A stretch of 64,000 nt of DNA. Source: Azotosporobacter soli (lineage in GTDB: Bacteria > Bacillota > Negativicutes > SG130). Shown here in pieces: positions 1-64,000 of the stretch; the stretch's first letter is position 1; every line of letters starts with the position of its first letter. Location of the stretch: contig NZ_JAUAOA010000017.1 in assembly GCF_030542965.1 (NCBI RefSeq), forward strand, positions 1 through 64,000, written 5' to 3'. Made by a program: the position numbers and the translations under genes. The notes beneath the pieces were generated by a model that was given only the letters and a program-made list of their open reading frames with translations, was not told the origin of the DNA and did not search any database.

Positions 1-41
1 CGCCAACCGCATAGCCTTTTCAGTCTACCCCTAAAGGGGTC

Positions 42-512
42 TTATTTCGACTTTTTTGCTGGCTCACCCGTGAACGGGTCAACTAGCTCTTTCAAAGTAA
101 GTTGCTCGGCGATCACATCGTCTTTTAACTGATTTTTGATATACTCTTCAATTGCTTTTTTATTTCGACCTACTGTATCTACATAGTATCCTTTACACCA
201 AAACTGTCGATTGCCATATCGATATTTCAAGTTCGCATGCCTATCAAATATCATTAATGAACTCTTTCCTTTTAGATACCCCACAAAACTTGACACGCTT
301 ATTTTCGGCGGTATGCTTACCAACATGTGAACGTGATCCGGGCAAGCACTTGCTTCTATAATTTCAACACCTTTATGTTCGCATAGCTTTCTCAGTATAA
401 CTCCGATATCACTTTTTATTTTCCCATATATGATTTGTCTTCTGTATTTCGGTGCGAAAACTATATGGTATTTGCATTTCCATTTTGTGTGTGCTAAACT
501 GCTGTTATCCAT
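42..512 (-). CDS. tnpA: IS200/IS605-family transposase TnpA (Y1 HUH)
   Basis: A 156-residue single-strand DNA transposase of the HUH/Y1 family. It cuts and rejoins the top strand at hairpins at the element ends. The HUH pair is visible as PDHVHMLV near residues 58-65, and the catalytic tyrosine lies in the GYYVDTVG segment near residue 110. The length matches full-size IS200 TnpA (about 150), so the protein looks intact. The start is the ATG at 512, preceded by AAAGGAGG. That Shine-Dalgarno is caught in a strong hairpin (see 523-577), the known way IS200 represses its own translation. Confidence 0.93.
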   Translation of the reverse strand: MDNSSLAHTKWKCKYHIVFAPKYRRQIIYGKIKSDIGVILRKLCEHKGVEIIEASACPDHVHMLVSIPPKISVSSFVGYLKGKSSLMIFDRHANLKYRYGNRQFWCKGYYVDTVGRNKKAIEEYIKNQLKDDVIAEQLTLKELVDPFTGEPAKKSK

Positions 513-522
513 TTTGGATACT

Positions 523-577
523 CCTCCTTTGTTAGTTTATGCGGTCGGCAAACCTGCATTTATTCTAGCAAAGGAGG
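523..577 (-). promoter_or_regulatory. 5'-leader hairpin sequestering the tnpA ribosome-binding site
   Basis: On the minus strand CCTCCTTTG (near 577-569) pairs with CAAAGGAGG (531-523). The right arm is the tnpA Shine-Dalgarno, which ends about 10 bases before the ATG. IS200 elements are known to hide the tnpA ribosome-binding site in such a stem to keep transposition rare; the matching layout here is read directly from the sequence. Confidence 0.8.
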
Positions 578-645
578 CTTTTCTTTTCTACTTATAGCTA
601 TAAGCTTTCCGGAACCACACGCCTAGCGCGTGGTTTTCTTTATAC

Positions 646-686
646 AAAAAAAGACGCCTTTGTCCCGTATACGGCACAAAGGCGTC
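646..686 (-). terminator. Strong rho-independent terminator
   Basis: A near-perfect stem GACGCCTTTGT...ACAAAGGCGTC (653-686) is followed on the minus strand by seven T's (652-646). It would stop minus-strand transcription before it enters the IS200 element. Confidence 0.8.
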
Positions 687-900
687 AAGCTTCGCTGCTT
701 AAGTAAACCTTGTTCATTCTGGCGCTATGAAATTTCTCCGCTTCTCTGCGATTGCGCTTGCAATTACTATTCTCTGCGCTTTCGAAAAAACCTTTCTCTT
801 TGTTTACATTTTTTATTATCATTTTGTTAAATGACCGGATTATCTTGCGGATACTAAAAAACGCCTCCTGATTTTTCATCATGAAGCGTTTTGTCATTCA
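687..900. other. Intergenic stretch with no convincing gene
   Basis: A 70-codon minus-strand frame can be opened here, but it lacks a Shine-Dalgarno, is lysine/asparagine-rich without a recognisable motif, and begins inside a terminator-like hairpin (857-894). I see no gene. The hairpin AAAACGC...GCGTTTT, with a T-run on the minus strand, follows the partial tRNA copy at 901-943 and probably once terminated it. Confidence 0.5.
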
Positions 901-943
901 TTTGGTGGAGACGAGGAAATCGTTCCCCTGACCTTTTGAATGC
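901..943 (-). repeat. Partial copy of the tRNA-Ala 3' half (att-like direct repeat)
   Basis: This segment repeats, with a handful of differences, the 3' half of the tRNA-Ala at 3200-3275: anticodon loop, anticodon stem 3' arm, variable loop, T-arm, acceptor 3' strand and CCA. The match covers 901-943 versus 3198-3241 in the same orientation. It begins at the anticodon loop, the usual crossover region for tRNA-targeting integrases. It is not a functional tRNA because the 5' half is missing and the T-stem is damaged. Confidence 0.8.
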
Positions 944-971
944 AAGGATCAAAAGTATGCAAGCTGCCCAA

Positions 972-1022
972 AACAAATAAAACGACAGCAATAGAAGCAA
1001 TCCTTCCCCACGCTGTCGTTTT
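972..1022 (-). terminator. Terminator after the EF-hand gene
   Basis: AACGACAGC (1020-1012 read on the minus strand) pairs with GCTGTCGTT, followed by TTATTTG on the minus strand. It lies 25 bases past the stop of the EF-hand protein gene. Confidence 0.6.
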
Positions 1023-1044
1023 AAACATATCCTCTAACGCTTAT

Positions 1045-1998
1045 TCATCCTGTGATTTTGCGACTTGATGTCTGCGTTATGCCCACCGTTTCATACGCGT
1101 TCTTCGCCACATCTTGCGCGCCCGCCGCAAATTCGCTTTCGCTCACGCTTCCATCGCCATTAGTATCCAGCTTCGCATAGGCCTTTTGTGCAACACTTCC
1201 GGCATCCGAGACAAAATCGCTCTCACTCACCGGCAAATTCATCCCGCTTGATGCCGCATACTCATATGCTTTCGTCGCCACATTTTGCGTTCCCGACACG
1301 AACTCACTCTCGCTTACACTTCCATCCGCATCCGTGTCCGCCTTCGCATATGCGTCTTGCGCGACTTTCGCAACTGTAGACATTACTTCATCTTCACTTA
1401 TCATCGCGCTACTATCGTTTGAAGTCAGGTAGTCATACGTTTTTCCGGCGATACTTTCTGCGCCCGCTGTAACTTCGCTTTCGCCCACGCTTCCATCGCC
1501 ATTAGTATCCAGCTTCGCATAGGCCTTTTGTGCAACACTTCCGGCATCCGAGACAAAATCGCTCTCACTCACCGGCAAATTCATCCCGCTTGATGCCGCA
1601 TACTCATATGCTTTCATCGCCACATTTTGCGTTCCCGACACGAACTCACTCTCGCTTACGCTTCCATCCGCATCCGTGTCTGCCTTCGCATATGCGTCTT
1701 GCGCGACTTTTCTAGCAGAGCTGACTACATCACTTTTGCTGACAGAACTGCTTGCATCGTTTTCTGTCGTTGATTGAGAAACCACGCTTGTCCCACCCGT
1801 TAATCCAAGAAAGATTTCCATATCTTTCTCATAACTAGTCTCGCTGCCTCCACTTTTTGATTTTGCCGCCACCCTGTCAGAAGTGCTGGATGACTTCGAA
1901 TATGTTTCCGCCGAATTATTCTCCGCAGCTGTCATCTGACTTTTAAACTTATTTATGGCTGACAACCAACTGGCGGAATAGTTTGACGTAACCTGCAT
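1045..1998 (-). CDS. Repetitive EF-hand calcium-binding protein
   Basis: A 317-residue acidic, Ser/Ala-rich protein made of about 38-residue units, four of which carry canonical 12-residue EF loops (DTDADGSVSESE and DTNGDGSV.ESE, with D1, D/N3, D5, G6 and E12 in place). A block of about 75 residues is nearly identical in two copies 342 bases apart. The N-terminal ~90 residues are Ser/Thr-rich without EF loops. There is no clear signal peptide or membrane segment. I chose the ATG at 1998 because AAAGGAGGAATCGTC precedes it; the longer frame lacks such a site. Calcium binding is likely from the loops; the biological role is unknown. Confidence 0.8.
   Translation of the reverse strand: MQVTSNYSASWLSAINKFKSQMTAAENNSAETYSKSSSTSDRVAAKSKSGGSETSYEKDMEIFLGLTGGTSVVSQSTTENDASSSVSKSDVVSSARKVAQDAYAKADTDADGSVSESEFVSGTQNVAMKAYEYAASSGMNLPVSESDFVSDAGSVAQKAYAKLDTNGDGSVGESEVTAGAESIAGKTYDYLTSNDSSAMISEDEVMSTVAKVAQDAYAKADTDADGSVSESEFVSGTQNVATKAYEYAASSGMNLPVSESDFVSDAGSVAQKAYAKLDTNGDGSVSESEFAAGAQDVAKNAYETVGITQTSSRKITG
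1128..1721 (-). repeat. Internal tandem duplication (period 342 bp) in the EF-hand gene
   Basis: The segment around 1128-1379 recurs almost unchanged at about 1470-1721, an offset of exactly 342 bases. At the protein level the block from VAQDAYAKADTDADGS to AKLDTNGDGSV is repeated with single substitutions (for example VATKAYE versus VAMKAYE). Near-identity at the DNA level points to a recent duplication or gene conversion. Confidence 0.85.
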
Positions 1999-2269
1999 GA
2001 CGATTCCTCCTTTATTTTCCATTCACTTACACTTCTATATTCGTATTGCCACTGATGGAGATATTAGCCGATAAAATTTTTATAACAACACCTCCTTTAA
2101 TAGTCTTCTTTTTTTGCATCACTCAACACTTCGTAAAGTCAGACACATGTTGAATTTTGGTTTTGATTGCATTATAATAACTCTGACGCAAACCTACAAT
2201 CAACAGATTTCCCTCATCTGTACAAAAATAGATACATTTTAATTTTTTGTTCGATTTCAGGAGAAAAAT

Positions 2270-2860
2270 ATGCGAAAAAAGGCAGTATACAAAAGTGCTA
2301 TTCGCTCACGTCATATGATTCGGCAAGCCTTTATCGAATTGATGAATGAGAAACCATTGGAAAAAATCACTGTAACCGACGTCATTGTCCGCGCCAACAT
2401 TAATCGTGGAACTTTTTACGCACACTACCAAGATGTGCGCGCCGTTATCGAGCAGATTGAAAATGAGATCATTGAAAAAACACTCCTTGTCTTGCGCGAT
2501 TTTCATTATATCGATTTTTTTCAAGACCCCTATCCCCTGTTATCAAAAATTTCCGCCTGGTTAGAAACTGATTTGGAATTTTATCGTATTCTTATTTGTT
2601 CACCAGGTGCGGAACAATTTTTATTTAAACTTCGAAAAATTTTCCTAGAGTATCTTGAATCGAATAGTGACATCCCCGATTCACTTAAAAACTCACAGGG
2701 TTTTTACATTCGAGCAAATTTCTTTGCAGGAGGAATTGTCCATTTGTATCAACTCTGGTTTCAAAACGAGTTACCTATTTCATTCAATGAATTATCGCTA
2801 GAAGTCAGCAAGTTACTTATCGATACTTCCAGCGAATTGACCGCAATCGCTCAAACATAA
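2270..2860 (+). CDS. TetR/AcrR-family transcriptional regulator
   Basis: A 196-residue regulator. Residues about 9-60 form a TetR-type helix-turn-helix: SRHMIRQAFIELMNEKPLEK, then ITVTDVIVRANINRGTFYAHY with the typical RGTFY-H-Y recognition helix. The C-terminal part resembles the ligand/dimer region of TetR proteins in the DhaS/YfiR-like group. CAGGAGAAAAAT precedes the ATG. It is divergent from the EF-hand gene, so an operator may lie in 2000-2269. The low G+C content relative to the rest of the window fits acquired DNA. The target is unknown. Confidence 0.85.
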   Translation: MRKKAVYKSAIRSRHMIRQAFIELMNEKPLEKITVTDVIVRANINRGTFYAHYQDVRAVIEQIENEIIEKTLLVLRDFHYIDFFQDPYPLLSKISAWLETDLEFYRILICSPGAEQFLFKLRKIFLEYLESNSDIPDSLKNSQGFYIRANFFAGGIVHLYQLWFQNELPISFNELSLEVSKLLIDTSSELTAIAQT

Positions 2861-3156
2861 ATGATTCTTGGCATCGTTTTTCCTGCTCACCCTAATGTGA
2901 ATGGAAATAGGTCTTTGCATATTTTAAAGTTGTCATCCTTTTAATTACCACTATCACTGTTCAAAAGAAAAACTCCTAGCAATAAAAAATCACCAGAATC
3001 CCCCTCTTAGAACAGTATCTGTTTTTTTTACAAATGACCCACGCATAAGAATATGCAAAGCATCTTTGCATAAGACGTAACTCCGTTGCGAGAGAGTTTG
3101 TTGCGCATTCAAAAAAGCTCTTAACATACTTTGTAATATACAAACACCTACACACA
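2861..3156. other. AT-rich intergenic stretch without a recognised feature
   Basis: About 300 bases between the TetR gene and the tRNA terminator. No frame with a plausible ribosome-binding site, no tRNA and no clear inverted repeat was found. It lies inside the interval bounded by the two tRNA-Ala 3' copies. Confidence 0.5.
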
Positions 3157-3188
3157 TAAAAAAGCTTCACAGCCACGCTGTGAAGCTT
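3157..3188 (-). terminator. Terminator of the tRNA-Ala gene
   Basis: Perfect 12-bp stem AAGCTTCACAGC / GCTGTGAAGCTT with a three-base loop (3162-3188), followed by T's on the minus strand, 12 bases past the tRNA 3' end. Confidence 0.85.
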
Positions 3189-3199
3189 TACTTTTAGTT

Positions 3200-3275
3200 T
3201 GGTGGAGACGAGGGGGATCGAACCCCTGACCTTTTGAATGCGAGCCAAACGCTCTCCCAGCTGAGCTACGCCCCC
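3200..3275 (-). tRNA. tRNA-Ala (anticodon CGC)
   Basis: A 76-base tRNA that folds completely: acceptor GGGGGCG/CGTCTCC, D-stem GCTC/GAGC, anticodon stem TTTGG/TCAAA with loop CTCGCAT, T-stem AGGGG/CCCCT with TTCGATC loop, and encoded CCA. The anticodon is CGC (codon GCG). The G3:U70 wobble pair, the main alanine identity element, is present. A TATAAT box lies at 3297-3292 on the minus strand, 16 bases upstream of the tRNA start. Its 3' half is duplicated at 901-943. Confidence 0.96.
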
Positions 3276-3291
3276 ACTGCCTACATTACAT

Positions 3292-3297
3292 ATTATA
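3292..3297 (-). promoter_or_regulatory. -10 box of the tRNA-Ala promoter
   Basis: A perfect TATAAT on the minus strand upstream of the tRNA, with a weak TTAATT 17 bases further upstream as candidate -35. Confidence 0.6.
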
Positions 3298-3349
3298 CCA
3301 CTAATTGGTTCAATAATTAACAGTTTTTTTCTCTCTGCGGTAACTTTTT

Positions 3350-4165
3350 TTATTCCGTTATCCGCTGACGATGGCTGTAGACGGTAAAGCCGTTTCCTTT
3401 TGCCGCGCCGATCAGCGTGATGCCAAGTTCCTCTGCCAAGTCCACCGCGAGCGTGGTCGGCACGGAGCGGGCAATGACGATGGGAACGGACATCTTGCTC
3501 AACTTGAGCAGGATTTCCGACGAGACGCGACCGCTGAAGACGATCGCCTTGTCTTGCATCGTCAACTTTTCTTTCAGGCAACGCCCGTACAGTTTGTCAA
3601 ACACGTTGTGACGGCCGATATCTTCGCTGTAAGCGACAAAGCGTCCTTCGGCGGCCACTGCGCCGCAGTGAACGCCGTGCGTCAATTGATGCGTGGCAGC
3701 GGACGCTTCCAGCGCATGCGCATAGTAGTTCACCAAGTCGGGCTGGATGCACAGTTCACTTTCGACATGTTTGCTGACCGCAGCATCATTGGCAAAATAA
3801 AATTCCGCGCGGCCGCGACCGCAGCAAGCCGAGAGGCAGCGTTTCAGATAACGGCCTGCAACTTCCGGTCTCACTTCGTCCGCCTCCAGCCAGATCATGC
3901 CCCGTTCGCGGTCAAGCGTCAGCTTTGTCAGCGCAGCGCTGTCTTTGATCATGCCTTCCGAGACAACAAAGCCGAGCGCCAATTCTTCTTCTTCGCTCGG
4001 CGTACAGAGCATCGTGACGATTTCTTTGCCGTTCAAATACAGCGTCAACGGCATTTCTTCCGAAATTGGCGCATCGATTTTTACGCCGCCCTGTTTCGTG
4101 ATGCGCAGCGCCGTGCGATAATCGACCGCCAGCGGCTGGCGCACATCCGGGTTATTATTTTTCAC
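3350..4165 (-). CDS. fdhD: Formate dehydrogenase accessory sulfurtransferase FdhD
   Basis: About 271 residues. FdhD carries sulfur from cysteine desulfurase to the Mo/W-bisMGD cofactor before it enters formate dehydrogenase. The catalytic cysteine loop is seen as CLSACCGRGR, and the family segments EEELALGFVVSEGM, HGVHCGA, EDIGRHNVFDK and FSGRVSSEIL are all present, so the protein is complete. The start is a GTG: AGGAGG sits about 11 bases before the GTG at 4165, while the alternative GTG at 4177 overlaps that site. It is the last gene of the HDCR-type operon, which matches its role in maturing the FdhF encoded at its start. Confidence 0.93.
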   Translation of the reverse strand: MKNNNPDVRQPLAVDYRTALRITKQGGVKIDAPISEEMPLTLYLNGKEIVTMLCTPSEEEELALGFVVSEGMIKDSAALTKLTLDRERGMIWLEADEVRPEVAGRYLKRCLSACCGRGRAEFYFANDAAVSKHVESELCIQPDLVNYYAHALEASAATHQLTHGVHCGAVAAEGRFVAYSEDIGRHNVFDKLYGRCLKEKLTMQDKAIVFSGRVSSEILLKLSKMSVPIVIARSVPTTLAVDLAEELGITLIGAAKGNGFTVYSHRQRITE

Positions 4166-4202
4166 CGCACCAGCCACCTCCTCGTCTGAGCAAAGCGTCT
4201 TC

Positions 4203-4757
4203 TCAAAGCTTGCCGATCTCCTTCGCCGCCGCGAAGCGTTTGTTCTTGGTTGTTTCCTTCAGCATTTCGTCATCGACGATGACAAACGCGTCGCCGGGGC
4301 AAATGGCTACGCAGGCCGGGCCTTCGCTGCGCCCCAAGCATAAATCGCATTTTTGCGTGACGAAGACTTCCTTCGCTGCACCGTCCGCCTGCAAACCGTG
4401 CTGCGCTACCGTCCTGTCATTGACGATCAGCGGCTTGACGTCAATCGCGCCAAACGGGCAGACGACCATGCATTTCTTGCAGCCGATGCAAAGCTCATCA
4501 TATACGATGTTGCAGCCGTCTTTCTGAACGATCGCACCTTCCTTGCAGACATTGGCGCAGGGCGCATCTTCGCATTGACGGCATTGCACCGGCATCGTCA
4601 CCCGCGCGGCGCGCACCAGCGAAAGGCGCGGTATGAACGGCAACTCGTTTTCATTGGCCGCATTCACGTCAACGCTGAGATGCGCAAGCGCGCAGGCGAT
4701 CTCACACGCCTTACAGCCGATGCAGCGGCGCGGGTTGGCTACGACGAAGCGGTTCAT
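4203..4757 (-). CDS. hycB3: Polyferredoxin-like electron-transfer subunit (HycB3-type)
   Basis: A 184-residue 4Fe-4S protein of the HycB/HydN/DmsB family. Cysteine groups CIGCKACEIAC (about 12-22), CRQCEDAPCANVC, CIGCKKCMVVC and the pair CDLC/CVAICP supply ligands for four clusters. In HDCR complexes two such subunits wire the formate dehydrogenase to the [FeFe] hydrogenase. It overlaps the hydA2 stop by four bases and precedes fdhD, the same company it keeps in acetogen HDCR clusters. The lysine-rich C-terminal tail beyond the last cluster could be a helix. HycB3 versus HycB2 is assigned by position, not by proof. Confidence 0.85.
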   Translation of the reverse strand: MNRFVVANPRRCIGCKACEIACALAHLSVDVNAANENELPFIPRLSLVRAARVTMPVQCRQCEDAPCANVCKEGAIVQKDGCNIVYDELCIGCKKCMVVCPFGAIDVKPLIVNDRTVAQHGLQADGAAKEVFVTQKCDLCLGRSEGPACVAICPGDAFVIVDDEMLKETTKNKRFAAAKEIGKL

Positions 4758-6139
4758 GACGGTTTCCTCCGGTCAGTATACGTCGTATGCAACAGATGAT
4801 GCGACGTATGCCCCAGCGGTTCGCCGAGAAATTCTTTATAGAGTTGCTGAATCGCCGGATTTTCATGCGACTTGCGCGTTTTCAGCTGCGCATCGTGGCC
4901 ATACGTCGCCGCCGTGCGATTGGCGTAGGCAAGCACACGATCTTCCGGCAACAAAACCTTCGGCTGTCCGCCGCCGCTTACGCAGCCGACCGGGCAAGTC
5001 ATAACCTCGATAAAATGATAGTCGGCGTTACCGGCCGCGACCTGTTCGAGCAAAGGTTTTGCATGTTGCAGTCCGGCCACAATAGCTACTTTGACTTCCT
5101 GCCCGCCAACCGTAAGGCTTGCGCTGCGAATGCCTTCGCCGCCGCGAATGAATTCGAGTTCCGGCTTGTCGAGCGGCTTTTTGTTCACCAGTTCCCAGGC
5201 TGTGCGAAGCGCCGCTTCCATCACGCCGCCGGTCGCGCCGAAAATGTGTCCCGCGCCGCTATACAAACCGAGCGCCGCATCGCCTTCTTCATCGGGCAGC
5301 GCAGCAAAATCAATCTTCGCTTCTTTCAGGAGATAGGCGAGCTCGCGCGTCGTCAGTACCGCATCGACATCGGGGCGGCCTTCGCTCGCGAGTTCGGGGC
5401 GCGCCGCTTCATACGGCTTGCAGGTGCAGGGCATGATCGCCACGCTGTACACCTGCTGCGGCTCAAGGTTGTCAATTTTTGCACCGTACGTTTTAAAGAG
5501 CGCGCCCGCCATCTGCTGCGGCGACTTGCAACTCGACAGATGCGGGATCAGCTGCGGGTATTCCTGTTCGACATGTTTGACCCAGGCGGGACAACAGGAT
5601 GTGAACATCGGCAACACGCCGCCGTTTTGCAAACGCGCCAGCAGTTCGCTGCCTTCTTCCATGATCGTCAGGTCGGCGGCAAAATTCGTGTCGTAGACGC
5701 GGTCGAAACCGAGCCGTCTTAGCCCGGCGACCAGTTTGCCCGGCGTCAGCGAACCCAGTTCGAGTCCGAAATCTTCGGCAATCGCCACCCGCACCGCAGG
5801 CGCGCACTGCACGAGAGTATGGAGCGAGGCATCGGCCAGCGCCGCCTTGACCTTTGCAAGAGCGCTTTGGCAATACGCGGCAAAGAGCGGTTCTTTAACG
5901 CCTTGCGGCATGCCGCGCTGCGCCAGCCGTTCCTTGCGCGGCATCGTTTCTTCCGCTGACAGCGAATCGAACGCACTGCAGGTTTGGACGCATTGCCCGC
6001 ACAAAACGCAGCGGCTCTCGTCAATCCGTTGTGGCTCGCCCTGCGTTCCCTGAATCGCATCGACCGGACACGCTTTCGCGCAGCGCCTGCAACCGGTACA
6101 AAGTTCTTGATCTATCATTATGCTGGAAGACATCATCAT
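4754..6139 (-). CDS. hydA2: [FeFe] hydrogenase catalytic subunit, HDCR type (HydA2)
   Basis: A 461-residue enzyme that interconverts H2 with protons and electrons. The N-terminus holds two 4Fe-4S sites (C14, C17, C20, C24 and C44, C47, C50, C54). The three H-cluster signatures follow: TSCCPAW (180-186) with SSCKSP (C204), MPCTCKPYE (236-244), and EVMTCPVGCVSGGGQP (C382, C386). The short architecture, without the extra 2Fe-2S and histidine-ligated clusters of larger hydrogenases, equals HydA2 of hydrogen-dependent CO2 reductase. It starts at 6139 behind AGAGAGG. It is flanked by two HycB subunits and shares an operon with fdhF and fdhD, so formate/H2 coupling is the expected role. Confidence 0.93.
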   Translation of the reverse strand: MMMSSSIMIDQELCTGCRRCAKACPVDAIQGTQGEPQRIDESRCVLCGQCVQTCSAFDSLSAEETMPRKERLAQRGMPQGVKEPLFAAYCQSALAKVKAALADASLHTLVQCAPAVRVAIAEDFGLELGSLTPGKLVAGLRRLGFDRVYDTNFAADLTIMEEGSELLARLQNGGVLPMFTSCCPAWVKHVEQEYPQLIPHLSSCKSPQQMAGALFKTYGAKIDNLEPQQVYSVAIMPCTCKPYEAARPELASEGRPDVDAVLTTRELAYLLKEAKIDFAALPDEEGDAALGLYSGAGHIFGATGGVMEAALRTAWELVNKKPLDKPELEFIRGGEGIRSASLTVGGQEVKVAIVAGLQHAKPLLEQVAAGNADYHFIEVMTCPVGCVSGGGQPKVLLPEDRVLAYANRTAATYGHDAQLKTRKSHENPAIQQLYKEFLGEPLGHTSHHLLHTTYTDRRKPS

Positions 6140-6151
6140 TGACCGCCTCTC

Positions 6152-6739
6152 TTAGCCTAGGAATTTTTTCATGGAGTCAAGCGTTGCCAGCGCCGCTTCG
6201 GTGCTGCGCCGTTTTTTCGTTTCCGCCGGACGGATCAGCGTCAATGCCTGTTCCGGACAGGCGTTCACGCAAGCCGGCCCTGTCACCCGCTCCGTACACA
6301 GGTCGCATTTGCTGGCAACCAGTTTTTCTTTCTCCTGTAAGCCGTCAGCGGCTTCCTCTTTAAGAATCTCCTGCATCACCACTTCACCATAGCGGTATTG
6401 CGGCGTCATTTCGAGTGCGCCGAATGGACAGGCCAGCATGCAGGTCTTGCAGCCCATGCAACGCTCCTCGTCGATGACGATCGCATTCTTGGCTTGCCGG
6501 ATCGCCGCGACCGAGCAGACATTGGCGCAGGGCGCATCTTCGCAATGGCGGCATTGCACCGGCATCGTGACTTCCGCCGTATGAACCAAATATAGTTTCG
6601 GCAGCAGCGGTTCCGTTACGCAACCGACGGTTTTCCCCTGATAAGTTGCATGCGCTGCAGCGCAGGCCAGCTCGCACACTTTGCAGCCGATGCATTTGTT
6701 CGGATCGGCAATGACAAAGGAGTTTAACGAATTGCTCAT
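6152..6739 (-). CDS. hycB2: Polyferredoxin-like electron-transfer subunit (HycB2-type)
   Basis: A 195-residue paralogue of the protein at 4203-4757, with the same four-cluster cysteine pattern: CIGCKVCELAC, CRHCEDAPCANVC, CMGCKTCMLACPFGA and CDLCTERVTGPACVNACP. It probably passes electrons between FdhF and HydA2 in the cytoplasmic complex. The ATG overlaps the mobA stop (ATGA), so the two are translationally coupled. The numbering is by position relative to known HDCR clusters. Confidence 0.85.
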   Translation of the reverse strand: MSNSLNSFVIADPNKCIGCKVCELACAAAHATYQGKTVGCVTEPLLPKLYLVHTAEVTMPVQCRHCEDAPCANVCSVAAIRQAKNAIVIDEERCMGCKTCMLACPFGALEMTPQYRYGEVVMQEILKEEAADGLQEKEKLVASKCDLCTERVTGPACVNACPEQALTLIRPAETKKRRSTEAALATLDSMKKFLG

Positions 6740-7389
6740 GACGACGCCTCTTTCTCTTCTTGCTTTTTTTGTTCGCCCCAGGATTTTTCGCGCTTAAGCA
6801 GCAAACGCTGCGCCGCCAGCAAATCCTCGCCATTGTTCACGTTAAAAAATGGCTGCTGCGCCCAGTGGTATGGCTCATATTCCGCCTTTTCAATATAACG
6901 CACCTTCACTTGCGGCAAAAAATCGATGATCCTGCGCTTTCCCCCGGCAGCCAGACACGCTTCAATCGGCGTGATGCAATCCTTCGTATAAAAGGCGTGC
7001 AACGCTTCCGTGGCGTCGCCGTCTTTGGGCATCGTCACCTGATAGCCAACCGCCTGCTCGGCCATATAGCGGATAAAAGCCGGCTGTAAAAACGGCATAT
7101 CGCAGGCGACGATAAAATTTAGCTCGGTTTCCGTCCAGCAGAGTCCGGCATGAATGCCGCCAAGCGGCCCCTGTCCAACGACCTTGTCGCCGACCATTGT
7201 GAAGCCGAGATGTGCATATTCGTCCGGCCGGTTGGTGACGAGGAGCGGCAGACGCGAAAAGGTTTGCCGCAAACCGTCCAAGACCCGTTCGATCAAAGGT
7301 TGGTCAGCCAATGAAACGAAAGATTTATCCCGCCCCATACGGCTGCTTCTTCCGCCCGCCAGCACGATCGGCGTAATCTGCTCCAGCAT
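6736..7389 (-). CDS. mobA: Molybdenum cofactor guanylyltransferase MobA
   Basis: A 217-residue enzyme that adds GMP to molybdopterin to make the MGD form of the cofactor needed by formate dehydrogenase. The N-terminal nucleotide-binding motif VLAGGRSSRMGRDK (about 10-23) and the downstream ACDMPFLQP metal-binding motif are intact. It sits between fdhF and hycB2, so cofactor maturation is co-expressed with the enzyme that uses it. The start is the ATG after GAGGGGGCGATACT. Confidence 0.92.
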   Translation of the reverse strand: MLEQITPIVLAGGRSSRMGRDKSFVSLADQPLIERVLDGLRQTFSRLPLLVTNRPDEYAHLGFTMVGDKVVGQGPLGGIHAGLCWTETELNFIVACDMPFLQPAFIRYMAEQAVGYQVTMPKDGDATEALHAFYTKDCITPIEACLAAGGKRRIIDFLPQVKVRYIEKAEYEPYHWAQQPFFNVNNGEDLLAAQRLLLKREKSWGEQKKQEEKEASS

Positions 7390-7419
7390 AGTATCGCCCC
7401 CTCACCTGTTAGCCGCTGA

Positions 7420-7470
7420 TTTAGTAACGAATTTCACCACAAAGACACAAAGAACACTAAGCATATTTTT
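7420..7470. repeat. CACAAAGACACAAAG-type intergenic repeat
   Basis: The fdhF-mobA gap (7390-7550) contains ACCACAAAGACACAAAGAAC followed by ACTAAGC. A related string occurs at about 19228-19315 between pduT and fucO. Both lie in intergenic DNA. The element looks like a dispersed low-complexity repeat; its function is unknown. Confidence 0.4.
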
Positions 7471-7550
7471 TTGCGTGGCAGATATTCATCTGCTGCCTTC
7501 ACGTTCCCCTTTGTAATTTTTTTCAAAGTCACCGCTTATTTTTCATTCCT

Positions 7551-9602
7551 CTAAACCACCATTGCACGTTTTTCCACCCGCACCGCGCAGACTTTAAACT
7601 CCGGCGTACCCGCCACCGGGTCGGCGGCGCTGTTCGTTAAACGGTTGCCGGGACTTTCCGTAAAGTGAAAGGTGATAAACGTCAGACCCGGCGGCACACG
7701 ATCGGTGATTTGCGCTTCGGTGTCGACAACGCCGCGGCGGCTGGTCACTCGAATCGCATCGCCGTCCTCCAATCCGAGCGCGGCGGCATCGAAAGGATTG
7801 ATTTCCAGCGCTTCCTTCGGATGCGTACCATTCAAGCCCCAGCTGCGTCGCGTCATCGTGCCGGTGTGATAATGCGCCACGACCCGCCCGGTCGTCAGCA
7901 TCAACGGATATTCTGCATCCGGCAGTTCCGCCGGATCACGATGTCCGACTGCGGAAAAACGCCCCAAACCACGGTTGCAGCTGCCGATGTGCAGTACCGG
8001 CGTGCCGGGATGATCTTCGCTCGGACACGGCCATTGCAACCCCTTTTCCGCTAGGCGCTGATAAGAAATCCCCGCATAGCTCGGCGTCAGACGCCGCATC
8101 TCATCGAAGACATCCTTCGGCGAGCGATAAATTTCCGGTCGCCCCAACGCCGTGAGCAAGTCTGCAAGAATGCGCCAATCCGGGCGGCTGTCGCCGATCG
8201 GCTCTATCGCCTGGCGCAGCAGTTGCACCTTGCGTTCCGTATTACTGAATGTGCCTTCTTTTTCCGCGAAGCTTGCACCCGGTAGAACCACGTCCGCCAG
8301 TTCGGCCGTCTCCGTCAGGAAAATGTCCTGCACTACGAGAAAGTCGACATGTTCCAGACAATGCTGGACATGATTGATGTCAGGATCACTGCGCAGCGGA
8401 TTTTCGCCAAACACGTAGAGTACTTTGACCTTCTCTTCTTCGATCGCTTCCAGTACCTGCGGTATCGTCAGACCAGAACGCTGTGAAAGTTCAACCTGCC
8501 AGGCCTGTTCAAACTTTTGCCGCACCGCTTCATCCTGAACCGGTTGATAACCGGGCAGCACATTGGGCAGCGCGCCCATGTCGCAGGAACCCTGCACATT
8601 GTTTTGACCGCGCAGCGGATTGACGCCGGCCTTCACCTTGCCGATGTTGCCGGTAAGCAGCGCCAGATTCGCGACCGCCAAAACATTGTCAACGCCGCTG
8701 GTATGCTGCGTGATTCCCATTGTATAGTACGCCGCGGTATTGGCTGCGCGACCGATGATGCGCGCGGCTTCTCTGATTTTTGCGGCCGGTACTGTCGTAA
8801 TCGTTTCCGCCATTTCCGGCGTATAATCCTGCACCGCCGCCGCAAACGCCGGATAATTTTCCGTACGCGATTTGATAAAATCACAATCGCCCATTCCTTC
8901 GGCAATAATCACCTGCGCCAGCGCATTCAAGAGGGCAACGTCGGTGCCCGGCTTTAGACGCAGCCAAACGTCGGCGGCATGCGTCAGATCGATCTCGCGC
9001 GGATCGGCAACGACGAGCTTGGCGCCCCGTTCTTTGGCGCGCAGCATGAAGAGACCAATCAGCGGATGGCATTCCGTCGTATTCGTTCCAATGGCAAACA
9101 TGGCATCTTGCGGCCCCAAGCGATCAAGTTCGTTGATCGAGTTGGTCATTGCGCCGCTGCCGAATGCTGTGGCCAGACCGGCCACGGTTGGAGCGTGTCA
9201 GAGACGGGCGCAGTGGTCGATATTATTCGTTCCCACTGCGGCGCGCATCAATTTTTGCATCAGATAGTTTTCTTCGTTTGTACAGCGTGCGGAGCTGAAG
9301 CCCGCGATGCTGTCCGGCCCATATTTTTCTTTTGCCTGTTTTATTTTGTCGGCGACAATTCCGAGCGCTTCCGCCCAGCCGGCCGGTACCAGTTTGCCGC
9401 TCTTTCGGATCAGCGGCGTCGTCAAACGATCGCGGTGATGCACAAAGTCAAAACCAAAATGCCCTTTCGAACAAAGTTTGCCTTGGTTCACCGCGTCCGG
9501 CGCATCATTGGCCGTAACTTTTTTAATCCGCTCCTCTTCAACATGAAGGTAGAGCGTGCAACCGGTGCCGCAGTATGGGCAGACCGTCAATACCTGTTTC
9601 AT
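7551..9602 (-). CDS. fdhF: Selenocysteine-containing formate dehydrogenase FdhF (Sec at UGA 9198-9200)
   Basis: A 683-residue Mo/W-bisMGD enzyme that interconverts formate and CO2. It appears as two frames split by one in-frame UGA at codon 135. The context is N-I-D-H-C-A-R-L-(UGA)-H-A-P-T-V-A-G-L, exactly where FdhF-type enzymes carry their metal-ligand selenocysteine, and a SECIS hairpin follows at once. I therefore read UGA as Sec and the gene as intact. The N-terminal 4Fe-4S ligands are C8, C11, C15 and C44. The C-terminal part holds the molybdopterin-dinucleotide-binding domain (LMLTTGRVVAHYHTGTMTRR onward). The GC at the start (AGGAGGTTGAAAG-ATG) is a strong ribosome-binding site. It heads the HDCR-like operon. 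Confidence 0.95.
9169..9200 (-). promoter_or_regulatory. Bacterial SECIS element and Sec UGA codon of fdhF
   Basis: Read on the minus strand, the UGA (9200-9198) is followed after 12 bases by GTGGCC-GGTCT-GGCCAC (9185-9169): a perfect six-pair stem capped by a GGUCU loop. Bacterial SECIS elements, including E. coli fdhF, present a GGU in the apical loop at this distance for SelB binding. The flanking CAC after UGA also matches E. coli fdhF. Confidence 0.92.
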
Positions 9603-9814
9603 CTTTCAACCTCCTGCCCGGTTCGAGTGACCAGGCATCTATCGTTAGCGCCACTTTTTATAATTATTCACAATGTCTTAATTATAGCTTTTGCCTGCGC
9701 CGCTGTCGAACAGATTCCGCACCTCTAACGCCGGAAATAGCGCATTTCTGCACTGTCTTTGCTGAATCGCTGACGCTGACGGCCATTTCATACTGGACCT
9801 GCTTTATTTAGCTG
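9603..9814. other. Upstream region of the HDCR operon
   Basis: About 210 bases between the NlpC/P60 gene terminator and fdhF. It must hold the fdhF promoter, but I could not identify boxes with confidence and did not recognise a Moco riboswitch. Confidence 0.4.
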
Positions 9815-9857
9815 CATAAAAATGGCCTCAAGCGAACACTGTCGTTCGCCTGAGACC
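9815..9857 (-). terminator. Terminator after the NlpC/P60 gene
   Basis: A 14-bp stem (GGTCTCAGGCGAAC / GTTCGCTTGAGGCC on the minus strand, 9857-9824) followed by ATTTTTATG, just past the stop at 9864. Confidence 0.8.
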
Positions 9858-9863
9858 GCTTTT

Positions 9864-11144
9864 TTACTGCATAATTTCCTTGACCGTCGTCAGCCCGTCG
9901 ATAAACGGACGTCCCGTCTTTCGCTTCAAGCTGAGATCGCTGACCACCACCTGCATCACCGGTACGCGCTGATACTTGCCAAACTTGTCAGGCGCTCCGG
10001 AGGAACCGAGCGAATGGATCACATAGTAGAGCCCGTCTGCCTTACCCAAGTAAAGCATGGTATGTCCCGGCATATAGAGCGTGCTGCCGGATCTGACCGT
10101 ATCCAAGACGGCAGCCGCGCCGGACGAAGCAACCGGATAATTCTTCCCGATCGACGCTTCCTGTTGGTCGGCATCGCGCGGCAGTCTGAAGCCGAACGTG
10201 CGATAGACATCCATGATCAGACTCGAACAATCGACGCTGTCCTTCAGTCCGCCCCAGCCGTAAGGCTGGCCTTTGAATTTGAAGGCTTGGCGCAATACGT
10301 TTTCAGTGGTGTATGGCAGATAACCGACTTGCACATCGGCATTCGCGGCTAAACGGTATTCAGTAAAAATAACGCCGCCCGTCGCATCACGTTTCGGGAG
10401 CAGCACCGTGTGTACGGATGCATCCTCTTTTTTCGCCAGCGGCAATTGACTACCCATTTCCAGAAGCACCGTCCGCCCGTCCAACGTCAAAGAGAGTTTG
10501 CTGCCGGTAACCACGATGAAATGTTCCGCCGCAAGATACTCCTGCCAGACTTTGCGATCCGACGCTACAGCGACAACATCCGCCGACAGCCAGCCCCGGT
10601 AATTTTCGCTTTGCACGAACAGCCACAAGCCGTCCGGACTGCGCTGCAAGATCACGACGCCTTCGCCCGGATTAAGGATCGTACTTTGATTCTGGTCAAA
10701 CTCCTTGTCGGTCGCGCTTTCAAAGATAGGCGTCGCGGTCGGTACCGCTCGGACATGGCTGCGTACGGTGATCAAACCGTATTCCACCGTGTTCATCGGC
10801 TTAACCTTGTCCGTATTGATCCGCAGCATCACCTGCCGCTTCCACTCGCTCGCCATCGGCTGGCCGTTCACGTAGCCTTCCGGCATCTGGCATTCGGACA
10901 GCCACTGCTTCAACGCCGTTCCCGGCACTTGCGATGGATAGCGGAGCAGATCATAAACAACCGTCGGCTGCTTGCCGCGCAGCTCTTCATTATATTGTGC
11001 AATCTCCGCACCGTTCATCAGCACCTGCTCCCGCTCCGGCACGCGCGCCAACCAATAATCGAGCGCCTGCTTATCGTCCGTCGCCGCCTGCGCGCCGCTT
11101 GACAGCCCGACAAGAACCAATACTAACATTACTATGAACCGCAT
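9864..11144 (-). CDS. Secreted SH3-domain NlpC/P60 peptidoglycan hydrolase
   Basis: A 426-residue exported cell-wall peptidase. Residues 1-20 are a signal peptide ending in SSGAQAA. The middle carries SH3-type wall-binding modules (about 115-235). The C-terminus is a C40 NlpC/P60 domain with the catalytic cysteine in DCSSLIMD, the histidine in MPGHTMLYLG and the polar residue in YYVIHSLG. Such enzymes cut the peptide stems of murein (D-Glu-diamino acid bond). It is monocistronic, with its own terminator, and the start is ATG after GAGGGGGAACAACG. Confidence 0.9.
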   Translation of the reverse strand: MRFIVMLVLVLVGLSSGAQAATDDKQALDYWLARVPEREQVLMNGAEIAQYNEELRGKQPTVVYDLLRYPSQVPGTALKQWLSECQMPEGYVNGQPMASEWKRQVMLRINTDKVKPMNTVEYGLITVRSHVRAVPTATPIFESATDKEFDQNQSTILNPGEGVVILQRSPDGLWLFVQSENYRGWLSADVVAVASDRKVWQEYLAAEHFIVVTGSKLSLTLDGRTVLLEMGSQLPLAKKEDASVHTVLLPKRDATGGVIFTEYRLAANADVQVGYLPYTTENVLRQAFKFKGQPYGWGGLKDSVDCSSLIMDVYRTFGFRLPRDADQQEASIGKNYPVASSGAAAVLDTVRSGSTLYMPGHTMLYLGKADGLYYVIHSLGSSGAPDKFGKYQRVPVMQVVVSDLSLKRKTGRPFIDGLTTVKEIMQ

Positions 11145-11169
11145 CGTTGTTCCCCCTCACTTCTTTGCT

Positions 11170-12399
11170 CTAAAAAGCAAAATTCCCTTGCCGGAAGACC
11201 GGAACTTCAGTCCCATCGGCCGTGATGCCGGTAATCGACAAATCAGCCGTGCCGACCATGAAATCTTCATGCACCAAAGAATCATTGACGCCGCGTTCGG
11301 CCAGTTCCTCAGGCGACAGGCCTTCGCCGCCCTTGATGCAAATCGGATACGCTTTGCCGAACGCCAAATGACAGGAGGCGTTTTCGTCGAACAGCGTATT
11401 GTAAAAGAGGATGCCGGAGTTCGAAATCGGCGAATCAAAAGGCACCAGCGCCACTTCGCCGATAAAGCTTGCGCCTTCGTCGGTTTCCAAGAGGTTTTTC
11501 AGCACTTCATACCCCTGCTCGGCGCTGAACGAAACAACCCTGCCTGCTTCGAACGTCAGGCAGAAGCGATCAATCAGGTTGCCATGATAGTTAAGCGGTT
11601 TCGAGCTGTAAACGGTTCCGTTGATGCCGCTTTTCAGCGGTAGCGTGAAGATCTCTTCGGTCGGCATGTTGGCGAAAAAATCCACGCCGCCCGGTGTGCG
11701 CTCGGAACCGCCCAACCAGAGATGCTCTTTCGGCAGTTCGATCGTCAGGTCCGTTCCCAGTCCGTTCTTATATTTCAGATAGCGAAAAGTGTGTCCATTC
11801 ATGAAATCCATCGCCGCTTGCAGCTTCGCCTGATGCTGCTGCCAGGCCGCGACCGGATCAGCTTCGTTCACCCGCACCGCTTGATAAATCGCCTGCCATA
11901 ATTTTTCGAGCGCCGCCTCTTCATCAAGCTGCGGAAACACTTTGGCCGCCCACGCCTTGGTTGGCATCGAAACGACGCACCAGGTGTTGCGGTGCGCCAT
12001 CATCCGCTCACGATATTCCTTGAGCGCACTCGTACTGGCTTTCATCGCACGCGCCACGCGATCCGGATCGACATCCTTCAGCAGTTCGGGATCGGAGGCT
12101 GCAATGCTGATCACGCCTGCTCCCTGGCGCGTCAAATTGACAAACATGTCTTTCTGCCATGCGGGAAACTCATCAAAAATTTCATCCGGCCCCATTTGAT
12201 AACGCAGTTTGGCGAACAGTTCATCGCGCCAGCTGATTACTACATCGCGTGCGCCTGTCTGATACGCCACTTCCGCCATCGCTCTGGCAAACGGAGCGCA
12301 CTCGATCGGCGAAACGATAATCAGCGTCTGATCTTTCTGCACATTAACCCCGGTCTTTACGATCAGCCGGGCATATTTTTTCATCAATTCCTGTTCCAT
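11170..12399 (-). CDS. Family M29 aminopeptidase (AmpS/PepS-like)
   Basis: A 409-residue cytoplasmic metallo-aminopeptidase that removes N-terminal residues from peptides. The family-wide features are visible: the N-terminal KYARLIVKTGVNVQKDQ segment, the FTLPLKSGINGTVYSSKPL region, and the metal-site segments around SFIGEVALVP, HLAFGKAYP and LVHEDFMVGTADL near the C-terminus, with the expected Glu, His and Asp residues. Length is typical (about 410). It lies 25 bases upstream of the NlpC/P60 gene on the same strand, so the two may be cotranscribed. Confidence 0.9.
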   Translation of the reverse strand: MEQELMKKYARLIVKTGVNVQKDQTLIIVSPIECAPFARAMAEVAYQTGARDVVISWRDELFAKLRYQMGPDEIFDEFPAWQKDMFVNLTRQGAGVISIAASDPELLKDVDPDRVARAMKASTSALKEYRERMMAHRNTWCVVSMPTKAWAAKVFPQLDEEAALEKLWQAIYQAVRVNEADPVAAWQQHQAKLQAAMDFMNGHTFRYLKYKNGLGTDLTIELPKEHLWLGGSERTPGGVDFFANMPTEEIFTLPLKSGINGTVYSSKPLNYHGNLIDRFCLTFEAGRVVSFSAEQGYEVLKNLLETDEGASFIGEVALVPFDSPISNSGILFYNTLFDENASCHLAFGKAYPICIKGGEGLSPEELAERGVNDSLVHEDFMVGTADLSITGITADGTEVPVFRQGNFAF

Positions 12400-12473
12400 A
12401 TTTCTTCATCCCTTCTTTTGTCTCTCATAATAAGTAAATACAAGATTCCATCGTCAAATCCCTGCCGCTTTTT

Positions 12474-13112
12474 TTAGGCGCTCCCCGTCTTCTTCCGCCA
12501 GTCCGGTTTCCAGCCCTCATGTTCGATGTCCTGCGCCCGTTTGCCCATCAGGCGAAAAGAAAACTGGATCGCCGGACCCAGCGTCAGTGCAATGATGACT
12601 GTGCCGATTCCGACCGGACCGCCCAGCGCATACGCGCTCAGCGCGACGCTGCCCTCGATTGCGGTGCGGATTTTCCAGACCGGCCAACCGCTTTTGCGTA
12701 CCGCACCGACCATGAAACTGTCACGCGGCCCGGCGCCTAGCGCAGCGACCATATAAAAATAACTGGCCCAGCCGATGATCCACACGCCGCCGAGCAGCAT
12801 CGCCAGCTGCCACCAAAAAGTATCCGGCGCACTGAGCCAGGACTGTCCGAGAAAAAAGTCGATGAACACGCCGATAAAGTACATATTCGCAAGCGTTCCC
12901 CACCCCGGCTGCATGCCGATCAGCATACTCAAAAGAATAATAATCAGGCCGGTGACCTGTCCGATCTGGCCCATCGTGAGCGGAATATAAGCCGTCAACG
13001 CCGCATGCAATGCGTCCCATGGCGTAGTTCCCAAATTGCTGCGCAGCGTCACGACGATTCCCAAGCCATATAAAAACAAACCAAAAAATAAATTCCCCAA
13101 GCGCTGCCGCAT
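12474..13112 (-). CDS. YczE/YyaS-family integral membrane protein
   Basis: A 212-residue protein with about five hydrophobic segments, beginning NLFFGLFLYGLGIVVTLRS followed by the NLGTTPWD motif characteristic of the YczE/YyaS/YitT-related family. The basic C-terminus (KPDWRKKTG) would be cytoplasmic. The biochemical role of the family is not established; some members are linked to surfactin production or transport. It is divergent from the binding lipoprotein at 13250. Confidence 0.75.
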   Translation of the reverse strand: MRQRLGNLFFGLFLYGLGIVVTLRSNLGTTPWDALHAALTAYIPLTMGQIGQVTGLIIILLSMLIGMQPGWGTLANMYFIGVFIDFFLGQSWLSAPDTFWWQLAMLLGGVWIIGWASYFYMVAALGAGPRDSFMVGAVRKSGWPVWKIRTAIEGSVALSAYALGGPVGIGTVIIALTLGPAIQFSFRLMGKRAQDIEHEGWKPDWRKKTGSA

Positions 13113-13249
13113 CTTGCGTCACTTCCCATCTGCGTTCCGTCTCTGTGTTCAAGAATATCACAACTTTTGCACGCCCGCCACTTTTTGGAAGGATTTACCT
13201 TGGCGACGCGCGAATAAAGTCAGTATTTCATTGCAAAGGTGGTAGCGCC

Positions 13250-14407
13250 ATGCGCTTTTTATTACTCTGCTTTAGTCTCCTCTTCTTTTGCGGCTGCGCA
13301 TCACAAACGCCGCCAACTCCGCCTGCGCCGCTTTTGATCGGCGCACTCTTTGAGCAAAACGGCAAGTATGCCGAATTCGGCTTGCCCGCCATCAAAGGCG
13401 TCGAAATGGCGGTAGCCGAGCAAAATGCAGCCGGAGGCATCGGCGGACGACCGATTCGTCTTTTGATCGGCGACACGAAATCAGAAGAAGGCGAGGCGGT
13501 GAAAGCATTCGCCGCTTTAGCGCAAAACGAGGGGCTGCTCGGCGTGATCGGTCCGAATTTCTCTGCGATGGGCATCGCCATCAATCCTTTGGCCGAAGCG
13601 CATCAGATTCCTTTCATCGCAACCTGGGCCACCAACCCCAGGGTTACTGTGGACGACAACGGACGCACCAAGCCATTCGCCTTCCGCATCTGTTTTAACG
13701 ATCTCTTTCAGGGCACGGTCATGGGGCAATTCGCCGCGCGCCTGCCAGCGAAACGCGCCGCAACGTTAATCGATGACACTGCTTATTATTCCAATGCCCT
13801 CTCCACTTATTTCGAACGCTCCTTTTTCAAAGAAGGAGGCCAGGTCGTCTTTAAGGACGGCTACAAGCCGAACGGAACCGACTTTACCGTGCAGGCCGAA
13901 ACACTCCTTTCCCGCAAGCCGGATGTGATCTTTCTGCCCGGCTTTCATCCCGAAGTGGCAAAAATCATCGATGAAGTACGCAGTCGCGGTTACAGCGGCC
14001 CCATTTTAGGCGCTGACAGTTGGGAAGAAGGCCTGCTCCGTCCTTTGCTCAAAGCCGAATTTTTAAATAACGCCTACTACTCGACTCATTTCGCCTCGGA
14101 TGAAGGAACTCCGGCAGTGCAAGAATTTGCCAAACGCTTTCACGCCTTCGCACCGAATGTCGAGATGACGCAAAGCGCCGTCCTTGCCTATGACGCTGCC
14201 TGCTTGCTCTTTGACGCGATCGCGCGCAGCGGCGGACAGAGAACGCAAGCCGACCTGCGCCGCGCGCTGGAAACGACAAGCGATTTGCGCGTCGTTTCCG
14301 GCCCGATCCGCATGGACGAACAGCATAATGGTAAACAAAGCGCATTAATCATTGAACTACGCAACGGCAAGGGTCATTTTCTGGAACGCGTAGGTACGCA
14401 ACCGTAG
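13250..14407 (+). CDS. Orphan branched-chain-type ABC substrate-binding lipoprotein
   Basis: A 385-residue periplasmic-binding-type protein (LivJ/LivK, peripla_BP_6 class). Residues 1-17 form a lipoprotein signal with lipobox FFCGC. The mature protein starts a typical LIGALFEQNGKYAEFGLPAIKGVEMAV fold with the NAAGGIGGRPIRLL motif. Such proteins bind amino acids, amides or similar solutes. No permease or ATPase gene is adjacent, so partners must be elsewhere, or the protein may act as a sensor. I start at 13250 because AAAGGTGGTAGCGCC precedes it and the lipoprotein signal begins there. It ends at a bidirectional terminator. Confidence 0.85.
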   Translation: MRFLLLCFSLLFFCGCASQTPPTPPAPLLIGALFEQNGKYAEFGLPAIKGVEMAVAEQNAAGGIGGRPIRLLIGDTKSEEGEAVKAFAALAQNEGLLGVIGPNFSAMGIAINPLAEAHQIPFIATWATNPRVTVDDNGRTKPFAFRICFNDLFQGTVMGQFAARLPAKRAATLIDDTAYYSNALSTYFERSFFKEGGQVVFKDGYKPNGTDFTVQAETLLSRKPDVIFLPGFHPEVAKIIDEVRSRGYSGPILGADSWEEGLLRPLLKAEFLNNAYYSTHFASDEGTPAVQEFAKRFHAFAPNVEMTQSAVLAYDAACLLFDAIARSGGQRTQADLRRALETTSDLRVVSGPIRMDEQHNGKQSALIIELRNGKGHFLERVGTQP

Positions 14408-14414
14408 CACAAGC

Positions 14415-14455
14415 AAAAGAGACTGAAGCTCGATTGGAGCGCCAGTCTCTTTTTT
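14415..14455. terminator. Bidirectional terminator between the lipoprotein and lysR genes
   Basis: AAAAGAGACTG (14415-14425) and CAGTCTCTTTTTT (14443 on) form a stem with A/T tracts on both sides, serving the convergent genes that end at 14407 and 14455. Confidence 0.8.
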
Positions 14456-15387
14456 CACTCTAACGCCGCAAGAAAAGAACACAGCCGCGGATCCACATCC
14501 GGCAAATCGGCGACCACGCCGAGAAAGCCGCGCAGCGCTGGCGTGATTTGCTTGTTCTTGTGCAGGACAACCGAGATCGGCAGATGCATTGCCGGGCCTT
14601 GCAAGACTTGCAGCGCTCCGCTGGCAATCGGTTCATGCAACAGCGCCTTTGGCAGATAGGCCGCGCCAAGTCCGTTCAGCGCCGCTTGTTTGACCGCTTC
14701 CGAATCGCTGAATTCAATTTCCGACACGAAAGTTGCATCCTTCATCACCGCATCAAAATTCGCGCGAAACACGCTGCCGGGTCGGGTGAAGTTGATGATC
14801 GGATAGTCCAACACCTGGCTGCTCTTACCGTATTGCGCATGCAGTTTCGTTTCAACGACCCAGGCAATCGGCTCACGCAGGATATTATAGCCGACCACCT
14901 GTGCATTGACCTGCTCGCCGTGAATAATGCCCAGATCAATCTGATTGGCGAGCAGCTGCCCTATCACTTCTGTCGCATTTTTGCACACTTCAATGCTGAC
15001 GCGAATTCCCGGCACGCAGCTTTGCACCTTACCCAAAATCGGCGGCAAGAGATGATTGATCATTTGCGTCGATATGCCGATTGACAGATGATGGCGCGTT
15101 TTTTTAAACGCTTCCATTTCCTGACCAACAGCAGCCAACTCCTGCAGCATCCGTTCCGCACAGAGCACCATCCGATGTCCCGCCTCCGTCAAAAAAATCC
15201 GCTTGCCGATTCGTTCGAACAACTGCACTTCAAAATATCGTTCCAGCGTTTGAATCTGCGCGGTAACAGTCGGCTGCGTAAAATTCATCTGCTCCGCGGC
15301 CTGGCTGATGTTCTCCAGCGCAGCTACTTTGAGAAACGTTTGAAAAAGTTGTATGTCCAACCACGCATTCCGCCTTTCTTTTTTCAT
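14455..15387 (-). CDS. LysR-family transcriptional regulator
   Basis: About 310 residues. The N-terminal winged helix is clear (LFQTFLKVAALENISQAAEQMNFTQPTVTAQIQTLE), followed by a LysR substrate-binding domain (HLSIGISTQMINHLLPPIL). The ATG at 15387 gives a slightly long N-terminus; a TTG about 11 codons further on (before DIQLFQTF) with AAAGGCGG upstream is an equally good start. It lies 25 bases downstream of murI on the same strand. The target genes are unknown; the classic divergent arrangement is absent. Confidence 0.88.
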   Translation of the reverse strand: MKKERRNAWLDIQLFQTFLKVAALENISQAAEQMNFTQPTVTAQIQTLERYFEVQLFERIGKRIFLTEAGHRMVLCAERMLQELAAVGQEMEAFKKTRHHLSIGISTQMINHLLPPILGKVQSCVPGIRVSIEVCKNATEVIGQLLANQIDLGIIHGEQVNAQVVGYNILREPIAWVVETKLHAQYGKSSQVLDYPIINFTRPGSVFRANFDAVMKDATFVSEIEFSDSEAVKQAALNGLGAAYLPKALLHEPIASGALQVLQGPAMHLPISVVLHKNKQITPALRGFLGVVADLPDVDPRLCSFLAALE

Positions 15388-15412
15388 CACTCGCCTTTCC
15401 TGTCTTTATTTT

Positions 15413-16306
15413 CTATTCCACTTGTTGCAACAATTCCCTGCTCTGCGTAGCGTCAAAGTGCTGCGCCAATACTTTACGCAGCACAGGCTGCCGACAAAAA
15501 CTTTCTAACTCAGCCAATTCAATCTGCGCAAAAGTAGCCATGCGTGCATCAAATAACTGCTGCGCTATTATTTTCGCCTGCTCCGCTTTTGCCGAAAAAT
15601 AGAATGAGCTTTCACCATGGCCGTCCTCATTAACCAGCTTGTTCTGCTGCAAATACGCTTCGACCCGACTCGCCGTTTCATCGGCCGGATCGATCAGCGT
15701 AACCTCTGCGCCGAGCATTTCCTGGATCAGCGGCGTCAAATACGGATAATGCGTGCAGCCAAGAATGACCGTATCCACCTTTGCTTTACGCAGCGGCAGC
15801 AAATAGCGACGTAAATCATGACGCAGCCGGATGCCCGACAAGTCGCCCGCTTCAACGAGCGGCGCGAGCGACGGACAAGCCTGGCAAAACACCTTCGCCT
15901 CCGGATTGTGCCGCAAAATTTCCCGCTTATGCATGCCGTTGGCGATCGTGTTCTCCGTCGCCAAAACACCGATGCGCTTAGTCCGGCTGGCCGATAGCGC
16001 AGCCAGCGTTCCGCTGCTGTTGCCGACCAAGTCAAAATTATACCGTTCACTCATTTTTTCCGTTCCCAGCACCGTGATCGTGTTGCAGGCGACGACGCCC
16101 AGTTTAATGCCGAATAAGGACATCAACCGCATAATGCCGTCAACAAACAGCCTGATCTCAGCCTCCGGCCTCGCGCCGTAAGGAGCACGTCCGGTATCGC
16201 CGAAATAAATGATGTCCTCTTTTGGCATCCGCTGGCGCAACTTTTCGTAAACAGTAAGCCCGCCGATGCCGGAGTCAAAAATGCCGATTGGCAGATTGAC
16301 TTTCAT
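15413..16306 (-). CDS. murI: Glutamate racemase
   Basis: A 297-residue cofactor-independent racemase that makes D-glutamate for peptidoglycan. The two catalytic cysteines sit in VVACNTIT (about 76) and LGCTHYPYL (about 190), and the N-terminal IGIFDSGIGGLTVYEKL and YFGDTGRAPYG segments are canonical. It carries a C-terminal extension of about 30 residues beyond usual MurI. I use the ATG at 16306 (after ATGGGGGAATTGAG); a longer frame upstream lacks family similarity. Confidence 0.95.
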   Translation of the reverse strand: MKVNLPIGIFDSGIGGLTVYEKLRQRMPKEDIIYFGDTGRAPYGARPEAEIRLFVDGIMRLMSLFGIKLGVVACNTITVLGTEKMSERYNFDLVGNSSGTLAALSASRTKRIGVLATENTIANGMHKREILRHNPEAKVFCQACPSLAPLVEAGDLSGIRLRHDLRRYLLPLRKAKVDTVILGCTHYPYLTPLIQEMLGAEVTLIDPADETASRVEAYLQQNKLVNEDGHGESSFYFSAKAEQAKIIAQQLFDARMATFAQIELAELESFCRQPVLRKVLAQHFDATQSRELLQQVE

Positions 16307-16433
16307 CTCAATTCCCCCATTTCGTTTTGCAGCCCCTGCGCATGGTTTCTTGCTACTTCCATGGTAGTACGCTCTTGGCAAAAGAGGAAATCGTTATCGC
16401 CTATCTTGCTAATCATAAAATTCTATATGTACG

Positions 16434-16470
16434 CAAAAAAGCCGCCCCACCTTCCGGTGAAGCGGCTTTA
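16434..16470 (-). terminator. Terminator after the ECF S-component gene
   Basis: AAAGCCGC...GCGGCTTT stem with an A-run at 16435-16440 (T-run on the minus strand), just past the stop at 16477. Confidence 0.75.
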
Positions 16471-16476
16471 CGTCAG

Positions 16477-17001
16477 TTAACGCTTAATGGCCTTGCGCAG
16501 TTTTGGCGCCAGCGCCATCGCAACGATGAAGCCGGCGGTCGACGTTAAGAGCGATGCCGGCATATTGCCAAGCGCGACAGTGAAACTGCCGATAACCTGC
16601 GTCCAAGCAGCCACATAACCGCCCAGCGTCCAGGCAGCAGCCAACAAACATCCAAACACCGCGCGCAGCAGCCATTTCTCATTGCTGCCGGAGCTTTCCG
16701 GCCACAATCCTTTGGCAACCGTGCCGACAATCAGGCCGGCGCCGCCTTTGATGACAAACGACCATACCGTATACGGCGAAAAACCCATCAACAGATCAAA
16801 GAACGCCGAACCGATCGCCGCTGCCAAACCGGCATATACGCCGCCGAAGAGAATCCCGCTCGTAAAGACGACAGCCGTACCCAAATGCACCATCGCTCCC
16901 GTGCCGAGCGGAATTTTTATCATCGTCCCTGCAATGCACAGCGCCGCCAAAATTCCTACATAAGTCATGTCACGCACCGTAAAACTGCGTTTATCCGTCA
17001 T
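16477..17001 (-). CDS. pdxU: ECF transporter S-component, probably for a B6 vitamer
   Basis: A 174-residue membrane protein with about five or six hydrophobic segments and the start pattern RDMTYVGILAALCIAGTMIK, typical of ECF vitamin-uptake S-components (the ThiW/PdxU/HmpT-like group). The pyridoxal kinase gene lies immediately upstream, five bases away, which points to pyridoxine/pyridoxal as the substrate. This is an inference from context; other vitamin specificities remain possible. The start is chosen at the ATG behind GAGGAGTGATTGCT. The energising EcfAAT module is not in the window. Confidence 0.75.
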   Translation of the reverse strand: MTDKRSFTVRDMTYVGILAALCIAGTMIKIPLGTGAMVHLGTAVVFTSGILFGGVYAGLAAAIGSAFFDLLMGFSPYTVWSFVIKGGAGLIVGTVAKGLWPESSGSNEKWLLRAVFGCLLAAAWTLGGYVAAWTQVIGSFTVALGNMPASLLTSTAGFIVAMALAPKLRKAIKR

Positions 17002-17006
17002 AGCAA

Positions 17007-17876
17007 TCACTCCTCATACCCTTTGCTTTTCTCTTCTCTATAGAGAAAAGGTAAAACTTTCTCCAATAAGACCCCTTCGCGTTGCGGCGTTCCGGCAGCG
17101 TAGGTAACGCCGACCGCCAGTGAAACAAAATCGGTTGCCCGCTGCATTGCCGTCGGCAAGTCATCGCCATTTAAAAGCGCGCCTGCCAAGACGCTGGCAA
17201 ACGCATCGCCGGTTCCCGGATAACGCACCGGAATCCGTTTGGCGCTCACCTGCCAATGTGTTGCCGTACTCTTGTCATAGCCCATATTCAATAAAACGTC
17301 TTCCGGCATCGCGATTCCCGTCATGACGACCTTTTCCGGGCCAAACTCCGCCAGCCGCAGCAGCCATTCCTGCATTCGCTGCGGTTCCTGCGTCGCTTCA
17401 TCGTACGTTTCGCCCAGCAAAAAGCAGGCTTCCGTATAATTCGGCGTAATGACGTCGGCCTTGCTGACCAGGATCTTCATCGCTTCCTGCATCGCAGGCG
17501 TATAAGTCGAATACAGCTTCCCCTCATCGCCCATCACCGGGTCAACCAGTACCAGCGGCCGGTTGGCGGAAAAAGCATCAATAAAGTTTTGTACAACGCC
17601 CATCTGCTGCTGCGATGCAACAAAACCGCTGTAAATGCAATCAAATAGAATGCCTTCTTTTTTCCAATGTTCATAAAACGACGGCATCTGTTCGGTAAAA
17701 TCACAGAATGCCATTTCTTTAAAACCGCCCAAATGGGAACTTAATACCGCCGTAGGCAACGGACAGACCTGAACCCCCATCGCGGAGAGCAGCGGCATGA
17801 TTACCGTCAACGAGCAGCGTCCGACGCAGGAGAGGTCATGTACAGCCGCCACCCGAGGTACTACAGTTTTCTTCAT
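17007..17876 (-). CDS. pdxK: Pyridoxal/pyridoxine kinase (PdxK/PdxY-like)
   Basis: A 289-residue ribokinase-fold kinase that phosphorylates B6 vitamers to make pyridoxal phosphate. Diagnostic elements are VAAVHDLSCVGRCSLTVIMPLLSAMGVQVCPLPTAVLSSH in the N-terminal part (shown in pieces: HDLSCVGRCSLT, PTAVLSSH), LVDPVMGDEGKLY, and the anion hole with catalytic Asp in YPGTGDAFASVLAG. Start at 17876 after AAGGGAGATTGACA. It is coupled to the downstream ECF S-component, giving an uptake-and-trap pair for vitamin B6. Confidence 0.9.
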   Translation of the reverse strand: MKKTVVPRVAAVHDLSCVGRCSLTVIMPLLSAMGVQVCPLPTAVLSSHLGGFKEMAFCDFTEQMPSFYEHWKKEGILFDCIYSGFVASQQQMGVVQNFIDAFSANRPLVLVDPVMGDEGKLYSTYTPAMQEAMKILVSKADVITPNYTEACFLLGETYDEATQEPQRMQEWLLRLAEFGPEKVVMTGIAMPEDVLLNMGYDKSTATHWQVSAKRIPVRYPGTGDAFASVLAGALLNGDDLPTAMQRATDFVSLAVGVTYAAGTPQREGVLLEKVLPFLYREEKSKGYEE

Positions 17877-17991
17877 TGTCAATCTCCCTTGAACGAGCCG
17901 ATTATCGCAAACTACCACTTTGAATGTACTCCTAATCCGGCCTGTCGTCAAGGGACAGTTTTTCTTTTTTATATCCGACCAGTTTGTTTAG

Positions 17992-18030
17992 AAAAAAATC
18001 CGCCGTGCAGCATTTGCTGTCCGGCGGATT
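17992..18030 (-). terminator. Terminator of the Pdu operon
   Basis: ATCCGCCG/CGGCGGAT stem (17998-18029) with an inner GCAG/CTGT extension, followed by seven T's on the minus strand. It lies 13 bases past the fucO stop. Confidence 0.88.
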
Positions 18031-18042
18031 TTTCTTTTTTGC

Positions 18043-19200
18043 TTAAAACGCGGTCTGGTAGATGCCTAAGATTTCTTCCACGCTTGTATCTCTTGGATTG
18101 CCCGGTGTACAGACATCGGCAAAAGCGGATTTTGCCAGTTGCGGCAAGTCTTCTTCTTTGACGCCAATTTCATGCAAGCGTTGCGGAATGCCGACTTGCT
18201 TCGATAACTTCACGACCGCCTCAACCGCTGCTTTGCGATAAGCAACCTGATCCATTTGGTCGACCCCGGTCACGCCCATCGCACGCGCGATTTCACGATA
18301 CTTATCGCCGCTGGCCGCTGCATTGTAATCCATGACATAAGGCAGCAGCAGAGCATTAGCCACGCCATGCGGCGTGTCGTAAAACGCGCCCAGCGGATGC
18401 GCCATCGAATGCACGATGCCGAGTCCTACATTAGAAAAGCCCATGCCGGCGATGTATTGTCCGAGCGCCATACCTTGACGTCCTTCAATGCCAGCCGGTT
18501 CAGCAACCGCCTGCGGCAGATAACGAGCAATCAAGGCAATGGATTTCAGGTGGAACATATCGGTCATTTCCCAGGCGCCTTTGGTGATATAGCCTTCAAT
18601 GGCATGCGTCAGCGCATCCATACCTGTCGCGGCAGTAAGGCCTTTGGGCATGCTGGTCATCAGTTCGGGGTCGACCACCGCCATGATCGGAATATCATGC
18701 GGATCGACGCAGACCATCTTCTTTACCGCTTCTTCGTCGGTGATCACATAGTTGATCGTCACTTCAGCAGCGGTACCTGCCGTAGTCGGCACCGCAATAA
18801 TCGGCACGCTTTTCGCTTTAGTGTCGGCAACGCCTTCCAGCGACTTCACATCGCTAAATTCCGGATTATTGATGATGATACCGACGGCTTTGGCTGTATC
18901 GATCGAAGAACCGCCGCCGATCGCCACAATAAAATCCGCTTTGGCATCACGATATGCCATCACGCCATTTTGTACATTGGCAATCGTCGGATTTTGCTTG
19001 ACGCTGTCATAAATTTCAAAAGGAATCTTGCCATTAACCAACATATCGGATACTTTTTTCACGACGCCGCACTTCACTAAATCTTTATCGGAGACAATAA
19101 GCGCTTTTTTGAAGCCGCGTTTATTTACCTCCTCTGGAATCACGCTGATTGCTCCTGGTCCGAAATACGAGGTTTCATTCAATACGATCCGATTAGCCAT
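18043..19200 (-). CDS. fucO: FucO-like iron-dependent lactaldehyde/1,2-propanediol (or propanol) dehydrogenase
   Basis: A 385-residue group III (iron) alcohol dehydrogenase. It is strikingly like E. coli FucO over its whole length: ANRIVLNET, NNPEFSDVKSLEG, TTAGTAAEVTINYVITDEE, VCVDPHDIP, MALGQYIAGMGFSNVGLG and HSMAHPLGAFYDTPHGVANA. The metal ligands (Asp near 194, His near 198, 261 and 275) are in place. In a Pdu operon this position is normally taken by PduQ, which recycles NADH by reducing propionaldehyde to propanol. This protein may do that, or interconvert lactaldehyde and 1,2-propanediol as FucO does. It is the last gene, 132 bases after pduT. Confidence 0.88.
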   Translation of the reverse strand: MANRIVLNETSYFGPGAISVIPEEVNKRGFKKALIVSDKDLVKCGVVKKVSDMLVNGKIPFEIYDSVKQNPTIANVQNGVMAYRDAKADFIVAIGGGSSIDTAKAVGIIINNPEFSDVKSLEGVADTKAKSVPIIAVPTTAGTAAEVTINYVITDEEAVKKMVCVDPHDIPIMAVVDPELMTSMPKGLTAATGMDALTHAIEGYITKGAWEMTDMFHLKSIALIARYLPQAVAEPAGIEGRQGMALGQYIAGMGFSNVGLGIVHSMAHPLGAFYDTPHGVANALLLPYVMDYNAAASGDKYREIARAMGVTGVDQMDQVAYRKAAVEAVVKLSKQVGIPQRLHEIGVKEEDLPQLAKSAFADVCTPGNPRDTSVEEILGIYQTAF

Positions 19201-19227
19201 GAAAAAACCCTCCCCAGTTTATTTTTT

Positions 19228-19315
19228 TAGAGCAAAGGCACGAAGAAATGGCGAAGGACACGAAGAATTTCACATTAACTCTTCTTCCATTCTTTTTTCT
19301 TCGTGCCTTCGTGTT
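19228..19315. repeat. Inverted repeat in the pduT-fucO gap
   Basis: AAGGCACGAAGAA (about 19237-19249) is the inverse of TTCTTCGTGCCTT near 19299-19311, giving a stem of about 13 bp around a 50-base loop. It contains a dispersed-looking CACGAAG-type string. It could act as an mRNA processing or partial termination site that sets FucO levels apart from the rest of the operon. Confidence 0.5.
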
Positions 19316-19332
19316 AAGCGTCAATCCTTGTT

Positions 19333-19884
19333 TTAAAAGAGCGCGCTATGCAGATCCTTATGCGGCGAAGCCAGTACCAGCGTATCGATCAAGAAACCGC
19401 CAGCTTCAATCGCCTGCCCGCCGGCACGCACCGCCGAGTTCACCGCACCGACGTCCCCTGTCAGCGTTACGACTGCCTTGCCGCCCATGCCGCGCGCCAG
19501 ACGAACGTCGAGCAGTTCTACCGCCGCCGCCTTGGCCGCCACATCGGCGGCAATGATCGCCGACGCAACCGAATACGTTTCAATGACGCCAAGCGCATGA
19601 ATGGCCTTCACTTCACTGCAACCGCTCAATGCGGCGAACACGCTGTCATGCATATTCGGCAGGACAAATTCATCAACGATATTCTCGTCTTTGGCAGCCG
19701 CTTTGCCGCTGCGTACCGAACTTTGCACCGCGCCGACATCGCCAGCCACCATCACCACATATTTGCCGGGGCAAAGAGGCTGCGACATGACAATCTCCAC
19801 ATTGGCCGCCTTCAACATCGCGTCGGCCGCCAAAATTCCCCGGGTAATGTTTTTCAGTTCCAATAATCCGATGGCACGTTTCAT
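19333..19884 (-). CDS. pduT: Microcompartment shell protein PduT (tandem BMC, 4Fe-4S)
   Basis: A 183-residue shell protein with two BMC domains (about 3-90 and 95-180). It forms trimers with a central 4Fe-4S cluster thought to carry electrons across the shell. The cluster ligand Cys38 is present (SQPLCPGKYVVMVAGDVGAV). The second domain contains [27 protein letters not shown]. It follows pduS, its likely redox partner, by 18 bases. Confidence 0.93.
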   Translation of the reverse strand: MKRAIGLLELKNITRGILAADAMLKAANVEIVMSQPLCPGKYVVMVAGDVGAVQSSVRSGKAAAKDENIVDEFVLPNMHDSVFAALSGCSEVKAIHALGVIETYSVASAIIAADVAAKAAAVELLDVRLARGMGGKAVVTLTGDVGAVNSAVRAGGQAIEAGGFLIDTLVLASPHKDLHSALF

Positions 19885-19902
19885 CTTCTTACCCCCGCTT
19901 TG

Positions 19903-21255
19903 TTACAACGCTTGGATCGTAATCCCATCCGTAACGGACACTACCTTTCCGGCAATGCTGGCGTGCATGTTAACGCCCATCTTGCCGTCACCCGGAATCG
20001 CCGCCACCAAGTCGCCTTTAGCGACAACTGCCCCAACCTCCACTACCGCCTGCGCCGGAGCGCCGATGTGCTGGCGCAGTAGAATCTTGACGAATTTTGC
20101 GCCGGATTCGACGTCGCTAAGCGGCGCTTTGTCTTCATATGCTGACAAGCCAATTCTGGCCAGCAAACGTTTTGTCGGAATCTGGCGATAGTTCCGATTG
20201 GCGCGCACCTGCGCCGGAGCGTCGTGGAACGGATTTTTTATGCCGTTTTTCGCCAATTCCTTTTTCACTTCGGCGTTGACCCGTCGCGGCGACAAGCCCA
20301 TCGGACAGCCAAAGCTGTCGCACGCGCCGCATTCGGAACAAAGGAAGGCCGTGTTTAAAACGGCAGAGTCATTGACATTGCCGTGACCAATCGCCTGCAT
20401 GATGCGATGCGGCTGCAGACGATGTCCGAGCAAATTGCGCGGACATACGTCCGTACATTCCACACAGTTGCAGCAGACTGCTTTCGCCCGGTTGGCGAGT
20501 TGCTGCCAGGGCGCTTGTTTCTGACGGATCAGGGAGTGATCAGACGGCAGCACCAACAGTCCGCTCGTCGTCTTCGTGATCACCGCGTCCGCCGCGATGA
20601 TTTTCCCCATCATCGGGCCGCCGTCAATCACTTCGTAGGCTGCACAGGCCGCGCCGCCAGCCAGTTCAAGAGCCTGCGCGACCGGCATGCCGACCGGCAA
20701 TTTGAGCGTAACCGGCTTTTTAACCGCGCCGCAAATCGTCAGATACTTATCCGTAACCGGTTTTCCCTCCAACGCTTGCGCAACATTGATCAGCGTTTCA
20801 ACGTTGGCGACAACGACGCCGACCTGCAGCGGAATCCCGCCTTCCGGCACGATGCGTCCGGTTACTTCATAGACGAGAACCTGTTCATCCCCTGCCGGAT
20901 AAATATCCGGCAAGAAGAACAGTTCGATTTTCTGATCCTTTTCTTCAACTAACGCCTGACTAAGTTTTTCCACCGCCTGCGCATATTTCTGCTTCAAGCC
21001 GATGTAGCCCTTGCGCGCTCCTGTCGCCAACATTACCGATTTTAAGCCCAGCAAGAGACGCTGACTTTCCGCCGCCATCAAATGTTGGTTGGCCCGTAAG
21101 AGAGGCTCGCATTCTGCTCCATTGACGATGACGGTGTCGACGCTGGCATCAATTTTGACATGGGTGGGAAATCCGGCTCCGCCGGCTCCGACGACGCCGG
21201 CCGCTTTGACGGCTGCGACAATTTGCCCCCGCATTTCTTCACTCACGATCTTCAT
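19903..21255 (-). CDS. pduS: Cobalamin reductase PduS (RnfC-like flavin/Fe-S protein)
   Basis: A 450-residue luminal flavoprotein that reduces cob(III)alamin so that PduO can adenosylate it. It contains the RnfC-like GVVGAGGAGFPTHVK glycine-rich start, an NGAECEPLL flavin-binding motif, and two 4Fe-4S sites: CCNCVECTDVCPRN and CSECGACDSFGCP. The C-terminus has a barrel-sandwich segment (VVEVGAVVAKGDLVAAI). It starts at the ATG 21255, ten bases after pduP. Confidence 0.92.
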   Translation of the reverse strand: MKIVSEEMRGQIVAAVKAAGVVGAGGAGFPTHVKIDASVDTVIVNGAECEPLLRANQHLMAAESQRLLLGLKSVMLATGARKGYIGLKQKYAQAVEKLSQALVEEKDQKIELFFLPDIYPAGDEQVLVYEVTGRIVPEGGIPLQVGVVVANVETLINVAQALEGKPVTDKYLTICGAVKKPVTLKLPVGMPVAQALELAGGAACAAYEVIDGGPMMGKIIAADAVITKTTSGLLVLPSDHSLIRQKQAPWQQLANRAKAVCCNCVECTDVCPRNLLGHRLQPHRIMQAIGHGNVNDSAVLNTAFLCSECGACDSFGCPMGLSPRRVNAEVKKELAKNGIKNPFHDAPAQVRANRNYRQIPTKRLLARIGLSAYEDKAPLSDVESGAKFVKILLRQHIGAPAQAVVEVGAVVAKGDLVAAIPGDGKMGVNMHASIAGKVVSVTDGITIQAL

Positions 21256-21264
21256 CTCCCATTC

Positions 21265-22707
21265 CTAGACAATTGAGAACGCGTCAACCAACACGCAGCG
21301 CCGCTGGCGCGTGAATGTGCGGGCACAGGTCAGCCCCTCGCCGGTAGGTCCGGCGATCGTGAAAGTAGGAAAACCTTCGCCGCCTACGCCGATCCCGGCA
21401 TAAGACGGTGCGTTCTTAACGAAGATCGTCGTTTCGATCGCTTTTGCCAAACGCGTCATGTTGTCGACATTCTTCGAATGAATCATCGCCGTATGACGGT
21501 TGCCGTGTTCCACTTTTACCGCCAGCTCGATCGCAGCGTCAATATCCTTGACCTGTACGATCGGCAATACCGGCATCATCAGTTCTTCCAATACAAACGG
21601 ATGATCCGCTTCGGTTTCGCAAAGCACGACCTTTACGCTATCCGGCACGTCTACACCGATTTTTGACAGGATATATTTTGCATCTTTGCCCACATAATCC
21701 TTATTGACGCCGTACACGGTGCGAACGCGTTCGGTGCACCCCTCGGCAATCTTTTCTTCCCGCGTCGTCAACACAACCTGCATCAGTTGCTCAACTTGCG
21801 CGGCCGAAACCAAGTAAGCGCCATGACGCTGCATATGACCGATCAGCTGATCGGCGATCGAACCGATCGCAATGACTTCTTTCTCGGCAATACAAGGCAG
21901 ATTGTTGTCAAACGAACAGCCTGCAACAATATCACGCGCCGCTTTGGCGATATCCGCCGTTTCGTCGACGACGACCGGCGGATTTCCCGCTCCAGCGCCA
22001 ATCGCTTTTTTCCCCGATGACATCACTGCTTTGACGACGCCCGGTCCGCCGGTCGCCACCAGCATATTGATGCCGGGATGTTTCATCATCGCATTGGCCG
22101 CCTGAATCGAAGGATCGGCTACCGTCGTCATCAGATTGGCCGGTCCGCCCGCTTTGACGATCGCACGGTTCAAGAGCTGAATCGTCCAGATCGAAATATT
22201 CTTAGCCGTCGGATGCGGGCTAAAAAATACGCTGTTGCCGGCTGCGATCATACCAATGCCATTGCAAATGATCGTCTCAGTCGGATTGGTTGTCGGCGCG
22301 ATCGCGCCGATGACGCCGTACGGCCCCATCTCAACAACGGTCAACCCATTATCGCCGCTCCAGCAGCTGCTGGTCAGATTTTCCGTGCCTGGCGTCCTTT
22401 GCGCCACCAGATGATTTTTGATGATTTTATCTGAGACCCGACCCATGCCGGATTCTTTGACGGCCTGTTCAGCCATATATTCGGCGTTCGCGTTAGAAGC
22501 GTCACGAATTGCCTGAACCAATACTTCACGCTGGCTTTTGCTCAGCTGTCTCAGTTGCTGATAGGCAACACGTGCAGCCGCCACCGCTTGGTCAACCGTT
22601 TCAAACACCCCGTCGGCGCCGTCGCTGGAAACAGGCTGCTCGCCGGTTTTCATCTGCGCCACAACCTGAGCCGTTATTTTTGCAATCAAATCCTTATCCA
22701 TATTCAT
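21265..22707 (-). CDS. pduP: CoA-acylating propionaldehyde dehydrogenase PduP
   Basis: A 480-residue aldehyde dehydrogenase that turns propionaldehyde plus CoA into propionyl-CoA with NAD reduction inside the compartment. The N-terminal ~18 residues (NMDKDLIAKITAQVVAQM) form the amphipathic encapsulation peptide known for PduP. The catalytic cysteine lies in CSFDNNLPCIAEKE, and the NAD-binding VATGGPGVVKA motif is present. I start at 22707, the ATG preceded by GAAGGGGGAACTGGA, rather than the longer frame. Confidence 0.94.
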   Translation of the reverse strand: MNMDKDLIAKITAQVVAQMKTGEQPVSSDGADGVFETVDQAVAAARVAYQQLRQLSKSQREVLVQAIRDASNANAEYMAEQAVKESGMGRVSDKIIKNHLVAQRTPGTENLTSSCWSGDNGLTVVEMGPYGVIGAIAPTTNPTETIICNGIGMIAAGNSVFFSPHPTAKNISIWTIQLLNRAIVKAGGPANLMTTVADPSIQAANAMMKHPGINMLVATGGPGVVKAVMSSGKKAIGAGAGNPPVVVDETADIAKAARDIVAGCSFDNNLPCIAEKEVIAIGSIADQLIGHMQRHGAYLVSAAQVEQLMQVVLTTREEKIAEGCTERVRTVYGVNKDYVGKDAKYILSKIGVDVPDSVKVVLCETEADHPFVLEELMMPVLPIVQVKDIDAAIELAVKVEHGNRHTAMIHSKNVDNMTRLAKAIETTIFVKNAPSYAGIGVGGEGFPTFTIAGPTGEGLTCARTFTRQRRCVLVDAFSIV

Positions 22708-22725
22708 TCCAGTTCCCCCTTCCAA

Positions 22726-23712
22726 TCACAACGCTGCCAACGCGGCTTTCGCCACCAGCATATCTTCCTGTACCGAGCCGCCGCTTACGCCGATTGCGCC
22801 GATGACAACGCCCCGTTCAACAATCGGAAAGCCGCCGCCAAAGACAATGAAGCGTCCGTTAGCAGCCGTATTCAGTCCAAACAGTTCACGTCCGGGCGTT
22901 ACGACGGCCGCAGCCTGATCCGTCGGCAGTTTGAGTGCGACAGCGGTATACGCCTTGTCAAGCGCCAAGGAAATACTCGCCAGCAGCGCACCGTCCATCC
23001 TCTGCTGCGCTACCAAATTTCCGCCGTCATCGACAACGGCAATGACCATCGGCACACCGATTTCAAGCGCTTTATATTCCGCAGCTGCAAGCAGCTTTTT
23101 TGCCCTATCCAGCACCGTCATCCCATCCTTACCACCTGCATTTTGCCCTGTCGCTTGCAGCGCCGTCATGATCTTCCCCGTCGCCGCGGCAACAATCTCG
23201 TCCTGCTCGACGCAGCGCGCCAGCACAAACAACAAGTCTGACAAGCGATTTAAATATAATGACACCGCAGCGGGAATTTCAGCCGTCCGTTTCAAGCGTA
23301 CGACGCACCGTTCCGCCCGCCTGACCATGGTTCGCGCCAAATCAAGGGCGGCACTGGCCGGACAGCCGCCGGGCGTGACAAAATATCTTTGTGGAATCCG
23401 TTTTTCTTCCAGCGCATCAATCTGACGTTCCAAACGCGCAACGTGTCCGTCGCCAATGCGCAGCGCCACCACATCCGAATTCAAATCGGTCGCCAGATCG
23501 CCGTTCAGTTGGATTAACTCTTCCTGCAGCGACTGGATAATCGGCTCCGCCCACTGCTGCTTTAAAAGCGATTTGGCCAATCCCATCGCGGTATTGGCTT
23601 CATCGACCGTACCGTAGGCTTCTACCCTCACATCGTCTTTCGCGATGCGTTGCCTGCTCAACAGACTGGTTTGTCCATCGTCACCTGTTTTCGTATACAC
23701 TTTCATCTGCAT
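22726..23712 (-). CDS. pduO: ATP:cob(I)alamin adenosyltransferase PduO (two-domain)
   Basis: A 328-residue protein that makes the adenosylcobalamin cofactor used by PduCDE. Residues 1-185 are a PduO-type adenosyltransferase (KVYTKTGDDGQTSLLS, RVEAYGTVDEANTAMGLA, YFVTPGGCPASAALDLART, YLNRLSDLLFVLAR). A C-terminal HbpS/DUF336 domain (LDRAKKLLAAAEYKALEIGVPM...GAIGVSGG) follows, the full Salmonella-type architecture. The start codon overlaps the pduN stop (TAATG), showing translational coupling. Confidence 0.95.
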   Translation of the reverse strand: MQMKVYTKTGDDGQTSLLSRQRIAKDDVRVEAYGTVDEANTAMGLAKSLLKQQWAEPIIQSLQEELIQLNGDLATDLNSDVVALRIGDGHVARLERQIDALEEKRIPQRYFVTPGGCPASAALDLARTMVRRAERCVVRLKRTAEIPAAVSLYLNRLSDLLFVLARCVEQDEIVAAATGKIMTALQATGQNAGGKDGMTVLDRAKKLLAAAEYKALEIGVPMVIAVVDDGGNLVAQQRMDGALLASISLALDKAYTAVALKLPTDQAAAVVTPGRELFGLNTAANGRFIVFGGGFPIVERGVVIGAIGVSGGSVQEDMLVAKAALAAL

Positions 23713-23996
23713 TACCCCTCGAGCAAAGCGTTATTCACTTCGATGCTGTCAATGATGCCGATAATGGCCGCATCGACAGCAGACTGCGCTCGTCCCGTAA
23801 CACACCGGGCGGAGCTTCCCGCAACGACCAGCACCTGCTCGCCGGTTCCTGCGCCGATCATATCGACGGCTACCACCAGCTCGGTTTTTCCGCCTTGGCC
23901 GAAACGCATCGGCTGCACCAATAGCAGTTTGCTGCCGGTCAGACTTTCATCCTTCGGCGTGGCAACGACCGTTCCTACTACTGTTCCTGCCCACAT
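23712..23996 (-). CDS. pduN: Microcompartment vertex protein PduN (EutN/CcmL family)
   Basis: A 94-residue BMC-P pentamer that caps the twelve vertices of the shell. WAGTVVGTVVATPKDESLTGSKLL and DMIGAGTGEQVLVVAGSSAR are the family signatures. The true start is the ATG at 23996; a longer frame upstream is not similar to the family. A second pduN-type gene is at 41093. Confidence 0.94.
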   Translation of the reverse strand: MWAGTVVGTVVATPKDESLTGSKLLLVQPMRFGQGGKTELVVAVDMIGAGTGEQVLVVAGSSARCVTGRAQSAVDAAIIGIIDSIEVNNALLEG

Positions 23997-24031
23997 TTTT
24001 ATCGCTCCTATCCCGTTGCGTTCTTCGTAGT

Positions 24032-24826
24032 TTAGCCGATTAATTCCACGCCCTGCTGGCGTGCGATATCGCGCGCCAACGGCGTGACCAATGCGCCCGG
24101 CGCAAGCCGGAGCTGCCGTTGTCCTGTCGCCGCAACACCCTGAATCATCGCAGCGTCGACGACAACTTTCTTGCCGCTCATTGTTTTTGTCGTATTTTCT
24201 TCGTTCGAGCTGCCTGCTGCAAGTCCAATGCGCTGAAAGCACTGCGCCGCCAACTCTTCCACTTTGACCAGCGTCATACCAAATTCGTCCAGTCGCTTTA
24301 AGTTCATGCGCAATGCCTGTTGCAAGGCAGGCGCTCCTTTTCCCATTTGCGCCTTAATTCGCCAGCCATCCTTAGGATCGGCGGCGTTAGCAGCCGCTAC
24401 CACCGCTTTCCCCATCAGCAGCGCTTGCATAATCAAGGTCGGCGCCAGTCCATCGGCGATGGTCTGTGCCAGTTTTGCCGCCGTATTTTGCGTCAATACC
24501 GGTACGATAAGAAGCGCCGCTTCGCGCAGTTCCTTGCCGGGAAATGGCATATCTGCGGTAATCACGCGCACCTGACTGCCGAGGGCTTTTTGCACGCGCT
24601 CTTTGCCGACAACGCGTTCCGCCGCCTGCGACAGAACCACGCTGATTTCCATCCCCGCCGTCTGCAGCGCTTGCAATTGTTCAAGGCCTGTATCCAGTCC
24701 GATTGTACCTCCGGTAATGAGAGCCAATACCTTGGCAGCTGGCTTTAATCCAACTTCCGGTTCAGCTTGCGCCAGGCGTTTCATCACTTCCGCAGTGATT
24801 CTCGCGATCAGCTCTTCCTGTCCCAC
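24032..24826 (-). CDS. Microcompartment-associated flavoprotein in the pduM position
   Basis: About 264 residues starting at the GTG 24826 (GAGGAGGGATAGC-GTG). The N-terminus GQEELIARITAEVMKRLAQ is an amphipathic helix like known encapsulation peptides. The middle is a flavoprotein fold (PF02441-like): KVLALITGGTIGLDTGLEQLQ, LLIVPVLTQNTAAKLAQTIADGLAPTLIMQALLMGKAV. The C-terminus AP(G)ALVTPLARDIARQQGVEL is the short motif shared by PduM and EutQ-type microcompartment proteins. Its place between pduL and pduN is that of pduM. Flavoproteins occur in several BMC loci but their reaction is not known. Confidence 0.75.
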   Translation of the reverse strand: MGQEELIARITAEVMKRLAQAEPEVGLKPAAKVLALITGGTIGLDTGLEQLQALQTAGMEISVVLSQAAERVVGKERVQKALGSQVRVITADMPFPGKELREAALLIVPVLTQNTAAKLAQTIADGLAPTLIMQALLMGKAVVAAANAADPKDGWRIKAQMGKGAPALQQALRMNLKRLDEFGMTLVKVEELAAQCFQRIGLAAGSSNEENTTKTMSGKKVVVDAAMIQGVAATGQRQLRLAPGALVTPLARDIARQQGVELIG

Positions 24827-24827
24827 G

Positions 24828-25490
24828 CTATCCCTCCTCACGTCGACGCAAGTTTACTTCGTCGCCGTTGCCAACGCCTAGTGCATTGGCTTCATCCGTG
24901 TCGATGTGAAGTTCCAGACGAAATTTGGGACTGACCCGTACCAATACGTTTTTCAACAGAGCGCCGCGCACCCCATCCGTCTCTACCGTTACGCGCTGAC
25001 CGTCCGAAACCCCAAAGTTTCTTGCGTCATCGTCATGCATATGAATATGTCTGGCTGCGCATATCACGCCTTGTTTCAGCGTAACTGCCCCACAAGGCCC
25101 GACAACCACAATCCCAGGAGAAGCCTCCAGATCGCCGGAATCTCTGACCGGAACTTTCACTCCGAGAGAAAAACCGTCCGTCCGTGAGATCTCAACCTGG
25201 GTAATGTTGCGAATCGGCCCGAGCACCCTGACGCCGCGCAGAACCCCTTTGGGCCCCACCAGCGTCAGCGTCTCGGCCGCAGCAAATTCTCCGACCTGTT
25301 TGAGGTCTTTTTGATGCGTCAGTGAAGCTCCGCAGCCAAACAAAATGGCCATATGCTCGGCAGAGAGGTGGATGTGGCGGTTGGACACGCCAACCGGAAT
25401 CGTTTTGACCGCTTCACCTTCCGGCGCTAGTTTGGCCAGTATGGCCACTACGTGCCGGGTAATTTGATCAATCTGTTCTTTTTCCATCAT
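24828..25490 (-). CDS. pduL: Phosphate propanoyltransferase PduL
   Basis: A 220-residue zinc enzyme that swaps CoA for phosphate on propionyl-CoA, recycling CoA inside the compartment. The N-terminal MEKEQIDQITRHVVAILAKL is its encapsulation peptide. Two metal-binding motifs, SNRHIHLS and ARHIHMHDDDA, and the two PduL beta-barrel halves are visible. It is followed at once by the flavoprotein gene. No propionate kinase (pduW) is in the operon, so the next step must use an acetate kinase or similar from elsewhere. Confidence 0.95.
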   Translation of the reverse strand: MMEKEQIDQITRHVVAILAKLAPEGEAVKTIPVGVSNRHIHLSAEHMAILFGCGASLTHQKDLKQVGEFAAAETLTLVGPKGVLRGVRVLGPIRNITQVEISRTDGFSLGVKVPVRDSGDLEASPGIVVVGPCGAVTLKQGVICAARHIHMHDDDARNFGVSDGQRVTVETDGVRGALLKNVLVRVSPKFRLELHIDTDEANALGVGNGDEVNLRRREEG

Positions 25491-25521
25491 CGCACCTCGC
25501 TATGCCAGCTATTTTTACCTC

Positions 25522-25800
25522 TTAGAGACTTTTCGGCAAAATCTTTTCGATATCGCTATGCGGGCGCGGAATCACGTGAATCGAAACCAGTTCGCCAACC
25601 CGTTGTGCCGCAGCCGCACCGGTATCAGTAGCCGCTTTTACTGCGCCGACATCGCCGCGTACCATCACTGTGACCAATCCGGAACCAATCTTTTCATAGC
25701 CGACCAATGTGACATTCGCTGCCTTTACCATCGCGTCAGCTGCTTCGATCGCACCTACCAACCCTTTTGTTTCAACCATTCCCAATGCATCTCCGCTCAT
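25522..25800 (-). CDS. pduJ: Hexameric shell protein PduJ/PduA-like
   Basis: A 92-residue BMC-H protein ([22 protein letters not shown], pore segment [20 protein letters not shown]). It is nearly the same as PduA at 32380 over its whole length, as PduJ is in other bacteria. It is translationally coupled to pduK (ATGA overlap). It forms facets of the shell with a central pore for small polar metabolites. Confidence 0.93.
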
Positions 25801-26351
25801 TCTTCGTCACTCTCCTTTTTTGTTTTCCCGTAATACAAGCATGTCACTTTCGGCTCGCCTTTGGTGCGAGGACATCTCGGATCACCGCATAAATTGCAGG
25901 TGATTTCCCCTTTGTCCTCTTCCGGCAGCTCTAGTCTCGTCTCTGCGTCCAGCTCCTGAAGCTCTTCGCCCGTCAGTTCGACCTGCATCGGTTCCGCAGG
26001 TTCGCTGACCGGCGACGCTTCCACCGCCTGCACTGCTTCGACCGCTTCTTTTTTTGCCGCCAAGCCCACCGTCTCTTTTGTCATCACGATCTTTTCCAGT
26101 TCATGATGCGGCCGGGCAATAACATGGACAGCCCAAACCTTGTTTACCTTTTCGGCAGCGGATTTGCCCGCTTCGACCGCCGCTTTCACCGCGCCGACGT
26201 CGCCGGTCAGTTTCACCACGACCAGACCGCCGCCTTTGCTGAGTTCATAACCTACTAATTTGACATTGGCAGCCTTTACCGCCGCATCAGCAGCTTCCAC
26301 CGCCGCAGTCAGGCCGACCGCCTCGATCAGGCCCAACGCGTCTTTGACCAT
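25797..26351 (-). CDS. pduK: Shell protein PduK with Cys-rich tail
   Basis: A 184-residue protein: an N-terminal BMC-H domain (1-90, [22 protein letters not shown]), an acidic linker, and a C-terminal cysteine motif [20 protein letters not shown] that probably binds a metal or Fe-S cluster. This architecture is that of PduK. The order K then J is the reverse of Salmonella pduJK. Confidence 0.92.
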
Positions 26352-26355
26352 GCTT

Positions 26356-26841
26356 TCACCTCCCCATGGCCCTGCCCGTTTCTGCTATTACTTTGCTGAC
26401 AATCGTTTCAATCAACTGCTTTAACGCCAACTCTTCGCTTAGCGCCAATGCCGTTTCATTACTATGGTTCAGCACACTAGTCTCTTCGTCCTTAAACGGA
26501 ATCCCTTTGACAAGTCGCGCCGCATTATAGCCAATCCTTCGCCACTCCGCCTTTACTCCGCCCTCCGGCAGACAAAAGAGCGGTTCGGCTTGCGGCAATT
26601 TCTGATAATGGATGCACATACCGCTCGCATCGATGCCGATGCCGACGCCAAGCTGCGACTCTTCTGCGCCTTGATGACCAAGAGCGACAAATTCGCCGCA
26701 ATCGCCTGCCGTCACGCGCCAGGGGATCCCTTCCTCTTCCAATCCGGCCTGTACTTCACGCAGTTTTTCTTCCCAGCCTGAATGCGTCAGCAGGCGGATA
26801 TGAACACATGGTTTTGCTGCAACATGTTCGTTCATCTGCAT
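26356..26841 (-). CDS. pduH: Diol dehydratase reactivase small subunit PduH
   Basis: About 161 residues. PduGH exchanges damaged cobalamin on inactivated diol dehydratase using ATP. The fold resembles the dehydratase beta subunit: [18 protein letters not shown], and [17 protein letters not shown]. The ATG overlaps the pduG stop (ATGA). It ends five bases before pduK. Confidence 0.9.
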
Positions 26842-28664
26842 CACGCCTCTTCGCTAAGATAGGACAGAACCAGGCCGGTGGCAACCGCATTGCGCGGCCC
26901 CTCGCAGCCTCTGATGTTGCCGCGGCCGCAAACAATACCGTACTCGGCCAGCGCGTCGCTAACCATATCCGCCACTTCAAAGTCCATCGCCGATCCGCCG
27001 ACCAATACGACAAATTCGATATGCCGTATGTTGCCGGTCGGCGCAACTCTGGCTAAAGAGCGCAGCGCGTTTGTCACGAAGACCCGCTTTTTCGCTTCCC
27101 GTCGCACATGACGGATTCTGTCCAGCGGCTGATCGATCGGAATAGGGATCATGCCGCCTTCTTTCAAAATCACAACCCGGGAAAAAACTTGCGGCGGCAA
27201 ATGCTTTTCATAAAAATGCACCGTGCCGTCTTCCAGTCGAATATGGTAGAGACTTTCTACCTTGGCCAGCGGATATTTTTTAATATCCTCGGCCAGATCA
27301 AAATCGTTCAAGCCCAATTCCGAATTGATCAGCATCGTGACCATGTCTCCTGCGCCGCCGAGATGAATCGACAGCACACGTTCGTCACGCGTCACGATCG
27401 CTGCATCCGTGGAACCGCCGCCCATGTCTAAAATCGCCAAAGGCTTGTCGGTTCCCGGCGTCGTTAAGGCGCCTTGAATCGCCATATTGGCTTCTACGCC
27501 GGCGATCACGACATGTACATGCAGTTCGCTTTGCAGCCGATCCGCAATCTGTTGCATCGGCAAGCGACTGGTCTTCACCATTGCCGCCAAAGCCACCGCA
27601 TTTTCCAGTGCGAATTCACCGGCTAAACCGCCCTGTACCTTTTGCGGCACAAAGGTGTCCACCGCCAGCACATCCTGAATCTTCATCTCTGCAATCGACT
27701 GACTCGTCAAATCGCCCATCACCTGGCGGACGCGTTCAAGCATACCGTTCACATGCGTACCCGCTTCGCCCTGCACATCATTGACCGGCTGCAAACGTTC
27801 CACCATTTCCATGACTTTAGCCGCACCGGCTTCGACGTCAATTTCGCCTTTGCCTTTTTGCCCAATCACTGTCAGCATGCCGGCTGGAATCGTCCTCGCC
27901 TTGACATCGCCCTGCGGCGTCCTAACGACAACGGCCGAACGGTTACCGATCAGCGCACGTGCGATCGGCACCACCATTTTCGTTTCTTCGGCAGAAAGGC
28001 CAAATACAGTCGCAATGCCGTACGGATTCGACAACGTCTTGATCGTCTGCCCGGCTTCGGCCACTTCGACTGCCGCGAGCATATCCAGCGGTACCTTGTC
28101 GATAAACGTCACTTCATCAAGCACAGGAATCACCTTGCCAAGCCGGTTCACGATCAGTACCGCATCATCCTGGCTGGCAATCGCGCCCTGTAGATCAACG
28201 CCGCGTTCCATTGCTTTGCGCAATTCCGCCGCCGCATCGGCAAAATCGATGCCGCGCGGCACGATGCAAATGATCTTTTCTCCAGCCGCAATCTGCGGCA
28301 AGCGGTGAAACGGAATCGTCATGCCGACGCCAAGTCCGATGCCGCCCGGCGTAGAAGGATTGTGCCCGATCATGGTCGACTCGGTGATGATCGTCTCGGT
28401 AATGGTCTGCATCGCCAAATCGCCGATCACCGGCGTCGCCTCATTGAGACGGATCTCCGCCAGTTCCTGCAGACTCAGTTTTGCCTGTTTCAACGCCGTT
28501 TCCAATGCAAGAATGATGCCCGGTATATTAGCCAGCGTGCCTTTGATGCCGGTCGTCTTTACCAGACTGCTGGCCAGAAAGCGGGGCGGCTGCCCCTTTT
28601 CCATAGCCGCCAGGCACACTTCTGTCGTAGAATTTCCAATATCCACCCCTGCAACGATAGGCAT
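26841..28664 (-). CDS. pduG: Diol dehydratase reactivase large subunit PduG
   Basis: A 607-residue actin-fold ATPase that with PduH restores inactivated B12-dependent diol dehydratase. Phosphate-binding loops VAGVDIGNSTTEVCLA and LAILDMGGGSTDAAIV mark the two actin-like halves, and NAVATGLVLSY lies at the C-terminus. Chosen start is the ATG at 28664; a GTG three codons upstream is less likely. Length matches PduG (610). Confidence 0.95.
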   Translation of the reverse strand: MPIVAGVDIGNSTTEVCLAAMEKGQPPRFLASSLVKTTGIKGTLANIPGIILALETALKQAKLSLQELAEIRLNEATPVIGDLAMQTITETIITESTMIGHNPSTPGGIGLGVGMTIPFHRLPQIAAGEKIICIVPRGIDFADAAAELRKAMERGVDLQGAIASQDDAVLIVNRLGKVIPVLDEVTFIDKVPLDMLAAVEVAEAGQTIKTLSNPYGIATVFGLSAEETKMVVPIARALIGNRSAVVVRTPQGDVKARTIPAGMLTVIGQKGKGEIDVEAGAAKVMEMVERLQPVNDVQGEAGTHVNGMLERVRQVMGDLTSQSIAEMKIQDVLAVDTFVPQKVQGGLAGEFALENAVALAAMVKTSRLPMQQIADRLQSELHVHVVIAGVEANMAIQGALTTPGTDKPLAILDMGGGSTDAAIVTRDERVLSIHLGGAGDMVTMLINSELGLNDFDLAEDIKKYPLAKVESLYHIRLEDGTVHFYEKHLPPQVFSRVVILKEGGMIPIPIDQPLDRIRHVRREAKKRVFVTNALRSLARVAPTGNIRHIEFVVLVGGSAMDFEVADMVSDALAEYGIVCGRGNIRGCEGPRNAVATGLVLSYLSEEA

Positions 28665-28676
28665 ATGCGTCACACC

Positions 28677-29195
28677 TTACTCCGCTCTTAAACGATTGCG
28701 GCGCTGGTACACATCAGCAGCCTCCCGGACAAAAGCGGCATTGATTTTTGCGTTGTACTTGTTTTCCATTTCATCAGCGATCGCGAACAATTCCGCTTTC
28801 GTCGAACGATAAGGACGCAACGCGTTATAAATTTCCAAAATACGCGCATCGGGGATAGCAGTCAGTTCCGCAGCCCGGCGCAAATTATCGGCGAATTGGT
28901 TGCGGCCGATTCCGTCGGCGATTTCAGCCTGCATACGCAAAGTTTCCGGGCTGATTCTGACGTCTTCCGACTTAATAGCGCCGCTGACGACGTTATCAAG
29001 CGTGATGTCGCTCAATGTTTTTCCGCTGGGGGATTTTAAAAGTTCGGGACGTTTTTCCGCCATCGGATAGTCGCGCAACGGGTCAAGACCTTTCCCTGAG
29101 ACTGCCGGAGCAGACGCGGCTGCGCTGCCCGGTGTTTGAATCATCGATTGCATCACCTGACGTACGATATCTTCCACCATTTTTTCTTGAGACAT
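28677..29195 (-). CDS. pduE: Diol dehydratase small subunit PduE
   Basis: A 172-residue gamma subunit of the AdoCbl-dependent diol dehydratase. The N-terminus SQEKMVEDIVRQVMQSMI is an amphipathic helix of the encapsulation-peptide type. The remainder, PLRDYPMAEKRPELLKSPSG and GRNQFADNLRRAAELTAIPD, is typical of PduE. The start is at 29195, with GGAGGTGACTGCAAAC before it. Confidence 0.95.
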   Translation of the reverse strand: MSQEKMVEDIVRQVMQSMIQTPGSAAASAPAVSGKGLDPLRDYPMAEKRPELLKSPSGKTLSDITLDNVVSGAIKSEDVRISPETLRMQAEIADGIGRNQFADNLRRAAELTAIPDARILEIYNALRPYRSTKAELFAIADEMENKYNAKINAAFVREAADVYQRRNRLRAE

Positions 29196-29217
29196 GTTTG
29201 CAGTCACCTCCGTCTAC

Positions 29218-29856
29218 TTAAAATTGAACTTCGATTTCAATCGGCTTCGCACCCGGCACAACGTGCTCGGTTTCTTTGATATGAAGGATAGCGGCTTTCG
29301 CCTGGTATTTCGGTCTGGCCATTTGGTCATTACGCGTCGGTACCGGGGTCGGGCTTTCGCCTTTGGCATACTTGGCCGCATTACGACCGATCGCCCGATA
29401 CGCTTCCAAGTCGAGAAGCGGCGATTGCGGGAACAGTTCCAAGTTGCTAAGCGGCATCAGATCTTTTTGATGAATAACCATCGTACCACGCGACTGGATG
29501 CCGACCGCAATGCCGGAACCGCTGAGTTTCGTCGCGTCATGCGCGGCAAAATCGACGTCGGATGTACGCAACACTCTTACGACGCGTGCACGGATGCCTT
29601 CTTCTTCAATACCGGCGATCAATTCACGCAGCACATCGCTATGGGGAATATCGACGATGGTTTTGTTTTGGAATTTGGCAAAAGCCGGCGCGAGGGCAAT
29701 GACAACTTCATCGGCACGGGTACCCGGTCTGGCTTCGCCTTTTTCAATCAGCGTCATCGGACGGCCGCTGACAGCCGCTTTCGCTTTTGCCGGTTGCTCC
29801 ATCCCTTGCATTACTTGCATGACAATCTCACGAATCATTTGTTCGTTAATTTCCAT
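29218..29856 (-). CDS. pduD: Diol dehydratase medium subunit PduD
   Basis: A 212-residue beta subunit. [18 protein letters not shown] at the N-terminus matches the known PduD encapsulation signal. The body ([61 protein letters not shown]) contacts the lower face of cobalamin. The start is the ATG at 29856; upstream in-frame codons overlap the end of pduC. Confidence 0.95.
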
Positions 29857-29879
29857 TACAATACACCTCTTTCCCCGTC

Positions 29880-31550
29880 TCAAACATCGAAGTCAGACGG
29901 TTTGATGGCCTGACTGATGTTTTTGATTTCATCCCAACGTTCCTTGCTCATGCGATAGCCGGTGCCCGGTCCGCGATAATCGTTGCGGCAGTTGACCGCA
30001 CTGATTACGTTGAAGTTTTTATCAAGAATCGCCGCGGTATGGAGATAATCGCCGGAAATACGTTGTTTCAAGAGATTCAGAACATTGCTGGCCAGATCGC
30101 TAAAGCCGGCTTTAGCCAGTGCTTTGACGATATCGATGCCGGTAATGCCGCGACTCATCATTTCCTGCGCCGCTTTCAAGTCTTCTACCACGTTGCGTCC
30201 CGGCATATCTTTGCTGCCGTGTGCATACGTAGCTGCTTCGACTTCTTTGTCGGTGATCGCCGGGAAGCCGAGTTCGCGATAAATGGCCTGCAACGCGCGC
30301 GCTGCTTTATTACGAACCGAAATAACTTCTTCTTCCGAGACAGGTTTCAAACCACCGTCGACCATCAGGTCGCGCTGGATGATGTTCCAGTCGTCATAGT
30401 CGTCAACATCCCAGTTCGAACCGGCAAACATGTTGTCATAGTTCGGGATGCCGCCGTAACCGGAACAGATAAAGTCGGTGCCAGGCAACATTTGCATCAG
30501 CGTGCGTGCCGTGCGACGGATGTCGGAATGGGTAAACGTTTGGTCGTTACTCGAAGCCACTTCAAGATCCAGTGTCGCTGCCGTCAGGTTTTCACCCAAT
30601 ACGGCGCGAATGCCTGACGGAACCGCCGCCGGAACGCCGATGCAGCTGACCGATCCGTTTTGCAGGCCTTGTACGCCAGCGCCGCGGGTGATCATGATGC
30701 AGCGGATTTCCAAATAGAGCATCGATTTTCCTTCGGCATAGCCCATTTGGACTTCCGAACCGGAACCGGAGGTGAAACGCATTTTCAGACCGCGCGAAGC
30801 ATAGGCGGAAGCCAAGAATGCTTTGGACCAGGGAGTGTCATCACCATCGACGAATACGTTTTCTGTGCCGTATACCGAGATGGTTTCCGCATAGGCGGTG
30901 ATGCCGCGCATGCCGAGTTCCAGTTCAGTGGCTTCTTCCAGTGCGCATTGGATCAACGTGCCGGCGCGGCCGACTTGTGCGCCGATCATCAGCGACAGCG
31001 CATTGAACGGTGCATAGCGTACGACGGCGACGGTAGTTTCCATTTCATCAAAGCCGCGCAGCGCCGCTTCCGCTCCGTCAGCAGCAATCAGTACCGGATT
31101 GTCATTGACGTTTGTGATATGGCATTGGTTAGAAGGAACTTTACGAGCCCGCATCTTCTGCAGCGCCATCATCATTTCAACGACGTTCATCGTATTGAGC
31201 ACTGCAGCAATCTTAGCTGCGGTCAAACCACGAAATACTTTGACGACTTCTTCACGCGACACATTGACGTCGACCATCATTTTGGCGATCTCTTGCGTAT
31301 CCATCGCCATCGCTTTTTCAGTCAGGTTCACGTCAATCGCATAATCGGCGATAAACTGATCGATAAAGTCAAATTTATCACGCGGAATTCCGTCCATTTC
31401 GACGATCTTGCCGTTTTGTACTTTAACGCTCGGCGTCGGATCGTTCGGACTTCCCATTGCAATCAGGCCGACCTCCGGCCACTCTTGTACGAAACCGTCC
31501 TGGTTTACAGGGCGGGCAGCTAATACTTCAAAACGTTTCTGTCTTTTCAT
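29880..31550 (-). CDS. pduC: AdoCbl-dependent diol dehydratase large subunit PduC
   Basis: A 556-residue TIM-barrel alpha subunit that converts 1,2-propanediol to propionaldehyde, or glycerol to 3-hydroxypropionaldehyde, by a radical mechanism. It begins [20 protein letters not shown] and carries the full set of family segments: [53 protein letters not shown] and [19 protein letters not shown]. Length is standard. Sequence alone does not settle diol against glycerol preference; the Pdu context favours 1,2-propanediol. Confidence 0.97.
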
Positions 31551-31571
31551 GGTTGTCTCCCCTCCCTGCTA

Positions 31572-32354
31572 TTAAATATAAGGTTTGGTTGCAGACGGCG
31601 CCGGACCGGCCATCGCCTCAAGCAATTTCTTGCCGGTATCCTTAGCCGCCAATACAGCCTGGCGAACCGCGCCGGAATCGCCGGTGATCATCAAAATAAC
31701 TTCGTTCGAGAAGCTGGTTCCGCCAGCCGGACTGGCATAACCGCAAACTTCGACGCTCGCTGTCTTGACCGCGACATCGCACATCAGAACGCCAATCGCT
31801 GCCGGAGCGCCGACAATCAAACCGAAGGCTTTGCCGAGCGGTGCGCCAAACGCTTTGTTAATTGCATAACTGGCCCGTGCAGTGTATTGCAGTTCCAGAT
31901 GGCCGGCATCGTTGCCATATACGTCGCCAAAGGTACGATCCAGTTCTTTCAGCGCCACTTCAATCGCCCGACGGGCATCGGAGACTTCTTCCGCGCCGAA
32001 AAGAATCAGACAGCCATGACCCGCGCCGCCTTTAGTATCGCGCGCCAGTTCGATGCTGATGATTTCGGTATTGGTGGCCTTAACAGCTTCGTCTGCCGCC
32101 ATGATGTGCGGGCCAGCGCCGGTACGTGCGCCGAGAATGCCGATAGAACGATATTTAGGATCCAGTTTCATCTTTTCATGCAGAATCGGATCCACATTCG
32201 CAATTACCAAACCGATCGTGTCGCCGATTGCGGTACCGACAAATTCGGTAAGACCAGGATTGACCGGGCAAGCTGTTTTTGCTTCGGCCGGAGCGCCGCT
32301 TTCCATACGCTTTTTGATTTCATCCATCACCTTGTCGATTAACTGTTCTTGCAT
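31572..32354 (-). CDS. pduB: Trimeric shell protein PduB
   Basis: A 260-residue tandem-BMC (BMC-T) major shell protein. The N-terminal extension (about 1-40, QEQLIDKVMDEIKKRM) is the region that in Salmonella PduB tethers the enzyme core to the shell. Two BMC domains follow (GDTIGLVIANVD..., and APLGKAFGLIVGAPAAIGVLMCDVAVKTASVE). It lies between pduA and pduC as in other Pdu operons. Confidence 0.94.
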   Translation of the reverse strand: MQEQLIDKVMDEIKKRMESGAPAEAKTACPVNPGLTEFVGTAIGDTIGLVIANVDPILHEKMKLDPKYRSIGILGARTGAGPHIMAADEAVKATNTEIISIELARDTKGGAGHGCLILFGAEEVSDARRAIEVALKELDRTFGDVYGNDAGHLELQYTARASYAINKAFGAPLGKAFGLIVGAPAAIGVLMCDVAVKTASVEVCGYASPAGGTSFSNEVILMITGDSGAVRQAVLAAKDTGKKLLEAMAGPAPSATKPYI

Positions 32355-32379
32355 AACACTTACACCTCCAAATTATTGC

Positions 32380-32655
32380 CTACTTCAATGCCGGAAGGAT
32401 TTTCTCCACATCACTGTGGGGACGGGGAATGACATGAGTCGATACGACTTCACCGACTTTGTTCGCAGCGGCAGCGCCGGCATCGGTGGCAGCCTTAATC
32501 GCTCCCACGTCGCCTCGCACCATCACCGTCACCAGACCGGAGCCTATTTTTTCATAGCCAACCAACTGTACGTTGGCCGCTTTGACCATGGCATCGGCTG
32601 CTTCAATCGCGCCGACCAGTCCTTTTGTCTCAATCATGCCTAATGCTTCATTCAT
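32380..32655 (-). CDS. pduA: Hexameric shell protein PduA
   Basis: A 91-residue BMC-H protein ([20 protein letters not shown]; pore loop [18 protein letters not shown]). It builds shell facets and its pore lets 1,2-propanediol through. The ATG at 32655 overlaps the pduV stop (ATGA), and the PduJ paralogue at 25522 is almost the same. Start chosen at the ATG after GGGGGTGTACTGC. Confidence 0.94.
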
Positions 32656-33095
32656 GCAGTACACCCCCTTTCCGCAATATAATCCAATAAGGATTCGACG
32701 CCTTCGCCGGTATGAGCCGACACATAGAATACGTCGCCTTTAACGCCCGCTTCCGCCAGACGCGCTTTGGCCCGTTCCTTGTCAACGCCGGGAACGTCAA
32801 TCTTGGTCACTACGCCGATGACCGGCCGCGAAAACATGCCGACAAAACCCGGCGGCAACGTTACTTTAGCATCCGCCGCATCCTGCACGACAAGGATCAG
32901 TGCCGCCTCCATCGCAGTTACCAAGAGAGCCGAATAATAACGGGGAATTTGCGCATATTCTCCCGGCGTGTCGATGGCTCCGTCATGAAATTCGATGCAG
33001 GACGTCTTGCCAATCGACTTTTTTTCCTGTTGCAGCGTCGCAATCAGCGATGTTTTTCCGGCTCCGACCGGACCAATCAACATGATCTTGCCCAT
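32652..33095 (-). CDS. pduV: Ras-like GTPase PduV/EutP
   Basis: A 147-residue small GTPase associated with the outside of microcompartments. P-loop [11 protein letters not shown] (about 8-18), a DTPGEY switch II, and the TKID nucleotide-specificity motif are all present, so it is probably active. PduV has been linked to compartment positioning; EutP relatives can have acetate-kinase activity. It follows pduU by one base. Confidence 0.9.
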
Positions 33096-33096
33096 C

Positions 33097-33438
33097 TTAC
33101 GACCTCGTCAACTTTGCCGCGGTAAATCCGAGTCCTTCCGAGAGCAGGCTGAGTACCTGCTTCAGAGCCTCTTCCACAGCCGACACGGTTCCCACAATAA
33201 CGACCGAACCGGTAAACCGATCCATGAAACCGATTTGTACGGCCGCCGTCTTGGTTGCGACATCGGCGGCAATGATCGCGGCTTCACATGGCGTAATCGT
33301 CAGGATGCCGATCGCTTGACTGATGCCAACGCCCAGTTTTTCGCAGAGCTCCTGCTTCGGTTTGGCAATCAGATGAGCCAGCGTCACCTGTTTGCCTGGT
33401 ACATATTCCTGTACCACGCGAGTCTTTTCCAGCGACAT
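33097..33438 (-). CDS. pduU: Circularly permuted shell protein PduU/EutS
   Basis: A 113-residue permuted BMC-H protein ([20 protein letters not shown], an N-terminal beta-barrel cap strand, then [37 protein letters not shown]). It is the first gene of the operon. The ATG at 33438, after GAGGGAGAAAG, fits the family better than the upstream TTG. Confidence 0.93.
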
Positions 33439-33636
33439 CTTTCTCCCTCGCAATCTTTGCCATAATTCTGACGTTTATAAAAATTAGCTGTTTTCGCCAA
33501 TCTACCTTGCGCATATCTTGCCTATCCACCGGACATCTTTGTTCCCTTCTCGTTCTTTTGTTTTTACATTTTTTTACATCAAAATCCGCATGGTACTTCC
33601 TTGCTTCGCTTTAGACTATACTCTGCTCTAAACGCA
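33439..33636 (-). promoter_or_regulatory. Pdu operon promoter region
   Basis: About 200 bases between the regulator terminator and pduU with no coding sequence. It contains the candidate activator site at 33506-33519. No unambiguous sigma-70 boxes were seen, as is common for promoters that need an AraC-type activator. Confidence 0.5.
33506..33519 (-). promoter_or_regulatory. Candidate regulator site shared with the dhaT promoter
   Basis: The minus strand reads AAGATATGCGCAAG about 70-80 bases before the pduU start. An almost identical AAGATATGCGGCAAG occurs at 39777-39763, just upstream of the DhaT-like gene. Two sites of such similarity in the two microcompartment promoters make a binding site for the AraC-type response regulator plausible, though unproven. 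Confidence 0.4.
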
Positions 33637-33664
33637 AAAAAGGACTGTGTTTCCACAGTCCTTT
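33637..33664 (-). terminator. Terminator after the AraC-type response regulator gene
   Basis: AGGACTGTG / CACAGTCCT stem (33641-33662) with a T-run on the minus strand. It separates the two-component genes from the Pdu promoter. Confidence 0.85.
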
Positions 33665-33720
33665 TTCATACTTCCCTGTTTTCAGTTATGGTTAATTGCG
33701 TTCCTTGGTACTTTTTGCGC

Positions 33721-35391
33721 TTACGTTGTGAGCTTTTTGCCATGTTCTTTTTGTTCCTGCAACATTGTTTCGCCGCGACGGTTTTCCGCCCGGTATTGAT
33801 TCGGCGTCATATTCATCGCTTGCCTGAAGACGCGGCAAAAATAGCTGGCATCCTGGTAGCCGACTTCCGCAGCAATACGAACAACGGTATAATCCGGTTC
33901 CTGCAGCATCCGTTTCGCTTTATCCAAACGAACCTTCGTCATGAAATCAACAAAATTATAGCCTTTTTCCTGTTTGAAGAGCCGACTGAAATAAAACGGA
34001 CTTAAATGAACCGTTTGCGCCACCTCTTCCAGCGGCAGATTGCGTTGGCAATTTTTCACGATATACTCGCACGCTTTATTAATCACGCGCGTATTCATGC
34101 TGCTGCGATTCTCCAGCATATTGTCAAGAAATTGATCGAGCGATCCGATGAGCCAGGTCTCCACTTCATTACGTGACGTACATCGGTTCAGCAAACTGAT
34201 GCATTCCAAATTCAGCAGCGTCAATCGTTCCAAATCAGCGCCGCCTTCCACGGCCGAACGCGACAACACGATCAACAGTTCTAGGACGCACGCTTTTACG
34301 GTTTCGATGCTGGTCTTCGTCGCAAAAATTTCTTCCAATAAATTACGCAATTCCTGTTTTGCCTGCTTGCGATCGCCGCAACGTACCTTGTCCAGCAGAA
34401 CTCTCTCATGCTGGAACGGATAATGAAAGGGCACATCGCCCAAAAACGGCACATCTTCAATATGAATGATCTGACTGTCGCCAAGATAGAAACGCTGGCG
34501 CTGCGCATTCAGCGCCTCATGATACGATTTATGCACTTCACGCGAATCTTCATAATAACGTCCGATTCCAACCGTGATGCTGATACTCAAACTGCGCTGA
34601 ATCGTTTCTCTGATTGTAGCCGCCAATTTCTTCGCGCTTTGTTTTGCCAACTCTGCCGTCACCGTTTCGGCAAAGCCAAGCAAAATAATCACATTGTCGC
34701 TGCCGAAAGGCGTCACCATCGCCAGATCACCGACCGCCTGGCAGATCACCTGATAAATCTTCTGCTTGACCATCTGCTTTTCCAGTTCGCTCGAATGAAC
34801 CGTCAGCTTCTTGAAATCATCGACATCGACGACCAGCGCCAGATGCGGATCGACGCGCAGACCAAGAAAACGCGAACGTTCCTGGAACGTAGCGCTGCCG
34901 CCGATATTGCCGGAAATCAAATCATAGACAAACGACATCTGAATGAACGGACGCGCCGCTTCCACGCTCTGTCGCAGCCGTTCCTCTTCCTCCTGGCGCG
35001 AACGATCGATGCCGATCTTATCCATGACAACTCCCAGCGCCTTCAGCAATTCTTCCGGGCGCACCGGCTTCAATAAGTAGTCAATCGCACCTACCGTAAG
35101 AGCCTGCTTGGCATAGCTGAACTCGTCGAACGCGGTTAGCATCAAAATATTAACGCCCGGCAACAAAGCGCGAATGCCTTTTGCCGCTTCCAAGCCGTTC
35201 ATCTCCGGCATACGGATATCCATTAAAACAATATCCGGTTTGCTTTCGGCCGCCAGGCGTATCGCATTGGCGCCGTCGCCGGCTTCTCCGACCACTCTGA
35301 TTTGCGGGCACTGCTTTTCTATGATGAAGCGAAGGGCCTGTCGCTCCAGCTGTTCGTCATCGACAATCAGTATCGTATACACGCTCTTCAC
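33721..35391 (-). CDS. AraC-type response regulator (YesN-like), probable Pdu activator
   Basis: A 556-residue regulator: receiver domain at 1-125 (ILIVDDEQLERQALRFIIE, phosphoacceptor Asp in PDIVLMDIRMPEMNG, lysine in DYLLKPV), a long central region (about 130-430) resembling the degenerate GGDEF-like part of YesN proteins, and a C-terminal AraC pair of helix-turn-helix motifs (NLPLEEVAQTVHLSPFYFSRLFK; VVRIAAEVGYQDASYFCRVFR). It is encoded 9 bases after the PocR-type kinase and just ahead of the Pdu operon, so it most likely activates that operon in response to diol. Confidence 0.9.
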   Translation of the reverse strand: MKSVYTILIVDDEQLERQALRFIIEKQCPQIRVVGEAGDGANAIRLAAESKPDIVLMDIRMPEMNGLEAAKGIRALLPGVNILMLTAFDEFSYAKQALTVGAIDYLLKPVRPEELLKALGVVMDKIGIDRSRQEEEERLRQSVEAARPFIQMSFVYDLISGNIGGSATFQERSRFLGLRVDPHLALVVDVDDFKKLTVHSSELEKQMVKQKIYQVICQAVGDLAMVTPFGSDNVIILLGFAETVTAELAKQSAKKLAATIRETIQRSLSISITVGIGRYYEDSREVHKSYHEALNAQRQRFYLGDSQIIHIEDVPFLGDVPFHYPFQHERVLLDKVRCGDRKQAKQELRNLLEEIFATKTSIETVKACVLELLIVLSRSAVEGGADLERLTLLNLECISLLNRCTSRNEVETWLIGSLDQFLDNMLENRSSMNTRVINKACEYIVKNCQRNLPLEEVAQTVHLSPFYFSRLFKQEKGYNFVDFMTKVRLDKAKRMLQEPDYTVVRIAAEVGYQDASYFCRVFRQAMNMTPNQYRAENRRGETMLQEQKEHGKKLTT

Positions 35392-35400
35392 CCCTCCTTT

Positions 35401-36624
35401 TTATTCCGTCTGATACGGCAGGCGAATGCCAATCGTCGTTCCGCTACCGAGACAACTTTGCATCGTGATGCCGTATTGACCGCCAAAATAATGTTTGATT
35501 CGTTTATGTACATTCAAGATGCCAAGGCCCGTCGTCTGCCCCTGGCTCTTCTGCCGTTTTTCTTCGCGAAAAATCGCGGCAATCTTGCCTTCCTCTACGC
35601 CGACGCCGGTGTCGCTAATTTCCAGGTAGACGTCCGTCTCACGCAAATGGCCGCTGATTTTAATCGCGCCGCCTTCGATCCGCCCCTCGAGTCCATGAAT
35701 GATCGCATTCTCCACCAACGGCTGCAATGTCAACGCCGGCAGCCTGGCCGTCCAAATTTCCGGTTCCACCTGGATCGAAGAGTGGATCCGTTCGCCAAAG
35801 CGGACTTTTTGGATCGTCAGATAGTCCTGTACTGATTTCAGCTCTTCCTCCACGGTCCGCAAACGATCCATGTCGCGCAGGTTATTGCGCAACAGATCCG
35901 ATAAGGCATACGCCACTTCCTGCGTCTGCGTCGCGCCTTCGAGCATCGCCAAGCGGGCGATCGTGTTCAGCGTGTTAAAGAGAAAATGCGGATTGACCTG
36001 TGACTGTAGCGCCTTCAGTTCCGTCGCCTTCAGCAGCGTTTCCAGTTCCGCCTTGGCCTGCAATTCCTTCATCAGTTTTTTCTGTACGATGTTGGCCACA
36101 CCGATCTCTACTATATAATTGGCCATGATATAAATCAGATCGGCCGCCGCCTTGATATTCGTCTCCTGTACTTCCCTGACCCGGTCGAACAGTTCGCTCA
36201 GCACCGCTTCGTCCAGTTCCAGGTCGCTGACGCGTTTGCACATTTCCGTTTTGACGTCTTCTCCCTCTTCGCGGTACAGGACAACCTGTCCGGCCAGGAA
36301 CGCGCCGATATACTGATCCTGCACGATGATCGGCGCCGCCAGATCCGTCAAGCCGGAATGGCAACGATAGACTATGGGTTTTCGCAGGTCGATGGAACGG
36401 CGTCCGCCGCTGTCATCGCAGCCGGAACAACGCGCCATCCCTTTCGGCGTTGAACGGATGTACTGACAAAGTTGCGTGAAATTGCTCGTCCGTGTGATCG
36501 GCGTTCCTTCCGGATCGACAATGACCGCGGCCAGGCCCGTGGTTTCAGAAAACTTATCCTGAATCTCCTGCAGTACATCGGTATTGACAATGTCTCCTAG
36601 CGCAAACTGGCTGATTTCTCGCAC
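35401..36624 (-). CDS. Soluble PocR-domain sensor histidine kinase
   Basis: A 407-residue kinase without membrane segments. Residues about 1-165 form a PocR sensory domain (DVLQEIQDKFSETTGLAAVI, cysteine-rich ARCSGCDDSGG and VYRCHSGLTDLAAPI), a module that senses small diols or related ligands in pdu/cob regulators. Residues 190-400 are a LytS/YesM-type kinase: LKALQSQVNPHFLFNTLNTI with the phospho-accepting His, and ATP-binding LQPLVENAIIHGLEG and TGLGILNVHKRI. In Salmonella PocR itself is an AraC protein; here the sensor is moved onto a kinase. Confidence 0.9.
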   Translation of the reverse strand: MREISQFALGDIVNTDVLQEIQDKFSETTGLAAVIVDPEGTPITRTSNFTQLCQYIRSTPKGMARCSGCDDSGGRRSIDLRKPIVYRCHSGLTDLAAPIIVQDQYIGAFLAGQVVLYREEGEDVKTEMCKRVSDLELDEAVLSELFDRVREVQETNIKAAADLIYIMANYIVEIGVANIVQKKLMKELQAKAELETLLKATELKALQSQVNPHFLFNTLNTIARLAMLEGATQTQEVAYALSDLLRNNLRDMDRLRTVEEELKSVQDYLTIQKVRFGERIHSSIQVEPEIWTARLPALTLQPLVENAIIHGLEGRIEGGAIKISGHLRETDVYLEISDTGVGVEEGKIAAIFREEKRQKSQGQTTGLGILNVHKRIKHYFGGQYGITMQSCLGSGTTIGIRLPYQTE

Positions 36625-36738
36625 CGAAAATCACTCCCTCGCGTGTGCTATTCTTGCAACAATGTAAGAATATTTTGCTCTGCACTGAGGGAGTATTAGC
36701 CAATCGTCTGACAAATCCCTGCATTTCGCAATATCTTC

Positions 36739-37800
36739 TTATACTACGACAATTTTCTCTTGAACTTCGACTTCCGTCCGGTTTCCCGGTATTTCAAGCG
36801 GCGTCAGTTCGGAAAAGCGAGCCATATGATGCATGGTATATAGCATCGTTTTCATGATTGATACCATCAATACTGCGCCCGTTCCTTCGCCCAGCCCCAT
36901 ATTGGCGCGGATGAAGACGCTGTCGGACACGATGTTTCCCATTAAAAGAGCGTAAGCCATGCCCGGTTCTTTTGACATGTGCGACGGAATCGCATGCTTT
37001 TCGATTTCCGGCGCAATGCGTGAAGCACATGCATACGCGACAGCCGTGATGAAGCCGTCGATGACAAAAGGCGTCCGTAGCTTCGCACACTCGAGCATGC
37101 CCGCACAAATCGCAACCAAATCAAAGCCGCCAAGACAACGTAAGACCTCCTGCGGCGTTTGCAGTTTTTCTTTATGCAGCGCAACGCCTTTGGCAACGAT
37201 CTGGCGTTTGTGTTTTAGCAGTTCCGTCCGTTCAACGCCTGCGCCGTAACCGACGACGAACTCCGGCAGAATGCCGGTCAGACCATGCATGACTGCAGCC
37301 GATGTCGTCGTGTTGCCGATCCCCATTTCACCAAATGAAAGCATATTGTAACCGCGCTCTTGCACCAGCTCGCGCACCAGATTCTGACTCGCCTGCCAAG
37401 CCTGATCGAACTCGCTATGGCTCATTGCTTCTTCTTTGATAAAATTCTTCGTTCCCAGCGCCACTTTCCGCTGAAAGCCGCTAAACGGTTCCGTCGAATT
37501 GATGCCCACATCCGCAACGCCATAATCAATCCGGTTACTTTGGCAAAAACAGCTGATCGTCGCTCTGCCTGCCACCATGTTCTGCGCCTGTAAATATGTG
37601 ACTTCCTGCGGCGTTTGAGCAACGCCCTCTTCCACGACGCCGTTGTCGGCGGCAAAGACCAAGTGGTATGGTTTCAACTCCGGCTTGATCTCACCCCAGG
37701 ACATGACGATCTTCTTCAAATGTTCTTCCAGCAGACCTAAGCTGTTTACCGGCTTGGCCGCTCCATCGATCCACTCCTTGACCCGCGTTTCAAAATCCAT
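36739..37800 (-). CDS. cobT: Nicotinate-nucleotide-dimethylbenzimidazole phosphoribosyltransferase CobT
   Basis: A 353-residue enzyme that makes alpha-ribazole phosphate, the lower-ligand precursor of cobalamin. Family segments include VFAADNGVVEEGVAQTPQEVT, SFGEMGIGNTTTSAAVMHGL, GYGAGVERTELLKHKRQIV and GLGEGTGAVL. I start at the ATG 37800 after AAAGGAGGAAGCGAAG; the longer frame runs into the riboswitch terminator. It is under the cobalamin riboswitch directly upstream. Confidence 0.95.
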   Translation of the reverse strand: MDFETRVKEWIDGAAKPVNSLGLLEEHLKKIVMSWGEIKPELKPYHLVFAADNGVVEEGVAQTPQEVTYLQAQNMVAGRATISCFCQSNRIDYGVADVGINSTEPFSGFQRKVALGTKNFIKEEAMSHSEFDQAWQASQNLVRELVQERGYNMLSFGEMGIGNTTTSAAVMHGLTGILPEFVVGYGAGVERTELLKHKRQIVAKGVALHKEKLQTPQEVLRCLGGFDLVAICAGMLECAKLRTPFVIDGFITAVAYACASRIAPEIEKHAIPSHMSKEPGMAYALLMGNIVSDSVFIRANMGLGEGTGAVLMVSIMKTMLYTMHHMARFSELTPLEIPGNRTEVEVQEKIVVV

Positions 37801-37835
37801 CTTCGCTTCCTCCTTTGTTTTTTCCAAAACAAAAA

Positions 37836-37862
37836 CCACCCAGCCCAAAAGGCTAGGCGGCT
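37836..37862 (-). terminator. Expression-platform terminator of the cobalamin riboswitch
   Basis: On the minus strand CCGCCTAGCC pairs with GGCTGGGTGG around a TTTTG loop, followed by TTTTTGTTTT. It ends about 30 bases before the cobT start and is the expected off-switch when cobalamin binds the aptamer. Confidence 0.85.
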
Positions 37863-37917
37863 ATATAGCGACCCCATCCTTCCGGCATTACCCCTTGCGC
37901 GGGGGTAGATGACAGCC

Positions 37918-38095
37918 AATACAGGCAGGTCTCCTGGCTTTCAGTTCATTGCGTTCCTGCGCCTTCCCGGTTTCCCAGTGGCATATTACAGGAGCAGCTC
38001 CCCGATTACAGTGGCGCGACCGCGTCGTTTTAGGATGCAAGGCATCCTTCCGAACTTCCCTATTCTCCTCCCTTTTACAGGAGGCACCTGTTTGG
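37918..38095 (-). promoter_or_regulatory. Cobalamin (B12) riboswitch upstream of cobT
   Basis: On the minus strand the canonical B12 box GCCAGGAGACCTGCCTG ends the aptamer near 37921, with the conserved core elements AGGTGCCTCC at the 5' end, GCGCCACTGTAAT and GGAGCTGCTCCTG between them, and GCCACTGGGAAACCGGGAAG. All conserved blocks come in the right order over about 180 bases. Adenosylcobalamin binding would favour the terminator at 37836-37862 and turn off cobT. Confidence 0.95.
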
Positions 38096-38196
38096 TGGCA
38101 TATTCTCTTTTGCTTTAACAAATTCGCCCTTCTCAAAGCCATTCCTGCCTGCCGCTAACGCTCGACAAGATAATCAACGATCTGGTAAGAAAAATC

Positions 38197-38820
38197 CTAT
38201 GCATCCTCTTTCAGATGCTGCGTGTCATTCGAGAGCACCAATTGCAGCAAACCCTCGCTATATTCCAGGATGTTCACCGCCGTCGTATCCTGTTTCAACG
38301 ACCAGACTTGATCAATCGGCAGGCCAAGCGCTGCGCAAAGCAAGGTGCGCAGCGGGCCGCCATGCGAAACGATCGCGATCGTTTCGCCCGGATGCGCGGC
38401 AATGCACGCGTTGAGTCCTTTCAGCGCGCGAAGTTGCACCAGTGGAAAGCTTTCGCCCTGCGGCGCATAGCCTATGCTTGGTCGCGCATACATCGCCGTA
38501 AGCCAGGCCGGCCAACCGGCCATGATCTCTTCATAAGTAAGACCTTCCCAGAGGCCAAAGTTCAGTTCACGAAACGCCGCGCACGTCATGACGGTAAGAC
38601 CATGCGGCAAAGCAATCGCCGCTGCGGTCTGAACGGCGCGCGTCAAATCACTGCTGTACACCGCCCGAAGCGGAAGCGAGGCCAAACGTTTTCCCACCTG
38701 CTTTGCCTGCATTTGTCCCGTTTCATTCAAAGGAATATCGCTATGCCCCTGGTAGCGTTTCGTCCGATTCCAATCGGTCTGACCATGCCGCACCAGAATG
38801 ACTTTTGTTGACGCACCCAT
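38197..38820 (-). CDS. cobC: Alpha-ribazole phosphatase CobC (histidine phosphatase)
   Basis: A 207-residue phosphoglycerate-mutase-like enzyme. The catalytic histidine lies in ILVRHGQTDWNRTKRYQGH, with ELNFGLWEGLTYEEI and the second His in IVSHGGPLRTLL. CobC removes phosphate from alpha-ribazole phosphate (or adenosylcobalamin 5'-phosphate) in the last steps of cobalamin synthesis. It follows cobS by 15 bases; the cobalamin riboswitch comes after it. Confidence 0.88.
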   Translation of the reverse strand: MGASTKVILVRHGQTDWNRTKRYQGHSDIPLNETGQMQAKQVGKRLASLPLRAVYSSDLTRAVQTAAAIALPHGLTVMTCAAFRELNFGLWEGLTYEEIMAGWPAWLTAMYARPSIGYAPQGESFPLVQLRALKGLNACIAAHPGETIAIVSHGGPLRTLLCAALGLPIDQVWSLKQDTTAVNILEYSEGLLQLVLSNDTQHLKEDA

Positions 38821-38835
38821 ACCTTACACCCTTTC

Positions 38836-39585
38836 TTACTTAACGCAAAACACGAGCAGTACTGCCAGTTGCGCCACTTCATTGACCGCACCGTAGACAT
38901 CGCCGGTCAATCCGTCCAGCCGCGCATTGACATAGCGGCCGACAATGACAGCGGCTATGCAGGCTGCGGCTCCACCGCCCAGCGCCCTGACGCCGAACGG
39001 AGCCAGGAGAAGCGCCGCCAGCACTGCGGCAATCAGCAACGCATGCCGGTCATGATGCTGAAAAAACATCTTGCCCAAACCTTCGGGCCTGGCGTAAGGA
39101 AACGAAGTGACCGCCACCACAAGGCCCATTTTCCCGCCGATCGCCATAGCAAAACAAGCAAACGGCAGCAGCGCCGGATCGATATCGAGATAAAAAGAAT
39201 ACTTCGTTAAAATCAGCAGTGCGAAGGCCATCGCGCCAAACGCGCCCACCCGGCTGTCCTTCATAATCTCAAGCATCCGCTCCTTGGGGCGACCGGAAAA
39301 GATGCCGTCCGCCGTATCCATAAAGCCGTCGCAATGCAGTCCTCCGGTAATGATGATCTCCGCGACAATCAATGTAACCGCCAGCACATGCGCGGGCGCT
39401 CCCGCATAGTGCTGCAGCAGATAAGCGCCGCCACCCAGCAGCAAGCCGATGATCGCACCGATAAACGGCAGCATCTTGACGCTGCGGCCAAAACTTTCCA
39501 GCGACCATTCCGTCTGGCTGACGACCGGAATGCGCGTAAAAAATTGAAAGCCCGTTATAAAATCAGTCCATAGCGTTCCCAGCAC
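38836..39585 (-). CDS. cobS: Adenosylcobinamide-GDP ribazoletransferase CobS
   Basis: About 249 residues, an integral membrane enzyme that joins GDP-cobinamide and alpha-ribazole. TRIPV near the N-terminus and GGLHCDGFMDTADGIFSGRPKE, then MKDSRVGAFG, are the family active-site signatures, and several hydrophobic helices follow. I start at the GTG 39585, just after GGAGGAATC. It heads the cobS-cobC pair, which lies upstream of the riboswitch and so is not obviously controlled by it. Confidence 0.93.
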   Translation of the reverse strand: MLGTLWTDFITGFQFFTRIPVVSQTEWSLESFGRSVKMLPFIGAIIGLLLGGGAYLLQHYAGAPAHVLAVTLIVAEIIITGGLHCDGFMDTADGIFSGRPKERMLEIMKDSRVGAFGAMAFALLILTKYSFYLDIDPALLPFACFAMAIGGKMGLVVAVTSFPYARPEGLGKMFFQHHDRHALLIAAVLAALLLAPFGVRALGGGAAACIAAVIVGRYVNARLDGLTGDVYGAVNEVAQLAVLLVFCVK

Positions 39586-39762
39586 GATTCCTCCTTCCGG
39601 CACAACCCGATTCCTATGCTATGAGATAGTTCTCCTCACTGCCGGTCTATTCCTTCCCCTTGACAAGATACTTCCTTCTTTCGATAATATGCTCTTATAC
39701 GCAATTCGGATAGCGATTCATTGTTCTCTTGTGAAAGCATATTGCCAAGCGCGCCAAATTCA

Positions 39763-39777
39763 CTTGCCGCATATCTT
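39763..39777 (-). promoter_or_regulatory. Second copy of the candidate Pdu regulator site
   Basis: CTTGCCGCATATCTT on the plus strand, 57 bases before the dhaT-like start; compare CTTGCGCATATCTT at 33506-33519 (one inserted base). A related GCATATTGCCAAG lies 25 bases further upstream. AATGCTAG downstream could be part of a -10 region. Confidence 0.4.
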
Positions 39778-39833
39778 CGATAATGCTAGTGTCAAAGTAT
39801 ATACGCACATGCGGACAGGAAGGAGTTCACTTT

Positions 39834-41003
39834 ATGAAGCCAAACGTTTTTGAATATTTTATGACCCCGATCAGTTTGCTCGGCACAGGCTGCTTGCCTG
39901 AGATCATCAAATATGTCACGCCGATGAAATTTCGCAAAGCTTTTATTGTCAGCGATAAATTTCTCGTCGACAGCGGTCTGACCTGTAAGTTGACGGATAT
40001 CCTGCAGCAGGCCGGCATTTTCTACATCATTTACGACAACGTCTCGCCTAACCCCACCGTCGAACAGGTAGAATATGGTCTGAAGCTGTACCGCGACAAC
40101 GGCTGCGACTTTCTCATCTCGTTCGGCGGCGGCTCGCCGCATGACTGCGCCAAAGCGATCGGCCTTCTGGCAACGAACGGCGGCAAAATCCAGGATTACG
40201 TTGGCCTCAATAAGGCAAGCCACCCAGCCGCGCCTTTGATTGCGGTCAACACGACCGCCGGCACCGGCAGCGAACTGACACGGTTTTGCGTCATCACCGA
40301 CACGGCCCAACAGCGCAAAATGACGATTACCGATTGGCACGTGACGCCGATCATCGCGGTCAACGACGCTGAATTAATGCTTGATATGCCGCCGGGACTG
40401 ACTGCCGCAACCGGAATCGACGCGCTGACGCATGCGATCGAGGCTTATGTTTCGACGAATGCGACGCCGGTCACCGATTGCAAAGCCTTAAAAGCGATTG
40501 AGTTAATCAGCCGTCACTTGCCGACCGCGGTACAGGACGGCCATAACCGACAGGCGCGTGAGATGATGGTCTACGCCGAATACCTGGCCGGCATCGCCTT
40601 CAACAACGCCAGTCTCGGTTACGTTCACGCGCTGGCCCACCAGTTAGGCGGTAAATACAACCTGCCGCATGGCTTGGCGAACGGTATGCTGCTCGCTTTC
40701 GTCACCGCATTCAACCTGACGGCCGCGCCGGAAAAGTATGCTGACATCGCAATGGCGATGGGCTTGACGCTGCCTGACCGCAGGCCGGAAACGATTGCCG
40801 CCGTGCTGCTTGGCGCATTGCGGACGTTGCTTGACAGCGTCCATGTCCCCTGCGGCATAAAGACGGTAAAAGGTTTCGATCCGACCGATATTCCACATTT
40901 GGCCGCAAGCGCGCTTCAGGATGTCTGTGCCTTGACCAACCCGCGCCAGGGCTCCGCCGTCGAATTGGCCGAGATTCTTCAAGCAGCCTGGTCAGCGCAA
41001 TAA
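39834..41003 (+). CDS. dhaT: DhaT-like 1,3-propanediol/alcohol dehydrogenase (iron-dependent)
   Basis: A 389-residue group III alcohol dehydrogenase. It follows Klebsiella DhaT closely: FGGGSPHDCAKAIGLLATNGG, AVNTTAGTGSELTRFCVITDT, GLTAATGIDALTHAIEAYVST, NASLGYVHALAHQLGGKYNLPHGLANG, with the metal-binding Asp and three His residues present. It would reduce 3-hydroxypropionaldehyde to 1,3-propanediol, or propionaldehyde to propanol. The start at 39834 has GGAAGGAGTTCACTTT before it. The neighbouring vertex protein implies a microcompartment role. Confidence 0.85.
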   Translation: MKPNVFEYFMTPISLLGTGCLPEIIKYVTPMKFRKAFIVSDKFLVDSGLTCKLTDILQQAGIFYIIYDNVSPNPTVEQVEYGLKLYRDNGCDFLISFGGGSPHDCAKAIGLLATNGGKIQDYVGLNKASHPAAPLIAVNTTAGTGSELTRFCVITDTAQQRKMTITDWHVTPIIAVNDAELMLDMPPGLTAATGIDALTHAIEAYVSTNATPVTDCKALKAIELISRHLPTAVQDGHNRQAREMMVYAEYLAGIAFNNASLGYVHALAHQLGGKYNLPHGLANGMLLAFVTAFNLTAAPEKYADIAMAMGLTLPDRRPETIAAVLLGALRTLLDSVHVPCGIKTVKGFDPTDIPHLAASALQDVCALTNPRQGSAVELAEILQAAWSAQ

Positions 41004-41092
41004 ATTCCTATCTTAACACAAAACGCCACATAGGACATTGCCCTTTTAAAGTCAAACACTATTTCTAATACCGTATTGCGGGAGGAATTTTC

Positions 41093-41395
41093 ATGTGGCT
41101 AGGTAAAATTGTCGGAACCGTAGTCGCTCCGACGAAAAACGAATCTCTGGTCGGTTCTAAGCTGCTCATCGTACAGCCGTTAAACCTGGACGGCATGAAC
41201 ACCATCAGCATGCAGGTCGCTGTGGATACGGTCGGTGCGGGCAACGGAGAAACGGTTTTAGTTGTCTCCGGCAGCACAGCACAACGTCTGACCGGCAAGC
41301 CGGACAGCGCCGTCGATGCGGCGATTGTCGGCATCGTCGAAGACATTGATCTGCAGGGAATCTCCAAGGCACAATACTGGGTGCAAAAAGGATAG
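41093..41395 (+). CDS. Second microcompartment vertex protein (PduN/EutN family)
   Basis: A 100-residue BMC-P protein, WLGKIVGTVVAPTKNESLVGSKLL and VDTVGAGNGETVLVVSGSTAQR, clearly related to PduN at 23712 but longer by a few residues at the C-terminus (SKAQYWVQKG). It sits 89 bases after the dhaT-like gene on the same strand with its own GGGAGG. Two vertex genes could serve one shell or two shell forms. Confidence 0.92.
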   Translation: MWLGKIVGTVVAPTKNESLVGSKLLIVQPLNLDGMNTISMQVAVDTVGAGNGETVLVVSGSTAQRLTGKPDSAVDAAIVGIVEDIDLQGISKAQYWVQKG

Positions 41396-41431
41396 GAGGA
41401 TGGCCGCTGTTCGTTGCGGCTGCGTACTGCT

Positions 41432-42382
41432 ATGCTGACGATTCATAAAAACATCTCAGGCGACTTTGTCACTGCAGCGCCGGATCAACCTTTGAACGGC
41501 GCTTGGCTGCAGTTGACGCAGCCAACGCCGGAGGAATTGGCGCAAGCAGCTAAACTACTTGCCATACCAGTCCGTCTGCTCGATTTTTCTTTCGAAAATG
41601 ACGGCAGCCCGCGCATCGTAAAACAAAAAAACTGTTTGGTCATTATGATACACATTCCGGTCAGCAATGATAACGGCACGTATAATACAGTACCACTCAA
41701 TTTTATTCTCACGCCGGACTTCAGCGTTACGATCAGTCAGTCCGATTCAGCGTTTTTAGCTTCGATTCTGCTGAATGAAGAAGGACGCTTTGATTCGAAC
41801 GCACCCTGCCGCTTCCTCTTTCAGCTTTTATACCAAAGCGGTGCGGAATTTTTGCGTCACATTCAGCAAATCCGGCAGCGCACCGACGCAATCGAAGTCG
41901 TGCTGCGCAAAGCAGCCACCAATAAAGAAGTCTATCTTCTCTTGAATTTAGAAAAAGGCCTTACCTATTTTACCGCCGCCTTGCGCGGCAACATCATCGT
42001 CGTAGAAACGATTTTTCGCTTGAGCGCCGATCCGAAACTGCACCACTTCCTCAGTCTGCGGCGCGAAGATGAAGACTTACTGGAAAGCGTGATCCTCGAA
42101 AACAAACGCGCATTGGTCATGGTAGAAACCTACAGCACCATTCTCAGCAGCATGATGAATGCTTTTTCTTCGGTGATCGCCAACAACCTCAATCACATCA
42201 TGAAGTTCCTTGCTTCGATCACGATCATCCTCTCGATTCCAACCGTCTTCTCCAGCTTCTGGAGCATGTCGATGGTCGTTCCCTGGCAGGGAACTGCGAA
42301 TGGCTTCTGGTATGTCACGCTGATCTCACTTTGCGCCAGCGCTTGCGCCGCTTATGTACTGTGGCGCAAGAAAATGCTTTAA
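41432..42382 (+). CDS. CorA-like divalent cation transporter lacking the GMN motif
   Basis: About 316 residues with a long cytoplasmic N-terminal domain and two C-terminal membrane helices (about 245-270 and 285-310), the CorA layout. The usual selectivity motif YGMN at the end of the first helix is replaced: the helix ends IPTVFSSFWSMSMVVPW, where SMS aligns with GMN. The protein may carry another ion or be an exporter. The ATG at 41432 lacks a near ribosome-binding site; AGGAGG at 41394 suggests that an upstream TTG at 41414 may be used. It is apparently cotranscribed with the dhaT-like gene. Confidence 0.8.
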   Translation: MLTIHKNISGDFVTAAPDQPLNGAWLQLTQPTPEELAQAAKLLAIPVRLLDFSFENDGSPRIVKQKNCLVIMIHIPVSNDNGTYNTVPLNFILTPDFSVTISQSDSAFLASILLNEEGRFDSNAPCRFLFQLLYQSGAEFLRHIQQIRQRTDAIEVVLRKAATNKEVYLLLNLEKGLTYFTAALRGNIIVVETIFRLSADPKLHHFLSLRREDEDLLESVILENKRALVMVETYSTILSSMMNAFSSVIANNLNHIMKFLASITIILSIPTVFSSFWSMSMVVPWQGTANGFWYVTLISLCASACAAYVLWRKKML

Positions 42383-42385
42383 GAA

Positions 42386-42436
42386 TAAAAAGAGTGTCTC
42401 AACACAGAGTTTTCTGCGTTGAGACACTCTTTTTAC
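42386..42436. terminator. Bidirectional terminator between corA-like and eutJ genes
   Basis: AAAAAGAGTGTCTCAAC pairs with GTTGAGACACTCTTTTT (42388-42434) around a short loop with CAGA/TCTG. It serves the convergent genes ending at 42382 and 42439. Confidence 0.9.
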
Positions 42437-42438
42437 GC

Positions 42439-43251
42439 TTAGCCGAACATCGCAATCCCAAGCGGCGTTACCAAGAGCGGATGCGGCGGCACATGAACCG
42501 GACGACCGAAGGCCTTGCCGAATTCGGCCTCGAAGCCTTCCAGGTAAGCGGTTCCGCCAACGACATACACCGGATACTGCTGATACTCTTGATGCCCTTC
42601 CAGCATATCGTTCACCAACGTTGCCATTTTTTCAATCACCGGCAGCACGGTCGGCATGATTTCCTTATGGCGGCGCGTGTCGCGCTTCATCAATTCGGCT
42701 TCTTCAAAGCTGATCTTATAAGAACCCGACAATACCAGCGACAGATGCGTACCGCCGGTCGGCTCATCGGCGGTAAACATCAGTTCGCCGTTTTTCAGCA
42801 CGGCAATGCCGGTCGTTCCGCCGCCGATATCGACAACGATGCCATGTTCGATGCCGAGCGCTTTGGCTGCCGCCACCGGTTCATCGACCTGTCCGACCGG
42901 TTCGATGCCCGCACCGGCAATCACATGGTTGCAGGCTTGCGCATTCCGCCCCATCGTACCCGGCGGTATTGCGGTAGCGCCTTTTTCCAGCTTAATACCC
43001 ATGATCGCTTCCACTTCCGCCTTCAATTCTTCGACGATCATCATCGCACCGCGAAAATCCATGACCAGACCATCTTTTACCACTGAAGCCCAGCGCATGC
43101 TGCCAGCAACCGGATTTCCCTCGCCGTCGATAACAACCAATACGACATCCGCCGTTCCCAAATCAACGCCGACCCGGTATGGTCCTTGTGACTCGGCCAT
43201 CGTACCGGATGCAATTAATTCATGCAGTTTGTGGATTTTTTCATATTCCAT
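42439..43251 (-). CDS. eutJ: EutJ-like actin-fold chaperone of microcompartment loci
   Basis: A 270-residue protein of the EutJ family, with actin/Hsp70-type phosphate loops YRVGVDLGTADVVLVV and GIVVDIGGGTTGIAVL, and a C-terminal YVVGGTAYLEGFEAEFGKAF motif. EutJ is thought to help assemble or reactivate microcompartment enzymes; its exact role is not settled. It has a strong ribosome-binding site (GGAGGGTATTGTAG). The neighbours are the second pduN and the MITE-like element. Confidence 0.88.
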   Translation of the reverse strand: MEYEKIHKLHELIASGTMAESQGPYRVGVDLGTADVVLVVIDGEGNPVAGSMRWASVVKDGLVMDFRGAMMIVEELKAEVEAIMGIKLEKGATAIPPGTMGRNAQACNHVIAGAGIEPVGQVDEPVAAAKALGIEHGIVVDIGGGTTGIAVLKNGELMFTADEPTGGTHLSLVLSGSYKISFEEAELMKRDTRRHKEIMPTVLPVIEKMATLVNDMLEGHQEYQQYPVYVVGGTAYLEGFEAEFGKAFGRPVHVPPHPLLVTPLGIAMFG

Positions 43252-43347
43252 CTACAATACCCTCCTATCCACCTTACTGCCTGATTCCCCGCTTCGGCTC
43301 CGGATTCCTTGGCATTATTCCGTTGATCTGTTTCACTATATTGCCAT

Positions 43348-43516
43348 CTAGGGAAGCACTGATTAAATGAAGGCACCGCTGGAATGAGATATTTTTGTGT
43401 TTGGCAAGAAGGGCTGAACGCAGGAATAGCAACGCTATTTCAAATTCAGACCGACGCAGCAAGGCGCAAAAAGATCCATTTCAGCGCCTTGCACGAATTA
43501 ATCAGTGGTTCCCTAG
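43348..43516. mobile_element. MITE-like element with imperfect terminal inverted repeats
   Basis: A 169-base segment bounded by CTAGGGAAGCACTGATTAA (43348-43366) and its near-perfect inverse TTAATCAGTGGTTCCCTAG (43498-43516, one mismatch). The homology continues inward imperfectly for about 40 bases (CCGCTGGAATGAGAT versus the inverse of CCATTTCAGCGC). It has no open frame and CTAG palindromes at both ends, compatible with a four-base target duplication. It lies between eutJ and hlyD and supplies the hlyD stop codon. Confidence 0.75.
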
Positions 43517-44403
43517 GGCAGAATTGCGATTTGCGCGGTCATGTTCCAACGTAGCCGCTGGTCCCAACTCTCCGGATTGATGCTCACAGTGTAGGTGATG
43601 TCGCCGCGTTTTTTCTCGCCGTATGGCCGGATAAATCGAACCTTCGCCGGAATTTCGAGTCCAGGTATACCGTCAAACGTCAGCATCGCCTTATCGCCTT
43701 CCTTAACTCTGGCAATCGAAAGTTCAGTAAGATCGTCGCTGCGAACTTCCCAGGCTGATTCATCGGCGATCCGTACCAACACGGCGCCGAACGCGGCATG
43801 TTCGCCGACCTTGACATCCAAATAGGCAACCCGGCCAGCCATCGGCGCCTTCAGTTCCGTCTTATCGAGCAGTCCGGCCGACTCAGTCAGCGTCGACTGC
43901 TGCACCGCGACATCGGCCGTCGCCTGATCGAGCAGCGCCTGACAGCGCTCCGTCAGTGTCCGAGCCTGATCGAGTTGCTGCTTGGCTGCAGCGCCGGCGC
44001 TGCTCAAGGCTTCCTGGCGCGCCAATTCGCGCTTGGCATCGATCAAATTGACCCGAGCCTGCTCGACTGCCGCGGCCGATTTAGCGACATTAGAACTGGC
44101 GCTGCCGACCCTGGCCTGTGCATCCTCGCGTACCAACCGGATGATCGGCTGGCCGACCTGTACCAGATCGCCTTCTCGCACCAATATTTCGCCCACTGTT
44201 CCTTCCACGGGCATCACCATTTGCGCATAACGCACAGGAAAAACGATGCCTTCCGCCAGTACCCGCCCGTCATCCTTAACCGGCGGAACCAGCTTCGTTT
44301 CCGCCGGCCGCCCCTGCCAATACCACCAGCCGCCGAGCGCCGCCAGTACAAGCAGGCATATGAACCATCTACGTTTGCATTTTTCAAACCATGTAGTCAT
44401 CAT
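43513..44403 (-). CDS. HlyD-family membrane-fusion protein of an efflux system
   Basis: A 296-residue adaptor with one N-terminal membrane anchor (RRWFICLLVLAALGGWWYW), a lipoyl half-motif (GTVGEILVREGDLVQVGQPI), a coiled-coil hairpin (about 100-165), the matching second lipoyl half (APMAGRVAYLDVKVGEHAAFG) and a beta-barrel end. It links the ABC permease at 44438 to the cell envelope. The stop TAG (43513-43515) falls within the inverted repeat of the adjacent MITE-like element, so the original C-terminus may have been altered. Confidence 0.9.
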   Translation of the reverse strand: MMTTWFEKCKRRWFICLLVLAALGGWWYWQGRPAETKLVPPVKDDGRVLAEGIVFPVRYAQMVMPVEGTVGEILVREGDLVQVGQPIIRLVREDAQARVGSASSNVAKSAAAVEQARVNLIDAKRELARQEALSSAGAAAKQQLDQARTLTERCQALLDQATADVAVQQSTLTESAGLLDKTELKAPMAGRVAYLDVKVGEHAAFGAVLVRIADESAWEVRSDDLTELSIARVKEGDKAMLTFDGIPGLEIPAKVRFIRPYGEKKRGDITYTVSINPESWDQRLRWNMTAQIAILP

Positions 44404-44437
44404 TATCCATCACCCCATCAAGCCCCGGAACAGGCTT

Positions 44438-46882
44438 TTATTCATAACTAAGCACATCCCTGACGCTGAGCCGCGTCGCATTCCAAGCCGGCAACAAACT
44501 GGCCAACACCGACAGCACGACCGACAGCAGCAGCCAAATCGCCAGACCGCTAAGGCTAAAAGAAAACTGCAGCGGCGCGCGCATGAACAGCATCCCGACC
44601 TGATAACTGAGGGCCGCCGATACCGGCAGTGCCAGCAACAGCGCGATCAGCCAGCTAAGCAGCCCCATCACCAACGCTTCTACGATAAACACCTTGCCGA
44701 TACCAAGACTCGACGCGCCGATCGCCCGCATCACGCCGATCTCCCTCGTCCGCTCCAGTACATTGATACTCATCGTTCCCATCAATCCAAGCGCGCCGAC
44801 AATCGCGAGCAGCACCGCCATAACCAACAGAAACGTGGTAATGATGTCAAACTGCGAACGCAGCCGCTCTTTCTGCTGCCAGGTCACTTCCACGCTCTGC
44901 ACCCGCAAGTTGTTTTTCTTCAAATGCGCTTCCAGCGCCTGTCCCAACGCGACTTGAGCCTGCGGCTCCTTCGATAGCGTCACGACCTGGACTGAGCGCG
45001 CCTTTCCGGCAGCTTGGATCGCATTCGTCATCCATTCATTGGGCGAATAGCAGATCGGACCAGTCAGCTGGCTTTGCGCAATTCCCACAACCGTGCCGTG
45101 CAATTTCCGGTCGCCAACCTTGATTACGGTCTCCCCTCCCACCTTAATCTGTGGGTTGTCCTTGACCACCTCGGTATTGACGACAAAGGCATTCTCATCT
45201 TCTTCAACCAGCCAGCGTCCCTCGATGACCCTGGGTTGAATCATTGTCGTATTCACCGGCGGCGCCAACAGGAACGTACTCTTGCTGGCTTCCGTTTCCG
45301 CTGCCTTTCCTTCTCCCTTTAGTATCCGGCCCGAACTGAACCCCCATGCTTCGGCCGCCTCGACGCCCGGCACACGCATGACCTCCTGGCTGATGCGGCT
45401 GCCACGATAATTCTGCGTAAAATTGATTGATATATCATATTGAAAATATTCCAAAGCCTGGTCGAGCGTCGCATACAGCGATGACCGCACCGAAAAGACC
45501 GCCATGAACACGGTTCCGGCCACGACCAGCGTGATCAGAGTCAGCGCCAGCCGCCCCTTGCGTCGGAACGTATTGCGCAACGACAGCACCACTGGGCGCG
45601 GCAGGTGATGAAGTCTCCGCAGTCCCCGATCCACCCAGCGATCGACCCGCCCCTTGGCGGCGACAGCGCCAATGCCGTAATCGCTGATCGCTTCGCGCAC
45701 CGTGACCCCAGTCCCCTGCCAGATCGGCCACAGTGCTGCCAACAGTGGTACCAGCAAAGCCACGCAGGCTTCCAGCACCAGAACGCGCGGCGGCAGTTCC
45801 AAGCCGCCGGAATTGAAATTGAACGCCTGCGCCATAAAGCTGGTAATCGCATTCGCAGCAACCGCGCCAAGCGGCGCCGATACCAACAGCGCCAGACAGC
45901 CATAGGCGGCCACCATCGACAGATACAGGCGCAGAATCTGCCCGCGCTGCGCGCCGATCGATTTCATGATCCCCACCTGCCGGATCTGCTGGGCCAAGAT
46001 TGCCGAAACCGTATTCACGAGCAGTAGCGTTCCCAACAGCAATGATAAGCCTCCGAGCACCGCAAGCAGCATGACGAGCGCATCAATCGGCCCCTGCAGC
46101 GGATGTTCGCCCGGCTTGCCGACCTGCAGCCAGTACACCGTGGTATCGCCCTGTTCCAGCTTTGTCCAAGCCCGGCGGCCGACGCCCTGGATCGTCTGTA
46201 TGGCAGTTTCGCCATCCTGGCCTTTAATCAGTTCCGGCTGCACGACAAGATTAACTTCATCGAGTCTTCGTTCCTCATCCAACTTGGCCAACGTCTCCAT
46301 ACTGATATAGCCGTAGGAGCGGCCGCTAAACATACTGGGAATCTGCGCCGGATCATACACGACGCCACTCACTTTCATCGAACGCTTCCGCCCGGTCGAG
46401 GTCTCGACCTGGACACGATCGCCCTGTTTGATTCCCATGCCGGCAAGCGAAGATCGCTCCAGCAGAACATCGCCATCCCCCGGCGGCCACGCGCCGGATT
46501 GCGGCTTGATGATGTTGACTTTCTGCTTCACATAGTCCGGCAGCGCAATCAGCAGCATTTGCCGCATCTGTCCGTCCTGCGTCTTAACCCGGACATCGAC
46601 GTTGCGGCGGCCGGTGGCTTCTTTTACACCGCGCAGGCTGCGCACGCTCTGGACCAATTCTTCGTCGAACGGATCGGCGTACAGCGTCGCACTGGCCGGA
46701 GCGGCAGTCGCCCAACTGCCGGCCAGGTCGCGGCTGAACATCAGATAGGCGCTATACACCATGCCAACCGCAAACACGCCTACGGCAATCGACATCACAA
46801 CAAGAGCCGTTCGCAGCGGGTTGCCCCACAGATCGGCCCAAACTTTCATCCAGCGCGGCGTAAGCCAACCCCGCCTACTCAT
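44438..46882 (-). CDS. FtsX-like ABC permease (MacB/LolE class)
   Basis: An 814-residue membrane protein with an N-terminal helix, a MacB periplasmic-type domain, and two FtsX transmembrane blocks: [28 protein letters not shown] near 265-295, and a second at about 685-800 ending [13 protein letters not shown] and [22 protein letters not shown]. The typical cytoplasmic phrase [17 protein letters not shown] precedes the first block's second helix. With the ATPase and HlyD genes it forms a MacAB/Lol-like exporter for a peptide, lipid or drug; the cargo is unknown. Confidence 0.9.
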
Positions 46883-47639
46883 AATGATTCATCCCGTCTG
46901 CAAACGGCAGCACAACCTGCCCCTCATCAACAGTCACGATACGGCTGCCGCGCCGGGCCAGTTCCGCGTCATGCGTCACCATCAAAATCGTCTTGCCCGC
47001 CCGCGTCAATTCGCCAAACAGTTCAATGACCGAGTCAGCCGTCCGATGATCCAGATTGCCAGTCGGTTCATCCGCCACCAACAAGGGCGGATCGTTGGCC
47101 AGCGACCGGGCGATCGCAACCCTCTGCTGCTGGCCGCCGGAAAGATTCGCCGGCAGTTTGTCCGCCTGATTCGCAACCCCGACCATATCCAACAATTCCT
47201 TGGCCCGCTGCGGCCGTTCGCTCGCCTTGAACATATCGCAAAAATCCATCGGCAGCATGACATTTTCCAATACCGTGAGCGTCGGCAGCAATTGAAAGAA
47301 CTGAAACACGACGCCGACAGTCCGTCCCCGCCAGACCGCAATCTGATTTTCCGTCAGTTGATGCACCGGCGTGCCCGCCACCCATACCTCGCCGCCCGAT
47401 GGCCGGTCGATGCCGGTGATCATATTGATCAGCGTGGATTTGCCGCTGCCGGACTTGCCAACTACCGCAACAAACTCACCGTTTTGGATCTCGAGGTCAA
47501 TCCCTCGCAACGCTTCAAATTCTCCCGCCCCAGTCACATATGTCTTCCTGACGTCGGCAATTACGACCGCAGAACCGCCAGAACGTGGTTGCGGCAGGCT
47601 CGGTGCTCCCAGCCAGGATAACCAATTTACTTTTCTCAT
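46875..47639 (-). CDS. ABC transporter ATP-binding protein (LolD/MacB type)
   Basis: A 254-residue ATPase. Walker [10 protein letters not shown], the signature [15 protein letters not shown], Walker [13 protein letters not shown] and the H-loop VTHDAEL are all present. I start at the ATG 47639 after GGGAGAAAATTC; a longer frame lacks support. It overlaps the permease start by eight bases, so the order ATPase-permease-adaptor forms one operon. Confidence 0.93.
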
Positions 47640-47803
47640 GAATTTTCTCCCTTGTGTAAGCCTGCTTTTGTAACGCACTCTCGCAGGCTTAGCCGATGCA
47701 ACTTTCTCCAAACATACCCATTTTATGTCCGCTTCGTCCACCGCGTCAATAGAATGCCTACTTGTTTTCCTTACGCAATTCTTACTTTTACTTCATAATT
47801 ATA

Positions 47804-47834
47804 AAGAAAACCGGATCGATATAATCGATCCGGT
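47804..47834 (-). terminator. Terminator after the hypothetical gene
   Basis: ACCGGATCGAT / ATCGATCCGGT stem (47810-47834), TTTTC on the minus strand, 12 bases past the stop at 47846. Confidence 0.75.
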
Positions 47835-47845
47835 CATTTAGCATA

Positions 47846-48481
47846 TTACCCTGCCGCCTGCACTTTGCAGCCTAGCAGGCTTTCATCCTGCAATAACCCC
47901 CCGCCATTCGCCAGGCTTTCGATCCGTATACCGTCGAGTTCGCTCCCCGACAAAATCAGCGGCTCCGCTACAATCGCAAACGGATCAATACAGGGACACA
48001 CGCCCTCTGTCGCTTGGTACAAGCTGATGACGCCTTCCAATTCCAGACAACTTTGTACCAACGCCGCCTTTCCTGTCAGCCATACCGCCTGCGCCACTTG
48101 CATAACATACATAATTTTCTCCGGAATAAATGCATAGTCCTCAGCGCCAACAATAATATCCTCCTCTGGTATCAACAAACTAAGACAAATTTCATTCGCC
48201 GCACCTGACCACAAGAGACGAAGCTCTGAATAATCAGGATGTGTCAGCGTAATTTGGCGGTAATCAAGCTTTACGTCTTCTTCCAAGCCAAAACTAAAAC
48301 CAGCTTCCAATTTATTTTGATTCCAGCGGATAATTTCTTGCAGCTTCATATCCTTGCCATGCCAAAACCCTTCTTTAAAAACCATGCCCTGTGCAAAAAA
48401 AACCTGATAAATATCCTGTACAAAATCGGAGTATAAGACGCTTTTGCAAAAAGAAAACTCTACCGTAAAATAAGCCGGCAT
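47846..48481 (-). CDS. Protein of unknown function
   Basis: A 211-residue, acidic, soluble-looking protein with no signal peptide, membrane segment or motif I recognise. AAAGGAGACGGAAA precedes the ATG, and it has its own terminator, so it is a real gene. Sequence features include EEDIIVGAEDYAFIPEKIMYVMQ and several aromatic residues near the N-terminus. It stands alone between the ABC exporter and the HD-domain gene. Function unknown. Confidence 0.7.
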   Translation of the reverse strand: MPAYFTVEFSFCKSVLYSDFVQDIYQVFFAQGMVFKEGFWHGKDMKLQEIIRWNQNKLEAGFSFGLEEDVKLDYRQITLTHPDYSELRLLWSGAANEICLSLLIPEEDIIVGAEDYAFIPEKIMYVMQVAQAVWLTGKAALVQSCLELEGVISLYQATEGVCPCIDPFAIVAEPLILSGSELDGIRIESLANGGGLLQDESLLGCKVQAAG

Positions 48482-48799
48482 TTTCCGTCTCCTTTATCCG
48501 TTTTTCTCTTTCAGTATACGACTTCTTTCGCCGCAAGTGTCATTTTCCCTTTTTTTTACAATTTATTTTTGGCAGTATTCGCCTCATTTTGCTAAAATGT
48601 TGACAACTTTCAGATTATATTAGCGTTTATGTTACTTTTTTTAGTTTTTATTTCTGGCAAATAAACGCTTTTTTACTTATGATAAGAACTATAGAATGCC
48701 GTAAGCATGCTCACACAACAGAATCTTATTTCTTCGTCTTATAATAAGGAAACTTTTCTTATAGGGATTTACCCAATGCAACGATGTAGGAGGATTATT
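48482..48799 (+). promoter_or_regulatory. Leader/promoter region of the HD-domain gene with a terminator-like hairpin
   Basis: About 318 bases without a gene, AT-rich. A TTGACA occurs at 48600-48605 with poorly defined -10 sequences. AGCGTTTAT (48622-48630) pairs with ATAAACGCT (48661-48669), followed by TTTTTTA, the shape of an intrinsic terminator in the 5' leader. I see no known riboswitch. Confidence 0.45.
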
Positions 48800-49933
48800 A
48801 TGCGTCAAATGAGCACCACCGAACTCGAACCCGGAATCGTGATTGCCCAGCACATCCTCAATGAAGACGGCGCCATCTTGTTGACGGCAGGTAGCACCTT
48901 AACCGCCAAAGCCATCGCCTCTTTACTCAGTTGGAACATTCAAGAGGTACGCATTAAGGAAGATAAAGATACCGACGAAGACCTCGCAATGGCTCTACAG
49001 TTTGACGAAATAACGCGTCAACACAGCCAAAGCGCTGATGAAGAAGCTTCCGTCTCGATCGACATTCCGCCGCAGACGCCGATTCCTTCGATCATTAATG
49101 AAAAGTCATTGGAGCAGTATGAAACGATTAGCCATCGTTTTCTCGAAATCCTGCGCAACCGAAAACTGTATACCGATCCGGCCAAACTCGATTCGTTGGC
49201 CAACATCATCTGCCGCTATGTCCTCTCGACTCCAGGCGCTATCGGTTATGCGCTACGCCAAGAGGAAGAAGGCGGTCCAGTCGAGCTTCTCGCCCGTCAT
49301 AGTCTGGCCGTTGCGGTGATTGCGACAAAACTTGCGCGCCTGTTGCGTTATCCTTCCGAACAGATCCAAAACATTGCGATCGGCGCGCTGATCCATGATA
49401 TCGGAAAGATGCTGTTGCCGCCTCAATATTCCGAGACCGCAGCCAGTCGGACCGAGCATGACAATGAACTTTACCGTTCCCACGTGCAAATCGGCTATGA
49501 CCTGTTAAAGCAGTATCCTTTTCCGCGCGAAGCGATGTTCGTTTTACTCCAGCATCACGAAACAATTGACGGCAGCGGTTTCCCTTTATGCCTGCCGCCT
49601 GGCAAGATGCATCCTTATGCACAGGTTGTGGCGCTGGCCAACCGCTTCGACGTGCTCTTTCATGAACAGGCAGGCCTGCCGAATCTCTTCGACATCCGGC
49701 CGCGCCTCTTAAAAAGCGCCGCAACGAAGATCTCGACCGAAATCGTCGACATCTTCGACCGTTATCTGGAAGACTTCGTCTTCACCGCCAATGTCGAACT
49801 CAGCGACGGACGGACTGCGGAAGTCATTTATACGCATCACGCCTTCGAATCGCCGGTCGTCAAAGCCAGCGACGGCGAACTGATCGATCTGAACCACCGC
49901 GATAGTCTGAAAGTCGTGAGACTTTCCCTCTAA
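48800..49933 (+). CDS. HD-GYP-like metal-dependent phosphohydrolase
   Basis: A 377-residue protein. The N-terminus (STTELEPGIVIAQHILNEDG) is a beta-rich segment often found ahead of HD-GYP domains. The catalytic domain (about 185-320) holds LIHDIGKMLLPP, FVLLQHHETIDGSGFP and YAQVVALANRFD. The GYP triplet is GFP here, with the rest of the motif (HHE..DGSG.P) intact; such proteins hydrolyse cyclic-di-GMP or related signals. The start at 48800 has TAGGAGGATTATT before it. It ends in a shared terminator. Confidence 0.87.
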   Translation: MRQMSTTELEPGIVIAQHILNEDGAILLTAGSTLTAKAIASLLSWNIQEVRIKEDKDTDEDLAMALQFDEITRQHSQSADEEASVSIDIPPQTPIPSIINEKSLEQYETISHRFLEILRNRKLYTDPAKLDSLANIICRYVLSTPGAIGYALRQEEEGGPVELLARHSLAVAVIATKLARLLRYPSEQIQNIAIGALIHDIGKMLLPPQYSETAASRTEHDNELYRSHVQIGYDLLKQYPFPREAMFVLLQHHETIDGSGFPLCLPPGKMHPYAQVVALANRFDVLFHEQAGLPNLFDIRPRLLKSAATKISTEIVDIFDRYLEDFVFTANVELSDGRTAEVIYTHHAFESPVVKASDGELIDLNHRDSLKVVRLSL

Positions 49934-49989
49934 AAGCATAAGAAAAAACGCGTCCGGCCAATCGCCGAACGCGTTTTTTCTTATGCTTT
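49933..49989. terminator. Bidirectional terminator with 20-bp arms
   Basis: AAAGCATAAGAAAAAACGCG (from 49933) and its exact inverse end at 49989 around a GC-rich loop. The right arm includes the last codons and stop of the converging dehydrogenase gene. Confidence 0.88.
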
Positions 49990-51240
49990 CCAATGTCGTA
50001 GCAGGTATTCTTCGGCTTCCAGATTCCATAGACCGTTATTGCGCTCCGTAATTTCAGCCAACGCGGTAAATTTCGGATTCTCTTTCGCAAGTTCGGTGAA
50101 ATCCTCGATGGCGGTCATCGGCATGTTAATCCCGGTATAGACCAGCTTCTTCCCGGCCGGTGCGTCCGGCAGCGTAAGCGTCGCCTCGCCGGCGCTGTCG
50201 AGTCCTCCGACATGCGTCACCATGACCGCCGGATTGATCCTTCCCTGTTCAGTAAGACGCAGCGACTCGATCATATCGGCGGTATTGCCGCCGGTCGTGC
50301 CTACGATATGCGTCGCGGCATAATGGACATTGTAAAAATTGCAGGCTGCGGAAAATTTCGTATCCGTCGGTCCGGCGAAAAAGTTCAGGCAACCGTCTTT
50401 GCCCAAAATCTGATCGCCCTGCTCCACGACCGGACGTACCGGCGCAAAGACAAAGACATCGTCAAATCCGTCGCCGCCGGCGATTTTTTTCAAATATGCC
50501 GGTACATCCTCGATGCCTTTGGTATTAACGAATTCCAATCGTATGCCTTTTTCTGCGGCCGAAGCTTCACTGAACAGGCTGCGCGCACGCTTTAGGCGTT
50601 TTTCATCGACATCGCTCACGACAATCAGCCCCGGTCTGCGTTCGCAGTTCAGCGCATAGTCGATCGCGCCCAGCCCCATCGGTCCTGCTCCGGCCAGGAT
50701 CGCCATTTTGCCGCCCGGTTCGATGCCCATCCTGTGTTCGTACGAACCCATCGATGTGTGATAGCTGGCATGGAACGCGCCGATGATGCAGGACATCGGT
50801 TCGGCCAGCGACGCTTCATAATAGGCCTTGCCCTGATACGGCAACAAGCAGCCGAGTTCCATGACTTCTTTCGGCATGATGACATAGGTGGCCGCGCCGC
50901 CGCAATAACGGTACGAATAGCCGGGTGAATCCATGCTGCCCTTATAATTGAGCGCCGGCTGCATGGAAAATTTTTCTCCGACTTTAAACTGATCCTGCCA
51001 TGTCTTTCCTACCTGCACGATGTTTCCGGCCATTTCATGTCCGATAATGATCGGATATTCGGCGATATCATCCGGCACTCGCTTATGGTCACTGGCCAGG
51101 ACGGCCGCTTTGTAACTCGACATGCAAATGCTGTCGGAAACGACTTCTACCAATATTTCATCCGCCGTTATCTCCGGCAGTTCGAATTCATCAAGACGCA
51201 GATCTTTTTTGCCATACAATCTGACTGCACGTGTTTTCAT
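49981..51240 (-). CDS. Zinc-type dehydrogenase (L-sorbose-1-phosphate reductase/hexitol-phosphate dehydrogenase-like)
   Basis: A 419-residue medium-chain dehydrogenase. GHEMAGNIVQVG marks the zinc-binding part and AILAGAGPMGLGAIDYAL is the NAD-binding glycine motif. Length and sequence resemble SorE, the sorbose-1-phosphate reductase, more than common alcohol dehydrogenases. Its place behind mannitol-class PTS genes and a 1-phosphofructokinase-type kinase suggests it oxidises a hexitol phosphate to a ketose phosphate. The exact substrate is not known. It overlaps fruK (ATGA). Confidence 0.8.
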   Translation of the reverse strand: MKTRAVRLYGKKDLRLDEFELPEITADEILVEVVSDSICMSSYKAAVLASDHKRVPDDIAEYPIIIGHEMAGNIVQVGKTWQDQFKVGEKFSMQPALNYKGSMDSPGYSYRYCGGAATYVIMPKEVMELGCLLPYQGKAYYEASLAEPMSCIIGAFHASYHTSMGSYEHRMGIEPGGKMAILAGAGPMGLGAIDYALNCERRPGLIVVSDVDEKRLKRARSLFSEASAAEKGIRLEFVNTKGIEDVPAYLKKIAGGDGFDDVFVFAPVRPVVEQGDQILGKDGCLNFFAGPTDTKFSAACNFYNVHYAATHIVGTTGGNTADMIESLRLTEQGRINPAVMVTHVGGLDSAGEATLTLPDAPAGKKLVYTGINMPMTAIEDFTELAKENPKFTALAEITERNNGLWNLEAEEYLLRHWKA

Positions 51241-52202
51241 CGCTCATTGCTCCTTTTCTTTTCACGTTCCTCGAGTTTCTCCCATTTCACCTGCTTCGCC
51301 AGTTCTTCGACTAACGTCCGTCCGCCCGGCTCCGTGCCGCCCGTCATCACGCTGGCCGTACCTGCGGCTACCGCCAGGCAAATCAAGTCGTTCCAATCCG
51401 CTTCGCGCTCAAGCGCCAATGCAAGGCCCGCCACCATCGCGTCGCCCGCGCCGACGGTACTTTGTACCGCAACGCGAAGCCCTCGCGTCAGATACGCTTC
51501 CTGCGCCGTGACAAACAGCGCACCCTCGCCGCCCAGTGAGACAACAACCACTTCGATGCCGTAACGGCTGCACAGCGTACGGGCAAATTCCGCAGTAGCG
51601 GCCTCGCCTTCGAGGCGCTCTCCGGCCAACCGCTCCAACTCATGAATGTTCGGCTTTATCAGATAAGGTCCCGCTTCCAATCCCGCTTGCAGCAATTCGC
51701 CGTCAGCGTCGAGAACCGTCCTGACGCCATTCTCCTTCGCCGCCCGGATCCACTCCCGGTACACATCCTTTTCCACGCCCGGCGGCACGCTGCCTGATAA
51801 GACTAAAATATCTTTTTCCCGCAGACTGTTCACACACTGCTCTTTTAACTGCGCAATCATCTCCGCACTGACGCGCGGACCCGTTTCATTGATATCCGTA
51901 TTGCGTCCGTTCAGCTTGTCGACAATCTTTAAATTCATCCGCGTTTCGCCGCTGCCCTGCAAAAAAGCATGTGCAATCCCAGTTTGCGTCAGGCATTCTT
52001 CAATCATAGCGCCGGTTTTTCCAGCTAAAATACCGATTGCCCGGCTCGTTCCGCCCAGACTTGCAATCGTCTTGGAGACATTAATGCCTTTACCTCCCGC
52101 ATCCAGGCGGCTGCTTTTAATGCGATTCACCGCATCCAGTCTGCAATCGTCAATTTCCACCGTCTTATCGACGGCAGGATTCAGCGTCACTGTTATAATC
52201 AT
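51237..52202 (-). CDS. fruK: 1-phosphofructokinase/tagatose-6-phosphate kinase family (FruK/LacC)
   Basis: A 321-residue PfkB-family kinase. MIITVTLNPAVDKTVEI start, LDAGGKGINVSKTIASLGG and the anion-hole STVGAGDAMVAGLA motif are family signatures. It phosphorylates a ketose phosphate to a bisphosphate that aldolase can split. Start at 52202, after AGGAGAAACGAAG; a longer frame overlaps the PTS gene. It acts with the PTS and dehydrogenase of this cluster. Confidence 0.87.
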   Translation of the reverse strand: MIITVTLNPAVDKTVEIDDCRLDAVNRIKSSRLDAGGKGINVSKTIASLGGTSRAIGILAGKTGAMIEECLTQTGIAHAFLQGSGETRMNLKIVDKLNGRNTDINETGPRVSAEMIAQLKEQCVNSLREKDILVLSGSVPPGVEKDVYREWIRAAKENGVRTVLDADGELLQAGLEAGPYLIKPNIHELERLAGERLEGEAATAEFARTLCSRYGIEVVVVSLGGEGALFVTAQEAYLTRGLRVAVQSTVGAGDAMVAGLALALEREADWNDLICLAVAAGTASVMTGGTEPGGRTLVEELAKQVKWEKLEEREKKRSNER

Positions 52203-52213
52203 CTTCGTTTCTC

Positions 52214-54064
52214 CTATTCCGTCTCGCGGTTTAGGGTGAATAATTCGTGAATCATATCCGCGTCTTGCGTACGCCACAACGTTTCTATTTCAAAGCCTTC
52301 TTCCTCACCCAACACCGTAGCAATATTAGCCAGGATGCTCAGATGTTCATTGCCGATCCCGGCAATGCCGATCACCAGGTAAGCCAGTTCGTCGTCAAAC
52401 GGCACGCCGTCCGGAAATTGCAAGACCACCATGCCCGAGCGAAGAATTTCTTCTTTCGCCGCGCCAATGCCGTGCGGAATGGCCACCCCTTTGCCGATAT
52501 ACGTGCTCAATTGCGCCTCGCGCGCCTGCATCCCGGCAATATACCCCTCTTTCACATAGCCGCTGGCATGGAGAAGTTCGCCGGCCATTTGAACCGCAGC
52601 CGCCTTGTCCACACTGGCTAAGCCCAAGTGAATGTTGCTTTTTAATAAAATCATGTCATCCTCCACCTCTTTTTCAACTTCCGGACTGCATTTGTCTGCA
52701 GCGAGATAGCCTCCGGCAAGCAGCGTTTCAAACGCGTCGTTCACGATAAGATCGTCAACGGCTATGCATTTTGCCTGCGGCGCCGTCTGTCTCACCCGCT
52801 CAGCCAATCCGGCGTGTGTAATCACAACGCCGGCGGATGGCGGAATTTCATCGACCGCGCAATGCGCCACATCGACCGCATAACCGGCTTGCGCTAATTT
52901 GCGGCGCAGTATCGACGATGCCATCGCGCTCGAACCAAGCCCGGCATCGCATGCAAGGATAATCTCCTCAACGGGCAGCACCCGTTTTATCTGCTCTTCA
53001 GCATCTAACGGCGGCGTATTTTCGTCCGCACTGCGGCGAATCAGCGGCATCGCCAGCAAAAAACTCAACACAGCCGATACTCCGATGCCCGCCAGCACCG
53101 CAGCATACGAACCTTTAGGCGTCATCGCCAAAACGGTCAAGAGACTGCCCGGCGACGGCGTTGCGACCAATCCGGCATTCAGTTCGCCAAACACGGCAAT
53201 ACCAATGCCCGAACTTAGGATGAGCGGCAACAGCAAAAGCGGATTCATAAGCACGTAAGGAAAATAGATCTCGTGAATGCCGCCAAGCGCATGAATCAAA
53301 AGCGCTCCCGGCGCCGATTGCCTCGCTGCCCCCTGCGCCGCTACCCAATACGCCACAAGCAGGCCGATTCCCGGCCCCGGATTCGTCTCCAGAAGAAACA
53401 GAATCGATTTGCCGGAAGCAGCGGTTTCCTGCATGCCGATCGGTGCCAAAAGGCCATGGTTGAGCGCATTATTCAAAAACAGCACCTTGCCCGGTTCGAT
53501 GATGATCGCAGCCAGCGGCAACACGCCCCATTGCATGATCTGATCGGCGCCGTGCTTCAACGCTTCATTCAACAGATAAACCAATGGACCGATTCCTTTA
53601 TAAGCGGCAACCGCAAATACAGCGCCGATAATTCCCGCGGAAAAATTGCTGACCAGCATCTCAAAGCCCGGTGCAGTTCGCTCCGCCATGAAGGAATCCA
53701 TGCGGCGAATCAAATAGCCCGCCAACGGGCCGATCAGCATTGCGCCAAGAAACATCGGCACATCGGCTCCGACAACCAGTCCCATCGTCGCCGCTGCGCC
53801 GACTACGCCGCCTCGACTCCCGCCGGTCGCCCGGCCGCCAGCCTGTCCGATCAAAAGCGGCAGCAAATAAAAGAGCATCGGTTCCACCAGACGCGCAATT
53901 TGAGCATCCGGAATCCAACCGCTGGGAATGAAAAGCGCCGTAATCAAGCCCCAGGCAATGAAAGCTCCGATATTGGGCATGACCATGCCGCTGAGACTGC
54001 GTCCCAAGCGTTGCAACCACGCACCGGCTTTGCCGCTCTTCTCGCGCTTCATTTCGTCTGCCAT
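52214..54064 (-). CDS. PTS mannitol-family transporter EIICBA
   Basis: A 616-residue phosphotransferase permease: EIIC (about 1-340, MVMPNIGAFIAWGLITALFIP, GGSRGGVVGAAATMG), EIIB (active Cys in LACDAGLGSSAMASSIL) and EIIA (active His in GKGVAIPHGIGAAKEE). It imports and phosphorylates a hexitol or similar sugar. Its start is the ATG 54064 after GGAGGCGTGAG. It overlaps none but lies one base after mtlR. The IIC is close to that of the second transporter at 56413, suggesting an ancient duplication. Confidence 0.92.
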   Translation of the reverse strand: MADEMKREKSGKAGAWLQRLGRSLSGMVMPNIGAFIAWGLITALFIPSGWIPDAQIARLVEPMLFYLLPLLIGQAGGRATGGSRGGVVGAAATMGLVVGADVPMFLGAMLIGPLAGYLIRRMDSFMAERTAPGFEMLVSNFSAGIIGAVFAVAAYKGIGPLVYLLNEALKHGADQIMQWGVLPLAAIIIEPGKVLFLNNALNHGLLAPIGMQETAASGKSILFLLETNPGPGIGLLVAYWVAAQGAARQSAPGALLIHALGGIHEIYFPYVLMNPLLLLPLILSSGIGIAVFGELNAGLVATPSPGSLLTVLAMTPKGSYAAVLAGIGVSAVLSFLLAMPLIRRSADENTPPLDAEEQIKRVLPVEEIILACDAGLGSSAMASSILRRKLAQAGYAVDVAHCAVDEIPPSAGVVITHAGLAERVRQTAPQAKCIAVDDLIVNDAFETLLAGGYLAADKCSPEVEKEVEDDMILLKSNIHLGLASVDKAAAVQMAGELLHASGYVKEGYIAGMQAREAQLSTYIGKGVAIPHGIGAAKEEILRSGMVVLQFPDGVPFDDELAYLVIGIAGIGNEHLSILANIATVLGEEEGFEIETLWRTQDADMIHELFTLNRETE

Positions 54065-54065
54065 C

Positions 54066-56192
54066 TCACGCCTCCAGCACCATTTTACTCTTGCCTTTGT
54101 AGAGTTTTTCAAGCAAACGGCTTATTTCCAGCCGTGCCGCCGCCTGATCGCCCCGACGCAATTCGGCAAGGAAAGCAGGCCTTTCAATCAGCATTTGGCT
54201 TAAATAGCTGATGGTCTCCATTGCGTTCTTATGGCACTGTAACGGTGCGAGCATAATGACCGCCAAACGGATTTCTTCCGAAACCGCTGCCCGTCCATGG
54301 ATTCCTGTAAGCGGCTCTTTTAGTGCAACCGCGCCGAAAAAGAGTTCCTGCACCGCGCTGGTTCGGCAATGCAAGAGAATGAAGCCATGTCCGGCAATTA
54401 TCGTACCGCCTTTGGCTTCACGTTCTTTTAAATCCAGCGCTAATTGGCTTTGTTCGCTTTCTCCTTTGGCGCACAAGCGAACAGCAGCGTCGATAATGCC
54501 GTCCACCGTCGCCGTCTCCATGCCAAGCAAGAAGAAGTGCTCCAACAATTCGAGGATCGCGCTTTGATAACTGCCAAGCGTTCCGAGTTTTTCCTGCAAG
54601 GAAACCGTCGATGCCTGCACGCGCGTTTCCGTTTGCGCTTGTCCGTTCAAGCGCTGCAATAAATCGGCGATGCGTTTTTTATCCGCTGCAAACAAGAGCG
54701 GATTCACGACGACAACCGGCATACTGCAATCGCTGATCGGAATCGTCGCTAAAATAAAGTCGATCTTTTTTTCTTTTAGCCAGCCTTCTTCCAGACGCAG
54801 GCTGGAAATAACATCGACAATGATGATGTTGTCATACTCTTTTTCAATCTTGCTGGCAAGCAGACGGGATGTGCCCATTCCTGTCGGACAGGCAATCGCG
54901 ACCCGGTATACGATACGGCTGCGGCGCCGACTGTCTTCGAGCGCCGCGCCAAGATGCATCGCGATATAAGCAATCTCGGCTTCCGGCATCACAACGTTCC
55001 ACTGACGTTCAACCGGTTCGACGCATTGGCGGCTGACTTCGATCAATTCCGGATAAAAGGCCTTGATCTCCGCCAACAGCGGGTTGCGTATCTCCAGATT
55101 CATGCGCAGACGGCTCACCGCAGGACCAAGATGATTGACCAAACCAACCAGTAATTTTTCATTCTGCGCCAGAAATTGCCCGCTGACGCCTTCCGCGGCG
55201 CGGATGATTTCTTTCGCAACCTTGACCAGTTCAAAATTGCCAATCGACTGTTGCGCAATACCGGCTCCGCCGTCGCGATTCTTCAGGCCCTTCAAATGCA
55301 TCGTGATATAACCGATTTCATCCTCCGGGATTGCAATCGCAAAACGCGCCGCGATCGCATCGGCCAAACGGCGGGCAATGTCGTATTCCCGGTACCGTTT
55401 CAACTCAGCCAACAACTCAGCCGCCATGCTTATTTTTTCCTGCTGCCGGATGCGCTGCACAGCCAACGCCAAATGCACGGTCAAGCCTACATAGGCAGTA
55501 TCCGCCAAACGTCCGCCCATTGCATCTTCCGTCTCTCGGATCGTCTCTTCCAGTTGTCCGATCACATCCTGATCAATCAAATTCAAGAGACGACTTTGCG
55601 CCCAGCCGCTCGGCAGTCGCTCCGTCTTGCCAAGATTACTGCGGATCACTTCCAATAATTGATCCGCACCTACCGTTTCATAAAGAAAGTTGACCATAGC
55701 CCGACGCAGTTTTTCTTCTGCGCCTTCAACATAGACGCCAAAACCCGGCTTACGCACCAGTAAGACGCCCTGCCCCTTCAGCCACTGCTCGGCCTTATCC
55801 AAATCATGGCTGACCGTACCTTCGGTAACTTTTAAATCGAGCGCCAGCGTATATAATTTGACGGGTTCGCGGCGCTGCAGCAGTTCACTGATAATGCGTT
55901 TTTGCCGTTCCTGCGGCGAATACACTTCAACCGACTGCTGCCCCTCCATCGCCTGCAGCACCTCGCGCCGCAGCATGGCATCGCCTGCGAGCGCCACGCC
56001 TGTGCCCGTCTTTTTTTGCAATTGCCAGCCTCGCTCCGTCAGCCATTCTTCAACCGCACTCAAGTCACGCAGCACCGTCTTTGCACTCACTCCGAGCGTC
56101 GCAGCAATCGCGCTCAGCGTCACATACCCATCCTGACGGCAAAGTTCGCGCAATATGCTTTTTACACGATGATTCATCTTTTGTTCCTGCAT
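54066..56192 (-). CDS. mtlR: BglG/MtlR-type PTS transcriptional activator
   Basis: A 708-residue regulator with N-terminal DNA-binding domains (ILRELCRQDGYVTLSAIAATLGVSAKTVLRDL), two PTS regulation domains (about 180-390), an EIIB-like domain (AIACPTGMGTSRLLASKIE) and an EIIA-like domain (GHGFILLHCRTSAVQEL). Phosphorylation by the PTS tunes its activity, so it would turn on the cluster when substrate is present. The ATG at 56192 follows AAAGGAGCGGAAT, only 20 bases from a long heptanucleotide repeat. Confidence 0.92.
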   Translation of the reverse strand: MQEQKMNHRVKSILRELCRQDGYVTLSAIAATLGVSAKTVLRDLSAVEEWLTERGWQLQKKTGTGVALAGDAMLRREVLQAMEGQQSVEVYSPQERQKRIISELLQRREPVKLYTLALDLKVTEGTVSHDLDKAEQWLKGQGVLLVRKPGFGVYVEGAEEKLRRAMVNFLYETVGADQLLEVIRSNLGKTERLPSGWAQSRLLNLIDQDVIGQLEETIRETEDAMGGRLADTAYVGLTVHLALAVQRIRQQEKISMAAELLAELKRYREYDIARRLADAIAARFAIAIPEDEIGYITMHLKGLKNRDGGAGIAQQSIGNFELVKVAKEIIRAAEGVSGQFLAQNEKLLVGLVNHLGPAVSRLRMNLEIRNPLLAEIKAFYPELIEVSRQCVEPVERQWNVVMPEAEIAYIAMHLGAALEDSRRRSRIVYRVAIACPTGMGTSRLLASKIEKEYDNIIIVDVISSLRLEEGWLKEKKIDFILATIPISDCSMPVVVVNPLLFAADKKRIADLLQRLNGQAQTETRVQASTVSLQEKLGTLGSYQSAILELLEHFFLLGMETATVDGIIDAAVRLCAKGESEQSQLALDLKEREAKGGTIIAGHGFILLHCRTSAVQELFFGAVALKEPLTGIHGRAAVSEEIRLAVIMLAPLQCHKNAMETISYLSQMLIERPAFLAELRRGDQAAARLEISRLLEKLYKGKSKMVLEA

Positions 56193-56211
56193 ATTCCGCT
56201 CCTTTCCGTCC

Positions 56212-56325
56212 GTGGCTTGTGGCTTGTGGCTTGTGGCTTGTGGCTTGTGGCTTGTGGCTTGTGGCTTGTGGCTTGTGGCTTGTGGCTTGTGGCTTGTGGC
56301 TTGTGGCTTGTGGCTTGTGGCTTGT
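56212..56325. repeat. Heptanucleotide tandem repeat (GTGGCTT), 16 copies
   Basis: GTGGCTT is repeated 16 times without error from 56212, plus two bases. The segment 56341-56410 beyond it has degenerate GCC-rich relatives (GCCATATGCCGTCC, GCCATACGCCGTCC). On the minus strand it reads CAAGCCA repeats in the leader or promoter of mtlR. Perfect 7-mer arrays of this length are prone to slippage. Confidence 0.95.
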
Positions 56326-56412
56326 CAGGCATTATACCGTTTCCCGTTAGCCCTTAGCCATATGCCGTCCTGCCGCTAGCCATTCGCCATACGCCGTCCG
56401 TCCCGTCCTCCG

Positions 56413-57837
56413 TCACGCCAATCGTTTCACCAGCGCGTCATATTCCGGGCTGTCGATGAAATTGGTAATTGAAATATGTTCCGCTTTGGCCGCAATACCG
56501 CGCGCCCGTTCGGTTAACGTTTCATGCGTGATGACGATATCCGCATCCGCCGGAATGTCTTCGATCGCATGATTGACCACCACGATGGAAAGTCCGGCTT
56601 TCTTGAACTTGTTGCGTAAAGTGGTCGCACCCATCGCACTCGAGCCCATTCCCGCATCACAGGCAAAGACTACTTTATTCACGCTCTTACGCGGCGCTGC
56701 ATTCACCGGCACACTAGCTGCACCAGGCACGCCTTTTAACTCTTTGACCTTCGCCTTGGCATCCTCAAGTTCCTCCTCGTCCAAGCGACTATTTGCCCGT
56801 TTCACGAACGGAGCCGCCACAAGGAAGGTCACCGCAGTCGAAACGACTACGCCTGCCAAGACCGCCAGATAACCGCCTTTGGGCGTCATCGCCAACAAGG
56901 CAAAAATGCTGCCCGGCGACGGAGTCGCCACCAAGCCTGCTCCCATCAGCGAAAAGGTGAAGACGCCGCTCGCGCCGCCTGCAATGACGGCCAATAGCAA
57001 CATCGGATTCATCAGCACATAGGGAAAATAAATTTCGTGAATGCCGCCGAGGAAATGGATGATGATCGCACTTGGCGCCGATTGCTTAATCATGCCCTTG
57101 GCAAAAATCCAATAGGCCAGCAAGATGCCCAGTCCCGGACCAGGATTGGGTTCAAGAAGAAAGAAAATTGATTTCCCCATTTCTTTCGCTTCCTGAATGC
57201 CAATCGGACTTAACACGCCATGATTCATCGCATTGTTCAAAAACAAAATCTTTCCCGGTTCAATAAAGATCGAGATCAGCGGCAATAACCCGGCATTGAC
57301 GATGCCCTCGACGCCGACCTTCAGCATATTGCTGAGCGACAGCACCACCGGGCCGATTGCCGTATAACCGATCAAAGCCACCAAACCGCCCAGGATGCCC
57401 GCCGAAAAGTTGTTGACCAGCATTTCAAAGCCCGGTTTCACTTTCCCGGCTATCGCGTCATCGAATTTTTTAATCACATAGCCGCCAAACGGTCCCATGA
57501 TCATCGCGCCGATGAACATCGGAATATCGACGCCGACAATCACACCCATCGTAGCGACCGCACCGATCACGCCGCCGCGGCTGCCGCCGACGCTTCGACC
57601 TCCGGTATAACCGATCAAAAGCGGCAAGAGATAAATGATCATCGGACCGACCAATTTGCTCAAGTACTCATTCGGAGCCCAACCGGTAGGAATAAACAAG
57701 GCCGTAATTAATCCCCATGCAATGATGGCCCCAATATTCGGCATCACCATGCCGCTTAAGAAGCGCCCAAATTTCTGCACCTTTTCTTGCGCATTTCCAG
57801 CGCCGTTTCCCTGTGGCGTCGAAGAAAGATCAGACAT
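56413..57837 (-). CDS. mtlA: PTS mannitol-family transporter EIICB
   Basis: A 474-residue permease of the mannitol class: EIIC (RFLSGMVMPNIGAIIAWGLI, GGSRGGVIGAVATMG) and EIIB with the active Cys in VFACDAGMGSSAMGATTLR. The EIIA domain is missing; it may be supplied by the EIICBA protein at 52214 or by a separate gene. The start is the ATG at 57837 after GGAGGCACATAGTG. A promoter with TATAAT at 57917-57912 precedes it. Mannitol is the family substrate; the actual sugar is unproven. Confidence 0.92.
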   Translation of the reverse strand: MSDLSSTPQGNGAGNAQEKVQKFGRFLSGMVMPNIGAIIAWGLITALFIPTGWAPNEYLSKLVGPMIIYLLPLLIGYTGGRSVGGSRGGVIGAVATMGVIVGVDIPMFIGAMIMGPFGGYVIKKFDDAIAGKVKPGFEMLVNNFSAGILGGLVALIGYTAIGPVVLSLSNMLKVGVEGIVNAGLLPLISIFIEPGKILFLNNAMNHGVLSPIGIQEAKEMGKSIFFLLEPNPGPGLGILLAYWIFAKGMIKQSAPSAIIIHFLGGIHEIYFPYVLMNPMLLLAVIAGGASGVFTFSLMGAGLVATPSPGSIFALLAMTPKGGYLAVLAGVVVSTAVTFLVAAPFVKRANSRLDEEELEDAKAKVKELKGVPGAASVPVNAAPRKSVNKVVFACDAGMGSSAMGATTLRNKFKKAGLSIVVVNHAIEDIPADADIVITHETLTERARGIAAKAEHISITNFIDSPEYDALVKRLA

Positions 57838-57878
57838 CACTATGTGCCTCCCCTGTTTAATTTTCCGTAATGACTTGT

Positions 57879-57892
57879 ATTTCTGCAGAAAT
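57879..57892. promoter_or_regulatory. Palindrome in the leader of the PTS EIICB gene
   Basis: ATTTCTGCAGAAAT is a perfect 14-base palindrome between the start codon and the -10 box, a possible operator. The binding protein is unknown. Confidence 0.4.
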
Positions 57893-57911
57893 AACGAATT
57901 ACGTTAGGCTC

Positions 57912-57941
57912 ATTATAAGGGCTTGCCTCTCTGCGCTTCAA
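57912..57941 (-). promoter_or_regulatory. Sigma-70 promoter of the PTS EIICB gene
   Basis: Minus strand TTGAAG (57941-57936) and TATAAT (57917-57912) with an 18-base spacer, about 75 bases before the start codon. Confidence 0.7.
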
Positions 57942-58060
57942 CGCAAAGATGACGCGAATCCGTCCACAGTCATTCTGGACAAAATTAAAGGTTGGGCATC
58001 CGCCTGCTTTCAAACAGTCTGGCACAGAAATAAAAAACGCATAATTCAGACAAGATGACA

Positions 58061-58088
58061 AAAAAGAGAAGCCGCTACGCTTCTCTTT
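58061..58088 (-). terminator. Terminator after ung
   Basis: AAAGAGAAGC / GCTTCTCTTT stem (58063-58088) with a T-run on the minus strand, 47 bases past the ung stop. Confidence 0.8.
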
Positions 58089-58134
58089 CCGTATAAACAA
58101 TCGATTTACTTTTATTAGCAGCCACTGCCGAAAA

Positions 58135-58803
58135 CTAGAGTATCCAGTCCACACCTTCCACTCCGTTCGCCGCTAAGAACGCATTCGCCTGACTGAAAGG
58201 CTTGCTGCCGAAGAAGCCGCGATACGCCGAAAGCGGACTTGGATGCGGCGCAGTCAGCACCAGATGTTTCGGGTTTGTCAGCATCGCCTTTTTTTTCTGC
58301 GCCGGGTTTCCCCACAAAAGAATCACAATCGGGCGATCCTGCTCATTAATTTTGCGGATGACGGCATCGGTGAATTTCTCCCAGCCCTTGTTCTTATGCG
58401 AATGGGCCTGATGCGCCCGCACGGTCAGGACAGTGTTCAAGAGCAACACTCCCTGCTCGGCCCATTTTTTCAGGTAGCCGTTCGTACCGATTGGACAGCC
58501 GACATCGTCCGCGAGTTCCTTGTAAATATTCTGCAAAGACGGCGGCAGCTTCTCGCCGGGAAGAACCGAAAAAGACAGGCCATGCGCCTGATTTTCATCG
58601 TGATAGGGATCTTGCCCAAGCAATAACACTTTCACATTAGCCAATGCCGTATAGTTTAGGGCATTGAATATATCATCTTGCGGTGGAAAAACTTGCGTAG
58701 CGGCGTATTCCTGCATTAAGAATTGCTCTAGTCTTTTATAGTAAGGCTGTTCAAATTCCCCTGCTAAAGCGTCACGCCAATCGTTTTTTAGTAGTTGCAT
58801 CAT
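58135..58803 (-). CDS. ung: Uracil-DNA glycosylase
   Basis: A 222-residue family 1 uracil-DNA glycosylase that removes uracil from DNA. The water-activating motif [18 protein letters not shown] and the DNA-intercalation loop [13 protein letters not shown] are complete. The start is the ATG at 58803; the frame can open one codon earlier with TTG, which is unlikely. Confidence 0.97.
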
Positions 58804-58841
58804 CAATTAAATCCCAATCCTTTTCGTAGCGTTTTTTCCGT

Positions 58842-60062
58842 TCAACAGCTGGACGACTGTTTATTCTTACCGGAACGCAGCAGGTAGTAGAGGCCAGCCA
58901 CCAACAGCACCACAGGCGCGGATGCCAGATAGGCATTGCCGTAACCCAAAAACGGTACGCATAAGCCGAGCAGATACGCTCCAGCGCCCAAGCCGATATC
59001 GAGACAGGTAAAATAAGTTGCCGTTACGATGCTAATCCGCCCGGCCGCGCTTTTTGACACTGCAATCGCCTGTACGCTCGGCACCGCGACGCCATAGGCA
59101 ACGCCGATCAAAACGGCCGCCGATAAAATGCCCAGTGAAGTGCTGGTTGTTCCAAGCACCGCCAAGCCCAGCGTCATCAAGGCAAAGGCCGGATACATGA
59201 CAACATCCGCACCCCAGCGATCAAAAATTTTGCCGCTGACCAAACGCGAAGCGACCGAAGACGATGCCATCACAACAAAGAACCAGGTTGCGGCGTCGGC
59301 CAGGCCCAATTCCTTGGCATGCACCGAAACGAACGACAGGACTCCCGCATACGTCAGCGAAAGCAGCATGATCACCGAAGAACTCGGCACTGCTTTTCGC
59401 TCGATTACGTCGGACACTTTGCAGCTGAGCAGCCACTTGCGTGAATGCTGGCGCAGATTGCCAACCGGCAGCAATTGCACGATCAGACCGCCGATCAACG
59501 TCGCCAAGCCGCAAAAGATGAACACCCATTCAAAACCAAAGTTATCCGCAATCCACAAGCCGCTGAACGGGCCGACCGCCGATCCCGCGGTAAACACCGT
59601 CGTCAGATAGGCAATTCCCTCGCCGCGCCGCTCCGGCGGCGCGAGTTGGCTGCCCAATGCCATGATCGACGTATTCACGATCGCAAAAGCAACGCCGCTG
59701 ACAAATCGGATCAGGAGCAGCAGCCACGTATCATCCGTCAACAAGAAAAGCCAATGCGTAATAAAAAAGCACAAACAACTGATCTGCAGCACCCGCTTCT
59801 TGCCAAACACCAGTTCCAAGCGCCCGGTTTGCGTACGAAACAAGACCGAGGCCAGCAAAAAGACCGCATTCATCGCTCCGCCAATCTGCACCGAAGCATG
59901 CAGCTTCTCCATCACATAAAGCGGCAAGACCGGCAAATACAACGAATATGGGATAAAAATAAACAAGGTCGCCAACACCGTCAGACTATAGGCACGCGTC
60001 CAAAGTGGCTCCTGTTCCTGCTCAAATCCAAGTTCAAGTTCTTCTTCTAATACGTCTCTCAT
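58842..60062 (-). CDS. Major facilitator superfamily exporter
   Basis: A 406-residue membrane protein with about 12 helices, beginning LTVLATLFIFIPYSLYLPVLPLYV and showing the MFS loop motif RTQTGRLELVFGKKRVLQIS (loop 2-3) and RLVSGKIFDRWGADVVMYP. It is translationally coupled to the MarR gene (overlap of four bases), the usual sign of a MarR-controlled drug or solute exporter. The substrate is not known. Confidence 0.88.
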   Translation of the reverse strand: MRDVLEEELELGFEQEQEPLWTRAYSLTVLATLFIFIPYSLYLPVLPLYVMEKLHASVQIGGAMNAVFLLASVLFRTQTGRLELVFGKKRVLQISCLCFFITHWLFLLTDDTWLLLLIRFVSGVAFAIVNTSIMALGSQLAPPERRGEGIAYLTTVFTAGSAVGPFSGLWIADNFGFEWVFIFCGLATLIGGLIVQLLPVGNLRQHSRKWLLSCKVSDVIERKAVPSSSVIMLLSLTYAGVLSFVSVHAKELGLADAATWFFVVMASSSVASRLVSGKIFDRWGADVVMYPAFALMTLGLAVLGTTSTSLGILSAAVLIGVAYGVAVPSVQAIAVSKSAAGRISIVTATYFTCLDIGLGAGAYLLGLCVPFLGYGNAYLASAPVVLLVAGLYYLLRSGKNKQSSSC

Positions 60063-60499
60063 CGTTTCCGCTCCTTACACAACTCCGCATTTTCAAACAA
60101 CAACTTCAGATATTTCGCCAGTTGCTGCTGTTCCTCTTCCGACAGTCGCTGCAGCACTTCCTGGCGATGCTGTCCGACAACGCTTTCCCATTTCGGATAT
60201 TCGGCGAGCGCCGCCTCGGTTAGCGCCACATATTTTTCCCGTCGGTCGCGTTCGCCGGGCAAACGCGATATCCAGCCCTTCTTCTCCAATTGACCGAGAC
60301 TCTTTGAAATGGCCGGCGGTTCAATGTTCATATACAAGGCCAATTCGGCCTGCGTCATTTTCGCCCGTTCTTTCAAGGCAACGATCACCGCCCACTCCGA
60401 ACTGTAAAGACCGCTCGGTTCAAGGCGCGGGTTGATCCCCTTCGTTATGCTGCGCGTCGTCTGATACAAATAATGCATGACGGTTTCCGCTGTATTCAT
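60059..60499 (-). CDS. MarR-family transcriptional regulator
   Basis: A 146-residue winged-helix repressor. The DNA-binding part is AKMTQAELALYMNIEPPAISKSLGQLEKKGWISRLPGERDRR (shown in parts: MTQAELALYM, PAISKSLGQL, ERDRREKYVALT). I start at the ATG 60499, after GAAGGAGACCAGG; the longer frame uses TTG. A palindrome in the promoter (60518-60529) is a likely self-operator. It is first in the pair with the MFS exporter. Confidence 0.92.
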   Translation of the reverse strand: MNTAETVMHYLYQTTRSITKGINPRLEPSGLYSSEWAVIVALKERAKMTQAELALYMNIEPPAISKSLGQLEKKGWISRLPGERDRREKYVALTEAALAEYPKWESVVGQHRQEVLQRLSEEEQQQLAKYLKLLFENAELCKERKR

Positions 60500-60517
60500 C
60501 CTGGTCTCCTTCAATAG

Positions 60518-60529
60518 TTAACTAGTTAA
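60518..60529. promoter_or_regulatory. Candidate MarR operator
   Basis: TTAACTAGTTAA, a perfect 12-base palindrome, lies about 20 bases upstream of the MarR start; MarR proteins often bind such AT-rich palindromes in their own promoter. Confidence 0.55.
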
Positions 60530-60571
60530 TTATTTTTATATTATAGTCCGCTTTTTCTTCTCCGTCAACCT

Positions 60572-60626
60572 AAAAGAAGGGCTGCCTCAAATAGCATCGC
60601 TACTTCGAGACAGCCCTTCTTTTTTA
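60572..60626. terminator. Terminator after rbsB
   Basis: AAAAGAAGGGCTG (60572-60584) pairs with CAGCCCTTCTTTT (60611 on), T-rich on both sides, seven bases past the rbsB stop. Confidence 0.85.
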
Positions 60627-60632
60627 ACCAAC

Positions 60633-61568
60633 CTATTTCTTAACGATCAGTTCCAACGCTACCGGAATGCTTTCCGGTACGGTTTCTTTCGCCATTACTT
60701 TTTTCGCGGTTTCAATCGCGATCTTGCCCATGTCTTTCGGTTTTTGTGCGACAGTCGCGCCAAGCGTTCCGGCGTTGACGGCCTTCACCGCATCTTCGGT
60801 CGCATCAAAGCCGACGACGATCACGTTATTGCGTTTCGCTGCTTTGATGGCTTCCAGCGCGCCGAGCGCCATTTCGTCATTGTGCGCAAATACGGCATTG
60901 ATTTCCGGATTGGCCTGAAGAATGTTTTCCATGACCTTCATGCCTTTGGCCCGGTCAAAGTCAGCCGGTTGTTTGGCGACGACGGTCAGTCCGGCAGCGG
61001 CTTTAGCCGCTTCATTGAAGCCTTTGCCTCGATCATTGGCGGCGGAAGTTCCCGGAATGCCTTCCAGTTCGACCAGTTTGCCTTTGCCGCCTAACTTATC
61101 GACAATGTATTGACCGGCCAGTTTACCGCCAGCGACATTGTCCGATGCGATCGAACAGACGACTTTGCCGCCCGCTGCGCCGCGGTCAACGGTGATAACC
61201 GGAATTCCGGCCTTATTGGCCGCTTCGATCGCCGGTACGATCGCTTTCGAATCAACTGGATTCACGATAATTACGCCTACTTTTTGTTGAATCAGGTTTT
61301 CAATATTGGCTAATTGTTTCGATGCGTCATTTTGTGCATCCATCACGACCAAATCCATGCCGCCTGCTTCAGCCGCCGCTTTCGCACCGTCGCGCAGATC
61401 AACGAAGAACGGATTGTTCAACGTGGAGACCGACAAGCCGACGACCGATTTTTTTGCCGTGTCTGCAGCCGGTTTGTTGCCGCCGCAACCGGTCAAGAGA
61501 ATGCTCATCACAAATACCGCCAACAATAAAACAGACCACATGTTTTTCTTAGCGCTGAATCGAACCAT
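60633..61568 (-). CDS. rbsB: Ribose-type ABC substrate-binding lipoprotein RbsB
   Basis: A 311-residue periplasmic-binding protein. The lipoprotein signal ends SILLTGCGG. The mature chain begins VVGLSVSTLNNPFFVDLRDGAKAAAEAGG, with VDSKAIVPAIEAANKAGIPVITVDR and HNDEMALGALEAIKAA, typical of RbsB. It is the last gene of rbsA-rbsC-rbsB. Ribose is the family substrate; related sugars are possible. Confidence 0.92.
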   Translation of the reverse strand: MVRFSAKKNMWSVLLLAVFVMSILLTGCGGNKPAADTAKKSVVGLSVSTLNNPFFVDLRDGAKAAAEAGGMDLVVMDAQNDASKQLANIENLIQQKVGVIIVNPVDSKAIVPAIEAANKAGIPVITVDRGAAGGKVVCSIASDNVAGGKLAGQYIVDKLGGKGKLVELEGIPGTSAANDRGKGFNEAAKAAAGLTVVAKQPADFDRAKGMKVMENILQANPEINAVFAHNDEMALGALEAIKAAKRNNVIVVGFDATEDAVKAVNAGTLGATVAQKPKDMGKIAIETAKKVMAKETVPESIPVALELIVKK

Positions 61569-61652
61569 GTCTGAAACCCTCCTGTTTTCTCTTCTTTTCT
61601 TTGGGAAACTTTCATAGAGCCCTGTTTCATCAACCCATCAGACAGCCAGGCA

Positions 61653-62600
61653 TCACGCTCCTTTTTTGCGTCGGTTATCGACAATCACAGCCAGCAGGAT
61701 AACGGCCCCTTTGGCCACCTGCTGATAAAAGGAAGAGACATTGAGCAGATTCAAACCGTTATCCAAAATACCGATGATCAATGCCCCGATTAAGGTTCCT
61801 CCAATGGTTCCCATGCCGCCGGACAGGCTGGTGCCGCCCAGCACGACCGCAGCGATCGCATCGAGTTCAAAGCTGACGCCCGCGGTCGGTTGCGCCGAAT
61901 TCAGACGCGAAGCCATGATAATGCCGCTGAAGCCGGCCAACAGTCCAGCGATGCTATATACGGAAAGCAGTATTTTTTTCGTATGAATCCCGGACAAACG
62001 CGCCGCTTCTTCATTGCCGCCGATCGCGTAGACATAGCGGCCGAACTTCGTCTGGCGCAGCACGACATACGCTGCGGCAAAAACGATGATCATTAAAACG
62101 ACCGGCACCGGGATCCCTGCAATATAACCGCCGCCCAGGAAGCGAAACGCATCGTCCATGCCGGTGATCGGCCGTCCGTCCGTATAGACCAGCGTGAAGC
62201 CGCGCGCTGCCGTCATCGTGCCCAAGGTGGCGATGAACGGCGGCACATTGGCCCGCGTAATTAAAAAGCCATTGAAGCAGCCAAGCACCACGCCGATAAC
62301 TAAACCGGCCAGAATCGCGGTCGACATCCCCTGTCCCGCAGTAAGAAGTCCTGCCGTGACGCTGCCTGCCAAAGCCACCGTCGAACCGACCGACAAATCG
62401 ATGCCGCCGGTCAAAATCACCATCGTCATCCCGACGCTGATAATTGCGTTAATGGAGACTTGGCGCGCCACGTTCAGCAGATTGTTGACATCCAGAAAGC
62501 GATCCGACAGGAGTGCCATGGCGCCGCTCAGTAGGACCAGACCCAAAAGCGGCCCCATTTTTCGTATGATGTTCGATTGTGCACTGTCTTTTAAAGCCAC
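61653..62600 (-). CDS. rbsC: Ribose-type ABC permease RbsC
   Basis: A 315-residue membrane protein with eight to ten helices. The segments VGMTMVILTGGIDLSVGSTVAL, IALGTMTAARG-like (FIATLGTMTAARGFTLVYTDG) and LGGTSLSGGMGTIGGTLIGA mark the BPD_transp_2 family. Four bases separate it from rbsA. Confidence 0.93.
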   Translation of the reverse strand: MALKDSAQSNIIRKMGPLLGLVLLSGAMALLSDRFLDVNNLLNVARQVSINAIISVGMTMVILTGGIDLSVGSTVALAGSVTAGLLTAGQGMSTAILAGLVIGVVLGCFNGFLITRANVPPFIATLGTMTAARGFTLVYTDGRPITGMDDAFRFLGGGYIAGIPVPVVLMIIVFAAAYVVLRQTKFGRYVYAIGGNEEAARLSGIHTKKILLSVYSIAGLLAGFSGIIMASRLNSAQPTAGVSFELDAIAAVVLGGTSLSGGMGTIGGTLIGALIIGILDNGLNLLNVSSFYQQVAKGAVILLAVIVDNRRKKGA

Positions 62601-62603
62601 CGT

Positions 62604-64000
62604 CTATTCTCCTCCTGCCGCAAAAGCCATGATTTTTTCCTGCGTGGCCTCCGCCAGAGACAATTCTCCAGCAAGACGCCCGCGATGCATTACCATTACC
62701 CGGTCACTCATGCCCAACACTTCCGGCAGCTCGGATGAGATCATCAAGATTCCGACGCCCGCTGCGGTCAGCATGTTCATGATGTGATAAATCTCGGCCT
62801 TCGCGCCGACATCGACGCCGCGCGTCGGTTCGTCCATGATCAGCACCTTCGGCTTCGTCAAAAGCCATTTGGCAATGACCACTTTTTGCTGGTTGCCGCC
62901 GCTCAGATTCTTAACGAGTTGCGCCGCACCCGGCGTGCGGATCTTAAGCTTTTCAATATTCTCACGCACCGCATCGTTTTCCTCACGCTGTCTGACAAAG
63001 CCTGCGCTGCAGCGTTCGTCGAGCGATGCGAGCGCCATGTTTTCGCCGACCGACAAGTTCAGCACCAAACCCTGGTTCTTGCGGTCCTCAGTGATCAGGC
63101 CGATTCCGGCGCGAATCGCATCGGCCGGGTCCGTAATCGACTGTTTTTTACCGCTGACGAATACGTCGCCGCTTGCCAGCGGATCGGCGCCAAAGATAGC
63201 CCGGGCCATTTCCGTCCGGCCTGCGCCCATCAGTCCCGCCACGCCGACCACTTCGCCCGCGCGGACCGAAAGGGAGATATTCTCCAGCAAACCAGGACGA
63301 TTCAATTTTTCCACGCGCAAGACTTCCTCGCCCAACTGCGCCGTTTGTTTTGGAAAACGCTGCGTCACGTCACGACCGACCATCAGGCGGATCAATTCGT
63401 CAAACGATACCGCAGCCGTCTCGACCGTTGCGATATACATACCGTCACGCATCACCGTGATGCGCTGGCTGAGCGCAAACAGTTCTTCCATCCGGTGCGA
63501 GATGTAGACAATGCCGACGCCGTCCGCCGCCAGCTTGCGTACGATCTCGAACAAGCGCTCCGTCTCGCGTTCCGTCAGCGCCGCCGTCGGTTCGTCCATG
63601 ATTAAAATTTTCGTATCAACCGAGAGCGCCTTCGCAATCTCGACCATTTGCTGCTGCCCGATGCTAAGACTCGAAACGACCGCATCCGGTTTGATATCGG
63701 AACCGAGCTGCGCCAGCACTTTGCTTGCCGCCGTCTCCATTTTCCGCCAGTCAACGAAACCGAACAATCGTGTCGGTTCCGCACCGAGATAAATGTTTTC
63801 CATCACGGTCAGTTCCGGCACCAAGTTCATCTCCTGATGAATGATGCTGATGCCCTGCGCCATCGCCTGGCGCGGATCGGCGATCGATACAGCCTGCCCG
63901 TTCAGCAGGATTTCGCCCTCATCTTTTTGGTAGACGCCGCTGAGTATTTTCATCAACGTCGATTTTCCTGCGCCGTTTTCGCCAAGCAGCGCATGAATCT
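62604..64000 (-). CDS. rbsA: Ribose-type ABC transporter ATPase RbsA (5' end outside the window)
   Basis: The reading frame runs off the window at 64000, so the N-terminus (about 30 residues) is missing. The visible part includes the first Walker A (LLGENGAGKSTLMKILSG), signature LSIGQQQMVEIAKAL, Walker B ILIMDEPTAALTERE, then a second, degenerate ATPase half (GVAGLMGAGRTEMARAIFG, LSGGNQQKVVIAKWL, VLIMDEPTRGVDVG). This double-ATPase form is that of sugar importers such as RbsA/MglA. Confidence 0.93.
   Translation of the reverse strand, partial: IHALLGENGAGKSTLMKILSGVYQKDEGEILLNGQAVSIADPRQAMAQGISIIHQEMNLVPELTVMENIYLGAEPTRLFGFVDWRKMETAASKVLAQLGSDIKPDAVVSSLSIGQQQMVEIAKALSVDTKILIMDEPTAALTERETERLFEIVRKLAADGVGIVYISHRMEELFALSQRITVMRDGMYIATVETAAVSFDELIRLMVGRDVTQRFPKQTAQLGEEVLRVEKLNRPGLLENISLSVRAGEVVGVAGLMGAGRTEMARAIFGADPLASGDVFVSGKKQSITDPADAIRAGIGLITEDRKNQGLVLNLSVGENMALASLDERCSAGFVRQREENDAVRENIEKLKIRTPGAAQLVKNLSGGNQQKVVIAKWLLTKPKVLIMDEPTRGVDVGAKAEIYHIMNMLTAAGVGILMISSELPEVLGMSDRVMVMHRGRLAGELSLAEATQEKIMAFAAGGE

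Follow-up and report, generated by a model that had tools for sequence, protein, structure and literature searches.

Does a perfect heptanucleotide array directly ahead of a regulator gene for sugar uptake serve as a switch for that gene, or is it one of several such repeats scattered over the genome? The array in question lies in the 220-bp gap between two co-directional genes of the window, by which we mean the whole 64-kb stretch of DNA analyzed (Table 1). The upstream gene resembles mtlA and encodes a mannitol PTS component; the downstream gene encodes an MtlR-like regulator and is followed, on the same strand, by a second IICBA gene and genes for a 1-phosphofructokinase and a zinc dehydrogenase. 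Orthologs of mtlR share a similar N-terminal stretch, MQ(D/E)..KMN, supporting the ATG at position 56192. Because of these conserved N-termini and because mtlR possesses its own Shine-Dalgarno sequence, the array is located outside the MtlR protein. The sequence-only reading of this DNA had assigned the array to the leader of a PTS regulator gene, and this is supported on both counts: the gene product is of the PRD/EIIA type and its gene adjoins that for a mannitol PTS protein, while the array precedes the Shine-Dalgarno sequence and start codon of mtlR. It also lies just upstream of the gene as described, but the spacing between the last array base (56212) and the ATG amounts to 19 nt and not to 20.

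Table 1 Features of the mtlA-mtlR region (positions refer to the window).
Feature	Position	Strand	Basis or remark
mtlR-like regulator gene, 708 aa (HTH, two PRD, PTS IIB-like and EIIA domains)	54066..56192	-	start backed by ortholog N-termini
Possible upstream ORF through the array, 52 codons, overlapping the mtlR start	56174..56332	-	ATG 56332
AAAGGAG, mtlR Shine-Dalgarno sequence between array and ATG	56199..56205	-	sequence
Array, 16 perfect copies of AAGCCAC in the mtlR sense strand (GTGGCTT on +)	56212..56323	-	direct reading and TRF
GGTATAATGCCTGAC, 15-mer directly before the array in the sense strand	56324..56338	-	exact match at the lptA-lptB array, C2:352617-352631
TATAAT, probable -10 box, 7 nt before the array	56331..56336	-	position relative to mtlR start conserved in orthologs L244 and L245
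Degenerate heptads, core on the strand opposite to the array	56341..56410	.	TRF and phase shuffles
mtlA-like gene, mannitol PTS EIICB, upstream of and co-directional with mtlR	56413..57840	-	borders the 220-bp gap

The sixteen perfect copies reported earlier are real and rightly placed, as both direct reading and TRF show. The latter called positions 56212-56325 with a period of 7, 16.3 copies, 100% matches and a score of 228, and a further GT on the plus strand follows the full copies up to 56325. This is by far the strongest TRF array in the window, and a scan for perfect arrays with periods of 2 to 40 returned no other in the 64 kb. No exact inverted repeats of at least 8 nt were present within 56190-56420, and a search of Rfam yielded only a chance match below threshold. 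The genome was surveyed by patterns and by stretches. The GTGGCTT pattern produced 30 hits in it, whereas the same pattern read backwards, which served as the control, produced none, and chance is therefore excluded as an explanation for the array. As is characteristic of dispersed heptanucleotide simple sequence repeats (SSRs), the seven-base tandem extends far beyond chance length.

The same genome (G000, 3.78 Mb) contains a second GTGGCTT array of about 19 copies at C3:353158 and three TGGCTCG arrays at C2:274270 (10.6 copies), C2:277502 (18.1) and C2:352486 (19.1). It further has a short array of AGCCACT units (C20:20385) and, at C2:186451, 197632 and 219817, degenerate heptads of the GGCT type. 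The pattern matching these sister arrays found nothing in the genome when read backwards, and a 240-kb sample from elsewhere in the genome was devoid of heptad arrays. All five long arrays reside just before a gene start and have AGCC on the sense strand; the exception is the short array on C20. The genes near the sister arrays, named by sequence reading, are unrelated: lptA-lptB, secA-prfB, uvrC-lemA and those for an ABC-F ATPase and a molybdopterin oxidoreductase. The presence of multiple related arrays between the genes of a single genome is the second hallmark of dispersed SSRs. We thus state that the mtlR array is one of several expansion-prone heptads of a known class that occur across the genome, and that it is not a switch built for mtlR, although it may tune expression. 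As sister arrays adjoin unrelated genes, the array is not specific to sugar uptake, and the proposal of a device dedicated to the sugar-uptake cluster is not supported.

One of these sites was looked at in relatives. The lptA-lptB gap harbors 19 TGGCTCG copies in one family (L193, G000) and about 45 AGCYNNN units in another (L316/L337, G039), and unrelated repeats are present in the corresponding gap of other relatives. The gap looks permissive for repeats.

How could the array act on mtlR? A consensus scan of the locus revealed neither a full sigma-70 site nor a convincing -35 element. The array is preceded by TATAAT, probably a -10 box. In two orthologous mtlA-mtlR gaps from another family of the same class (L244 and L245 in G005 and G043, with mtlR orthologs of 55% identity), the array is absent and GTATAAT is retained. 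The TATAAT of these gaps lies 30 nt ahead of the ATG of mtlR; the distance is 26 nt here when the array is removed. An exact TATAAT is found 4-7 nt before three of the five long arrays (that in the window, 7 nt; C2:352486; C3:353158, 4 nt), and a weaker GATAAT precedes the array at C2:274270. In gene-upstream DNA of this genome, TATAAT falls into such a five-base slot in about 0.5% of cases, i.e., some 0.005 occurrences are expected per array. The resulting P of about 1e-6 for three arrays out of five belongs to a pattern noticed after the fact, and the identical 15-mer flanks of two of these arrays could have a common origin: exact copies of GGTATAATGCCTGAC are confined to two sites of the genome, the mtlR and the lptB arrays. 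The succession of TGGTATAAT, array, Shine-Dalgarno sequence and ATG is also encountered in G039, a member of another family (L166/L315). Adjacency to a -10 box as a general rule was rejected. Across phyla it was seen at 8 of 107 loci against a background of 2.3%, mostly in one family of homologous loci, and it was not seen in most other genera.

Because TATAAT stands before three of the arrays and because array-free orthologs keep it, the mtlR array most likely occupies the 5' untranslated region (UTR) from the transcription start onward. The simplest reading of the order of -10 box, array and ribosome binding site (RBS), which is an order established from sequence only, is growth of the array in the interval that separates the transcription start from the RBS. 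In a 5' UTR, a change in copy number would therefore alter the length of the leader and not, as the sequence-only reading had supposed, the spacing of promoter elements; the array is apparently located downstream of the -10 box. This bears on the idea of a dedicated phase-variation switch, in which the geometry of the promoter would depend on copy number and the mannitol cluster would be switched on or off accordingly. A long perfect array near the start of a regulator gene would suit such a switch, and if an operator lay beyond the array, a single-unit change would shift its helical phase, since three units (21 bp) correspond to about two helical turns. However, the array does not separate promoter elements and arrays of the same type precede unrelated housekeeping genes, so that we regard a dedicated switch as unlikely.

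Instead, we favor, with a probability of roughly 55%, an expansion-prone heptad in the 5' UTR whose slippage changes leader length with a graded and incidental effect on mtlR. Transcription of mtlR would start from the TATAAT just upstream of the array, placing the 5' end of the mRNA approximately at the first repeat and leaving sixteen AAGCCAC units as an unstructured 5' UTR ahead of the RBS. Slipped-strand mispairing would add or remove seven-base units, and the leader would become longer or shorter. The consequences for mtlR would be graded and exerted via leader length, mRNA stability and promoter clearance, as measured for hmw1A of Haemophilus influenzae, and they would be incidental rather than those of an evolved mannitol switch. 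The predicted leader RNA, taken from position 56326, has a less stable fold than any of 200 shuffled versions (z = +3.8), and the repeat RNA is unstructured, with 43% C and 14% G. Against a 5'-UTR location it may be argued that mtlR could be transcribed by read-through from mtlA.

Read-through from mtlA also enters into an explanation by attenuation or Rho-dependent control, in which the C-rich, G-poor repeat RNA, or a hairpin that it forms with an upstream GGC-rich stretch, halts transcription before mtlR. The base composition and lack of structure of the repeat RNA would be in keeping with this, a read-through transcript allows pairing between the GGC arm and the array, and repeat-dependent attenuation has a precedent in pil1 of Streptococcus gallolyticus (PMC3894217). 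Yet the read-through RNA including the upstream stretch does not exceed its shuffled counterparts in stability (z = -0.47), a terminator scan detected no intrinsic terminator at the locus, and the sister arrays with CGAGCCA units are less C-rich relative to G. Of all explanations weighed here, we consider this the least probable.

Scarcely more credit can be given to a translational frame switch. In this case, translation would start at the ATG at 56332, 9 nt before the array, and the number of copies modulo 3 would decide whether the ORF overlaps the start of mtlR or adds an N-terminal extension to it in frame. The array is free of stop codons in all frames, 14, 17 or 20 copies would fuse the upstream ORF to mtlR in frame, and with the sixteen copies present the ORF of 52 codons overlaps the mtlR ATG. 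Moreover, ORFs of Helicobacter and of a metagenome-assembled genome (MAG) from the Melainabacteria contain the AAGCCAC unit shortly after their start. On the other hand, the ATG at 56332 is not accompanied by a Shine-Dalgarno sequence and overlaps the TATAAT, while mtlR has its own Shine-Dalgarno sequence and a conserved start.

The ORFs in those two groups deserve a description of their own. In the Melainabacteria MAG LacPavin_0419_WC70S_MAG_44_8 (L043, L049, L059, L073, L113, L122, L140), a family of pilin-like ORFs (GFTLSELLVSLAVLGLIAGLT) contains 4-11 AAGCCAC copies about 16 nt after the ATG; most have a Shine-Dalgarno sequence and six of the seven are out of frame. This looks like a phase-variable pilin family. 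In Helicobacter vulpis, H. labacensis and H. baculiformis (L050, L093, L139), five AAGCCAC copies are situated 12-14 nt after the ATG of related, outer-membrane-like ORFs, one of which is in frame and two of which are out of frame.

Stretches with four exact GTGGCTT copies numbered at least 120 in about 85,000 GTDB genomes and came from many phyla. A special enrichment of AAGCCAC across bacteria was rejected for the phylum: three GTGGCTT copies are present in just one of 397 other genomes of the phylum, so the unit is not generally favored. Of 300 genomes of the class, 24 contained AGC-core heptads of five units, while the reversed control gave a few hits as well. A period of 7 was also the most frequent one in perfect arrays outside the seed array (16 of 26). 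When located in co-directional gaps, AAGCCAC lies in the sense strand at 29 of 34 loci, as judged by crude ORF calling; counted per genome, after regrouping of the loci by hand, 22 genomes favor this orientation, one favors the opposite and one is tied.

That such arrays change in copy number between species follows from five species of one genus of the same class (L284-L288), whose orthologous AGCTGAT arrays, 37-49 nt before a TusA-like gene, comprise 7, 8, 8, 9 and 10 full copies. The earlier view that so long and perfect an array of heptads represents the sort of repeat that varies in copy number was sound, and a change at the mtlR array is plausible. For mtlR, on/off switching is less likely than a graded effect or no effect at all. 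The possibility of no measurable effect, i.e., of a slippage-prone repeat that is merely tolerated in the leader as a neutral by-product, is rather improbable but carries more weight than the other alternatives. It agrees with the unstructured leader, with the unrelated repeats in the lptA-lptB gap of relatives, which are as expected of permissive gaps, and with the report that heptads are the most abundant class of long SSRs in most bacterial genomes, an abundance for which slippage of the polymerase has been put forward as the cause (Mrazek 2007, as cited in PMC4679880 and PMC4692102). By contrast, an insertion of 112 nt between transcription start and RBS is unlikely to be wholly without effect, hmw1A does show an effect (PMC8262952), and the bias towards the sense strand across phyla suggests selection or a strand-specific mechanism. 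Selection against GTG/TTG starts or against leader structure could explain this bias.

The degenerate stretch between the array and mtlA had been taken for relatives of the repeat that mark an older, expanding array. Degenerate heptads do exist there: TRF reports a 29-bp unit in 1.9 copies, and the concentration of GCC triplets in one heptad phase was equalled or exceeded in only 0.95% of shuffles. They are not an older part of the same array, however, because their core lies on the opposite strand (AGCC/GCC on the plus strand, as against GGCT in the array). The stretch has GGCAGGACGG in common with a few other intergenic elements, which contain heptads in both orientations. Also rejected was the notion of a mobile element, defined by fixed ends, that had dispersed through the genome: GGCAGGAYGG is present in about six intergenic elements, most of its 24 hits being chance matches in coding sequence, and GGTATAATGCCTGAC lacks further exact copies. 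By eye and uncounted, many GTGGCTT loci (L039-L158) feature oppositely oriented heptads within about 100 bp; examples of opposite heptads are AAGCTGC arrays in Pseudomonas and GTGGGTA/TACCCAC in L143. In Xanthomonas, inverted heptad pairs have been described in 70 and 75 cases (PMC4692102).

A more far-reaching idea is that heptad arrays in this lineage are seeded at transcription start sites, where the open complex or early transcription drives expansion and so creates length-dependent 5'-UTR rheostats that begin at +1 of unrelated genes. We put this forward as speculation and deem it a little more doubtful still than the dedicated mtlR switch. Should the array vary in copy number and thereby tune mtlR, the regulation of sugar uptake would be subject to a type of repeat that is mostly known from the adhesins of host-adapted bacteria. 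Why seven bases are the favored unit of long repeats in bacteria is an unsettled question, on which the AGC-core heptads of the class and their sense bias near gene starts have a bearing.

Known bacterial heptanucleotide SSRs, such as the cyanobacterial STRR sequences, GGGAATC in Xanthomonas and TAACTGA in Beggiatoaceae, share with the array described here the seven-base unit and the scattered intergenic location. They vary in copy number, occur as related units in one genome and are often found near gene starts, and those of Xanthomonas have inverted neighbors just as at the mtlR locus. The AGCC-core unit and the host lineage differ from the heptads treated in PMC4679880 and PMC4692102. The (AAGACTC)n array of neuO in Escherichia coli K1 is also a heptanucleotide repeat of similar length, but it resides inside the coding sequence and switches the reading frame (PMC13001214), whereas the mtlR array is outside the gene; a coding-frame contingency locus of the neuO type was rejected, as mtlR starts after the array. 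With pil1 of S. gallolyticus the locus shares a leader repeat and a possible upstream ORF, but the pil1 repeat is a pentanucleotide in a translated leader peptide that is combined with a terminator (PMC3894217). The closest resemblance is to hmw1A and hmw2A of H. influenzae. A difference is that hmw1A is an adhesin gene with a second promoter after the array and with demonstrated variation. In hmw1A, (ATCTTTC)n lies between the -10 box of promoter P2 and the RBS, and expression drops with increasing copy number (PMC8262952); relative to its predicted transcription start, the mtlR array occupies the same position, between -10 box and RBS in the 5' UTR.
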